The notes: generated by a model from the letters alone, not told the origin. A stretch of DNA of 38,166 nt from a virus (IMGVR_UViG_3300021247_000292:1-38166), one strand, 5' to 3'. Shown: positions 1 through 38,166, numbered from the stretch's first letter. Made by a program: numbers and translations.

Positions 1-185
1 AGCAAATATTGGTGTGCATCAGCTACAATTACTTTATCATTTGGGAATCTATCTTGATACATTCTTGCAAGTTCGGGGTCAAGTTCAACCGCAGTTACTT
101 CAATATTGGCTACTTCATCCCATTTGTAACGATTGCCACCAAGACAAGCGTATAAGTTCAATATCTTTAATTTTGGTGTTGTCAT
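1..185 (-). CDS. DNA cytosine-5 methyltransferase, N-terminal part (gene continues at the right window end)
   Basis: This is the first 61 codons plus two bases of a C5-cytosine methyltransferase. The start codon is complement 185-183, and the coding sequence runs off position 1 and resumes in frame at 38166. The visible motifs are the SAM-binding motif I (LNLYACLGGNRYKW, residues 10-22), motif II (VELDPE, about 33-38) and the acidic motif III (ADAHQYL, 55-61). The start overlaps the stop of the upstream 43-residue gene (ATGA). Together with the right-end part the protein is 222 residues, which is short for the family (often over 300) but typical of compact phage enzymes. It probably methylates phage DNA against host restriction. 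The family call is firm; the target sequence is unknown. Confidence 0.9.
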   Translation of the reverse strand, partial: MTTPKLKILNLYACLGGNRYKWDEVANIEVTAVELDPELARMYQDRFPNDKVIVADAHQYL

Positions 186-313
186 TGTTTTAAATGTTTT
201 AAAATTATTTTTATTGCTTGTGTTATTTCAATTGGGTTAGGCATTGGGGTGATTAATCCCTGCCTCCATTTGTTGTAGTATTCTAATAGCTTTACCGCTT
301 CTTCTAATGTCAT
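182..313 (-). CDS. small conserved-type phage protein, 43 aa
   Basis: This 43-codon gene overlaps its upstream neighbour by ATGA (start complement 313-311) and the methyltransferase start downstream by ATGA (stop 184-182), so it is translationally coupled on both sides. The protein begins MTLEEAVKLLEYYNKWRQG, a helical AVxLLExYNKWRxG pattern that I recognise from small proteins of many phages, but no function is known to me. The tight double overlap and clean codon use make it a real gene despite its length. Confidence 0.7.
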   Translation of the reverse strand: MTLEEAVKLLEYYNKWRQGLITPMPNPIEITQAIKIILKHLKQ

Positions 314-630
314 TGGTTGCTTATTATCTGTGAGCAATATTCTTCTACCATTCTTCGTTGGTCATCATCCATAGCCATCACCATATGATTGATGTTATGA
401 AATGCCAAACTCTCCCAATTCTGCATCACCTCATCACGGATGGAGGCTGCGTGTTCAACGCTAAGAGATAGGCTAATTTCACGTTCTGCACCTGCAAGGT
501 AATTCTTGATGCGATTGAACTTATCCTTCGCACTACCTTTCAAGTTCATATCCAATATAATAGCATCAGAACAGAATTGTGCGTTAGCAATATGGGTAAG
601 TAGTTGCTTTATCAAAAGTGCGTTATTCAT
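310..630 (-). CDS. hypothetical protein, 106 aa
   Basis: I do not recognise this family. The protein is predicted largely helical, with a central heptad-like stretch (KDKFNRIKNYLAGAERE, about residues 34-50) and an acidic C-terminal half (MAMDDDQRRMVEEYC). There is no signal peptide or membrane segment. Both ends overlap neighbours by ATGA, so it is coupled to the exonuclease gene upstream and the 43-residue gene downstream. Its place between recombination genes and the methyltransferase suggests an accessory DNA-metabolism role, which is inference only. Confidence 0.75.
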   Translation of the reverse strand: MNNALLIKQLLTHIANAQFCSDAIILDMNLKGSAKDKFNRIKNYLAGAEREISLSLSVEHAASIRDEVMQNWESLAFHNINHMVMAMDDDQRRMVEEYCSQIISNQ

Positions 631-1364
631 ATCCCCATCATTTTACGGTTGTTCTCAATCTGAGCCTTCCTATCAGCATCAATCTTGGCAAGTATCTCTC
701 TTGCCTCGTTTACGCTTGATTCTATCCTCTTAATATCATCTTCGGTAAGTTCTACCTCCCACACCTTGAAACGCTCTTCAAGTGGCTTAGAATCATAAGT
801 ATGGGCATCCTTTAACTCAAAGCACATATTGACATACTCTTCATCAGAATCAGATTCAAAGCGGTGCTTGTAATAGATTTTCTTATACTCATCAAGGAGT
901 ATGTGTTCGGGTGTGTTATTGAGGCAATAAAATAACCTTGCCTTATTCACTCCCCATAGCCACATATATCCCTTCAACTGCCATTCGTAGTTCCAAGTTA
1001 AGTCGGCATTGGCAAAGGTAAATCTATCCCAAGCGTTCTTGATGTCATAGACTATGCCATCAACAATACAATCACACTCGCCTTGAATGTAATCATTATT
1101 CTTGCGTTCTTTATTCTTGAGTACAAGACTATTCTTGTGCAGTGTATTCTGCAACATCGTGATACCATCCTCTTCTTGGAATACTCCTTTCTCAAAGTAT
1201 TTCGATGTAATATCCTTGCGGATGCCTTCGCTTTGCTCAATGTAAACCCTCATAAGGTGTGATAACATTGTTTGGGTAGTTTTACCCGACTTACTGATAA
1301 TTTCGCCCAATTCTGAGCATCTAAACTTATAATTTTTCATTGTATAATTTTTTTGTTGTTTCAT
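627..1364 (-). CDS. YqaJ-type (PD-(D/E)XK) phage exonuclease
   Basis: A nuclease of the YqaJ/lambda-exonuclease superfamily that would resect double-strand ends for recombination. The core motif is GECDCIVDGIVYDIKNAW (about residues 95-112), giving Asp98, then Asp107-x-Lys109. A preceding helix carries the family's KG..xEExxI pattern (EKGVFQEEDGITML, about 58-71). The following WNYEWQLKGYMWLWG segment (about 123-137) is also typical. It lies directly downstream of the annealing protein, forming a Red-like pair. The start is uncertain: Met1 (1364) overlaps the upstream gene by 38 nt, whereas Met9 (1340), preceded by an A-rich stretch, overlaps by only 14 nt, close to the usual overlap here. 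Confidence 0.78.
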   Translation of the reverse strand: MKQQKNYTMKNYKFRCSELGEIISKSGKTTQTMLSHLMRVYIEQSEGIRKDITSKYFEKGVFQEEDGITMLQNTLHKNSLVLKNKERKNNDYIQGECDCIVDGIVYDIKNAWDRFTFANADLTWNYEWQLKGYMWLWGVNKARLFYCLNNTPEHILLDEYKKIYYKHRFESDSDEEYVNMCFELKDAHTYDSKPLEERFKVWEVELTEDDIKRIESSVNEAREILAKIDADRKAQIENNRKMMGI

Positions 1365-1980
1365 CCATATAAATATTCGCTATCCCTTGCAACTGCTCCT
1401 TAGTAGCCGTTTGAATAAACTCCCTTATTCGTTCTTGTTCCTTTTGTGTAGCCACATCGGATGCCAATAAACGAGCATCAGGTTCAAAATGCATAGCTTC
1501 TTTTCTATTGAGATTCGCCCCGAATAATTCACCCAAATGGTCACAAGCATCCTTAACCGCTAATGACTTAGCAATAGGCAATGCCATAGCGACTGCCCCT
1601 CTGCTGACATTGGACATATCCATTTTGAGAGAACCTGTACCGCTAACTGTCTGCAATTCTTGGGCAGCTACCCCATCGTGGTATTCCATTGTATTTGTTA
1701 CCGGGTTTAAGTAATGCACCCTAACAATAACCTCAACGGCATTCATCAACATACCCGTCTTAATTACCTCAATGCGATATTGCTTAAAGCACTTTTTTAA
1801 TAGGTACTCAACCTTGTCAATTGGCAGATACTGATGCCCTTTAATAAATGGATGAGTTTTAACCCACTCGGCAGGAGGAGGGGTGTTAAGGATGGTGTTT
1901 AGTTGTTCCAATGGTACTGCGTTACAGTTACCTGCGAACAAATCTGTGATGGTCTTTTTGACCGTTAGCTTTGTTGACAT
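1327..1980 (-). CDS. putative single-strand annealing protein (Rad52-like superfamily)
   Basis: This is probably the annealing half of the recombination pair with the YqaJ-type exonuclease downstream. The 217-residue protein has the layout of Bacteroidetes-phage annealing proteins: QYLPIDKVEYLLKKCFKQYR (about residues 50-69), a central VRVHYLNPVTNTMEYHDGVA segment (about 86-105), then ALPIAKSLAVKDACDHLGELFG (about 133-154). The match is by overall pattern and gene pairing rather than a catalytic motif, so the assignment is moderate. The gene is preceded by the CA-rich leader ACAAACACACACACA immediately before ATG, which is also used at 35188 and 36518. Confidence 0.6.
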   Translation of the reverse strand: MSTKLTVKKTITDLFAGNCNAVPLEQLNTILNTPPPAEWVKTHPFIKGHQYLPIDKVEYLLKKCFKQYRIEVIKTGMLMNAVEVIVRVHYLNPVTNTMEYHDGVAAQELQTVSGTGSLKMDMSNVSRGAVAMALPIAKSLAVKDACDHLGELFGANLNRKEAMHFEPDARLLASDVATQKEQERIREFIQTATKEQLQGIANIYMDETTKKLYNEKL

Positions 1981-2240
1981 TGTGTGTGTGTTTGTTTTAA
2001 AAGTTTGCTAATATAGACATCTGCTTTCGTATTTTTCGCTTTTGGATAATTTATTTTCGCCCGTTGGCTACAAATTATTACCCCCTCAATGCCTTTGGCT
2101 TCTGCCATTAGGTTAACGAGTTTCCCAATAGCTAATCGTTGAGATTCTTGAAATGTTGCCGAGTGTGCTTCGGCAGTAAAACCGCCCTCAGATGCGGATG
2201 TTGTGTAGACCCCTAATAGGTCAATGGTTTGTATTTTCAT
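1965..2240 (-). CDS. hypothetical protein, 91 aa
   Basis: I do not recognise the family. The protein has a beta-rich first half (TIDLLGVYTTSASEGGFTAE), a helical middle (ESQRLAIGKLVNLMAEAKG) and a C-terminal VIICSQRAKINYP strand. It looks like a compact soluble alpha/beta protein with no membrane segment. Its 3' end overlaps the annealing-protein start by 16 nt, so it belongs to the recombination operon. Upstream lies a non-coding gap of about 117 nt with RNA-structure potential. Confidence 0.7.
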   Translation of the reverse strand: MKIQTIDLLGVYTTSASEGGFTAEAHSATFQESQRLAIGKLVNLMAEAKGIEGVIICSQRAKINYPKAKNTKADVYISKLLKQTHTQCQQS

Positions 2241-2357
2241 GTTTTTGTGTTTTTAAAATGGCACTCTCGTAGTTCCCACGCCCCTGAGATTCTTAAACAG
2301 AATCCCTATGTCTAACCCAACCACGAGGCAATGGTTCGAGGGTTATAAAACACACAA
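2241..2357 (-). other. non-coding gap with structured-RNA potential
   Basis: This 117-nt stretch has no convincing ORF, in an operon where genes otherwise overlap. On the minus strand CTCGTGG (2327-2321) can pair with CTACGAG (2272-2266), 7 bp with one G-U. The enclosed segment holds a 6-bp hairpin GATTCT/AGAATC (arms 2304-2299 and 2293-2288). The wobble pair fits only the minus-strand RNA. The fold recalls a tRNA acceptor and anticodon arm but is about 10 nt too short and lacks a T-arm GTTC and CCA. It may be a 5' control element for the 91-residue gene or an RNA remnant. Confidence 0.35.
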
Positions 2358-2591
2358 TCAATGCGAAATTATGTCTGTGAATTGTTCTTCGGTGATTTTA
2401 CCGACTATTACCTTTTCACGCAGAAAGTCTTTGATTTTTGCGTTTAAACTAATCATGCCCTTGATGTCATCTAACTCCTTATCATTAGAACATATTAGCC
2501 GATTTTCTACGAAATCAATTATCGTATTGAATTGCTCTTCGGTCTCGCAGGATAATACCCACGCTTCGATTATTTGGTATCGTGTAGTCAT
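2358..2591 (-). CDS. hypothetical protein, 77 aa
   Basis: An unrecognised small helical, acidic protein (ETEEQFNTIIDFVENRL, about residues 16-32; ITEEQFTDIISH at the C-terminus). Its ATG overlaps the upstream gene's stop as TAATG. A longer plus-strand frame opposite it is a shadow: it lacks any operon context, while the minus frame is coupled to its neighbour. It is an early-operon gene of unknown role. Confidence 0.65.
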   Translation of the reverse strand: MTTRYQIIEAWVLSCETEEQFNTIIDFVENRLICSNDKELDDIKGMISLNAKIKDFLREKVIVGKITEEQFTDIISH

Positions 2592-2896
2592 TATTCCTCT
2601 TCAATTATAGGGTTATTCTCTTCGTAGAGGAAATCGGATGCCTTTTCGTAAGATAATTGCTCAAGGATAGCATCAATGAATTTCGCCTTCTTGCGGTGAT
2701 TCTGTGGCTTATTTAGCACCCAGTTAATCTCAGAGGTAATATCGCATTCGATACCAAATATGATAGCTGAAATCTCATAATTCAGCAAATCAATTTCGGG
2801 TACTGCTGATGTTCCGCTAATCTCGTACTCAGCGTAAATTGTCAATTCTACTTGCTCAAGTAGGTCATCCTGATGGATGGTGATTGTGTGTTTCAT
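2591..2896 (-). CDS. hypothetical protein, 101 aa
   Basis: An unrecognised acidic protein with alternating beta strands in the first half (HTITIHQDDLLEQVELTIYA) and a C-terminal helix around residues 67-92. The pattern ITIHQDDxxExVxLxIxAEY with a small C-terminal helix resembles small conserved phage proteins, but I cannot name a function. It is separated by 2 nt from the 54-residue gene upstream and joined as TAATG to the gene downstream, so the three are co-transcribed from the promoter at 3068-3099. Confidence 0.7.
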   Translation of the reverse strand: MKHTITIHQDDLLEQVELTIYAEYEISGTSAVPEIDLLNYEISAIIFGIECDITSEINWVLNKPQNHRKKAKFIDAILEQLSYEKASDFLYEENNPIIEEE

Positions 2897-2898
2897 GT

Positions 2899-3063
2899 TT
2901 ATTTAATTTTAGTTTTTAAGTTACGAATTTTCTTGGCATGGTCGGCTAATATTTTCTCTGCATAAGCCTTGAATTTGATGTTTCGTGTGGTCAGTCCATG
3001 CGCTGCCAACGTGGTAATATCCTCTAATGGGATGTCGATTAGTTTTCTTTGTTTCGTTTTCAT
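2899..3063 (-). CDS. small RHH/antitoxin-like protein, 54 aa
   Basis: First gene of the recombination/replication operon. The basic 54-residue protein begins MKTKQRKLIDIPLEDITTLA and continues through FKAYAEKILADHAKKI. A short strand (RKLIDIPLED) followed by two helices resembles ribbon-helix-helix proteins of the KRKLIDIPED...LKAYIENLL type common in Bacteroidetes. That would make it a DNA-binding regulator, possibly of its own promoter; the family call is tentative. The start codon is only 4 nt from the -7 box, so the transcript should be nearly leaderless. Confidence 0.6.
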   Translation of the reverse strand: MKTKQRKLIDIPLEDITTLAAHGLTTRNIKFKAYAEKILADHAKKIRNLKTKIK

Positions 3064-3067
3064 AGTG

Positions 3068-3099
3068 CAATGATATATACTTTATATATACAAACCAAA
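3068..3099 (-). promoter_or_regulatory. promoter of the recombination/replication operon
   Basis: On the minus strand a TTTG -33 element (3099-3096), an exact 20-nt spacer and a TATCATTG -7 element (3075-3068) match the Bacteroidetes TTTG-N20-TAnnTTTG layout with one mismatch. The same geometry occurs at 35209-35240 and 36541-36572. It sits between the terminator at 3133-3163 and the first gene of the operon, as expected for a new transcription unit. Only CACT separates it from the ATG at 3063. Confidence 0.6.
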
Positions 3100-3132
3100 T
3101 TTATTCACAAAAAAATAAATTATTGTGACATT

Positions 3133-3163
3133 AAAAAACCCCCACCGTAGACACGGCAGGGGT
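3133..3163 (-). terminator. intrinsic terminator of the late (structural/lysis) operon
   Basis: The minus strand reads ACCCC-TG-CCGT-GTCT-ACGG-T-GGGG(G) followed by six Ts: a GC-rich stem (4 bp CCGT/ACGG, small internal loop, 4 bp CCCC/GGGG), a 4-nt loop and a U-tract at 3138-3133. It lies 23 nt after the stop of the last gene of the structural and lysis region and before the promoter at 3068-3099. Confidence 0.85.
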
Positions 3164-3186
3164 CAATGAAACACACAAACACAGTC

Positions 3187-3441
3187 TTATTGAGGCTCTT
3201 CGCCTCTATCGTCTTTTAATTCGTCATACATTTCGGCAGTCATTTCATCAAGTATTACTAAGCACCTCCACTTGATTCTGCGCACCCTTGCAGTATCTAT
3301 CTGCGTTAGTGGGTTGTAATTATCTGCCGCATTCAAGGCATCACAAGCGCAACGAATATAATCCTCTCTTGTGGTATATTCTACCTCAATTTGCTCATCC
3401 TCTTTCGGTTCATCCTCAGATGGTAGTTTATCTTCAATCAT
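3187..3441 (-). CDS. hypothetical acidic protein, 84 aa
   Basis: An unrecognised, strongly acidic protein. The first 24 residues are almost entirely charged (DKLPSEDEPKEDEQIEVEY), followed by a helical part (REDYIRCACDALNAADNY) and an acidic C-terminus (DDRGEEPQ). It is the last gene of the late unit, coupled by ATGA to the metallophosphoesterase, with a terminator 23 nt downstream. Its role is unknown. Confidence 0.7.
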   Translation of the reverse strand: MIEDKLPSEDEPKEDEQIEVEYTTREDYIRCACDALNAADNYNPLTQIDTARVRRIKWRCLVILDEMTAEMYDELKDDRGEEPQ

Positions 3442-4403
3442 AATACTTTGCCTTTATGAATTCTCTTATTTCTAACCTCAAACTCATCACCAAATACATC
3501 TACTATTGCGAAGCCATGATTCCACTTATTGATGGGCAAGTATGCAGGGTGCAATTCCGATAAGCATCCCAAACTCCAAGTAGTTGTTATCTTGCCATTC
3601 ATATTGCTTTCGGTATGCTCTGAGGTTTGATGGTTATGCCCTTGCATAGCTGATACTTTGGCCCTCAAGAATAACCCCCTCGCAATGTTTACAGGACTGA
3701 ATACACTACCTCCAAACTCGTGTCCGTGAATAATGTTTAAATCCCCAGCTTTGATAATTCTTTTATCGCTGATTACATCAATACCTTCTGCTCTTGATTT
3801 GATAATTTCCTCTAACTTAAACTCATCTACACCATCCAACTCACCTGCTTTCATCCAAAGGAAATGATTGTAACGCTCCTCATGGTTGCCAAACTTAAAA
3901 TATATTTTGCAGTTGAATGTTCTTTGTAAGATAATGAAGAACTCCTTAAACGCATTTAACTCATCAGCAAATGACCTTTTGCCCGGTTCTTTTGCAAATC
4001 TTGACAACCCGAAAAAGTCCAATGTATCGCCATTCAATAATACGGCATCAGGCTTCTCTTTTTTTCCAAAGTCAAAAGCTGCCGTCAAAGATTCAATGCT
4101 ATGGTAAGGGATGTGAATATCCGATAGTACAAGTATCCGCTTGTGGTTAAGCATAAACGGCTCGTATTCAGTCTCATCGGTTGGCGGTAGATTATAAGGA
4201 TTCTTCGGTCTATCCTCACACTTGTGGGTTATTTTCGTTTCCTTACCTGATTTGCCTTCGATTCTTCTAAGGGATGTTCTTGCATCTTCGATATCTTTGA
4301 ATAGTAGATTATTCTCCTTGTACATTATCCGTGCAAGTTTCAAGGTTGGCATTTCCATACCGAACTTGTCCCGATACTTTCGTGCGATGGCTACTTTACT
4401 CAT
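3438..4403 (-). CDS. calcineurin-like metallophosphoesterase with N-terminal helical domain
   Basis: A 321-residue protein with the complete metallophosphoesterase signature: SDIH (Asp95, His97), NGD (Asp126), GNHE (172-175), HGHEF (226-230) and GHNH (255-258), which together build a two-metal phosphohydrolase site. Residues 1-50 form a basic helical domain (VAIARKYRDKFG), perhaps for nucleic-acid binding. Substrates of such phage enzymes range from nucleic-acid ends to cyclic nucleotides, and the sequence does not decide. It lies just after the lysozyme gene, so it is expressed with the late genes although it looks like a nucleic-acid enzyme. Confidence 0.88.
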   Translation of the reverse strand: MSKVAIARKYRDKFGMEMPTLKLARIMYKENNLLFKDIEDARTSLRRIEGKSGKETKITHKCEDRPKNPYNLPPTDETEYEPFMLNHKRILVLSDIHIPYHSIESLTAAFDFGKKEKPDAVLLNGDTLDFFGLSRFAKEPGKRSFADELNAFKEFFIILQRTFNCKIYFKFGNHEERYNHFLWMKAGELDGVDEFKLEEIIKSRAEGIDVISDKRIIKAGDLNIIHGHEFGGSVFSPVNIARGLFLRAKVSAMQGHNHQTSEHTESNMNGKITTTWSLGCLSELHPAYLPINKWNHGFAIVDVFGDEFEVRNKRIHKGKVL

Positions 4404-4412
4404 ATGTTGTGT

Positions 4413-4862
4413 TTATGGTTTAAAATATAAATCTGCCTCTGCTTGTCTGCGTCTTACCAACCCTTTTAACTCTTTGCCACCTGCCTTCGTGAATCGCATA
4501 AACTCACTACGGATGGTTTCATCTTTAGCGTTTTTGATAACTTTTTTAAGCATATCCGACTTTTGTAAAGTACCTATGCCCAAATTATAAGCAAACGATA
4601 CTAATGCCCCAAATTGGTTCTCATTTACATCTGTCCTAACCAATCTATCCACTCCACTCTCAAAGCGGCTTAAAATGGTCGAAAATAGCGTTATGGCTTG
4701 TTCTTTCGTTATGGTATCCCCTTTCTTAACGCTAACACCATTGGGATACATCGTATTGCCGTATCCTATTGTCCAAATACCAACGCTATCTTGATAGGCG
4801 GTAAGTTTACACCCTTCGAATGAGGTAATAAGTTTAATAGCTGCTGCGTTAGCTTTTCGCAT
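4413..4862 (-). CDS. T4-type lysozyme (GH24 endolysin)
   Basis: A 149-residue muramidase that cleaves host peptidoglycan for lysis. The catalytic triad has the same spacing as in T4 lysozyme (Glu11, Asp20, Thr26): Glu16 in SFEGCKLTAYQD, Asp25 and Thr31 in the following WTIGYGNT. The helical C-terminal part contains NENQFGALVSFAYNLG, typical of the family. There is no signal peptide, so export depends on a holin. Its start overlaps the upstream 87-residue gene by 14 nt, within a lysis cluster at 4413-5630. Confidence 0.92.
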   Translation of the reverse strand: MRKANAAAIKLITSFEGCKLTAYQDSVGIWTIGYGNTMYPNGVSVKKGDTITKEQAITLFSTILSRFESGVDRLVRTDVNENQFGALVSFAYNLGIGTLQKSDMLKKVIKNAKDETIRSEFMRFTKAGGKELKGLVRRRQAEADLYFKP

Positions 4863-5112
4863 TCTTAGTTTTAATTAACGGCACAATGGAGGATAAGATG
4901 TGTGCTATCTTTCTCAGTATGCCTCCCTTCTTAGTTTTAGCTTTACTTTGTGCATATTGCTCCAACCAATAAGACAAGATACTGCGAATAATTTTTGCCG
5001 CTTCTGTTTGTGATGTTCCCTTAGGCACAAGTTTAGATGCCCTTTGGAAATGCTCATCAAAAGGCATCTCTGCCTCTTGATAAGCCTCTTTAAGTTCTTG
5101 GTAGTTCATCAT
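4849..5112 (-). CDS. lysis-cluster protein of unknown function, 87 aa
   Basis: The soluble helical N-terminal part (MNYQELKEAYQEAEMPFDEH) is followed by a basic stretch (QSKAKTKKGGILRKIAHIL, about 54-72) and a short hydrophobic or amphipathic segment (ILSSIVPLI). The gene sits between the holin-like gene (ATGA overlap) and the lysozyme (14-nt overlap), so it is probably a lysis accessory protein. A small membrane-active peptide at the C-terminus is possible but not shown. Confidence 0.65.
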   Translation of the reverse strand: MMNYQELKEAYQEAEMPFDEHFQRASKLVPKGTSQTEAAKIIRSILSYWLEQYAQSKAKTKKGGILRKIAHILSSIVPLIKTKNAKS

Positions 5113-5321
5113 TTAACTCCGTATTGAGTGTAGTTTGGATTAAGCCAATTGATAATAACTGGCAATGCAGACACCACACCACCTGTCGCTAACTTTTCAA
5201 TCATTTCGTAATCCAACGAAAACAATGTAGTACCATTGCTTAACTCGATTAACCAAAGGGTAAGTACGGTAGAAACAAATGTCTTTAAGAATGTCCCAAA
5301 TGGGGTTGATAATAATTTCAT
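5109..5321 (-). CDS. holin-like small membrane protein, 70 aa
   Basis: A 70-residue protein with two hydrophobic segments, about residues 8-27 (GTFLKTFVSTVLTLWLIEL) and 44-60 (ATGGVVSALPVIINWL), separated by a polar loop and ending in a short charged tail. Size, two-segment topology and position two genes before the lysozyme fit a holin that permeabilises the inner membrane. Small Bacteroidetes-phage proteins with SALPVIINxLNP endings are commonly placed in this position. The function is inferred from topology and context. Confidence 0.65.
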   Translation of the reverse strand: MKLLSTPFGTFLKTFVSTVLTLWLIELSNGTTLFSLDYEMIEKLATGGVVSALPVIINWLNPNYTQYGVK

Positions 5322-5333
5322 AGGTTGATTTTT

Positions 5334-5630
5334 TTAAGCGTAATAAAATGCGCCATTATTAAAATGGAGGGTTTTTGTTTTATCGAATACGAATTGCAAG
5401 AAGTGAGGCAAAACTGCCGTTACATTCATTGAAAATACCTTGCCTTCTAACTTATCAATTCTCTGTCTGAATTGTTCTATTTGCTCACCGTGTACGGCTT
5501 TAGTTTCCAATAATAACTTAACATCTGAGCGAACTTCGCTTATCATTGATGTCATATACCAACCGAATGCAGCTACGGTTAATGGCATTATATATGCCCG
5601 AATTTCGTCTAAAGTTGTACGTTGAGCCAT
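5334..5630 (-). CDS. membrane-anchored coiled-coil protein of the lysis cluster, 98 aa
   Basis: After a short polar start there is one hydrophobic segment (YIMPLTVAAFGWYMTSMI, about residues 13-30), then a charged coiled coil (EVRSDVKLLLETKAVHGEQ and following, about 32-65). The C-terminal part is aromatic-rich (LHFNNGAFYYA). Type II topology with a periplasmic coiled coil resembles spanins or the accessory protein often found beside phage holins, but no lipobox or Rz/Rz1 pair is visible. The assignment as a lysis-related membrane protein rests on context. Confidence 0.65.
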   Translation of the reverse strand: MAQRTTLDEIRAYIMPLTVAAFGWYMTSMISEVRSDVKLLLETKAVHGEQIEQFRQRIDKLEGKVFSMNVTAVLPHFLQFVFDKTKTLHFNNGAFYYA

Positions 5631-5634
5631 AGTT

Positions 5635-5787
5635 CTATTCTTCGGTTGGGGTTTCTTGTTGAGGTGTAGATTGCTCTTGCATCTTAGCGTTAAAGAAATT
5701 AATCAACTGCAAACCATATTTAGTCGGCATTTCTTGGAAGAATGAATCAAGTTCTTTGATGTCTTTTTCGTTTAGTGTGATTGTCAT
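5635..5787 (-). CDS. small hypothetical protein, 50 aa
   Basis: This 50-codon gene fills the gap between two larger genes. The protein begins MTITLNEKDIKELDSFFQEM and ends in a polar Gln/Glu/Thr-rich tail (QEQSTPQQETPTEE). The frame is open throughout, starts after an A/T-rich leader, and ends 4 nt before the membrane coiled-coil gene. A TATCTTTG box (-7-like) lies about 22 nt upstream of the ATG but overlaps the 3' end of the preceding gene. The function is unknown. Confidence 0.6.
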   Translation of the reverse strand: MTITLNEKDIKELDSFFQEMPTKYGLQLINFFNAKMQEQSTPQQETPTEE

Positions 5788-5803
5788 ATTTGTATTTTTA
5801 ATT

Positions 5804-6049
5804 TTAAGCCAAAGATAGATTTAATTTTTCACAAGCCCAATTTATGCAGTATGTATTATCTGCACCCCATTGGTTGAATTCTTGTTCTGTCATACTCAAA
5901 TTGCCATCTATAATCTTACTATCATCTGCTGAATATAGACAATAATAGAAATCAGCAGTAGTTGCATTCATAGAAAAGTTAAGAACAATTAAGTCAAGTT
6001 TTGTTGCTATGCCTAATATCGGAAAGGCTACCGATTGTATGTTTGTCAT
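5804..6049 (-). CDS. hypothetical protein after the tail fibre, 81 aa
   Basis: An unrecognised acidic protein with a beta-rich N-terminal half and helical C-terminus (MTEQEFNQWGADNTYCINWA, about residues 52-71). Located 10 nt after the 960-residue fibre gene, it is a candidate fibre assembly or accessory protein, a role often held by small genes just downstream of fibres. That is inference from position only. Confidence 0.65.
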   Translation of the reverse strand: MTNIQSVAFPILGIATKLDLIVLNFSMNATTADFYYCLYSADDSKIIDGNLSMTEQEFNQWGADNTYCINWACEKLNLSLA

Positions 6050-6059
6050 ATTATTTTTT

Positions 6060-8942
6060 TTAATTTCCTTCTGATACTTTTAACCAATTTGTTCCATCAG
6101 AAACAAGAGTTATATATCTATATTGTATTAATGTAGTCCAAGTTGAAGCACCGTTTATCAATCCGCTTGTAGTGTTTACAGTCAATAAATTAGCAGTTGA
6201 ATCTATTTTTATAATTGTATATTCTGTACCTGCAACGTGATTTGGTAAAGTTAGCGTAAATGCGCCAGTTGCTAAATCAGCAAAAATAATCCTATCTAAT
6301 GTTGTTAAAGTATAAGCAGATGTTTTTCTTGAATTTGCGTGAACTCTCCCCGTTGTTGTAAGTACATTTTGAATTCTGCTCGTACCATTTATATCTAACT
6401 TATAACCTGAATTTGAATTACCAGTACCTATTCCAACATTACCTCCAGCAAATATTCTTATTTTTTCAGATATTGCAGTACCTCCATTTTGAGTAAAGAA
6501 TACTAAATCACCTGATTCTGCACCTGCTGTATTATTAAGATTTTGAATTTGTATCGCTGCACGGGCAATATGCGAAGCACCATTACCTGCGGTAAACACA
6601 ACTCCATTTGTGTTGTGAAGCCTTATACTTGTATTACCAGCAGATACAGTAGCCAAGCCAAAAACCCCTTGCGCTGCAAATAATGAACCCCCATTAGTTG
6701 TGGCATAATTGATAGCACTATTATTGCTATTATTAAATCCGCCTATAACTTGAGTTGCGTGGCTTAATGAATTAGAAGATGCGTAGAAATTTCCACCTGT
6801 TAGCGTGATATTACTTGTTACGGTTAATAATCCCGATGAGTTACCTGCAATATTCAAAACATTCACATAACTACCCCCTTCTTGGACTCCTATATTTAAA
6901 GCCGTTCCCCAAGAACTTGGTAAAGATGTAAAAGAACGAATGTAACTTGTTATATATCCAAAAGGTTGATTATCACTTGTGTTTACTTTACCTTGTAGCA
7001 ATATTCTTTGTCCAAATCCAACAGCAGTTGTTGCTGAACTACTAATTAAATATGTACCAACATCTTGAGTTGTAGTTGTTAATGCACCTGTATTTGTGAA
7101 ATTAAATGCACCTCTTACATCAAGCGGTGTTGTTGGTGATGCCGTTCCTATTCCTAATCTTTTATTCGTATTGTCCCAAAAGAAATTGGTATTATCTTGT
7201 GCCAATACACCTGATGTCCCTGCAAATAGAATACTACCTGCCGTTGCACTTGTTATACTACCTCCTATTGCCATTCCACCACCTCCCGATGAGGCTGCCC
7301 ATTTAGGTGCGTTTGTTGCGGTGTCATAAGTCAACACCCATCCATTTGTTCCTGAACCTGCAAGTCTTGTTGCTACTCCTGACGCTCCTCCGTAAATGAT
7401 ATCCCCAGCAGTAGTCATCGGATTAGCAAATCCTCCCAAACCTGCAAGGGTATAGGTAGGAATGTTTAAAGTATTGCTAACTAATGTGGCACTTCCGCTA
7501 CTTCCTGTTGTTGTAAGTGATGTAATTCTATTGGTGTAAGCAGTATCCCAATTCGTTTGAGATGCCGTAGTAGGTATCCCATATCCTGATGTTGTTGACC
7601 ATACCCCCGTAGTTGAATTATAGTCTAACCCTGTTACGGAATCTGTAATAGCTAATCTTGCTAAAGCATCCGTGTATTGCGTGATGGTATTGGTAATCGT
7701 ATTACCTACTCTGCTTAACCCTGTACCAAATGTTAATGCTGATTCCTTACTATTGAATGTTGACCAATCCGCAGAAGATAATACACCTCTATTACTTGCA
7801 GATGCCGTTGGTACATTTAGCGTTATTACGGGTGTGGTTGTGCCGTTTGCTACTGTTGAGGACAAGTCAGTACCGCTTGTGCCTAATGTTAAAGCGGCTA
7901 CTGAACTAACCGTACCGGGTGTATACCCCAACACCGATGATATAGATGCGGTTTTCCATTGGTTGCCTCCAAAATAATATAAGACATCATTAGTTGAAGG
8001 TGTCTGCGCTTGTACGTTGTGCAATTCATCAAGTTCATACCCATTCTGCACTCGAACATACATTCTACCTGCGTTGCCATTACTTGCCGTAGTAACCACC
8101 CCTAAGTACACAAGATGATTCGGGGCATAAGGTTTTACATTTGTGATGCTTCCTGCCGTAGAACCTAAGTATATCGGGTCTCCATCGGCAAAGGTTGATG
8201 TCGGTAAGATATTTAACCCATCAAGTAGACCTTGTATAATTATCAACCCCTTTTGATTTGCCGAAATACTTGAAGATAATACCAACCCCACCGTCTTCGC
8301 TGAGGTAGCATCACCTGTATTGTATGCTCGTTTAACCGTCATTCTATCGCCAGTACCTCCAAACGCATATACAGGCATACCTTTAGTGATAGCTACACTA
8401 TCTGCGTTAGTTACATAAGCTAATAGCGTGTTAGGTCCAGTACCTATCGCTTGGAATCCATTTAAAGTTGAGTTGTAAACGCATAGCATCTCACCGCCAT
8501 CTACAATATCCCCACCTATCAATGCGCCATCATTATTTCTATATAATGCTTTAGCACCTAAGCTATTAATATTAAGTGTGCATCCTGTTGTATTGCCATT
8601 GGTAAAACGAATTAAATAAGCATCGCCATCGGCATAGCTTGTAACACCCGTAATAGTAGCCGTGTAAGTATCAGTACCCGATGCAGTTGCGTGTTTGATA
8701 CCTTTGATTGCATCTATCTGCCCTTGAATATTACTCGTTGCGCCATCAAGATAATCGAATTCGGTATTAGTTACTTTACCCGTACTTATATTAAGCGCAT
8801 CAATGCCTGTGGGCATATCCGCAGCTTCAAGATTACGAAAAACAAAGTCATAGTCATCGTTGGTAGCCTTTGACAATATTGTTTTAACTGCGCCTCCTTT
8901 TAACTCAAAAGGCAATTTACCTAAATCTCTACTTCTTGCCAT
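6060..8942 (-). CDS. tail fibre / receptor-binding protein, 960 aa
   Basis: The longest gene. The N-terminus carries a fibre-type segment (EFDYLDGATSNIQGQIDAIK, about residues 60-79). A long Thr/Ser/Gly/Asn-rich beta region follows, with repeated fibre phrases such as SNRGVLSSADWSTFNSK and the two NKRLGIGTASPTTPLDVRG and GNVGIGTGNSNSGYKLDING repeats. The C-terminal domain (about 870-960) is beta-rich and ends SDGTNWLKVSEGN. Such GIGT...LDVxG repeats are typical of Bacteroidetes phage fibres and adhesins. It follows the tail-terminator/adaptor gene by overlap (position 8942 shared) and is probably the main host-range determinant. I see no chaperone or endosialidase-type peptidase motif. Confidence 0.85.
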   Translation of the reverse strand: MARSRDLGKLPFELKGGAVKTILSKATNDDYDFVFRNLEAADMPTGIDALNISTGKVTNTEFDYLDGATSNIQGQIDAIKGIKHATASGTDTYTATITGVTSYADGDAYLIRFTNGNTTGCTLNINSLGAKALYRNNDGALIGGDIVDGGEMLCVYNSTLNGFQAIGTGPNTLLAYVTNADSVAITKGMPVYAFGGTGDRMTVKRAYNTGDATSAKTVGLVLSSSISANQKGLIIIQGLLDGLNILPTSTFADGDPIYLGSTAGSITNVKPYAPNHLVYLGVVTTASNGNAGRMYVRVQNGYELDELHNVQAQTPSTNDVLYYFGGNQWKTASISSVLGYTPGTVSSVAALTLGTSGTDLSSTVANGTTTPVITLNVPTASASNRGVLSSADWSTFNSKESALTFGTGLSRVGNTITNTITQYTDALARLAITDSVTGLDYNSTTGVWSTTSGYGIPTTASQTNWDTAYTNRITSLTTTGSSGSATLVSNTLNIPTYTLAGLGGFANPMTTAGDIIYGGASGVATRLAGSGTNGWVLTYDTATNAPKWAASSGGGGMAIGGSITSATAGSILFAGTSGVLAQDNTNFFWDNTNKRLGIGTASPTTPLDVRGAFNFTNTGALTTTTQDVGTYLISSSATTAVGFGQRILLQGKVNTSDNQPFGYITSYIRSFTSLPSSWGTALNIGVQEGGSYVNVLNIAGNSSGLLTVTSNITLTGGNFYASSNSLSHATQVIGGFNNSNNSAINYATTNGGSLFAAQGVFGLATVSAGNTSIRLHNTNGVVFTAGNGASHIARAAIQIQNLNNTAGAESGDLVFFTQNGGTAISEKIRIFAGGNVGIGTGNSNSGYKLDINGTSRIQNVLTTTGRVHANSRKTSAYTLTTLDRIIFADLATGAFTLTLPNHVAGTEYTIIKIDSTANLLTVNTTSGLINGASTWTTLIQYRYITLVSDGTNWLKVSEGN

Positions 8943-9901
8943 TAGTCATATTTTATAATTTCAACAATATCATCCAATTGCGCAGCTATTGCGATAGTTA
9001 CCGATGTGCCATTAGTAGCGGTGAACTCCGATGGTATCAATTTAACACCATTAAAATATACCTCAATCTTGCCGACACTATAACCTCCCGTTACATTGTA
9101 AGTATTCTGCCCCGATGTCGAGGTGAATACTTGCGATGTACCTGTACCTGTTGTGCCTTTTATTGTCATTTGATATATCCATACACCAGCAATCTTCTTG
9201 TAAACATTGCCCGTAATATTATCCAAATAAAAGTCAGAATTCTTACCCAATGTCGCAAGTGGCACACCATCTCCGCTATACCAAATCGTAGGCCCTAATC
9301 CATAACCCGTTACAATGCTACCATTGACAACATAAGGGTTTCCGTTGTTCCCATCGTTGATGATAACCCCTTGAAACACATTCTCTTCGATTTCTAATAT
9401 TGGATTTGCAATAGTAGCTTCGGTTACAATAGCCGAATCTTGAGCAGATGCCACAAGGTCAATAAAGTGAGATGAATACTCCACAACGCACAAGTAAGTA
9501 TTATCGTGTGCATAGTCAAGTTGCACTCCCACACGCTGAAGGTGTGAGCAGTTGGCAGGTTTAAATCTGTTCAATGCCCGATGTACTGAATTGACAATGT
9601 CGGTGAAGTCTAAATCTTGTTCGTAAGTACCATCACCTGCATCGAGTTGTTGGTGTTCAATCATCACCCGAAAGGTAACATCGTAAGCGGTTGCCCCTTG
9701 CCCGATAGGTATACCTTGCCCGAACTGCCACTCAACAAACGCAGCAGGTGTTGGGTAGCTATATGTTGCGCCTTGCTTTTTTAACTCCGTCTGATTATTC
9801 CACACACGGGTGTAGATGCTAACCGTCTGCCCATCATTGTTATTGACTTGCACCGTGCCTATCTGCGTGAGTATTGATTCTATGCTCTCTCTGATGCCCA
9901 T
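8942..9901 (-). CDS. tail terminator-like domain fused to a fibre-adaptor-like domain, 319 aa
   Basis: Two parts are visible. Residues 1-150 (WNNQTELKKQGATYSYPTPA, VTFRVMIEHQQLDAGD) look like a tail-terminator or DUF1834-type minor tail protein. Residues about 195-319 resemble tail-fibre adaptors: IWYSGDGVPLATLGKNSDFY, then NVYKKIAGVW, a Gly/Thr linker, and a final beta domain with GKIEVYFNGVKLIPSEFTA. WYSGxGVP...NVYKKxxGVW segments are usual in collagen-like fibre proteins. The gene sits between baseplate genes and the fibre, so the C-terminal part may connect the fibre to the tail. The N-terminal assignment is tentative. Confidence 0.6.
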   Translation of the reverse strand: MGIRESIESILTQIGTVQVNNNDGQTVSIYTRVWNNQTELKKQGATYSYPTPAAFVEWQFGQGIPIGQGATAYDVTFRVMIEHQQLDAGDGTYEQDLDFTDIVNSVHRALNRFKPANCSHLQRVGVQLDYAHDNTYLCVVEYSSHFIDLVASAQDSAIVTEATIANPILEIEENVFQGVIINDGNNGNPYVVNGSIVTGYGLGPTIWYSGDGVPLATLGKNSDFYLDNITGNVYKKIAGVWIYQMTIKGTTGTGTSQVFTSTSGQNTYNVTGGYSVGKIEVYFNGVKLIPSEFTATNGTSVTIAIAAQLDDIVEIIKYD

Positions 9902-10146
9902 TATCGTGTAGCGTATTTTAGTTGTAAATCACCTGCGGATGGTGAGTAAGATTGTGCAAGATTAGTAGTGTCTATTACGTTTATCAATGTCTCATCGAAG
10001 TACAATACTTGCCCGGCACTTGGGTAGGTAGTTACATCTGCCCAATTATTATCGCCCATAAGTTTGCCAAGTCTGTCAAGTGTGCCGTAAGTATTCAAGC
10101 ACACATCGAAGATAGTCTGATTCTCGATGCAAGTAAAGTAACTCAT
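9901..10146 (-). CDS. LysM-like tail protein (P2 gpX type), 81 aa
   Basis: A small protein with the LysM-like layout used by gpX-type tail proteins: NQTIFDVCLNTYGTLDRLGK (residues 8-27), DNNW, then YPSAGQVLYFDE (about 41-52). In contractile tails such proteins bind near the hub or spike. It overlaps the gp25-like gene by ATGA and touches the tail-terminator/adaptor gene, within a classical baseplate cluster (hub, spike, gp25, gpX). Confidence 0.7.
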   Translation of the reverse strand: MSYFTCIENQTIFDVCLNTYGTLDRLGKLMGDNNWADVTTYPSAGQVLYFDETLINVIDTTNLAQSYSPSAGDLQLKYATR

Positions 10147-10448
10147 AATAGTTCAATATTTGGGTTAAGGGTTAACGTACCATTAGATGAATAGCTTACT
10201 ATCGGGTTGTTGCAAGGGTACATATCCTTTTGCAATTGCACCATTGTAATTCGTGCAAGTTTATCCTCCTGCCCTGATGAGTTTAAATAGTTATCGATAC
10301 CCACCCCATCGCTTGGGTTCTCTTTCCATTCGCCCTTTGATGCTGCAATTGTATCCTCAATGTGTTGCATATCTGATGCTATCCATTTAAGGTCATTCTG
10401 CTCGGCAATGTAAGTAAGGTCGCAGTCTATATCGTATCGTAAAGCCAT
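10143..10448 (-). CDS. gp25-like baseplate wedge protein (GPW/gp25 family), 101 aa
   Basis: A T4 gp25 / P2 gpW-type baseplate subunit that connects wedge to sheath. The family core is visible as QHIEDTIAASKGEWKENP (about residues 28-45) followed by SDGVGIDNYLNS. The pattern nxqxIxxxIxaxkGEwkxxPxxGvGixxyl is characteristic. The gene overlaps the spike gene upstream by one base and the LysM-like gene downstream by ATGA. Confidence 0.82.
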   Translation of the reverse strand: MALRYDIDCDLTYIAEQNDLKWIASDMQHIEDTIAASKGEWKENPSDGVGIDNYLNSSGQEDKLARITMVQLQKDMYPCNNPIVSYSSNGTLTLNPNIELL

Positions 10449-10990
10449 TAGTGTGTGATGTTAGGGTGAGAGATGTCAGGTTGTGATGTTATGGGTGATA
10501 TTGTTGTAGTTTCAGTATCAGGAGGCAATGGCGATAGTGCATTACCCGGCCCTGCTGGGCAAGTAGTTTTATGCGTGTGTGAGTTATATTTTGAAATCAA
10601 ATCATTAAGCAGATTCTCAAGGTTGTTTATCTTAGTCAATAACCCATTGTTCGGATTATTCGGGTCAACTACAATAGGCACACCTTCATACTCGCCCCCA
10701 AGCCATACAATACTTTCAATATCTCCGTGTAAGGCTATATAAGGTTCTACATATTCGCTATACGCAACAATAACCGTATTGCCCTCAATCTTTGGAATAT
10801 ACAAACACCCATCGGATACTGATGCCATCAATCGGGCAGTTATTATTTGATTCGATTCGCCATGTATTAACTGCACTTGTGCCGTTCTACTATCAATGTC
10901 AACGGATATCACCTCCGCATCCGTTAGATGTAGCTTATCAGATAATTGAGTACCTGCAATGGTTCGTATGGCTCGTATTAGTTCACTCAT
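10448..10990 (-). CDS. baseplate spike / assembly protein V-like, 180 aa
   Basis: A tail spike of the P2 gpV / Mu gp45 type that punctures the outer membrane. The N-terminal part is an OB-like region (AEVISVDIDSRTAQVQLIHG). A coiled stretch (TKINNLENLLNDLISKYNSH, about 115-134) is followed by SHTHKTTCPAGPG, a sequence common in such spikes, and a C-terminal tip (TTTISPITSQPDISHPNITH). HxH-containing tips of gpV-like spikes coordinate iron, and the His residues here could do likewise (inference). It overlaps the hub gene by ATGA. Confidence 0.82.
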   Translation of the reverse strand: MSELIRAIRTIAGTQLSDKLHLTDAEVISVDIDSRTAQVQLIHGESNQIITARLMASVSDGCLYIPKIEGNTVIVAYSEYVEPYIALHGDIESIVWLGGEYEGVPIVVDPNNPNNGLLTKINNLENLLNDLISKYNSHTHKTTCPAGPGNALSPLPPDTETTTISPITSQPDISHPNITH

Positions 10991-12144
10991 GGTATTCTGA
11001 AATCTATTTCTATATCTTGCCTCAACCCATCCGTACCGCCTGTGTAATTAACTCTCTTTACCTTATACTTTCCGTCTTGTTCGGGTAGCTTCGGGTTCTT
11101 CAAAATCACCTCATCACCGTGCTTTACAAATGGATAACCAAAGGTAGTGAATGAACCCTTGAAACCATCGTAATAATAGTTTTTTAATTGGGCAAAGCCT
11201 AACTCTGCAAGTTTATCGGTAGAGGTAATATTCGGGAAAAAAAATGTCCTCCGTTCGCCCTCTTGATTCTCAGGCACATAGCCATCCTTACCGATGACAG
11301 TAACTTTTTGTTGCCCTTTGAAGTACGAACAAAGTATAGTTAATCTTTCTTTCTTAGTCTTAGCCTTGCCGTCTTTTGTTGTTTCGCCAGTTTCAGCAGT
11401 ATTCACACTGTACACCTTTGCACTCAATGGGATGTCATCCTTTCGGAAATATTCAAGATTCGATTCTACTACATTGGCTTTAGCCCCATTCATTATGAAT
11501 GTTTCATAGTTAATATCTTGCTCGACATATATGTTAATTCCGCTTCGTAACTCGTTGCCTCTGAAATAGCTATTGAATCCGTAGGTTTTGTTTAACCTAT
11601 CAAGCAATGATGCTGCCGTTTCATCGTTGACCTTAAACTCGCCAAAGGTTGTTACACTATTAGCAAGGTAAGTAAGTTTCTTGTCGGTTACTGAATCGCA
11701 AATGTATTTCAACACATCCTCCAAGCTATCGGTCTTACTAAAGGTCTTAGGCTTCAACACCGTCTGCTTCAAGATAAACATATTATCCTCAATATCAAAC
11801 TGCATCGGTATTGATGAATGCACCTTACTCACCCATCCCTCCGCTATTGTGTCAAGATTATAACCAACATAACCTGCTTTCAATGTAACCTTATCACCAC
11901 GCATTATCAAGGGTGTACTACCGAATCCACCTATGTTGATAAGCGTACCCGTTAATGGGTTTAGAGCATACGAACGATAATAAAGATTCTTTGGTATGGT
12001 TATACTTCCCTTACTCGCTTGTTCTGCCCACGATGACGAATACTCATAAGCCGTCAAAAAATCGATGTAAATCGTTGCCCTTCTGCTTGGGTAATCGGCA
12101 GTAGGAGTCTGCTCAATGGTTATATTGTTCTGTACGTTAAACAC
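10987..12144 (-). CDS. baseplate hub protein (gpD / gp27-like), 385 aa
   Basis: The size, position before the spike, and layout fit the late-control D / gp27 family: a beta-rich N-terminal domain (IYIDFLTAYEYSSSWAEQAS; LIMRGDKVTLKAGY), a middle part with a LysM-like early segment (SLEDVLKYICDSV...FKVNDETAASLLDRLNKTYG), and a final domain KHGDEVILKNPKLPEQDGKY ending in DIEIDFRIP. It would form the trimeric hub beneath the tube, holding the spike. Its 5' end overlaps the DUF6046-like gene by 8 nt. Confidence 0.78.
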   Translation of the reverse strand: MFNVQNNITIEQTPTADYPSRRATIYIDFLTAYEYSSSWAEQASKGSITIPKNLYYRSYALNPLTGTLINIGGFGSTPLIMRGDKVTLKAGYVGYNLDTIAEGWVSKVHSSIPMQFDIEDNMFILKQTVLKPKTFSKTDSLEDVLKYICDSVTDKKLTYLANSVTTFGEFKVNDETAASLLDRLNKTYGFNSYFRGNELRSGINIYVEQDINYETFIMNGAKANVVESNLEYFRKDDIPLSAKVYSVNTAETGETTKDGKAKTKKERLTILCSYFKGQQKVTVIGKDGYVPENQEGERRTFFFPNITSTDKLAELGFAQLKNYYYDGFKGSFTTFGYPFVKHGDEVILKNPKLPEQDGKYKVKRVNYTGGTDGLRQDIEIDFRIP

Positions 12145-12595
12145 CTGTGATTCTTAGTTCTACGGGGATATCTGAAATAAGGTTAATCGTAAATGTCTGA
12201 TAGCTTACACCACCTTCATTCTGTGGCAAATCATAGCTTTCTACTACCGCCTTTTGAATGCCTAATTGATTCAAGAATGGGCAAGTAATATCTAATGCAA
12301 TCGGGGCATCTAACATAGCTTTTAGATTTAATCTATCGGAAACAGGTTCTACCCCATTGGCATTCGTTATTGTACCAACTACGGTGATGGCATAGTCATC
12401 CATCCCTACATATTCTTTCACCGTTCCATCTCTCCCTTGTATTTGCGTTTTAACTATTTGCTTGGCTTGTGATAGCGTGATGATTGCAGTCTTTAATGAC
12501 ACCGCATTGAACGAGATAGGCGCACCCCCTTGTGGGTTAGGGTAAGCACCTGCCTCGAATGTTATCGCAGTATTGGCTTTGCTATTAATTATCAT
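12137..12595 (-). CDS. DUF6046-like tail/baseplate protein, 152 aa
   Basis: The core IQGRDGTVKEYVGMDDYAIT (about residues 52-71) followed by VVGTITNANG matches the DUF6046-type proteins placed between tape measure and hub in Bacteroidetes contractile tails. The position corresponds to the LysM or baseplate tail-tube initiator genes of other myophages. The protein is beta-rich, without signal peptide or membrane segment. It overlaps the tape measure by 4 nt and the hub by 8 nt. Confidence 0.7.
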   Translation of the reverse strand: MIINSKANTAITFEAGAYPNPQGGAPISFNAVSLKTAIITLSQAKQIVKTQIQGRDGTVKEYVGMDDYAITVVGTITNANGVEPVSDRLNLKAMLDAPIALDITCPFLNQLGIQKAVVESYDLPQNEGGVSYQTFTINLISDIPVELRITGV

Positions 12596-14133
12596 CGTAT
12601 TGGAATCATTTGTGAGTTATTGATAGCATCGAGAAGGGCATTAGTAACCATTTCCTTGACCTTTTGTGCGCTTTCGGTTATATTGGTAGTCTGAATCGTA
12701 AAGTCATGAATAAGGTCGTTTATACTTACGTTAATCGTTACCGCTTTCTGCCCCGTAGCTTTTTCGAGTTTATCCGTTGCAGGAGGCTTGGCTGCGCCTC
12801 CCTTTTTAAGGGCAGAAGTTTCTTTTGGCTTAGGTTTGATAAACTCATCTGCTGCCGCAATCATAGCTTGGGCATCTGATATCTTTTCAGATACTTTGCT
12901 AATATTTTCAATATCATACTTATTTAATGGTACTCCTGATTTTTTTACAGAATCCCATTGCTTCATTTCAGTCTGAGCAGATAATAAAGCGATTTGACCT
13001 CTCTTTTTAAATTCCTCAGATATTTTCTTTGTCGCATCTTGCTCTGCAATACCTCTATCTGTAAGTATTTTTTTTACGGCATTGAGATTCCCTACATATT
13101 GGTTTTTCTCTTTTTCCTGCTCTTCTTTATAAGCATCTCGTGCCTTTTGTGCTGCATTTTTTGATAAATCATAAGCATAGGCTAATGCAGTTACTGCTGA
13201 TATAAGTAATCCTATCGGGCCAAGTGCTGCATTGGCAGCAATTCCAAAACTTGTAGTTACGGGTATTGCTAAACCAACCGCAATTTTATAAGCAGTAAAC
13301 CCACCTGCTACATACATCAAAGCCTTACCGAATGAAATTACACCTTCTTTGTTTTCTTTTAACCAATTCACTACATTTATTAAAGCAGTAACAGTTTTGT
13401 CTATTGTTGGCTTTAACTTATCAAATATTTCTACTCTAAATTGAAACCAAGCATCACTTAAATTTGATACTTTTATGGAAGTATTACCAGCCATATTTTC
13501 TAAACCATGAAAGTAAATACCACCTGCTTCATGTGCTTTTTGTAAAGCATAAGAAATCTGCTCGTAAGTTAATTCAGTACCTTTTGCGTGTTTAAGTCCT
13601 GCGGCATCAAGTGCAGCATAAAGATTAATACCTGCATAAGAAAACTGCCTTAAATCCATTGCAGTAGCCTTACCTTCATTTTTTATTTGTTGCAAATTAA
13701 CAACCATCCTTTGCAACTCATCATTACCACCTCCACTTGCCGCAATAGCATTTGATAAGTTTAATACATCTTTTCTTGCTTGTTCTGAATTTTCACCTGC
13801 TGCAATTAACGCTCTATTCGCTTGTAATAATGATTCAAAGCTGAAAGGTGTTGCTGCTGCATCTCGCATCGTTTGGTCAATAACCTTTTGCGCCTCTGCA
13901 CCATCTTTCAACAATGTTGTTAATCCAATACGAGCATCCTCTACTGATGTACCTGCCTCAATAACACTTTTAGTAAATAAAGCAATTCCAGCAACCCCAA
14001 ATGTTACCCCGATTGCCGCACCAAGAGCATTTATCTCTTTGCTCAAAACTTTCGTACTCGCTTGTGCAGATGCTATCCCCGATTGAAATTGAGCATATCT
14101 AAGTCCTAATATGTATTCGACTAAATTAGTCAT
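12592..14133 (-). CDS. tape measure protein, 513 aa
   Basis: The tail-length ruler. The N-terminal part is a tape-measure domain (GTSVEDARIGLTTLLKDGAE, DAAATPFSFESLLQANRALI, KNEGKATAMDLRQFSYAGIN, about residues 60-180). Hydrophobic segments follow in the middle (ALMYVAGGFTAYKIAVGLAI; AALGPIGLLISAVTALAYAY, about 265-325). A Lys/Glu/Ala-rich helical region leads to the C-terminus. At about 1.5 angstrom per residue, 513 residues would suit a short tail of roughly 75 nm. It lies immediately after the frameshifted chaperone ORF (TAATG), the classical arrangement. Confidence 0.9.
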   Translation of the reverse strand: MTNLVEYILGLRYAQFQSGIASAQASTKVLSKEINALGAAIGVTFGVAGIALFTKSVIEAGTSVEDARIGLTTLLKDGAEAQKVIDQTMRDAAATPFSFESLLQANRALIAAGENSEQARKDVLNLSNAIAASGGGNDELQRMVVNLQQIKNEGKATAMDLRQFSYAGINLYAALDAAGLKHAKGTELTYEQISYALQKAHEAGGIYFHGLENMAGNTSIKVSNLSDAWFQFRVEIFDKLKPTIDKTVTALINVVNWLKENKEGVISFGKALMYVAGGFTAYKIAVGLAIPVTTSFGIAANAALGPIGLLISAVTALAYAYDLSKNAAQKARDAYKEEQEKEKNQYVGNLNAVKKILTDRGIAEQDATKKISEEFKKRGQIALLSAQTEMKQWDSVKKSGVPLNKYDIENISKVSEKISDAQAMIAAADEFIKPKPKETSALKKGGAAKPPATDKLEKATGQKAVTINVSINDLIHDFTIQTTNITESAQKVKEMVTNALLDAINNSQMIPIR

Positions 14134-14683
14134 TATGAGAATTTAACTTGGTTAACAACCTCGAGGTAATATTTTGTTTGCGCCCATGCTTCGTGAAATT
14201 CATCTTCGGTCAATTCTTTAGGGTTTAAATGCAAACAACACCGAATTAGGGCGGCCATTCGACCATACCTATCGGTGTTGTTGTTAATAGCGTGGGATTC
14301 TATTTTTTTTTAAACTGATTCAAGGCTATCGTGATAATTCCCAAACAAAACTGGGCAACACCTAACTTGTACTTATCGCACTCCCAAGCATCACCGTAAG
14401 TTAAAGAATCAGATTCATCTTTCAATTGACAAATCTTTCTTAACTCCTCCCCTGCCATGTGCATTCCTAACTCACCGCTTTTATCCATTAGATATAGCTT
14501 GGTTTCGTAGTTAGGCTCTTTCACATAAGACAAAACTCGTTCGTTTGTTTCAGGCTTAAACTGAACGCAAACGTGAACTTTTGGAGCGTTGTACTTCTTG
14601 GCGAGGTCTTGACAGATAACCTCGTATTGGTCTACTTCTTCAGTAGTTAACTCTGTGGGCAGTATTGTGGTTTGTTTACTCAT
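14133..14683 (-). CDS. tail assembly chaperone, -1 frameshift fusion product, 183 aa
   Basis: Reading the upstream 127-residue chaperone with a -1 slip at the A9 run (14311-14303) gives a 56-residue extension that begins IESHAINNN, contains RMAALIRCCLHLNPKELTED and ends at TAA 14135-14133, overlapping the tape-measure ATG as TAATG. The extension frame has no start of its own, occupies the gap between chaperone and tape measure exactly, and mirrors the lambda G/GT arrangement in which the fusion protein coats the tape measure. The final part (EFHEAWAQTKYYLEVV) resembles T-type domains. Frameshift efficiency cannot be seen from sequence. Confidence 0.78.
14234..14311 (-). promoter_or_regulatory. 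programmed frameshift site with downstream stem-loop
   Basis: The minus strand reads CAG TTT AAA AAA AAA TAG at the 0-frame stop. The run of nine As allows a -1 slip (or transcriptional slippage adding one A), continuing as ATA GAA TCC. Twenty nt downstream a perfect 11-bp stem AACAACACCGA / TCGGTGTTGTT (arms 14282-14272 and 14244-14234) encloses 27 nt that include a further TAGG/CCTA pairing. The spacer is longer than the usual 5-9 nt, so the slip may rely mainly on the homopolymer. Confidence 0.72.
14300..14683 (-). CDS. tail assembly chaperone, short (G-like) product, 127 aa
   Basis: The 0-frame protein ends at TAG 14302-14300 right after NQFKKK. It is acidic and helical, with EVICQDLAKKYNAPKVHVCV (about residues 21-40) and a KLGVAQFCLGIITIALNQF C-terminal helix. 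Located between tail tube and tape measure, with an overlapping -1 extension, it is the G-type chaperone that keeps the tape measure soluble. It has its own well-formed promoter (14688-14718), so it may be expressed above background late transcription. Confidence 0.75.
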   Translation of the reverse strand: MSKQTTILPTELTTEEVDQYEVICQDLAKKYNAPKVHVCVQFKPETNERVLSYVKEPNYETKLYLMDKSGELGMHMAGEELRKICQLKDESDSLTYGDAWECDKYKLGVAQFCLGIITIALNQFKKK

Positions 14684-14687
14684 GCCT

Positions 14688-14718
14688 CAAAGATACTACA
14701 CATAATCAATACCACCAA
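14688..14718 (-). promoter_or_regulatory. promoter in front of the tail chaperone gene
   Basis: On the minus strand a TTG (14718-14716), an exact 20-nt spacer and TATCTTTG (14695-14688) form a consensus Bacteroidetes promoter. The ATG at 14683 follows AGGC directly, so the transcript would be nearly leaderless. The -33 box and most of the spacer lie inside the 3' end of the tube gene. Confidence 0.55.
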
Positions 14719-15115
14719 TCGCAAGAGGAATATCAATTACAAGTTTAGTATCTCCTTCGTTAGCCGCCATCGGGTTAGCCTTGAAGTTACACATATGCAA
14801 AGATTCCTTTCTGTAACCACCGTTAGCACCTGAGAATACTACCGTAATCTCAAAAGGCGGTAACTTTAATGGGTCTTTCGCAGGTGATAAATCAATGATA
14901 CGATTCCAAACATCCTTGTACAAACTCAATGAGCCTGTGTAGGTGTTCTTACCATAACCACGACTAACCGGGTCTTGCCCTAAGCCATAGTTATCATCAA
15001 TTTGTTGTTCCTTGTTGTATTGAATTTTAGTAATTCCAATCACCGCACCGATGACTGGAATTACTACTGTTATATTCGCTGAGGAGTAATTAACTCCGTT
15101 TACTAATGCTATCAT
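14696..15115 (-). CDS. tail tube protein, 139 aa
   Basis: The inner tube subunit of a contractile tail. The layout NGVNYSSANITVVIPVIGAV, then GITKIQYNKEQQIDDNYGLG, then DPVSRGYGKNTYTGSLSLYK, with LPPFEITVVFSG and the closing DIPLAIGGIDYV, is that of tube proteins in Bacteroidetes myophages (beta-rich, ending in a strand with the IGGI motif). It directly follows the sheath gene with one base overlap, the usual sheath-tube order. Confidence 0.85.
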   Translation of the reverse strand: MIALVNGVNYSSANITVVIPVIGAVIGITKIQYNKEQQIDDNYGLGQDPVSRGYGKNTYTGSLSLYKDVWNRIIDLSPAKDPLKLPPFEITVVFSGANGGYRKESLHMCNFKANPMAANEGDTKLVIDIPLAIGGIDYV

Positions 15116-16674
15116 TATGCTATTGAGGGTTTAAAGCCAATTGGAATTTGAATTTGTCGAGCAACACCGTTAATAACCAATACTACCGTGATAATCAAAG
15201 TGCTTGTTGAAAGTACATTCTGTACAGGGTTAACCGTTACAGACTTAGCAGATAACTCACTATCTCTAACCATTTGGTCAAGAGCAGCATTTCCGATATT
15301 TTCAAAGTAAGCAACCGTTACATCGGTAAGAGTACCGTTAGCATTGAATTGAATTGGACTATTCAAGACAGGCACATAAGAAGTGTACAACAAACGCTCT
15401 GCCTTGCAGATTGTTCTGTTGTTCTCCATATAAGCGTAATCACTCGTTTGAATGATTGCCATGTGGCTATCGTTGAAGAATGTACCTGCATAGCCTCTGA
15501 ACTTCTTTAAGAACACATGACGCTTAGTGTTGATTGATTCCAACGCTGATGAACTCAACGCTGATACCAATTGACCATTACAGAACGCAGGAGTTTCCAA
15601 TTCTACACCGTTGCTGAGGTTGGTTTTCTCAACCCATGCAATACTCTCAGATACTTTACGAAGTGCTACCGCACCAAGTTGCGCACCTAAGCAAGTGATT
15701 GACTTCTTACCACTTCCAAGTGATTGATATATGAAGTTACCCAATGCACCACCATCTTGACCAATCACCGTTTGCACGTTTTTAGCGGTTAAACTTGTTA
15801 AGTCGCTGATAGTTGTGATGTCAGTAGTAGCTTGTAGGTTAGCCGCATACAACGCTTGTAAAGGTTGGAATGTTGACTTGTTAGTTTCGCAGATGGTATC
15901 AATGAGCGTTAAATCAGCAGATGCCCAAGCACTTGCACTATCCTTTAACACACCCACTTGGCGAATCTCACCTTGTGTTGTGTTCTGCATAGTGGTAATC
16001 TCGCTAAAGGTATATGTACCCGGTACGGCAAAGAATCCTACCCATAATTTACCTTTTGGTTGCATACGGAAGAACTCGCTGATTTGATAGTACCATTGAA
16101 TCTGATTAGATGCAACACCTGATGTCATACCCGAACCACCGAACTGAACAATAGTACCTACGATTGCTCCTGTAATAGTAGCTACTAATGGAGTACCTGA
16201 GTTAAGATAAGCACCTTGTGCTTTAGGGGCGGTGATGGTACAAACGGCTAATGCAGAAGTTGCCGTATATCCGTGTGTAGATGTACCTGTATTGATGGCA
16301 GCAGCGATTTCAGCAGCCGTAGTAGTTGTAGTAGGTGAAGCAGTAGTGAGAGTAAAGTTACAAAGCGTAGTTGTACGAGCAGCACCCGTTGAAGGTGTTA
16401 ACTCAGCAACTGTTAACTTAAATGTATCTCCTGTCGCACCTGCCGTACTTACGGTATACTTACCCGTTGCAGCTGTAGCATCTGAGAAATCATTTTTGAT
16501 ACCTGCTGCGATTGCATCATCCGTTGAATATAAAGCCTTCGCAGTTGATGCCGTAAATCCCGATGGCAATGAAGCACCAGTATAAATCAGCAATCCTGAG
16601 ATATGGTCGTTATTAGGCAATGGCCGACCTAAGCCGCCTTGCCCTTCGATAAAAGTTATACTTGGTAATGCCAT
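15115..16674 (-). CDS. tail sheath protein (DUF2586-like), 519 aa
   Basis: The contractile sheath. The N-terminal part (GQGGLGRPLPNNDHISGLLI) is followed by a Thr/Ala-rich inserted domain (about residues 70-185) and the conserved sheath core: YQSLGSGKKSITCLGAQLGA, KFRGYAGTFFNDSHMAIIQT and RTICKAERLLYTSYVPVLNS. The C-terminal handshake strand ends RQIQIPIGFKPSIA. The family is the DUF2586 type found in Bacteroidetes phages. The threonine-rich insertion is probably a surface-exposed decoration of the sheath. Together with the tube gene it proves a myovirus tail. Confidence 0.88.
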   Translation of the reverse strand: MALPSITFIEGQGGLGRPLPNNDHISGLLIYTGASLPSGFTASTAKALYSTDDAIAAGIKNDFSDATAATGKYTVSTAGATGDTFKLTVAELTPSTGAARTTTLCNFTLTTASPTTTTTAAEIAAAINTGTSTHGYTATSALAVCTITAPKAQGAYLNSGTPLVATITGAIVGTIVQFGGSGMTSGVASNQIQWYYQISEFFRMQPKGKLWVGFFAVPGTYTFSEITTMQNTTQGEIRQVGVLKDSASAWASADLTLIDTICETNKSTFQPLQALYAANLQATTDITTISDLTSLTAKNVQTVIGQDGGALGNFIYQSLGSGKKSITCLGAQLGAVALRKVSESIAWVEKTNLSNGVELETPAFCNGQLVSALSSSALESINTKRHVFLKKFRGYAGTFFNDSHMAIIQTSDYAYMENNRTICKAERLLYTSYVPVLNSPIQFNANGTLTDVTVAYFENIGNAALDQMVRDSELSAKSVTVNPVQNVLSTSTLIITVVLVINGVARQIQIPIGFKPSIA

Positions 16675-16693
16675 GTTTTTATATTATGGGTTA

Positions 16694-17077
16694 TTAAGCG
16701 GTTACAGCACGAGAAACTTCTTGCCAACTTGTACCATTGAATACGAAAGTGATTGTCGCATTCTTAGAAGCAGTTACGCTTAATGTACCAGCAGAGGTAA
16801 AATTAGTTGAGAAGGTTACAACACGAGTTGTACCATCAGCAGTTAGTAAAAATACACACTCATCACCAACATAAGGTGCAGTTGTGCTTGAACCTGCATT
16901 GATTGTTACACTTGGTGTAGCAGTAGATAAGGCACAAGTGAAGTATGTTTTAGCGGCTAATCCTTTCACCGTACAAGCGATGGTAGAAGCCGATGTTAAT
17001 GTTTGAGTATCAATACGAAGCGCACGGCCTGTATTATCTATATTTTTCGCTCCCGAAAATCTTGCAGTAGTTGCCAT
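16694..17077 (-). CDS. probable head decoration or surface structural protein, 127 aa
   Basis: A small, Thr/Ala/Ser-rich, all-beta protein without charged helices (TQTLTSASTIACTVKGLAAK; GTLSVTASKNATITFVFNGT). The C-terminal FVFNGTSWQEVSRAVTA resembles the end of the 960-residue fibre (SDGTNWLKVSEGN), suggesting a shared beta-sandwich type. Its position, two genes after the major capsid protein and before the sheath, suits a capsid decoration or stabilising protein. The function is inferred from position and composition. Confidence 0.55.
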   Translation of the reverse strand: MATTARFSGAKNIDNTGRALRIDTQTLTSASTIACTVKGLAAKTYFTCALSTATPSVTINAGSSTTAPYVGDECVFLLTADGTTRVVTFSTNFTSAGTLSVTASKNATITFVFNGTSWQEVSRAVTA

Positions 17078-17079
17078 TA

Positions 17080-17274
17080 TTATTTATTTTTTGAGGGTTT
17101 TTCTTTTATTTCTTTTGTTTCAGTTGATTCTTTTGGTTCAGCAAGTGCTTCCGCACGGCTTATTACTTTATCGAATCCTTGACGAGGGTGGAAAGACCAC
17201 TCTCCACCTTCGTTCAAGTATACATTTTCAGTATTAGGATAAGTAATTAACCAGTTGATTATATCCTGATTCAT
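17080..17274 (-). CDS. hypothetical protein downstream of the capsid gene, 64 aa
   Basis: An unrecognised small protein: a helix-strand N-terminal half (DIINWLITYPNTENVYLNEG), a short WSFHPRQGFDKVISRAEA segment, and a Lys/Glu-rich tail (ESTETKEIKEKPSKNK). It lies 2 nt from both the capsid and the decoration gene. Similar short genes follow capsid genes in related phages, but no role is assigned. Confidence 0.65.
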   Translation of the reverse strand: MNQDIINWLITYPNTENVYLNEGGEWSFHPRQGFDKVISRAEALAEPKESTETKEIKEKPSKNK

Positions 17275-17276
17275 AA

Positions 17277-18389
17277 TTATTCGTAAGTTACTGTTTCAGC
17301 ATTCCAACCAATCTGTACATCCACTTTCATAAGCATCTTCACAAACCATAACTCAGAGTTATTCTGTACACGATTCATGTAGATTTTCGGGTCATCTACT
17401 GAGTTCATACCTAACCAAAGATTTGAACCCGGTGTACTGTTACCCTTAGCAATCATGTAGTAATCATCTGGGAAGTCAGGAACTTTTACAATCGGTAAAC
17501 CTGCAAACATAGCAACTCCCATTTGAGTTACATCGATACCTTTGTAGAAGTTAGATACAGTAGAACCAGCAGCACCATATTGATATTGTCTCCATAAATC
17601 GAAAGTCTTGTAAGATACAAAGATTTTCATTTCAGGGTCATAACGTAAGGCGAAAGGAATCTTGGCGTATCCTTTTTCAAATTCACCTGCGATATTAGCA
17701 TTGGTTAATGTTGTTGGAGAACCTACTTTCAAAGTTTCACCTGAAGCAGTAGCTTTAGTTTTCAAACCATTGAAATACTTTAAATAAGAAGTACTTGTCT
17801 TATCTCCTTTCCAAATGATTTCATTCAAGAAACGGTCATGACGTTTCAATACTTGCTGAATAACAGTTGATTCAACTGAAGCAGGTAAAGTGCGGTCGAT
17901 TAACGTAGGATTCAACTGAGTAGCAAACCAATGTTGTTCAAAATCACGAGGGTTGAACTCTGTATAAATCATGTAATCTTCCAAAGTCAAAGCCTGACCG
18001 CTTACAGTTAAATTACCTTGTGCAATAGGTGTAGCTTGACGCTCTTGGATTAAGTCTGTGTAAACGGCATCCCAACGTGGTATAGTGAACTTATATTTGA
18101 TACCATCACGAACGTAGATGTGTCCGTCTTGAACCATCACGTTTGATGTGATAGCCTTAACGATGAATTGAGAGGCAGCTTCTCCTGCATAGGTAGTATC
18201 GCTGATTACGAAACCATCATAGGCAAGTCCACTTGGCATACCGCCTGGTGCGATAAAGCCTTTTACCATACCTCCGACAAAGAGGATAACTGCAATCATA
18301 AGTGCAGGTGCGCCAAGAACCATTGACAAGGCCGTGCTAACGAACCCCATCAAGAATAGCGATAGAGAGATTTTTCTTAAATTTTTCAT
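17277..18389 (-). CDS. major capsid protein with hydrophobic N-terminal extension, 370 aa
   Basis: The gene follows the prohead protease and precedes decoration and tail genes. The body shows capsid features: QALTLEDYMIYTEFNPRDFE, a phrase typical of P22-/Mu-type HK97-fold capsids in Bacteroidetes phages, and PKIYMNRVQNNSELWFVKML near the end. Unusually, residues 7-46 are two nearly continuous hydrophobic stretches (LSLFLMGFVSTALSMVLG, then ALMIAVILFVGGMVKGF) after a basic start (MKNLRKIS). This could be a scaffold-like delta domain removed by the protease, or a transient membrane anchor. A later start at Met51 would skip it, but no better initiation context is seen there. Confidence 0.82.
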   Translation of the reverse strand: MKNLRKISLSLFLMGFVSTALSMVLGAPALMIAVILFVGGMVKGFIAPGGMPSGLAYDGFVISDTTYAGEAASQFIVKAITSNVMVQDGHIYVRDGIKYKFTIPRWDAVYTDLIQERQATPIAQGNLTVSGQALTLEDYMIYTEFNPRDFEQHWFATQLNPTLIDRTLPASVESTVIQQVLKRHDRFLNEIIWKGDKTSTSYLKYFNGLKTKATASGETLKVGSPTTLTNANIAGEFEKGYAKIPFALRYDPEMKIFVSYKTFDLWRQYQYGAAGSTVSNFYKGIDVTQMGVAMFAGLPIVKVPDFPDDYYMIAKGNSTPGSNLWLGMNSVDDPKIYMNRVQNNSELWFVKMLMKVDVQIGWNAETVTYE

Positions 18390-18409
18390 TTTGATTTTTA
18401 TTGAGGGGT

Positions 18410-19477
18410 TTAGTTTTTCTTAGATTGATTTTTCATTTGCAATTCAGCCATTACAGAAGCAGCAGTCAATGGAGCGGTGCGGTCAGCGTTGTTCTCAGCC
18501 TTAGGAGCAGATACATTCAACGGCAATGCTTCAAGGATACTCTTAGTACCTTCCATGTCGTTCTTAGCAAGGTTTACCCATTTGTTTACAACATTAACAT
18601 CGTTACCGATTCTTGTCTTAAATGAGTTTACCATGTTTGTTGCGGCTTCGATAGCGGCATCTTCATTGGCTTTACTTAATGCCTCCATAGCTGATGCTAA
18701 CTCAGCTTCTAATTGGCTTACTTTTTCTTGAGCCTCCGTTAACGAGTTGGTCGCTTGAGTTTTAGCTTCTTCCAATGCGTTGATAGCATTTAGAATCTCA
18801 CTCTCAGCAGCCCCCTCAGCTAAGTTTAGCTTATTTGTTACTTCTAACATTTTTTTAGGGTTTAGATTTTGATTTAAAATATTGTTTGAATACTCCAACA
18901 TTGCTTTGACTTCTGTTGGCATATACTTTTTGTTTGCTTCCTTTGTGTACTCAATGTCGGTTGCGATGCCTTTCATTAAAGCCTCCGCAGCACCTATCCA
19001 AGATGTAATAGCCATGTAGCCATTTACCGTATCTTCATCCATACCAGCCTTACCCGATAGCATCTTTGCTACTGAATCAGTAAACGCTTGTTTTGCCTTA
19101 CCTTCCGCACCACCAACGGGGTGCATCATAAACTGAGCATAATCTGACATATAACGCTTACGCCCTGCCATGAATATTGCCCCTGCAATAGAAGCAGCGA
19201 CACCGACATTGTAAGTATCGACAGGTGTTTCAGACTTGAGGATTGCAGAGAATATACTCATCCCATCCATCACGCTTCCACCGGGTGAATTTACCCATAC
19301 TTGAATGCGTTTCTTACCAAGATTGTCTAATGATAGTAATTCTGCTTGAAATTCTGAACCATCAATGTAAGGTGTACCATCCCAATTGCCTTGCTCATCA
19401 TAGGTAGCACCTATCTGCTTGTTTAAAAGCATTATAGGCTCATCGGCATTGACATCTATTGTAAATTGAGTATACAT
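18410..19477 (-). CDS. ClpP-like prohead protease with C-terminal scaffold-like region, 355 aa
   Basis: Residues 1-190 are an S14 ClpP-type protease: VWVNSPGGSVMDGMSIF (61-77), nucleophile Ser96 in GVAASIAGAIFMAG, His119 in QFMMHPVGG, and a probable Asp174 in GIATDIEY. Residues 215-310 are a charged coiled coil (EEAKTQATNSLTEAQEKVSQ), and the end is Ala/Lys-rich, as expected for a scaffold. The fusion matches lambda C/Nu3, and an in-frame Met210 (ATG at 18850-18848, preceded by a run of As) could yield a separate scaffold. It processes the capsid during assembly. Inverted repeats lie just upstream. Confidence 0.85.
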   Translation of the reverse strand: MYTQFTIDVNADEPIMLLNKQIGATYDEQGNWDGTPYIDGSEFQAELLSLDNLGKKRIQVWVNSPGGSVMDGMSIFSAILKSETPVDTYNVGVAASIAGAIFMAGRKRYMSDYAQFMMHPVGGAEGKAKQAFTDSVAKMLSGKAGMDEDTVNGYMAITSWIGAAEALMKGIATDIEYTKEANKKYMPTEVKAMLEYSNNILNQNLNPKKMLEVTNKLNLAEGAAESEILNAINALEEAKTQATNSLTEAQEKVSQLEAELASAMEALSKANEDAAIEAATNMVNSFKTRIGNDVNVVNKWVNLAKNDMEGTKSILEALPLNVSAPKAENNADRTAPLTAASVMAELQMKNQSKKN

Positions 19478-19531
19478 CGATACAAAAGTATACCGATGGT
19501 ATGGGGTGTTAGATTAAGTGTGCCACTTAAT
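19478..19531 (-). promoter_or_regulatory. inverted-repeat cluster upstream of the prohead protease
   Basis: Three inverted repeats are packed into about 54 nt: ATTAAGTG-n3-CACTTAAT (19531-19513, 8 bp, overlapping the stop of the RHH-like gene), ATACC-n3-GGTAT, and ATAC-n4-GTAT. A TACTTTTG box (19490-19483) resembles a -7 element 5 nt before the protease ATG, but no TTG lies 20 nt upstream. It could be an operator for the RHH-like protein encoded immediately upstream or a translational control site. Confidence 0.45.
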
Positions 19532-19736
19532 ATTCATTCCTTGCCCTCCTGATGATTTGCACACGAATATCGGGGGGAATAGATTGTATGAACTGATGTA
19601 TAGCCGTCTCAACAATACTTGACCTACTCACCTCGTGTACCTTTGTGTATGCCTCTATGAATCTATGGTCGGAAGGTCGAAGATAACCCACCGCCCTAAA
19701 TTGCTGAGATATTGAAGTGTGCTTGGGTTTATCCAT
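19527..19736 (-). CDS. ribbon-helix-helix-like protein, 69 aa
   Basis: A 69-residue basic protein. The segment RPSDHRFIEAYTKVHEVSRS followed by SIVETAIHQFIQSIP (about residues 20-54) has the strand-helix-turn-helix spacing of RHH/CopG-type DNA-binding proteins, in which the second helix carries a S-x-x-x-E-x-A pattern. It sits inside the structural operon between a fibre-like gene and the protease, next to a cluster of inverted repeats, so autoregulation or late-gene control is plausible. The fold is inferred from pattern only. Confidence 0.55.
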   Translation of the reverse strand: MDKPKHTSISQQFRAVGYLRPSDHRFIEAYTKVHEVSRSSIVETAIHQFIQSIPPDIRVQIIRRARNEY

Positions 19737-20512
19737 TAGTAATTATAAAAGTGGATATTATCAAAAGAAATATTGTAAGTATTTGGCCCTGCTGCGACTG
19801 CGCTTAAAACCACAGTACCATTTGTATTAATGGTAAGTCTACAAGTAGTAGGCCCTCCTATTTTATACATACCTAAATTCAATACTTTAGCTACTGCTGG
19901 GCGATATCCTGATGGTAATGTAAATAATGTATCACCTGCCGAACTTGATACACCTGCTAATATTTCACCGCTTAAACTTACCAATCCGTTTCTATTTCTA
20001 ACCGCAGTAACGGTAGTATTAACTGTATAAAAAGCATTAATTGTTTGAGTTTGCTTAGGCAAATTATTTGCCCTCAACATATTATCCAACAAAGTAACCG
20101 TTGAGCCTGTGGAAGCACCTACCCAAACACCACCTTGATTCAAGTGGATGTTGTGCGTTGTGCCATCGGTAAAGGTAACAGGGTCGGCAGCCGCACTCGT
20201 TGTATACGATGGAGTAGGGTAGAATCTAATAGTCTGTCCTGCCGATACCGTTATCGATTGCGCAGGGGTTATGTATAACTCACCGCCCCATAATACTAAC
20301 CCTGCACTCATATCAAATACCGTTGCAGAGGCATTTGAATCCTCACACCCATATAAGATGTATGCTTTGGTAACATCGTAATCAGCCCCAATTAAAGATT
20401 TAGCTAATTCGACAGGCCCTTCCGATGCCATCGCATTGAGATGGTCAAGTGTTCCCTTTTTAATCTTTGCTGCTGCCGATGCGGTGATGTCGGTTGTTAC
20501 TATTGATTTCAT
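19736..20512 (-). CDS. tail-fibre-like structural protein, 258 aa
   Basis: A beta-rich, Thr/Ser/Asn-rich protein. The N-terminal part (TASAAAKIKKGTLDHLNAMA) is helical; the middle holds VTVSAGQTIRFYPTPS-type strands; the last third (SGEILAGVSSSAGDTLFTLP, then LRINTNG-like strands) ends ISFDNIHFYNY. The closing VTAVRNRNGLVSLSGEI...LPSGYRP layout is that of C-terminal fibre domains found widely in phages. It lies after the baseplate gpI-like gene, where P2-like phages carry fibre genes, so it is likely a second receptor-binding or short-fibre protein. Confidence 0.6.
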   Translation of the reverse strand: MKSIVTTDITASAAAKIKKGTLDHLNAMASEGPVELAKSLIGADYDVTKAYILYGCEDSNASATVFDMSAGLVLWGGELYITPAQSITVSAGQTIRFYPTPSYTTSAAADPVTFTDGTTHNIHLNQGGVWVGASTGSTVTLLDNMLRANNLPKQTQTINAFYTVNTTVTAVRNRNGLVSLSGEILAGVSSSAGDTLFTLPSGYRPAVAKVLNLGMYKIGGPTTCRLTINTNGTVVLSAVAAGPNTYNISFDNIHFYNY

Positions 20513-20514
20513 AA

Positions 20515-21210
20515 TTAATAATCTGTTACTTGGTAAAATATGCCTATCGGCACTAATGGTTTTAAATAATTTCTAATCGAGGTTTCGCATTCGGTAAATG
20601 TTGTGAAATATACAGGATGCCAAGAAGCAGGTACATTCACCGAAAAGCCTACTTGATAACTCGCAGTATTTTGTGCGGCAATATAGCCATCACTACTATC
20701 GGGGTTCATCGAGCTAAGGTAAGAACTATTTGCCTCAACACCGCCCACTTGAAACATCGGCAACCCATCAACTATACCCGTAATGTTGATATCCGAAACT
20801 TGTACATTGGGGTCAGCTAAAAATGTAGTCTGATATCTTCTATTCAAGGCATAGGTTAAACTTATCACACTTGCATCGTAGTTTACCGATTCCTTCATCC
20901 CGATAATTGATGTCGATATCTTGCGCCAAGAATTAGTATTATCAAGCGTATCTGTGTTGAAATTTATCAACGATTCATACACCCCACCACTCGCCATATC
21001 CTGAACAATAGCACCGATACTGTATGTACTTACTACATTGTGAATATCTACAATTGATGGCTGCCCTGTATATGCCGATTCTGATAGAAAAAATATATCT
21101 TTCACTCCTTCATATAAGCCATACAAGAACTGTAAGAACCCATTAACCCTTTTATTGATAGGGGTTAAGTTGCTTACTATTTGGTTGGTATTAAAGTTAA
21201 ACAATCCCAT
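20515..21210 (-). CDS. baseplate gpI-position structural protein, 231 aa
   Basis: It follows the baseplate J gene directly, the position of gpI in P2- and Mu-like phages. The sequence includes TYSIGAIVQDMASGGVYESL (about residues 63-82), a fibre/adaptor-like motif, and beta-rich VDGLPMFQVGGVEANSSYLS. It may combine a wedge-binding N-terminus (LTPINKRVNGFLQFLYGLYE) with an exposed domain. Sequence similarity to classical gpI is not obvious to me, so the name rests on gene order. Confidence 0.55.
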   Translation of the reverse strand: MGLFNFNTNQIVSNLTPINKRVNGFLQFLYGLYEGVKDIFFLSESAYTGQPSIVDIHNVVSTYSIGAIVQDMASGGVYESLINFNTDTLDNTNSWRKISTSIIGMKESVNYDASVISLTYALNRRYQTTFLADPNVQVSDINITGIVDGLPMFQVGGVEANSSYLSSMNPDSSDGYIAAQNTASYQVGFSVNVPASWHPVYFTTFTECETSIRNYLKPLVPIGIFYQVTDY

Positions 21211-22073
21211 TATTCTGCGATGAATGTTATCTTGTCGGTAATAGTATATCCTGTTGTATCCTCAGGGAATAAGTACCCCGAATATGTTGTGTATTTGCGG
21301 TTAATCCAATCGCCATAAAGCACAAGGTCAATGCCCCCGAATATACTTTGTGAAGCATATCTACAAGCTACCCTTTCAAATATCACATCGTTAACCCCCT
21401 CAATACTCTTGACATAAACTTCAATATCACTCATCAAAATATCCCCTCCGAATCTTGTCTTGGATAGGTTATTTAAATAGTTAGTAACCCCATTGATGAC
21501 ATTGTTTAAAATAATCGCAGAGTAAGAACCATCGTAATAGATAGTACCTTCCAAGTATAACCTATCCGCATTCGCACTTGTTACATTGTATGTTATCCCT
21601 GCGATACCGATATTGTAAACATAAGACTGCACCGCATTCAATTGTGGTGTTGATAATGCCGCCAATGGGCTACCCGTTGCCACCTTGATATTCACCGTGT
21701 TAGCAATAGTAGAACTAATAGCACAGGCATCAATAATGCGCAATGTTTCGTCTATGGTCGCATAGTCAGCCGTGCCATTGGTTACTACTAATAATTGGGG
21801 TGATGTTGGTGAATATTGAAAGCGGAAGATTCTATCTTGTAACCACGCAAAGCTACCAGCAATGGCTTTCTGTTGTATCGATGTCATCGAGGCAATTGCA
21901 ACATCCCACAATTGCTCAAGCGTTGATTGCCCGATAGCTATCGTATAGCAAATCAAACGCATTAAGTTGCGTGTTGACCATTTAGTCGGGTCAATGGTGA
22001 TTCCTACGTTTGCGAACTGCGAAACTAAAGCATCGACCAATAATGTATTGCATTGCGCTACTGTCCTCGCCAT
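21210..22073 (-). CDS. baseplate J-like wedge protein (gpJ/gp47 type), 287 aa
   Basis: A baseplate wedge protein. The central part (SPQLLVVTNGTADYATIDET, then VNIKVATGSPLAALSTPQLN, about 90-165) and later VNDVIFERVACRYA with ILMSDIEVYVKSIEGV follow the baseplate J / gp47 pattern. The N-terminal WSTRNLMRLICYTIAIGQST helix is usual for this family in Bacteroidetes phages. It overlaps the virion-morphogenesis gene by 16 nt. Its location upstream of the protease and capsid genes, apart from the other baseplate genes, is notable. Confidence 0.75.
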   Translation of the reverse strand: MARTVAQCNTLLVDALVSQFANVGITIDPTKWSTRNLMRLICYTIAIGQSTLEQLWDVAIASMTSIQQKAIAGSFAWLQDRIFRFQYSPTSPQLLVVTNGTADYATIDETLRIIDACAISSTIANTVNIKVATGSPLAALSTPQLNAVQSYVYNIGIAGITYNVTSANADRLYLEGTIYYDGSYSAIILNNVINGVTNYLNNLSKTRFGGDILMSDIEVYVKSIEGVNDVIFERVACRYASQSIFGGIDLVLYGDWINRKYTTYSGYLFPEDTTGYTITDKITFIAE

Positions 22074-22528
22074 ATTTTATTCATATAAGTTGTGATTAAT
22101 TCTGTCTGCATCTTGGTTAGTGTCTTTGTTTGTTTCATAAAAGGTCGAGCAGGTATCTGCGATGCGTGATTCCTTCCTGTCATCCCACCCTCATTGTGAA
22201 TAGCCGCATAGGGTAAGTCTACCACAAGTTTAATCATATCGGGGCGCACGGTGTGAATAGAGCGGTTAACCTTTCTGCGAAGATTGCCCGACTGAACTAA
22301 TATAGGGTTACTGCGATGCGCTGATATTGATACTCCCTTAGGCTTATACTTCCAAGTCTTAGTACCGGGTATCCTTCTATCTACTTCCTTCCACTTGTAC
22401 TCATCCAACCGCCCCTTACTGAATGATTCAGCAAAGTGCTTCTCTGCTTGTTTTGCCAAGCGCAAGGGAATCTCCCTCTGCGTTCTCAGCAAGTTAGCAC
22501 GGACTTTTTCAAAGTTAAAGCTATTCAT
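22058..22528 (-). CDS. virion morphogenesis protein (Mu gpG / P2 gpS-like), 156 aa
   Basis: A head-tail completion protein of the phage virion morphogenesis family. Visible elements are the basic helical N-terminus, SNPILVQSGNLRRKVNRSIH (about 92-111), and the conserved YAAIHNEGGMTGRNHASQIP (about 126-145) followed by ARPFM. The sequence L.xSGxLRxS...YAxiHNxGg...iPaRpF is the family's hallmark. It overlaps the upstream gene by one base and the J-like gene by 16 nt. Confidence 0.82.
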   Translation of the reverse strand: MNSFNFEKVRANLLRTQREIPLRLAKQAEKHFAESFSKGRLDEYKWKEVDRRIPGTKTWKYKPKGVSISAHRSNPILVQSGNLRRKVNRSIHTVRPDMIKLVVDLPYAAIHNEGGMTGRNHASQIPARPFMKQTKTLTKMQTELITTYMNKIWRGQ

Positions 22529-22842
22529 TATTTATTTTCGTCAATCAGTTTCTCAAGTTTAGCCTCTTCTGCCTTCTTATGCTCTTCATCATAGGTAAGC
22601 ACTTTAAACTCCAAGTACACCCCATCCTTCATTAACAAACTACCCTTCTTCACTACCACATCCTTAATCATTATCTCGTTGAAGTGGTCGATGTTTATAT
22701 CCTCTTGAGGAAACTCAGCAAGATACTCACTACGCAGTTTCTCCCAATTATTAGGGTGCAAGTTTATAGCCTTCAATGGTCTGCCATAATTCTCATAGTG
22801 TTTTATGGTCATCCCAATGGCAGTCTTCATAGACTTACTCAT
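22528..22842 (-). CDS. hypothetical protein, 104 aa
   Basis: An unrecognised protein with a helix near the N-terminus (KTAIGMTIKHYENYGRPLKA), a central NWEKLRSEYLAEFPQEDINI segment and a beta-rich middle (MKDGVYLEFKVLTYDEEHKK), ending in a charged helix. It is coupled by ATGA to the ferritin-like gene upstream and by one base to the gpG-like gene. It may be a head or connector accessory protein. Confidence 0.65.
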   Translation of the reverse strand: MSKSMKTAIGMTIKHYENYGRPLKAINLHPNNWEKLRSEYLAEFPQEDINIDHFNEIMIKDVVVKKGSLLMKDGVYLEFKVLTYDEEHKKAEEAKLEKLIDENK

Positions 22843-23339
22843 AGTTCACCAAGATATTCGTCAAACTCCAAGATAGCCGCTTCATTCTTACCGCAACGAG
22901 TATAGCGTGAAATCAAATCACCATACTCACCTACGGCTTTACGTTGAATGTCAATGAACTGATGCAAGTAAATATCTACTATGCAGTCTTGCTCTTCGGC
23001 AATCTTGTAGAACTCCTTGTATTGATTCAATAAGTCCATCTCAGTCTTGTAGGCAATAGCAAGGGCATCCTCGATGCTATTGATTGTTTCCTTGATAGGT
23101 TGAATGGCAGGAAGCATAGCTACACTACCCATGTCATTCATAAAATCAACGTGAATCTGATAGTGAGTTAACTCATCGGCTGATTCCTTGAGCCAAAACT
23201 TCTGCGCACCAAAGTATCCAAGCCGTTGCAATTGGTTTGCTAAGTGCTTGTATAAGTGCGATGCGAATAACTCACTCGCAATTGATTTTTGAAGCCAATC
23301 GGTTATTTCAGCCGTTAAAAGGTTTTTAGTTTGTATCAT
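22839..23339 (-). CDS. ferritin-like protein with ferroxidase-centre residues, 166 aa
   Basis: The sequence follows bacterial non-haem ferritin (FtnA type): Glu23 and Tyr30 in SELFASHLY, Glu56 and His59 in ESADELTH, Glu100 in YKTEMDLL and Gln132 in LHQFIDIQ. From memory of E. coli FtnA (Glu17, Glu50, His53, Glu94, Gln127), spacings are 33, 3, 41 and then 32 rather than 33. This suggests an intact diiron ferroxidase site, while FtnA site-C glutamates near Gln127 are replaced by Ile131, Lys134 and Ala135. The four-helix length (166 residues) is normal. It lies between the gpF-like minor head gene (14-nt overlap) and a small gene (ATGA overlap), so it is co-translated with virion genes. Confidence 0.78.
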   Translation of the reverse strand: MIQTKNLLTAEITDWLQKSIASELFASHLYKHLANQLQRLGYFGAQKFWLKESADELTHYQIHVDFMNDMGSVAMLPAIQPIKETINSIEDALAIAYKTEMDLLNQYKEFYKIAEEQDCIVDIYLHQFIDIQRKAVGEYGDLISRYTRCGKNEAAILEFDEYLGEL

Positions 23340-24102
23340 AATTCGGTAAAGGTAAATTAAAGTTTTGTTTTGCTAAAGTTTTATACTCAGCGGCAACATC
23401 AAAGTAAGGATGTTCTTTGGTAAATATCTCCCCAGTCTTGCCTACATTGTTGATGAAAATATCCTGCCCTTTGGTTCTCATAGCATCCAATACAGGCTCT
23501 ACTACGCTTTCAGGTGATTCGGTTAGGGATACATTCTCATCCTCTTGTATCAATATACACTTGCAGTTGAAGTGATTTGTTGGTGCTACACTATTCCAAA
23601 TACGGTCATCAACAGGCGCAGTTAACCCATCCAATGGTGAGCAGATATCACAAGCATTGCCGATGGTTAAGTATCTTAGGTTCGGTAGTATATCCTTTTG
23701 CTTTTCTATCTCCTTCCATTTAGCCGCAGCATCACCTTGAGCAATGGCGGTGTTGTATTCGCTTAGTAGATAGCTTTCGTTATAAACATCGTACTTCTCC
23801 CTCGCTAATGGGGCAAACTCCCGATAAGATAATACTCTATCTCCATCGGTTAGTAATGATGTCATCTCTTGCAATTCAGTAAAAGACTTAGCCGCAGAGA
23901 ACATATACACATTCGTATTCAGTTCTTGCAGTAGTGGGATATCGGCTATGTCGGCAATAGTAGCACCGAAGCCTTCAAGCATACCCTTTTGCAAATAATC
24001 AGCAATGGCAAAATATAAATCTTCGGGGATATTTGTCGGTGTGTAAGTACCGTCATATATCCCTTCGATTAAGGCTTTTATTTGCTTCTCGGTGTATTTC
24101 AC
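23326..24102 (-). CDS. Mu gpF-like minor head protein, 258 aa
   Basis: A minor head or morphogenesis protein of the Mu gpF / SPP1 gp7 family. The diagnostic metal-type region is NACDICSPLDGLTAPVDD (about 148-165), then APTNHFNCKCILIQ (about 173-186), i.e. C-x2-C...H-x2-C-x-C. The N-terminal half is helical (LYFAIADYLQKGMLEGFGAT). It follows the portal gene with ATGA overlap as in Mu-like heads and overlaps the ferritin-like gene by 14 nt. Confidence 0.82.
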   Translation of the reverse strand: MKYTEKQIKALIEGIYDGTYTPTNIPEDLYFAIADYLQKGMLEGFGATIADIADIPLLQELNTNVYMFSAAKSFTELQEMTSLLTDGDRVLSYREFAPLAREKYDVYNESYLLSEYNTAIAQGDAAAKWKEIEKQKDILPNLRYLTIGNACDICSPLDGLTAPVDDRIWNSVAPTNHFNCKCILIQEDENVSLTESPESVVEPVLDAMRTKGQDIFINNVGKTGEIFTKEHPYFDVAAEYKTLAKQNFNLPLPNYDTN

Positions 24103-25394
24103 TTGCCGTAGAGTAGATTAAGTTTATTCTGCACCTTTTGAGGTATTGGGTTAACCGTTGGCGGTTGCATCTGCGCAACAGGTATTCCTGTTTTTTCGCT
24201 AAAATATTCCGCATCCATCTGTAACCCAGCTTGTTTCATCTTCACCGCCATATCAGCAAAGTGAAATGCTATCTCATTCTCTTCGTTATCGTTCATCATA
24301 CAAGCCATCGAACCTTCGGGAATATTGAAACCAAGATTACGCATTTTCTCAAATAGAACCTTGTTGACATACGGCAATATGAATGCCGCATCTCGTGTCT
24401 GCTTGTCAAGTAACGCACTCTCAGCAGGTGAGCCTTCGCCTTGTACTCCTAACTTACCCGGTACAGACTTGATGGCATCAGCGTGTCCAAGAATCAACTG
24501 CGAACACTTAGCCTCTAATCGTTGCTCAAAATCTGTATATCCTTTGTACCCTGTACCTCCTAATGATGTTTCGATGAACTCGATACTATCACCAATATCA
24601 TCGAGAATAGCATAGCCACTGCTGCCCATTTGAGCAAGTGTAGATTCAAAAGCTGCTCGTTCATATTCTTCTGTCTTATTGGTTCTACCTACCCTGAATG
24701 GTTGGGCGAATAACTCCACAAAATCACCGTTAAAACCTACAAGGTTGCGGAGGAATATTTCGTAAATAGACAACTCCCAAAACAACCCATAACCGCAAGG
24801 TGATGTACCTAATTCGTTCGGGGTGTTGACATAAACATACCAATCTTTGTATTCTTCATCGGTTAAGAACTCTACCCCCGTTGTCATATAAGGGAAACTA
24901 CCAATGTTCAATCGGTCGGGCGATACGTTTTGCCGTTTAACAGGTGTAAGGTATGGAAACTCTCCATTAACTAAATCTCCAAGATAGATAAGTGAATAAC
25001 CATAGTAAATAGCATCAAGGGCGGTGCTGAGGTAATTATAAAACCAAGTTTTTATCTGCGTCTTACCTCCAATAGTTTCACAAAATAATGCAGTTAGATT
25101 TTCATCTATTTCATTGTTGGCATTCCTAAACTCCCACTTTCTCAATAATGTAAGGTCTTTTCTTCTATCAATACAAGCACGGATAAAAGCGTTCTCTCTT
25201 GTGTTGACAAACATCTGTTGCATCTTAACCCGATAAGGGAAGTATGCCCTCTCTGCTTCATCAATAGCCGCCTTTCGTGTTGTTACATCCTGACGGATAC
25301 GCAACATCTGTAATGGAATAATAGGTGCTTTGTTTGCCTCCTTAACTGAAGGCGCAGGGGCGGTGCGATTGAATATATTTGGAAGGAAAGCCAT
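24099..25394 (-). CDS. portal protein (Mu gp29 / DUF935-like), 431 aa
   Basis: The dodecameric DNA portal of the head. Recognisable segments are NAFIRACIDRRKDLTLLRKW (about 68-87), FYNYLSTALDAIYYGYSLIY (about 117-136), NGDFVELFAQPFRVGRTNKT (about 222-241), and KCSQLILGHADAIKSVPGKL (about 295-314), which correspond to the DUF935 pattern (family phrase lGqtltt...). It lies between the DUF1320-like connector and the gpF-like gene, overlapping the former by one base and the latter by ATGA. Confidence 0.85.
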   Translation of the reverse strand: MAFLPNIFNRTAPAPSVKEANKAPIIPLQMLRIRQDVTTRKAAIDEAERAYFPYRVKMQQMFVNTRENAFIRACIDRRKDLTLLRKWEFRNANNEIDENLTALFCETIGGKTQIKTWFYNYLSTALDAIYYGYSLIYLGDLVNGEFPYLTPVKRQNVSPDRLNIGSFPYMTTGVEFLTDEEYKDWYVYVNTPNELGTSPCGYGLFWELSIYEIFLRNLVGFNGDFVELFAQPFRVGRTNKTEEYERAAFESTLAQMGSSGYAILDDIGDSIEFIETSLGGTGYKGYTDFEQRLEAKCSQLILGHADAIKSVPGKLGVQGEGSPAESALLDKQTRDAAFILPYVNKVLFEKMRNLGFNIPEGSMACMMNDNEENEIAFHFADMAVKMKQAGLQMDAEYFSEKTGIPVAQMQPPTVNPIPQKVQNKLNLLYGK

Positions 25395-26218
25395 TAGAAG
25401 TTATTGTTCTGTTTAGGTAATCGTGAGCCGTATCTTATTCTGCGCCCTTGATTCGGTTGTAATAATGGAATATCGGCAGTAATCGTATCCCCTTCGGCAG
25501 CGTTCTTCAACCAAGCTATCGCATCATCATAACGCTTTACTCTTAGGTCGGGGATGTTCTGCGGTGCTATTCTGCGCTCAATGTGATAGAGAAGTATATC
25601 GCTGATGTATAGCACTAACTGAGCATTACGATTATCGCCATAGACAAAGGCAGCATTGCCGCTAATGAATGTATTACCTGCAACAGTATAACTTGTGCCT
25701 GTACCCCAATAGTAAGGGTGCGTATCAGGGAAGTACCCAGTATTATCAACTATACAAGTATAAGTCTTATCCTTATACCAAACTAAATCTCCTACATTGT
25801 AAGAAGTATAGAAATCATAGATAGGATTAATAGTATCAATATTGTAGATAGCGTACTGCTTACCAAGTTGTTGCCAATGTGCTGCGTTCCAAGTTTCAGG
25901 TACAGTAATAGCTACCGTGCTAATGTAAACATATCCGCTATACAATACCAATGAATGAATAGCATATGTGCTGCTTGGGTTGTATGCCGAAGCATCAAGG
26001 TAAAATCTGTTTCTACCCTTATAGGTTGCATTGTAATCGTAAACAGAAGTAGCTTGAAATTCAGTAGTAGTATCGTACTTTTGAACCAAGTAAGACTTAG
26101 CCTCAGCAACTGATGCAGCCTCATCTTGTGTTAGGTAAGTATACTCGCCCGAAATGATTTGGGTTAATAAGTCCTTTTGGATGCCACGCCAATAATCAGA
26201 CAAAATAAGGTAAGCCAT
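25394..26218 (-). CDS. DUF1320-like (Mu gp36) connector with two carbohydrate-binding-like inserts, 274 aa
   Basis: The ends match the head-tail connector family: YLTQDEAASVAEAKSYLVQK (about 28-47) and VLYISDILLYHIERRIAP (202-219) with RYDDAIAWLKNAAEGD (229-244). Between them, about residues 75-195, are two repeats with the layout of CBM5/12 chitin-binding-like modules: YNPSSTYAIHSLVLYSGYVY...TWNAAHWQQLG, and YTSYNVGDLVWYKDKTYTCI...HPYYWGTG. Family members are usually about 140 residues, so the insert nearly doubles the size and is probably exposed on the virion neck. The start is preceded by a TAACTTTG box. Confidence 0.65.
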   Translation of the reverse strand: MAYLILSDYWRGIQKDLLTQIISGEYTYLTQDEAASVAEAKSYLVQKYDTTTEFQATSVYDYNATYKGRNRFYLDASAYNPSSTYAIHSLVLYSGYVYISTVAITVPETWNAAHWQQLGKQYAIYNIDTINPIYDFYTSYNVGDLVWYKDKTYTCIVDNTGYFPDTHPYYWGTGTSYTVAGNTFISGNAAFVYGDNRNAQLVLYISDILLYHIERRIAPQNIPDLRVKRYDDAIAWLKNAAEGDTITADIPLLQPNQGRRIRYGSRLPKQNNNF

Positions 26219-26222
26219 AGTG

Positions 26223-26230
26223 CAAAGTTA
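26223..26230 (-). promoter_or_regulatory. candidate -7 promoter box before the DUF1320-like gene
   Basis: The minus strand reads TAACTTTG followed by CACT and the ATG at 26218. The same TAnnTTTGCAC(T/A)ATG arrangement occurs at 28067 and, with one change, at 3063. No TTG lies at 20 nt upstream, so a weak or activator-dependent promoter is possible. Confidence 0.4.
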
Positions 26231-26235
26231 GATAA

Positions 26236-27627
26236 TTAATACAAATTCTTGGAATAATTTTTTCCGACATGGGGGCGAATGTTTGCACCCCCTCGTTGAT
26301 ACTTGGCAAATGAGTCAGCAAAAGCCTGAACTATCATGTAATCAAAGCAATCGGAATAGTGGCCCACCTTCTGAGAACGAACCTTCGTAGTCGGGTCGGT
26401 TTCCATCTCCTTGTTCTTTGTACCGTCTGCGGATTCCTTAGTCAATACGAAATCGTTTATCGAACGCTTACACAATGGGTCAAAAGTTATCCTGATGCCA
26501 TCAAACTCGTTCTCAAACACCGCATTGATAAAGCTACCACGCATCGCCACGCTTGGATTCGATGTGCCTACCCTTAGTCTTGGCTTGTACTGTACAAGGG
26601 CATCGGTGATAAGCCTAAAAAAATTATGCCCTTGTTCAAGTTTAACATCTGCCTTCTTGGAGGTAGCATCTCCGTAGATAAATAACCCGGCATTATGGCT
26701 TGGATACTTACGGCTAAACTCACCGCACACCGCTTTGATAGTGTTGTTAGGGTTAACCCCTGCTATCTCATCAATCTGCATTATATGTCTGCCGTCTATC
26801 TGATAGATTCCCATCGGCAAGTAAGGGTTCACGTTCTCATCAAAGCTAATGTGCAAAGGTAGGTTAGGGTTGTAAGGACATTGCCTAACGTGCTTGTCAA
26901 GTTCAAAGCACTTATAAAACTCACCGCCTACTTTTAGCTGAATATCCCAATTGCCCTCAACGAATACCTCATATTGATATCTTGGCATTGATTTTAAAGA
27001 TTCAAGGTAATCGGCAGGGATGTAAGGGTTATCGGTTATCTTGGAGGGGATGTATAGCCAATTATGGGGCAAAGCATCTGCCTTGTACTTATCGTAAATA
27101 TTAGTCTTAACCCAATTGTTTGCAGGGTTAGCAGTTGCCAATATCATTGGCTTGGGTTGGTTAGGGATAATATGCGACCCTGCCCTCTCTATGCACTTAT
27201 AGAATGTTACTTCTTGTAACTCGTTGACCTCTTCAAGCAAGAATCCATTGCACTCAATACCCCGAAATCTATTTAGTTCTTTATCATCATCGTAATTCTC
27301 ACCCAAGAATAATATCTGACTGCCATTGGTAAAGGTAACTGTCTGTGTATCTTGGTTGTATGTCTTAATGAATGATGTCGGGCATATCTTGTTGAATGAT
27401 GGAATAGTTGTACGCTTCAATGTTTGAAGGTTATTTCTCACCACTACCCATTTGCTATTGTGGAATTTCTTACTAAGCAAAAGCAAAGCACTAAGTCCTG
27501 CGAACGTCTTGCCACCCCTGATTGCGCCTCCGTACATAATGAAGTTGTACTTAAAGCTGAAAACTGCTTTAAGAAACTCCTCTTGCTTAGGGAATGATTC
27601 AAATAATACTTGCTTTGCTTCGGTCAT
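26236..27627 (-). CDS. terminase large subunit, 463 aa
   Basis: The packaging motor. The ATPase part has Walker A at GGAIRGGKT (about 33-41), Walker B at FLLEEVNE (about 130-137) and a coupling motif in ILATANPANNW (about 163-173). The nuclease part shows the RNase H-like acidic residues in SFDENVNPY (about 262-270), FIYGDATS (about 317-324) and HYSDCFDYM (about 424-432). It overlaps the terminase small-subunit gene by ATGA. The sequence does not let me decide between cos and headful packaging. Confidence 0.95.
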   Translation of the reverse strand: MTEAKQVLFESFPKQEEFLKAVFSFKYNFIMYGGAIRGGKTFAGLSALLLLSKKFHNSKWVVVRNNLQTLKRTTIPSFNKICPTSFIKTYNQDTQTVTFTNGSQILFLGENYDDDKELNRFRGIECNGFLLEEVNELQEVTFYKCIERAGSHIIPNQPKPMILATANPANNWVKTNIYDKYKADALPHNWLYIPSKITDNPYIPADYLESLKSMPRYQYEVFVEGNWDIQLKVGGEFYKCFELDKHVRQCPYNPNLPLHISFDENVNPYLPMGIYQIDGRHIMQIDEIAGVNPNNTIKAVCGEFSRKYPSHNAGLFIYGDATSKKADVKLEQGHNFFRLITDALVQYKPRLRVGTSNPSVAMRGSFINAVFENEFDGIRITFDPLCKRSINDFVLTKESADGTKNKEMETDPTTKVRSQKVGHYSDCFDYMIVQAFADSFAKYQRGGANIRPHVGKNYSKNLY

Positions 27628-27905
27628 AATTCTACCTCCTGCCCAGCAATCATAAAGACTTGCTTCACTTGCTCACCGTTGCTACTTACATCAACATACT
27701 TAGGCACAAAGTATTGAGCATACTTAGCAAATAGGTCAAGGTATTTCTCAGGGTTGCTATGTCTTACTTTCTCAAAGGCTTCTGATATATGCTCCACTTG
27801 TCCTGCAAGTGTAAGGGTAAAAAGTTCTCTTGCCTCAACCGTTAGCTTGTTAGTTACCCCCTTCTCTCTTCCTCCGTACTTCGGATGTCCTTTAGGTGCT
27901 GCCAT
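27624..27905 (-). CDS. terminase small subunit-like protein, 93 aa
   Basis: The start AAPKGHPKYGGREKGVTNKL (residues 2-21) is the typical basic KGHPKxGGRxKGTxNK opening of Bacteroidetes-phage small terminase subunits. A helix follows (EARELFTLTLAGQVEHISEA), with a C-terminal part around KYAQYFVPKYVDV. It would recognise the packaging site on phage DNA. It overlaps the large-subunit gene by ATGA. The protein is shorter than many small subunits, but position and opening sequence support the call. Confidence 0.78.
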   Translation of the reverse strand: MAAPKGHPKYGGREKGVTNKLTVEARELFTLTLAGQVEHISEAFEKVRHSNPEKYLDLFAKYAQYFVPKYVDVSSNGEQVKQVFMIAGQEVEL

Positions 27906-27920
27906 AATTATGCAAAACTA

Positions 27921-28067
27921 CTATAGTTTTATCAATTTGCTTTTTAATTCTTTGATAGCCGAGTCAATCTCAGCTATCAGGGATGCTGGTACTGACCGGG
28001 TAATGGTTGTTAGTTTCGTGCCTTGTTGATACTTAGGCGGTCTGCCTCGTGTTGGTTTCTTAGTCAT
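27921..28067 (-). CDS. small AT-hook/RHH-like DNA-binding protein, 48 aa
   Basis: A 48-residue basic protein beginning MTKKPTRGRPPKYQQGTKLT. The TRGRPPK segment is an AT-hook-type motif; TKLTTITRSVPASLIAEI (18-35) has the strand-helix pattern of ribbon-helix-helix proteins. It lies 15 nt upstream of the small terminase gene and starts 4 nt from a TATCTTTG box. A role in late control or packaging-site binding is possible but unproven. The double TAG stop and its promoter context support a real gene. Confidence 0.65.
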   Translation of the reverse strand: MTKKPTRGRPPKYQQGTKLTTITRSVPASLIAEIDSAIKELKSKLIKL

Positions 28068-28071
28068 TGTG

Positions 28072-28079
28072 CAAAGATA
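28072..28079 (-). promoter_or_regulatory. candidate -7 promoter box before the packaging genes
   Basis: The minus strand reads TATCTTTG, a perfect Bacteroidetes -7 element, then CACA and the ATG at 28067. The 20-nt upstream region is AT-rich without a TTG at -33. It may mark the start of the packaging and head transcription unit with a nearly leaderless mRNA. Confidence 0.48.
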
Positions 28080-28093
28080 TGTTATTTATTTAA

Positions 28094-30454
28094 TTAAAAA
28101 GGAAAGTCATCATTAAATTCACTATTGGTTGTTTTTATCTCAAAGTATCTACCCGTGTGGTCTTTGTCAAAAACTACCTTCTTATTGTAGAATAGCGCAT
28201 AGTTGTCTATCCACATCTTTAATCTTTTTTGGGTTAGCCATTTGCGTAAATCAGGGTATTCTTCTACAATATTTTCAAAGAATGTTTTAGCGTATATTCT
28301 TCTGTTTAAAGGCATATTTTCAGCATCCTGTGTGTACTCGTAGAACTCATTTGAGGTCTTGCTGATAAACTTCCTTACCTCCAAGTTCTTAAACTCGGAT
28401 AGAATTAATCCATTCTCAAAATAGAATTGAACGCAACCAATCATAAAGTTATCAAACCTTGCCCATTCTTCTTCCGACCATTCATCGAATAGTAAGTGTT
28501 TAAATTCTTGCAATGGGGTATGGTTGGCATTGAAGTAACTGCTAAACTCCACCTCAAACTTTCTTCTATCAAATGAACCCCCTGCGCCACCGATAGTATA
28601 ATTAGTATTGATAAGAATCTTAGGTGATTTGTTTACAGGTAGTTTAATTGCCAATTGTCCCTTGCGTTCAATGGTTATCCCTTCGGTTATAAGGCTAAAA
28701 AGACTTTCAAAGTCAAAGTTCTTCTTGACATCATCGAATACCAGCACTTGAGTATCCGTTGAAATGGTTTGATATTTGAATTGGTCGTTAAAACTAAATA
28801 TCTTACCGTCAAGGCTATTTAACTTCTTCATCTTGCTTATCCCGTTGCTAAATAACCCCTTACCGCTACCACCATTCGGTGTGTCGCTGATAGTTTCATC
28901 ATTGAGTATTATAGCCTTGTTGTTTGCGCTTGTTTTGAACGAATGAAGTAAGTATCCAATAACCGATTTAATGCTCCTAAATCGCTCTATATCGCTTCCT
29001 GCAACAAGATTGATGAATCTTTCGTATACACAACCATTACTATCTGACTTTTTATAGTTGCGTTGGATTATTTGATTCTTCCAAACATAGCCCCCCGAAT
29101 CAATATAATCAATCTCTTCGACAGTAGTCTTTGATACCTTTACCACTTTGTTGAGATAGTACAGGTATGCTTCTTCTTGGGTATCTTCAAGCAAAGTAAC
29201 ATCTTTAGTATTCAAGAAAGATAAGTAGTCATAAGTGAAAAACTTAGTGTTCCCTGCCATAAAATCAAAAGGCTTCATCCCAATGTTTTCGGCATTCTCA
29301 AGATGATGGAGTACAAAGTCTTTTATCTTGTCCTTATTTGTTTCTTCAATTAGGTTTTCAAAGATATTGATAAAAATAAACCCAGCATTGGAAGGATAAT
29401 ACTTGTAGAAGTTATGCTCTTGTAAGAAGGCTTTGAACTTATGATGTTGTACAATAACATTACCCTTTTGAGTGTATTCCCAAAAATCAGTAACGCTGAT
29501 ATTGTCCTTAACCGATTCTACGGCAGTATCAAACTCCTCATCATTTAACTCAGGGAATGCCTTACGAACTATCTTGATGTCTTTACCCGACCGAATTAAC
29601 TCCTCAATTCTCTTCTTGGTATGGATATCCTCAAAGAACTTGGTGTGATGCTGAGATGTCTTCTTGTAAGCACTTTTGACCGTTGTGTCAATCTCACGCT
29701 GGGTAAAGTCCTTCTGTTGAAATTGTAAACATACCCTCATAGCTTCGTTAAGGCTTATCCCATAATCATTCAAAGCTGATGCCAGTTTGAATAGATTGGC
29801 ATTGCGTTCACCTGATGTCATTGAGTATTTGTTAAACCACTTTAGCAATCGGCTGATTATCTCGTTATCGGATTTAATTGGCACTCTTACTTCTTCGGTA
29901 ACTTCATAGATATCAACTTCCTTGAGTTCTGTCCATTCTACGCTATCACTATTGATGTATAGATTGGGGTCATAGGATTCAAAGCAGATTCGACAGATAT
30001 CGCTGCAATGAATATCAAAATACGGTGAGTTATACTTATCCTTTAACGAATCAAAATACCTCTTGTGATTTGGGATATCCTTTGGAATCTTGACTAATAC
30101 CTTTAACCCATTTCTTCTTGGTGATAGGAAACAAGCAAAGGTAAAAGGGTCTGAAATAAACGATTCCCTGTATTGGTTCATTTGCTCTGCCGAATCAAAG
30201 TTATCGAAGTCAAGGCAGATAAGTCCTGAATGCTCGATAATACTTACGGCATTTCGTTGGGTAAATGTACCGCTAAACAATATCGCAGGTAAGGTGTTCT
30301 TGAGTTGCTTCTGCTTAGCCTCATCGGTAGTGCTTTCAATCTCATCAATGATATGCTTCGATTTGCCCTCCTTGATACGATTGAGGATATCGTACACATC
30401 CCGGTGATATGCTGCCGATACTTCGTTGAAGTTTTTAAATATGCTTACTTTCAT
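28094..30454 (-). CDS. VirE-N/BT4734-type primase fused to SF3-like helicase, 786 aa
   Basis: A replicative primase-helicase. Residues about 1-180 form the BT4734/VirE-N primase-like domain: LICLDFDNFD (78-87, acidic pair Asp82/Asp84), FLSPRRNGLKVLVKIP (109-124) and the ICRICFESYDPNLYIN segment (153-168). Residues about 195-270 resemble a primase C-terminal helical domain. The helicase part has Walker A at NGGSGKGLFSNG (527-538), Walker B at VLVFDD (570-575) and an Arg-finger-like GGSFDRRKFEVEF near 640. The domain combination is typical of Bacteroidetes mobile elements and phages. A terminator/attenuator and iterons lie just upstream, and the packaging genes follow. Confidence 0.88.
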   Translation of the reverse strand: MKVSIFKNFNEVSAAYHRDVYDILNRIKEGKSKHIIDEIESTTDEAKQKQLKNTLPAILFSGTFTQRNAVSIIEHSGLICLDFDNFDSAEQMNQYRESFISDPFTFACFLSPRRNGLKVLVKIPKDIPNHKRYFDSLKDKYNSPYFDIHCSDICRICFESYDPNLYINSDSVEWTELKEVDIYEVTEEVRVPIKSDNEIISRLLKWFNKYSMTSGERNANLFKLASALNDYGISLNEAMRVCLQFQQKDFTQREIDTTVKSAYKKTSQHHTKFFEDIHTKKRIEELIRSGKDIKIVRKAFPELNDEEFDTAVESVKDNISVTDFWEYTQKGNVIVQHHKFKAFLQEHNFYKYYPSNAGFIFINIFENLIEETNKDKIKDFVLHHLENAENIGMKPFDFMAGNTKFFTYDYLSFLNTKDVTLLEDTQEEAYLYYLNKVVKVSKTTVEEIDYIDSGGYVWKNQIIQRNYKKSDSNGCVYERFINLVAGSDIERFRSIKSVIGYLLHSFKTSANNKAIILNDETISDTPNGGSGKGLFSNGISKMKKLNSLDGKIFSFNDQFKYQTISTDTQVLVFDDVKKNFDFESLFSLITEGITIERKGQLAIKLPVNKSPKILINTNYTIGGAGGSFDRRKFEVEFSSYFNANHTPLQEFKHLLFDEWSEEEWARFDNFMIGCVQFYFENGLILSEFKNLEVRKFISKTSNEFYEYTQDAENMPLNRRIYAKTFFENIVEEYPDLRKWLTQKRLKMWIDNYALFYNKKVVFDKDHTGRYFEIKTTNSEFNDDFPF

Positions 30455-30462
30455 TTTGTGAT

Positions 30463-30518
30463 ATAAAAAAGCCCTCTATTTACTCATTGGAGTCCCATTC
30501 CAATTTTCAATAAAGGGC
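30463..30518 (-). terminator. intrinsic terminator/attenuator in the primase-helicase leader
   Basis: The minus strand holds GCCCTTTATT / AATAGAGGGC (arms 30518-30509 and 30480-30471; 10 bp with one G-U) followed by six Ts (30470-30465), only 8 nt before the primase-helicase ATG. A 6-bp hairpin ATTGGA/TCCAAT (30504-30499 and 30491-30486) sits inside the loop. Because so little space remains for a promoter, the gene probably depends on read-through, so this may act as an attenuator. The G-U pair and U-tract fit only the minus strand. Confidence 0.8.
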
Positions 30519-30741
30519 CAATAAAATAGTTATTGTCGGCAATGGGACTGCCTAAACTGAATGCAAGGTACAAAATATGGTTATTAGACATATACTTGTT
30601 GATAGATTGTGTATTGTGCCACATTTGTTCCACATCCGTGCCACATTGGTTTTTCTTTGTAACGTGCGCCCCTATTGGCTTTGAGGCGAATCCGTGACAC
30701 ATCCGCATCTTTTTTAGGAATTTCAAAAAAAAACTTTTCAT
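30484..30741 (-). CDS. doubtful 85-aa ORF over the iteron/attenuator leader
   Basis: An open frame of 85 codons overlaps the iterons and ends inside the terminator loop. The translation (MKSFFLKFLKKMRMCHGFAS...) is not recognised and has uneven composition. A second frame over the same bases also stays open for about 55 codons (EIPKKDADVSRIRLKANRG) but lacks an ATG. Overlapping repeats and a terminator argue that the region is mainly regulatory or an origin; I keep the ORF only as a possibility. Confidence 0.25.
   Translation of the reverse strand: MKSFFLKFLKKMRMCHGFASKPIGAHVTKKNQCGTDVEQMWHNTQSINKYMSNNHILYLAFSLGSPIADNNYFIGPLLKIGMGLQ
30491..30549 (-). promoter_or_regulatory. alternative RNA pairing (possible antiterminator) in the leader
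   Basis: The minus-strand RNA contains AGTCCCATT (30549-30541) and AATGGGACT (30499-30491), a 9-nt perfect complement. The second copy lies in the inner hairpin of the terminator, so pairing with the upstream copy would compete with or lock onto that hairpin. The upstream copy is itself flanked by a short GGCA/TGCC stem. The layout is that of a switchable leader or a loop-loop pseudoknot. Confidence 0.5.
30617..30702. repeat. iteron-like 11-bp tandem repeats upstream of the primase-helicase
   Basis: On the plus strand TGCCACAT, TTCCACAT and TGCCACAT begin at 30617, 30628 and 30639, exactly 11 bp apart (one helical turn). A degenerate copy TGACACAT starts at 30695 (56 bp on), and an inverted TTCCACAT (read on the minus strand) lies at 30786-30793. 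Repeats phased to one turn are typical of initiator or regulator binding arrays. Placement directly before the primase-helicase suggests a replication origin or an operator. Confidence 0.55.
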
Positions 30742-30797
30742 TTTTAGACTGTTATTAATATAAAGAAGAATAAGGAAAATGCTGAATGTGGAACAAT

Positions 30798-31322
30798 TTA
30801 CCTATTTACTTCCCAACTTTGGGAAAATTCTTGATTTCTAAATAATGCCGCTAATCCTGTTATTTGTTTTAATCGCAACAACTCATCAGCACTCATTCCA
30901 ATATGCTTACAAATCCACAAATCTCCTTTTCCCATTTCAACTAACTCAGTAACAATATTACTCATCAACTCAATATTGTGTGTTCCCCTTGCTCTATTGT
31001 GCCTAATGGTTGATGCCATTCTTTCGCCTAATTCTTTTTCAATTACTACAACGGGTAAACACCCATTCTCTCTGTCAAATATGTCTTTGTTTTCTCTTAT
31101 TACCCTATATCTGTGAAATCCATCTACAACTATATATTTATCTAAATCTTTATCATAAAAGCATACCACAGGCTGCGTGTAACCATCCTCTCTAATTGAT
31201 ATTTTTAATAATTCCATTTCAGGAGGAGCAACTGAGTTTGGATTATATTCGTTTGCCTGTATTTTGTCAACAGGTATCGCCATTACATTATAAACTGGAC
31301 TTTTAAATTTCATAACTTCCAT
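30798..31322 (-). CDS. IbrB-like ParB/Srx-fold protein, 174 aa
   Basis: A ParB-like protein of the IbrB type. The signature runs IPVDKIQANEYNPNSVAPPE (about 17-36), ISIREDGYTQPVV (41-53), YIVVDGFHRYRV (64-75), RMASTIRHNRARGTHNIELM (about 101-120) and LRLKQITGLAALFRNQEFS near the end. This phrase set is characteristic of IbrB and its phage relatives, always paired with an IbrA PP-loop protein. Here an ectoine-synthase-like gene is inserted between the two. The start Met1 overlaps the cupin gene by 20 nt, and Met4 is an alternative. Biochemical activity of the family is not established to my knowledge. Confidence 0.85.
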   Translation of the reverse strand: MEVMKFKSPVYNVMAIPVDKIQANEYNPNSVAPPEMELLKISIREDGYTQPVVCFYDKDLDKYIVVDGFHRYRVIRENKDIFDRENGCLPVVVIEKELGERMASTIRHNRARGTHNIELMSNIVTELVEMGKGDLWICKHIGMSADELLRLKQITGLAALFRNQEFSQSWEVNR

Positions 31323-31680
31323 CTTTTTTATGTGTTTCTGTTCCTTTTACTGGGGGATTAAAAATTGATATTAATACTACATCTGTTAATGCTTCAAATG
31401 TATGATTATCATGTTTATCTAATGAATAAATTACATCTGGAGTTATTTCGTATTTTTCTCCTGTGTCTAAAGATGTTAAAATTCCTTTTCCTGATATACA
31501 ATAACAACTTTCTAAATGATTTTTATAATGCCAATGACCTATAGTGCCTTTTCGTATCATTGTTTTATGAACACTAAAACCCATACCATCAGATGCTATT
31601 ACTGGTCGCATACTATAACCCTCTTTAAATTTGATTTCTCTATTAGTACTAACTAATTGATTTACATCTATTACTTTCAT
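31303..31680 (-). CDS. ectoine-synthase (EctC)-like cupin, 125 aa
   Basis: The protein aligns with EctC over its whole length: SDGMGFSVHKTMI (30-42), HYKNHLESCYCISGKG (51-66), VIYSLDKHDNHTF (83-95), SIFNPPVKGTETHKKDGSYE (105-124). The EctC iron ligands, from memory Glu57, Tyr85 and His93 in the Paenibacillus lautus enzyme, are present at the same numbers. Arg25, Thr40, Phe107, Glu115 and His117 also coincide with residues I recall near the substrate. It is coupled by ATGA to the IbrA-like gene upstream and overlaps the IbrB-like gene downstream. No EctA or EctB is encoded, so it either acts on a host metabolite or has another cyclisation substrate. Confidence 0.8.
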   Translation of the reverse strand: MKVIDVNQLVSTNREIKFKEGYSMRPVIASDGMGFSVHKTMIRKGTIGHWHYKNHLESCYCISGKGILTSLDTGEKYEITPDVIYSLDKHDNHTFEALTDVVLISIFNPPVKGTETHKKDGSYEI

Positions 31681-32972
31681 AATTTTGAATATTTATGTTT
31701 TATTTGTTTTAATCTTTCTAATTTATCTTTTGTTGGAGCAAGACCCATGTATTTACATGTATGGTCATTTTTTAGTATAGTAATTGCAAATCTTTTCCAA
31801 CTCGCAACATCGCTATGATTACCACTTAACTCATCAACATGGTCAGGAAAAGATTTTATTATGATTCTGTCTAATTCTTTTTTTCCGTGTGCTGTTTTCC
31901 CGTTTATTTCAAAATCAACACCAATTTCTTTTAATTCTTTTATTGTTTTTGGTTTTAGACCTCTGCCAACTCGACCCCAATATTTAAAAGATTGAACAAA
32001 ACGCATTTTATAATGATTTGCTGTTTCTTTAGGTAGTGTGTTAAGTAAAAATTTTGTAAATGATTTCCATGTGTGTTTTGGCGGAAGATTAAATGATTTG
32101 TAATCCAACTGTTTCCCATATGTTGCTACAAAATTAGCACCCATTACTCTTGCACACAATCTTTGCCATACGGATGGGTCTATTACTCTGTAAAGATTTA
32201 ATGATGATTTACTTTCGCTCATAAATGGACTTGCTACACGCATTTGTGAAATATTCAACCCGGCCATATAAAATACATTATATAGTTCATTATAATTCCA
32301 TCCAAATTTTGCATTTGCTACCCATATATCTTTTGTTCTCCAATCATAAATAGGATAGCAATTAAATACGTTTTTAGTGTTTTTTTTAGTCCAATTCTTT
32401 CCTTTCAAAGTTTCCTTTTGTTCATTTGCTATTGCTCTAAATCTATTTAAACTTTCATCAGCTCTAATTCCTATAAGATTGGCTGTTAATTTACCTTCAG
32501 AATACCATTCAGAAAAATTATCCCAAAAATCAGAATAACTCATATTTTCTTTAAAAAAAGTAAACTTATGATTGTAAATATTTACAATATAATCTTCTTT
32601 AGGCATTGGTCTTATCCACCTTTGTTCATCATTAACCCCCCAACATTGCCAATTAGTTTCATAAGAAGAAACAGTACAAGGAAGAGTTATGGGCAAACAA
32701 CACCAATATACTTCAAGAATGTCTAAATTTTCTTTTATAATTTTGTGCATAAATTTTAAAGAGTATTCATAGTTAGCCTCATTATCTAATATTTGAACTC
32801 CAACTTTTTTAGTAATTTTATGTTTTCTGACATAATCAATGACAATATTTAATAAAACCCCACTATCTTTTCCGCCAGAAAAAGAAACATAAACTTTTTC
32901 AAAATTTAAAAAAATAAATTCAATTCTTTGCATTGCAGCATCGTAAACATTTATGTCTATATATTTTTTCAT
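31677..32972 (-). CDS. IbrA-like PP-loop (PAPS reductase-type, DUF3440) protein, 431 aa
   Basis: Residues 30-37 are the PP-loop SFSGGKDS, which binds ATP in adenylating enzymes of the PAPS-reductase/DndC/TilS type. Family features are VEVYWCCLP-like (EVYWCCLPITLPCTVSSYET, about 87-106), WGVNDEQRWIRPMP (about 110-123), TANLIGIRADESLNRFRA (about 163-180) and CYPIYDWRTKDIWVANAKFG (about 203-222). These are typical of IbrA/DUF3440. It is the upstream partner of the EctC-like and IbrB-like genes (ATGA overlap) and is itself coupled to the SNF2-type helicase. The target of the ATP-driven chemistry is unknown. Confidence 0.85.
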   Translation of the reverse strand: MKKYIDINVYDAAMQRIEFIFLNFEKVYVSFSGGKDSGVLLNIVIDYVRKHKITKKVGVQILDNEANYEYSLKFMHKIIKENLDILEVYWCCLPITLPCTVSSYETNWQCWGVNDEQRWIRPMPKEDYIVNIYNHKFTFFKENMSYSDFWDNFSEWYSEGKLTANLIGIRADESLNRFRAIANEQKETLKGKNWTKKNTKNVFNCYPIYDWRTKDIWVANAKFGWNYNELYNVFYMAGLNISQMRVASPFMSESKSSLNLYRVIDPSVWQRLCARVMGANFVATYGKQLDYKSFNLPPKHTWKSFTKFLLNTLPKETANHYKMRFVQSFKYWGRVGRGLKPKTIKELKEIGVDFEINGKTAHGKKELDRIIIKSFPDHVDELSGNHSDVASWKRFAITILKNDHTCKYMGLAPTKDKLERLKQIKHKYSKL

Positions 32973-34168
32973 AATTCTTTTTTTAATTGTTTTATATCCA
33001 TTTCTACAAATACATCAAGTAAATTTCTTTTTCTTTCAATGTTTTGATTTATCATTTTTTCAAGGCCTACATTGCCAGTCAAATCATAGTAAATACAATT
33101 TGATATTTGTCCTGTGCGAAATATTCTTCTTTCTATTTGTTCTCGTTGGGCATAATCCCAAGTCTTATCCCAAAATATTATTGTATTGTAATCTTGCAAA
33201 TTCAATCCGTAAGAATGTTTTTGTAGACTCATTATTTTAACATCCTTATAATGTTTTGAAAGCACTTCTTGCGAATTAATATATTTAGCATAAATTAAAA
33301 CTTTTGATTTGTCAATTTTTGATAACAATTTATCTACTATTTTAAATTTTGAAGGACTTAAAGAATAGTTGTGTTGCATTTTTTGAGTAATCTCTAAAAA
33401 TATATTATTATTCATTGCAATTAAAATTTCATTATCTAAATATTTTTCTTTTAATTTTTCATGTTGTTCTTTTTCTTCATCAGTTAAAGTGTAATCAATA
33501 TTAATATGTTGTTGTCCGATACTTAGTGATAATTTGCTTTCAAAAATAAAAGGCTCAATTAATGAATATAGATAATCAATGTTGTGATATTTTTTTATAA
33601 ATTCTTTCGTATTAGATTTTCCAAAACCCGGTGAATGATAGATTATTTTAATATACTCACAAAAAGTATTTTTAAATTCAGGTAATCCCATTTTTAATAT
33701 TTTTGGAGATAAAAATTCCATTTGAGACCATAAGTCAAGTAAATTTCTGCTTAATGGAGTTCCATTTAATATTATTCGATATTCTGATTTTTCAGATAAT
33801 TGCAAAAGTCTATGTGTTCGTTTGGCATCAGCATTTTTTATTTTTAAACTTTCATCTACAACAATAAATGCTCTTTTAGCTACTTCGCATTTTTGTAAAT
33901 ATTTTAAAAATATTCTATCGCTGTTTTGGATGCTTTCAATGCCCACTATATCACAATCTAAACCACCCCATTTATTTATTTCATTTTGTAAATTTGCTTT
34001 TGTTTGAAAAGGGGTAAACCACAAAACATAATCTGCATTAGTATTTTTTATAAGTTCTAAAGCAGAACGAGTTTTACCTGTACCAGCTTCCATAAATAAA
34101 GCACCACACTTGACAGTATTTAATTTATCTATCGCTTTTATTTGGCTATCTAAAAAGGTCTGAATCAT
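32969..34168 (-). CDS. SNF2-family DEAD-like helicase, 399 aa
   Basis: A compact SF2 ATPase of the phage SNF2 type. Walker A is MEAGTGKT (about 26-33), motif II is VVDESLKIKN (about 102-111), motif III LNGTPLSRN, and the C-terminal lobe carries YGLNLQDYNTIIFWDKTW and QREQIERRIFRTGQ (motif VI Arg fingers). It translocates on double-stranded DNA rather than unwinding. It is translationally coupled to the IbrA-like gene by ATGA and to the 93-residue gene by a 23-nt overlap. Codon use is very AT-rich, like its neighbours. Confidence 0.88.
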   Translation of the reverse strand: MIQTFLDSQIKAIDKLNTVKCGALFMEAGTGKTRSALELIKNTNADYVLWFTPFQTKANLQNEINKWGGLDCDIVGIESIQNSDRIFLKYLQKCEVAKRAFIVVDESLKIKNADAKRTHRLLQLSEKSEYRIILNGTPLSRNLLDLWSQMEFLSPKILKMGLPEFKNTFCEYIKIIYHSPGFGKSNTKEFIKKYHNIDYLYSLIEPFIFESKLSLSIGQQHINIDYTLTDEEKEQHEKLKEKYLDNEILIAMNNNIFLEITQKMQHNYSLSPSKFKIVDKLLSKIDKSKVLIYAKYINSQEVLSKHYKDVKIMSLQKHSYGLNLQDYNTIIFWDKTWDYAQREQIERRIFRTGQISNCIYYDLTGNVGLEKMINQNIERKRNLLDVFVEMDIKQLKKEL

Positions 34169-34427
34169 GTTTTATATTTGATTTATCTTGTGCTTCAGGT
34201 ATGTGATGTATTACTTCTACATCTGCATTGCAATTTTCTATATTAAATCCAATTTTTTCAGCTATGAATGATGGTACACATACATTGCCTCCAAGTTTTT
34301 TATTTACAATTAATTTTCTGCATAGTTTTTTAGGTATCCAATATTCAATTCCATTAATACGAACAAGAATTGCCTTCCCAGTATCGTGTAAAAATTTTTC
34401 AAATTTTATGTTTACTGATTTTATCAT
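34146..34427 (-). CDS. hypothetical protein, 93 aa
   Basis: The layout IKFEKFLHDTGKAILVRING, then EYWIPKKLCRKL, with VCVPSFIAEKIG (about residues 48-60), occurs in small phage proteins next to SNF2 helicases (YWIPKSQ...VPxWLAExKG), though no function is known to me. The polar tail (PEAQDKSNIKHDSDLFR) overlaps the helicase start by 23 nt. It could be a helicase partner, which is inference from pairing. Confidence 0.65.
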   Translation of the reverse strand: MIKSVNIKFEKFLHDTGKAILVRINGIEYWIPKKLCRKLIVNKKLGGNVCVPSFIAEKIGFNIENCNADVEVIHHIPEAQDKSNIKHDSDLFR

Positions 34428-34438
34428 CTTATTTTATT

Positions 34439-34735
34439 TTAATTTTCATCGATTGAAGGGTCAATTATTCTTTTAATGCAATCTTCTATTTTAGAATAAA
34501 TACTTTCTTTTACTTCTTGCTCTTGAGATTTTATCCATTGGTATGGTTGATTTGAGCATTCAATATGACAGCTAACTATAAATTCACCGTCTTTTTGATA
34601 AATAAATGTCTTTGTTGACATTTTCTTCGTGTTGTAACCGGCATCAATATAAATGCGTTGTAAATCACCTTTAATCCATAATTTTCCATTAATTTTTTCA
34701 GCAAGTGTTTCGATGCTAATTGTTTGTGTGTTCAT
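34439..34735 (-). CDS. hypothetical protein, 98 aa
   Basis: An unrecognised small alpha/beta protein: MNTQTISIETLAEKINGKLW, KMSTKTFIYQKDGEFIVSCH and an acidic helical C-terminus (QEVKESIYSKIEDCIKRIID). The KINGKLWxKGDxxRIYxxxGYNTKKMxT layout appears in small phage proteins of unknown role. Codon use is AT-rich, as across the whole accessory block. Confidence 0.65.
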   Translation of the reverse strand: MNTQTISIETLAEKINGKLWIKGDLQRIYIDAGYNTKKMSTKTFIYQKDGEFIVSCHIECSNQPYQWIKSQEQEVKESIYSKIEDCIKRIIDPSIDEN

Positions 34736-34766
34736 TTTTTTGATTTTTTATGTTTTTAAAATTAGT

Positions 34767-34886
34767 TTATGCTGGTAAGAAAATACATCCAAATACAAAT
34801 AGGTCAAATATTACGCAAACAGCGATTGCGTTTAGTTTTTCTGATTTTTTGCCTGTCAATGCAGACATCATTAATAGTGTTATCAT
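34767..34886 (-). CDS. small membrane peptide, 39 aa
   Basis: The frame encodes 39 residues: MITLLMMSALTGKKSEKLNA, then a hydrophobic segment AVCVIFDLFVFGCIFLPA that reads as a single transmembrane helix. It occupies the gap between the 97- and 98-residue genes, 8 nt downstream of the former. Internal Met6 or Met7 could also be used. The function is unknown; the real-gene call rests on position and a coherent hydrophobic pattern. Confidence 0.5.
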   Translation of the reverse strand: MITLLMMSALTGKKSEKLNAIAVCVIFDLFVFGCIFLPA

Positions 34887-34894
34887 TGTTTAAA

Positions 34895-35188
34895 TTAATT
34901 AAATTGTGAACTTGAATTTTTTGCTCTTGCTTTCATCTCAGCTTCAACTCTTTCTGTAAAATCTGTTACTTTTAAATTTAATGGCAATTTTTCTACAGCT
35001 AATTGGGCCATTTTTGAAAAGGGGAATCTTTCTTTTTCAACTAAATTGAGATACATCTGCTCATTTTCCATGATAAATTTCATTACTTGTGCAACAGTAA
35101 TATCTGTATACAATACAGCATCGGTTGCAAAATCAATAATGTCTTGGCGATTGTTTTTTAAAACTTCTGTGTAATTAAATGTGTTCAT
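34895..35188 (-). CDS. hypothetical protein, first gene of the accessory operon, 97 aa
   Basis: An unrecognised helical protein (YTEVLKNNRQDIIDFATDAV, about 6-25; YTDITVAQVMKFIMENEQMY, about 27-46) with a charged C-terminus. It opens the AT-rich accessory unit directly after a consensus promoter (35209-35240) and a CA-rich leader. Being first in the transcript it is probably expressed early and strongly. No domain is recognised. Confidence 0.7.
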   Translation of the reverse strand: MNTFNYTEVLKNNRQDIIDFATDAVLYTDITVAQVMKFIMENEQMYLNLVEKERFPFSKMAQLAVEKLPLNLKVTDFTERVEAEMKARAKNSSSQFN

Positions 35189-35208
35189 TGTGTGTGTGTT
35201 TGTGATAG

Positions 35209-35240
35209 CAATATTACACCCCCTCTTTTAATTATCCAAA
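35209..35240 (-). promoter_or_regulatory. promoter of the accessory/primase unit
   Basis: The minus strand has TTTG (35240-35237), a 20-nt spacer and TAATATTG (35216-35209), then the leader CTATCACAAACACACACA before the ATG at 35188. The block is nearly identical to that at 36541-36572, including the GGGGGTGTAATATTG core. Confidence 0.65.
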
Positions 35241-35258
35241 TATTTATTTAATTATTTT

Positions 35259-35280
35259 AAAAAAAGCTACCGAAGTAGCT
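35259..35280 (-). terminator. intrinsic terminator (UUCG tetraloop) of the replication operon
   Basis: On the minus strand AGCTAC-TTCG-GTAGCT (35280-35265) is a perfect 6-bp stem with a UUCG tetraloop, followed by a T run (35265-35259). It ends the operon that begins at 3063 and passes through the window junction, and stands immediately upstream of the accessory promoter. Confidence 0.88.
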
Positions 35281-35377
35281 AATTTAATAAGTCAGAGCAG
35301 GAATTATACCTGCCGTGTTGATTTTACTTTGCTATGCGATACAAAGTTGCGCCTATTTGTGAGTTAGGCGTAATTGC
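35281..35377 (-). other. non-coding stretch with repeated GCCTA/TAGGC half-sites
   Basis: Between the 47-residue gene and the terminator lie about 97 nt with no ORF. They contain GCAGG-n7-CCTGC, and alternating GCCTATTT direct repeats with TAGGC inverted copies that can form several mutually exclusive 5-bp hairpins. It could be the 3' untranslated part of the operon or a small RNA ending at the UUCG terminator. No known family is recognised. Confidence 0.3.
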
Positions 35378-35521
35378 CTATTTAGGTGCAGCGTAACATT
35401 CACTATCAGGCTGTCTTGTCATACATCCGCAATACTTACACTTATGTTCAGGCAACATACGCCTAACATAGTATATAAGCCATTGCTTACATTGTGCTAA
35501 TTTTGAAATTAATCTTTTCAT
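35378..35521 (-). CDS. small cysteine-rich (zinc-ribbon-like) protein, 47 aa
   Basis: The 47-residue frame begins MKRLISKLAQCKQWLIYYVR and contains CKYCGC followed by C42 (EHKCKYCGCMTRQPDSECYA), a candidate zinc-binding cluster (Cys28, 31, 33, 42). The N-terminal half is basic and hydrophobic. It is the last gene of the replication operon. An 18-codon ORF immediately upstream (35574-35518) overlaps its start by ATGA and may be a leader peptide. Confidence 0.5.
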   Translation of the reverse strand: MKRLISKLAQCKQWLIYYVRRMLPEHKCKYCGCMTRQPDSECYAAPK

Positions 35522-35638
35522 ATCTGCTTTATTTTAAGTTTATAATTTTGTACTTCTAAATCGCAACGGCTCATATACTCAGCCGTTACCTGCTATCCCC
35601 CTAATGACTTACCATGCCTTATCGGGTATACCTTACAA
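35522..35638 (-). other. leader region with a perfect hairpin around a possible leader peptide
   Basis: In 117 nt between the SSB-like gene and the Cys-rich gene, the only structured element is AACGGCT-n9-AGCCGTT (35587-35565), a perfect 7-bp hairpin whose loop holds the ATG of an 18-codon ORF (MSRCDLEVQNYKLKIKQI) that ends in ATGA over the Cys-rich gene start. Sequestration of that ATG could control the downstream gene. Otherwise I see nothing. Confidence 0.35.
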
Positions 35639-35932
35639 CTAAAACGGCAAATCATCCGCAGCAATCTGAGGTACTACTTCGGCTTTAACTGGCTGCACAA
35701 TGGGTTGAGGCTTTTGCCCGGCTATCTTAGCATTCCCCAAGATAGTTCCTTTTTCGGGTGAATCTTTTGGTACTGATTCGCTTACGAACCCGTGATTACC
35801 ATATTGGTCGGGTTCATCTTTTAGGAAAACTACAAGGTCTAAGCCTTTGCCTTTGCTTCCATCTTTACGGGTGAATTCTTTGATTTTTGACTTGTCAATT
35901 TTAGCCAAGTCAATGTTTAGTTGTACTACCAT
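35639..35932 (-). CDS. putative ssDNA-binding protein with SSB-type C-terminal tip, 97 aa
   Basis: The N-terminal part (VVQLNIDLAKIDKSKIKEFT, then a GKGLDLVVFLKDEPDQYGNH strand region) is compatible with a small OB-type core. A Pro/Gln-rich linker (AGQKPQPIVQPVKAEVV) leads to ADDLPF, the acidic-hydrophobic tip by which bacterial SSB recruits partner proteins. LxLDKIDKSxI proteins of this kind occur in Bacteroidetes phages in replication loci. The assignment rests on linker-plus-tip architecture and context with the annealing protein, exonuclease and DnaA-like protein. Confidence 0.65.
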   Translation of the reverse strand: MVVQLNIDLAKIDKSKIKEFTRKDGSKGKGLDLVVFLKDEPDQYGNHGFVSESVPKDSPEKGTILGNAKIAGQKPQPIVQPVKAEVVPQIAADDLPF

Positions 35933-35934
35933 TT

Positions 35935-36318
35935 TTATTTGTTTTTAGTTATTAATCTGCTTAAATAATCTTGAGCTTTCTCCAAGTCTTTAACCCCATC
36001 TTTCTTCCTCCATCTAAGAAGGTATTTCAATATGTTGCCCTCATAGAAATCAAGACCATAATGGTCAATTATCTTTAACGGCTCATAGATGTCAGTATCA
36101 TAGTGTTTTGGCAAGTCTAATGTGATTGGTTGCTCTTGTGCTATCTCGCAACTTTCAAGGGGATAATATAACCCTTCTTCGCTTTTTAATACTTGCGAAA
36201 TGGCAAAGTAACTATTGAACTCAAAGTAACTACTGCCGTGTTTTATCTTTTGCCCTTGCTTAAGGGCGATTGCTTCTTGGTGTGTCATTGTTTTATTATT
36301 TATTATTGATTGCCCCAT
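35935..36318 (-). CDS. DUF3310-family protein, 127 aa
   Basis: The C-terminal half carries the DUF3310 pattern: HYDTDIYEPLKIIDHYGLDF (about 72-91), then EGNILKYLLRWRKKDGVKDL (92-111) and EKAQDYLSRLI. The family is common in phages and sometimes called nucleotide-kinase-like, but activity is uncertain. The N-terminal half (ALKQGQKIKHGSSYFEFNSY) is a small beta region. The start used here overlaps the upstream gene by 16 nt; Met11 (36288), 15 nt after that gene's stop, is an equally good start. Confidence 0.75.
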   Translation of the reverse strand: MGQSIINNKTMTHQEAIALKQGQKIKHGSSYFEFNSYFAISQVLKSEEGLYYPLESCEIAQEQPITLDLPKHYDTDIYEPLKIIDHYGLDFYEGNILKYLLRWRKKDGVKDLEKAQDYLSRLITKNK

Positions 36319-36518
36319 TTTCTGTTACCGTATTCTTTACCAGTAAATCCGTATTCATAAGTACCTGACCTTTCTTGTGAAGCTGCGATTTTATCAGCAA
36401 TGGTTTGTTTTTTTCCTTCGTTTCTTTTTGCATCTCTGATACCTTCAAAGGCTTCTTTCATTGTAAAACCTACTTCAATATAAGCTGCTACTTTTTTTCT
36501 AATTTCTGTTGTGTTCAT
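36303..36518 (-). CDS. hypothetical protein, 71 aa
   Basis: A small basic protein: a helical N-terminus (MNTTEIRKKVAAYIEVGFTM, KEAFEGIRDAKRNEGKK) and a Gly/Tyr-rich tail (SGTYEYGFTGKEYGNRKWGN). I do not recognise a family. It has its own consensus promoter (36541-36572) and a CA-rich leader, so it probably opens a sub-unit with the DUF3310 and SSB-like genes. Confidence 0.65.
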   Translation of the reverse strand: MNTTEIRKKVAAYIEVGFTMKEAFEGIRDAKRNEGKKQTIADKIAASQERSGTYEYGFTGKEYGNRKWGNQ

Positions 36519-36540
36519 TGTGTGTGTGTGTTTGTGATAA

Positions 36541-36572
36541 CAATATTACACCCCCGTTTTCAATTTACCAAA
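36541..36572 (-). promoter_or_regulatory. internal promoter of the replication operon
   Basis: On the minus strand TTTG (36572-36569), 20 nt, TAATATTG (36548-36541), then TTATCACAAACACACACACA and the ATG at 36518. The block is nearly the same as at 35209-35240, and an additional TTGCA lies farther upstream. It would boost the SSB-like and DUF3310 genes independently of the operon start. Confidence 0.65.
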
Positions 36573-36579
36573 TATTTAT

Positions 36580-37125
36580 TTAAAAATATTTTTGCAACCC
36601 TAAATAATCCTTAGACACCAAGCATTGGACAATATCGTAAATGTCATCAAATGACCGGGCAGAAACATAAATACCACCCCCATCACGCACCCATTTGGCA
36701 AACTCTATCTGTGAGGGCAAATGCTTCTCGTATTTCTGTTTAGTTTCAATATAGACACCTATGCCATTGCAGATACCATGAAGGTCAGCAAAGCCCTTAT
36801 TTTCGCTTTTAATAAAGAACCCACCGCCCTTGCCATTGGGCCGCCATTTACCCTCCGATGAGATTCGCTTTAGCTTAGTGCCTAAATAATACTCCCATAC
36901 ATCTTGGCATAGTTGGTTAAAGGCATTCATATCAAACACCTTCTTTGATACGGCAGGTGTTTTGCTTTCAATGTAGGGTATGCCTTGTTCATTAGCTTTG
37001 TAAACAATAACCGCCTTTTTGGTTATCTTGGACTTTTCTAACTTGAACTTCTTTGGGAAATACCCCAATGGCATCTTCTCCTTCCTGCGGATGTTGTAAA
37101 GTGTTTCAAATTCCTTGAGTGTCAT
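36580..37125 (-). CDS. VRR-NUC domain nuclease, 181 aa
   Basis: The C-terminal half has the VRR-NUC pattern: a region around ENKGFADLHGI (about residues 107-117, acidic metal ligand Asp113), GVYIETKQKYEKHLPSQIEF (about 122-141, E-x-K core Glu126/Lys128) and AKWVRDGGGIYVSARSFDD (about 142-160). The N-terminal 75 residues are basic and variable. VRR-NUC proteins are PD-(D/E)XK nucleases linked to Holliday-junction or structure-specific cleavage. It lies between the DnaA-like and SSB-like genes in the replication operon. Confidence 0.85.
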   Translation of the reverse strand: MTLKEFETLYNIRRKEKMPLGYFPKKFKLEKSKITKKAVIVYKANEQGIPYIESKTPAVSKKVFDMNAFNQLCQDVWEYYLGTKLKRISSEGKWRPNGKGGGFFIKSENKGFADLHGICNGIGVYIETKQKYEKHLPSQIEFAKWVRDGGGIYVSARSFDDIYDIVQCLVSKDYLGLQKYF

Positions 37126-37345
37126 CTTCTATTGCTAAATTTAGTTTGCTGATTAGTTTACTTAATAACCCGTTTTTTTCTTCCATCCAATTCAAAGGTA
37201 AGTTAACGGTTAACATATCTTGCATTTGTTCAGTTGATAATTCCCCACTTTTGCCAGTAGTTAGATTGGTTAACTTGTGCATCCCATTGTCTTCTGAATG
37301 GTAACTGTAAATATTGCCGTTAATTTTGTTCCGCAAGAGAATCAT
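37106..37345 (-). CDS. hypothetical protein, 79 aa
   Basis: A small protein with a beta-hairpin-like N-terminus (LLRNKINGNIYSYHSEDNGM; LTNLTTGKSGELSTEQMQDM) and a helical C-terminus (NGLLSKLISKLNLAIEDD). No family is recognised. It overlaps the DnaA-like gene by 26 nt and the VRR-NUC gene by 20 nt, longer overlaps than elsewhere in the genome, so the exact starts of neighbours may be slightly inside. Confidence 0.65.
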   Translation of the reverse strand: MILLRNKINGNIYSYHSEDNGMHKLTNLTTGKSGELSTEQMQDMLTVNLPLNWMEEKNGLLSKLISKLNLAIEDDTQGI

Positions 37346-37682
37346 ATATAACCTGTTTGCAACATTTACAATACTTTGTTTCCTTCTCCATTTTCGTGCT
37401 AATAACCTCCTCGCATCGCTTGATATTGTACCGAAATTCGTACTCAGTATCGATTAGGTCTTTAGCCTTTTGCACCATATAAATCACGGATGTATGGTCA
37501 TAATCGGGGCGAATTGTTGAGCCTATCTCTTTAAGAGTTAATCGGCTATACTTACGCAATAGGTAGCATATAGCTGCCCTTGAATCGGTTACGCTATGCT
37601 TTCGGGTATTGCTTGTTATTTGTTTAATTGATGTATTGAATTTGTCGCAAACTTCAATCATCACGAGTGTTGGGGTTGTCAT
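37320..37682 (-). CDS. stand-alone DnaA domain IV-like initiator protein, 120 aa
   Basis: Residues about 10-95 match the DNA-binding domain IV of DnaA: DSRAAICYLLRKYSRLTLKE (33-52), IGSTIRPDYDHTSVIYMVQK (53-72), with the DHT-SV-I signature that reads DnaA boxes (DHTTV in DnaA). The AAA+ and N-terminal domains are absent. A C-terminal KYCKCCKQVIYD segment (about 104-115) is a Cys cluster that may bind zinc. It immediately follows the methyltransferase stop (TAAATG). It may recruit host DnaA or the phage primase-helicase to an origin, or act as a regulator. Confidence 0.75.
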   Translation of the reverse strand: MTTPTLVMIEVCDKFNTSIKQITSNTRKHSVTDSRAAICYLLRKYSRLTLKEIGSTIRPDYDHTSVIYMVQKAKDLIDTEYEFRYNIKRCEEVISTKMEKETKYCKCCKQVIYDSLAEQN

Positions 37683-38166
37683 TTAAAATAATGTATTTTG
37701 TTTTGTGTTTGATTTCATAATTATTCCTAAAGCTGTTGCTAATATTGTTTTACCTGCCTCATAATCAACAAGGTTTCGACCTATTTTAATCAAACTTTGT
37801 TCGCCTTTGTAACTTGTTAAATCAATTTTATGAAACTTGCAAAGTTCTTGTAATTCGTTTTTTGTTTGTGAAATTGCAAATCTTCTATCATTCAAATTAC
37901 TTGGTAAATTAAAGTTTGTCCAATATAAATGCCTACCTCTTTTTTTTGCAGGTATCAATGGCTCATAGTAAGGAATTACATTTTCAACTACATATTTACC
38001 TGTTCTGAAATAATGTTGCAAAAAAAGTATTTCTTCATATAGTTTCATATCCGGGTAAATAGCTTCTGTTTTTGTACCATAATTTGAACTTGACCAATAT
38101 CTTGCCCTTGAATGACTTGGACAAGGTGGCGAACTCCAAATAAAATCAAACTCTTTGTAATGGTCA
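37683..38166 (-). CDS. DNA cytosine-5 methyltransferase, C-terminal part (joins 185..1 across the window end)
   Basis: Starting at 38166 (third base of the codon begun at 2-1), this part encodes residues 62-222. It holds the catalytic motif IV SSPPCPSHS (Cys77), motif VI VVENV (Glu123), a motif VIII-like GRHLYWTNF (about 139-147) and a closing RNLVDYEAGKTILATALGII segment resembling motifs IX-X. A short ORF beginning at 38048 is only the distal part of this gene. The catalytic Pro-Cys and Glu-Asn-Val are intact, so the enzyme should be active. The stop TAA abuts the ATG of the DnaA-like gene. Confidence 0.9.
   Translation of the reverse strand, partial: DHYKEFDFIWSSPPCPSHSRARYWSSSNYGTKTEAIYPDMKLYEEILFLQHYFRTGKYVVENVIPYYEPLIPAKKRGRHLYWTNFNLPSNLNDRRFAISQTKNELQELCKFHKIDLTSYKGEQSLIKIGRNLVDYEAGKTILATALGIIMKSNTKQNTLF

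Follow-up and report, generated by a model that had tools for sequence, protein, structure and literature searches.

The question raised by this locus is whether an ectoine-synthase-like (EctC-like) cupin, encoded in a phage between an IbrA-type PP-loop protein and an IbrB-type ParB-like protein, forms one system with them and, if so, what that system might do. The sequence analyzed (hereafter "the window") comprised the 38,166 bases of an IMG/VR virus record (IMGVR_UViG_3300021247_000292), in which terminase, portal, and tape-measure genes were also present. On the minus strand, from position 34168 to 30798, four genes were found in the transcription order SNF2 > IbrA > EctC-like cupin > IbrB, with overlaps along the run (calculated from the coordinates) of 4, 4, and 20 nt. 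The genes and their junctions, with profile scores and the respective cut-offs where used, were as follows:

32969..34168 (-): SNF2-family helicase, 399 aa, at the head of the run; PF00176 53.9 bits (cut-off 24.9), phrog_62 219 bits
32969..32972 (-): ATGA overlap of the SNF2 stop and the IbrA start
31677..32972 (-): IbrA, PP-loop ATP pyrophosphatase with DUF3440, 431 aa; PF11922 201 bits (cut-off 25), PF01507 33.7 bits (cut-off 22.5), phrog_2302 372 bits
31677..31680 (-): ATGA overlap of the IbrA stop and the cupin start
31303..31680 (-): EctC-like cupin, 125 aa; PF06339 (Ectoine_synth) 148 bits (cut-off 27), NF009806 (ectoine synthase) 149.9 bits (cut-off 128)
31303..31322 (-): 20-nt overlap of the cupin end and the IbrB start
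30798..31322 (-): IbrB, ParB-like protein, 174 aa; PF02195 28.6 bits (cut-off 26.3), phrog_2159 267 bits

The three genes were present where the initial annotation had placed them, and the profile searches backed all of their identities. The ATGA coupling described between SNF2 and IbrA was borne out, and the same tetranucleotide was found to join IbrA to the cupin. The IbrB-first order given earlier, however, was that of the plus strand; transcription runs IbrA first. All of the genes were intact, and dN/dS values against the closest relative were 0.09 for IbrA and 0.15 for the cupin. At the end of the window (37683-38165), a partial gene contained a PPC motif that, by eye, suggests a DNA cytosine methyltransferase; it matched none of the PHROGs.

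Recurrence and linkage of the genes

Viral contigs were scanned with an alignment of the cupin, which yielded 207 relatives, and the best 80 of these 207 were taken for neighborhood analysis. IbrA was located on the same fragment in 78 of the 80, and IbrA or IbrB adjoined the cupin in 79; in the remaining case (L063), the IbrB reading begins at the contig end. When the search was based on IbrA instead, a cupin was found in 80/80 close IbrA relatives. After the removal of near-copies, the cupin and IbrA occurred together in 115 distinct loci. The order IbrA > cupin > IbrB was observed in 105 of these (median gaps of 13 and 12 nt), and the cupin and IbrB occupied a single reading frame in 41 (gene calls) to 45 (stop-free frames) of the 115. 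Three annotated, cultured phages carried the trio: the cupin and IbrB were fused in the Mycobacterium phages Gaia and Nebkiss, and they were separate genes in the Pseudoalteromonas phage XCL1123. The trio was also found in two bacterial metagenome-assembled genomes (MAGs). No plasmid record covered 80% of the Gaia fusion with matches to both its cupin and its IbrB half, and the plasmid cupin matches, among those listed, were annotated ectoine synthases.

A chance arrangement is excluded because the trio recurs in 115 distinct loci; it is real and widespread. The proposal that the three genes form one system was upheld by these loci together with the cupin-IbrB fusions, and the initial annotation's proviso, that a trio confined to this genome would undo the idea of a shared pathway, did not come into play. 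Within the clade of IbrA proteins described below, IbrA, the EctC-derived cupin, and IbrB form a genetically inseparable set, and it is nearly certain that they are functionally linked. From the fusions it can be seen which parts work together. The arrangement had also been called unfamiliar. This was correct in that no paper describing the trio was found in the open-access journal literature searched, but GenBank records already label genes of Gaia and XCL1123 "ectoine synthase/ParB multidomain protein".

Most phage IbrA/IbrB pairs carry no cupin. In a tree of 146 IbrA proteins, the cupin-linked sequences formed one clade (SH-aLRT 99), which is separate from the IbrA proteins of cupin-less cassettes and adjoins a Gram-positive group having the order SNF2 > IbrA > IbrB. 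Two members without a full cupin were nested in the clade. One (L149) has a damaged or partial cupin; in the other (L304), a 1-Cys peroxiredoxin gene (3868-4617) sits between IbrA and IbrB, where the cupin would be. This replacement was sought across the viral contigs and was found in the L304 contig only; it hints at redox or thiol chemistry. Clade-specific IbrA residues were many, and several were located in the PP-loop domain (N64, N67, C91, Q109, Y146, W150, and others), a pattern that would fit a changed substrate. Because the cupin-linked IbrA proteins form one clade with signature residues, the cupin is, judging by the tree, the marker of a subtype of the known phage IbrA/IbrB cassettes, and the tree likewise indicates a single origin for the cupin-linked IbrA proteins.

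Most trio loci also contain two further small genes, termed X (about 140 aa) and Y (about 90 aa). X was found in 107 of the 115; example X/Y loci are L002 (6341-6962), L015 (3368-3811), and L036 (1467-1727). Searches of X against Pfam and PHROGs gave nothing useful and assigned it to no known family, and Y resembles the end of DUF3440. Within the phage collection, X was present in five records, all of which also turned up in the IbrA search. Both are subject to fusion: in cupin-less phages, X is joined to IbrB; in L062, Y is joined to the N-terminus of IbrB; and in L044, X and Y are joined to each other. SNF2 was present in only 6/115 trio loci, and the window represents this variant. X and a stand-alone Y were not found in the window, in which the Y profile matched (27 bits) at 31692-31856, i.e. 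within IbrA, at the C-terminal end of DUF3440. SNF2 and X/Y look like alternative accessory modules because only one locus has both.

Predicted properties of the three proteins

The cupin is clearly an EctC-derived enzyme; its likeness to EctC, which the initial annotation had noted, is supported by the profile matches, the predicted fold, and the metal ligands. In a phmmer comparison with EctC structures, the window cupin matched 5onm with an E-value of 7.4e-27. The cupin half of a fused cupin-IbrB model superposed on EctC structures with Z-scores of 18-19 and rmsd values of 1.2-2.0 Å, and the next cupin had a Z-score of 13. The following positions in the window were assigned by alignment to EctC (PlEctC denotes the P. 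lautus enzyme numbering):

31510..31512 (-): cupin Glu-57, iron-ligand equivalent (PlEctC E57)
31426..31428 (-): cupin Tyr-85, iron-ligand equivalent (PlEctC Y84)
31402..31404 (-): cupin His-93, iron-ligand equivalent (PlEctC H92)
31618..31620 (-): cupin Gly-21, at the position of the substrate-binding Trp-21 of EctC

In PlEctC numbering, the predicted iron ligands were retained almost without exception among the phage cupins (E57 and Y84 in 209/209, H92 in 206/209). Thr-40, Tyr-52, Arg-25, and, in the lid, Glu-114 and His-116 were invariant across the 209, and Ser-23 was also kept; the likeness to the EctC proteins of P. lautus and S. alaskensis covers the fold, the iron ligands, these residues, and the lid. 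The phage cupins differ from EctC in other respects. Trp-21 was found in none of the 209 phage-type cupins but in 79/79 of the bacterial EctC proteins sampled, and residues specific to the phage cupins were conserved instead: C59 and F95 (both 209/209), H51 (201/209), and W50 (187/209). In a phylogenetic tree, the phage cupins were placed on a branch apart from bacterial EctC (support 99). The outgroup was MT835761 (L011), a phage-listed record that is itself a bacterial ectB-ectC fragment.

The loss of Trp-21 bears directly on substrate. In P. lautus EctC, this residue packs on the substrate, and the W21A variant retains 9.7% activity; the residue is conserved in 437 EctC proteins from ect clusters (PMC6344544). 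Genes for the preceding steps of ectoine synthesis were also missing: the EctA and EctB profiles (TIGR02407 and TIGR02406) had no match in the window record, EctB was not found in any IbrA locus examined, and neither of the two trio-bearing bacterial MAGs contained a second EctC. Because Trp-21 is lost and EctA and EctB are missing, the EctC-derived cupin is most likely not an ectoine synthase. By alignment, the cupin retains the EctC iron site but has an altered substrate pocket, and the substrate is probably other than that of EctC. Ring closure of the EctC type is a putative activity of the cupin, whose pocket is remodeled.

EctC-like proteins outside ectoine clusters have been noted before. 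The orphan EctC of P. syringae is able to make ectoine, and a basal EctC-like group confined to M. abscessus perhaps does not consist of ectoine synthases (PMC5924519). In our searches, many bacterial EctC proteins (L172-L240; Marinobacter and others) had no EctB detected within about 5 kb, and all of these retain Trp-21. The present system bears on the role of EctC-like proteins that lack EctA and EctB.

Two features of IbrA and one of IbrB were mapped:

32859..32885 (-): PP-loop motif SFSGGKDSG, IbrA residues 30-38; SFSGGKDS invariant or at least 97% conserved in 146 non-redundant IbrA proteins
31716..32261 (-): DUF3440 domain (PF11922) of IbrA, similar at its C-terminal end to the Y proteins that other trio loci encode separately
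31110..31127 (-): IbrB motif VDGFHR, within the N-terminal ParB domain; all 9 aligned IbrB proteins have DGFHR

The AlphaFold model of IbrA had a pLDDT of 83.5. Residues 3-264 matched PP-loop enzymes (Z-score 15.7), with folds like those of FAD synthase, ATP sulfurylase, and APS/PAPS reductases (Z-scores 13-16); the C-terminal half (265-431) was barely covered among the fold matches listed for the whole-protein model. IbrA carries the domain of a CysH-type enzyme, as its PF01507 score exceeds the cut-off, but not the catalytic cysteine: the ECG motif of PAPS reductases was not found, and cysteines 91, 92, 99, 110, 205, 273, and 406 are all located outside it. Of these residues, 91, 92, 99, 110, 273, and 406 are conserved. 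The IbrB half of the fused model matched the ParB-family repressor KorB (Z-score 12.6 over 145 residues); this match extends past the ParB fold into a region where model confidence is modest. Matches of IbrB to the SbnI and SerK profiles were weak. IbrB scored 22.6 bits against the ParB partition profile TIGR00180, far below the cut-off of 58.45, and assignment as a canonical ParB partition protein was rejected.

Candidate functions

The trio likely constitutes a new biochemical pathway. Our tentative preference, held at slightly less than an even chance, is for a single multi-enzyme pathway that acts on DNA or nucleotides. IbrA would activate (adenylate) a substrate with ATP via its PP-loop; the cupin, probably an Fe(II) enzyme, would then carry out an EctC-type condensation or elimination on a substrate different from that of EctC; IbrB, a putative NTP-binding ParB/KorB-like protein, would bring this chemistry to DNA; and access to the target would be provided by SNF2 or, in the majority of relatives, by X and Y. 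The target would most likely be DNA or a nucleotide made early in phage replication, and less likely tRNA or a free metabolite. This preference for DNA or nucleotides is an argument by analogy that draws on the KorB match of IbrB, the neighboring genes, and known pairings. Helicases, DNA polymerase, primase, and nucleases made up the largest families among annotated trio neighbors; in Dnd systems, a ParB-like protein is paired with a PP-loop protein (PMC10853773), and in Dpd systems, DpdA acts with the ParB-like DpdB (PMC12839542). The replication-gene neighborhood, however, also holds many unrelated phage genes, and modification of DNA or nucleotides as the function is our leading guess. A more specific version, in which the EctC-derived iron enzyme closes a ring of the cyclic-amidine type on a nucleic acid or nucleotide that IbrA activates and IbrB targets, is possible and, on balance, doubtful. 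We know of no phage or host modification system for which such ring-closing chemistry has been described.

The initial annotation had suggested that the pathway may work against host defense. Site statistics lent this idea no help. In the window, GATC, CTAG, and CGCG were absent (137, 77, and 33 expected, respectively), and CATG, CCGG, and GGCC were strongly depleted. GATC was absent where more than 8 sites were expected in 15/145 trio loci and in 2/68 cupin-less IbrAB loci, and palindrome avoidance was no weaker in the 145 trio loci than in the 68 cupin-less ones (Mann-Whitney p values of 0.08 and 0.10). From the absence of GATC and CTAG and the equal avoidance of palindromes, no broad protective DNA modification is apparent, and broad protection from restriction is unsupported. 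A modification that is aimed at one defense system, or that has a regulatory role, may be compatible with these statistics. The purpose is more likely to be escape from a specific defense, or control over how the phage's own DNA is expressed, replicated, or packaged, than general protection from restriction.

The substrate of EctC itself is a free amino-acid derivative; in H. elongata, the enzyme cyclizes glutamine too, as a side reaction (PMC6344544). The trio might make or destroy a compound able to diffuse (a signal, a modified nucleotide, or a cyclic amidine resembling ectoine) that aids the phage or disarms a nucleotide-signaling defense, with IbrB serving as an NTP-dependent kinase like SbnI and SerK, serine kinases of the same superfamily. 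The weak IbrB matches to these two profiles are in line with this idea, and the loss of Trp-21 from a protein with a retained iron site suggests a changed substrate over lost catalysis. It is nonetheless rather unlikely: IbrB resembles the DNA-binding ParB/KorB proteins over 145 residues, the annotated neighbors are mainly DNA-processing genes, and no recurrent amino-acid metabolism genes were seen beside the trio.

In E. coli, IbrAB is a co-activator of prophage eib genes according to the title of a 2002 paper cited in PMC10434257, which fits a regulatory role as well. IbrA and IbrB could accordingly switch on phage or prophage genes, the cupin being a small-molecule sensor on a ParB-like DNA-binding partner. 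Solved structures of XRE- and HTH_3-type cupin regulators were among the cupin's fold matches, and the cupin-IbrB fusion fits a sensor joined to a DNA-binding protein. An EctC iron site and lid that are conserved in nearly all of 209 copies exceed the needs of a sensor, however, and IbrA retains the full PP-loop motif; we regard this explanation as unlikely.

A role in sulfur or cysteine metabolism is more improbable still. IbrA would be PAPS-reductase-like and the cupin thiol-oxidizing, and together they would aid host sulfur supply or redox defense. The PF01507 match and PAPS-reductase fold of IbrA, the membership of IbrB in the ParB/sulfiredoxin superfamily, and the peroxiredoxin in the cupin's place in L304 are all consistent with such a role; in the M. 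abscessus prophage prophiGD21-3, moreover, a gene with a cysteine-dioxygenase motif is located near a PAPS-reductase-like gene (PMC8092301). Against it, the IbrA cysteines are outside the ECG motif, and L304 is a single case. Thiol dioxygenases have a three-His metal site, whereas that of the cupin is the Glu/Tyr/His site of EctC.

It is highly improbable that the phages took up the cupin for osmoprotection, as a metabolic gene that encodes a true ectoine synthase: the cupin exceeds the NCBIfam ectoine synthase cut-off and has a precedent in the competent orphan EctC of P. syringae, but the universal loss of a Trp whose replacement largely disables the P. lautus enzyme, the missing EctA, EctB, and other EctC genes, and a strict IbrA/IbrB linkage that is unexpected for osmoprotection led to the rejection of ectoine production as the main role.

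Relation to known systems

Among the closest known systems to the window cassette are the IbrA/IbrB cassettes of phages and E. coli (the ybdN/ybdM family; DUF3440 with ParB), in which homologous IbrA and IbrB genes are adjacent as they are here. In cupin-less cassettes of this kind, SNF2 is often positioned before or after IbrA/IbrB, adjoining them in phages of Streptococcus (CHPC877), Lactobacillus (phiAQ113), Flavobacterium (FCV-1), and Fusobacterium (phiFN37). They differ from the window in lacking the cupin and the conserved residues of the window-type IbrA clade. Gaia, Nebkiss, and XCL1123 carry the same trio as the window, but X and Y genes replace SNF2.

Two DNA-modification systems were also compared. 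Dnd phosphorothioation (DndC with DndB) is alike in pairing a PP-loop enzyme with a ParB-superfamily protein, and a PAPS-reductase-like gene of an M. abscessus prophage has been compared with DndC (PMC8092301). The window cassette differs in its added EctC-like cupin and in its IbrA, which scored 22.7 bits against the DndC profile TIGR03183, so far under the cut-off of 290.4 that Dnd membership was rejected; no other Dnd genes came to notice. The Dpd system (DpdA, the ParB-like DpdB, and the SNF2 protein DpdE) likewise has a ParB-like protein and an SNF2 helicase beside a modification enzyme. Dpd membership was rejected because a TGT-family DpdA (PF01702) was not found in the window record, which is possibly a fragment.

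IbrA (as "PAPS reductase") and IbrB occur commonly in phages and are widely labeled as sulfur-metabolism or partition genes. The cupin subtype offers a strong handle on them, as its known fold, metal site, and reaction type narrow the chemistry to be looked for. Three cultured phages, two of Mycobacterium and one of Pseudoalteromonas, carry the set, which makes the proposed pathway directly testable. As a separate observation, the Fusobacterium phage phiFN37 (L244) contains, besides IbrA/IbrB/SNF2, a second ParB-like gene (8748-9269) directly before a gene of the queuine tRNA-ribosyltransferase type.
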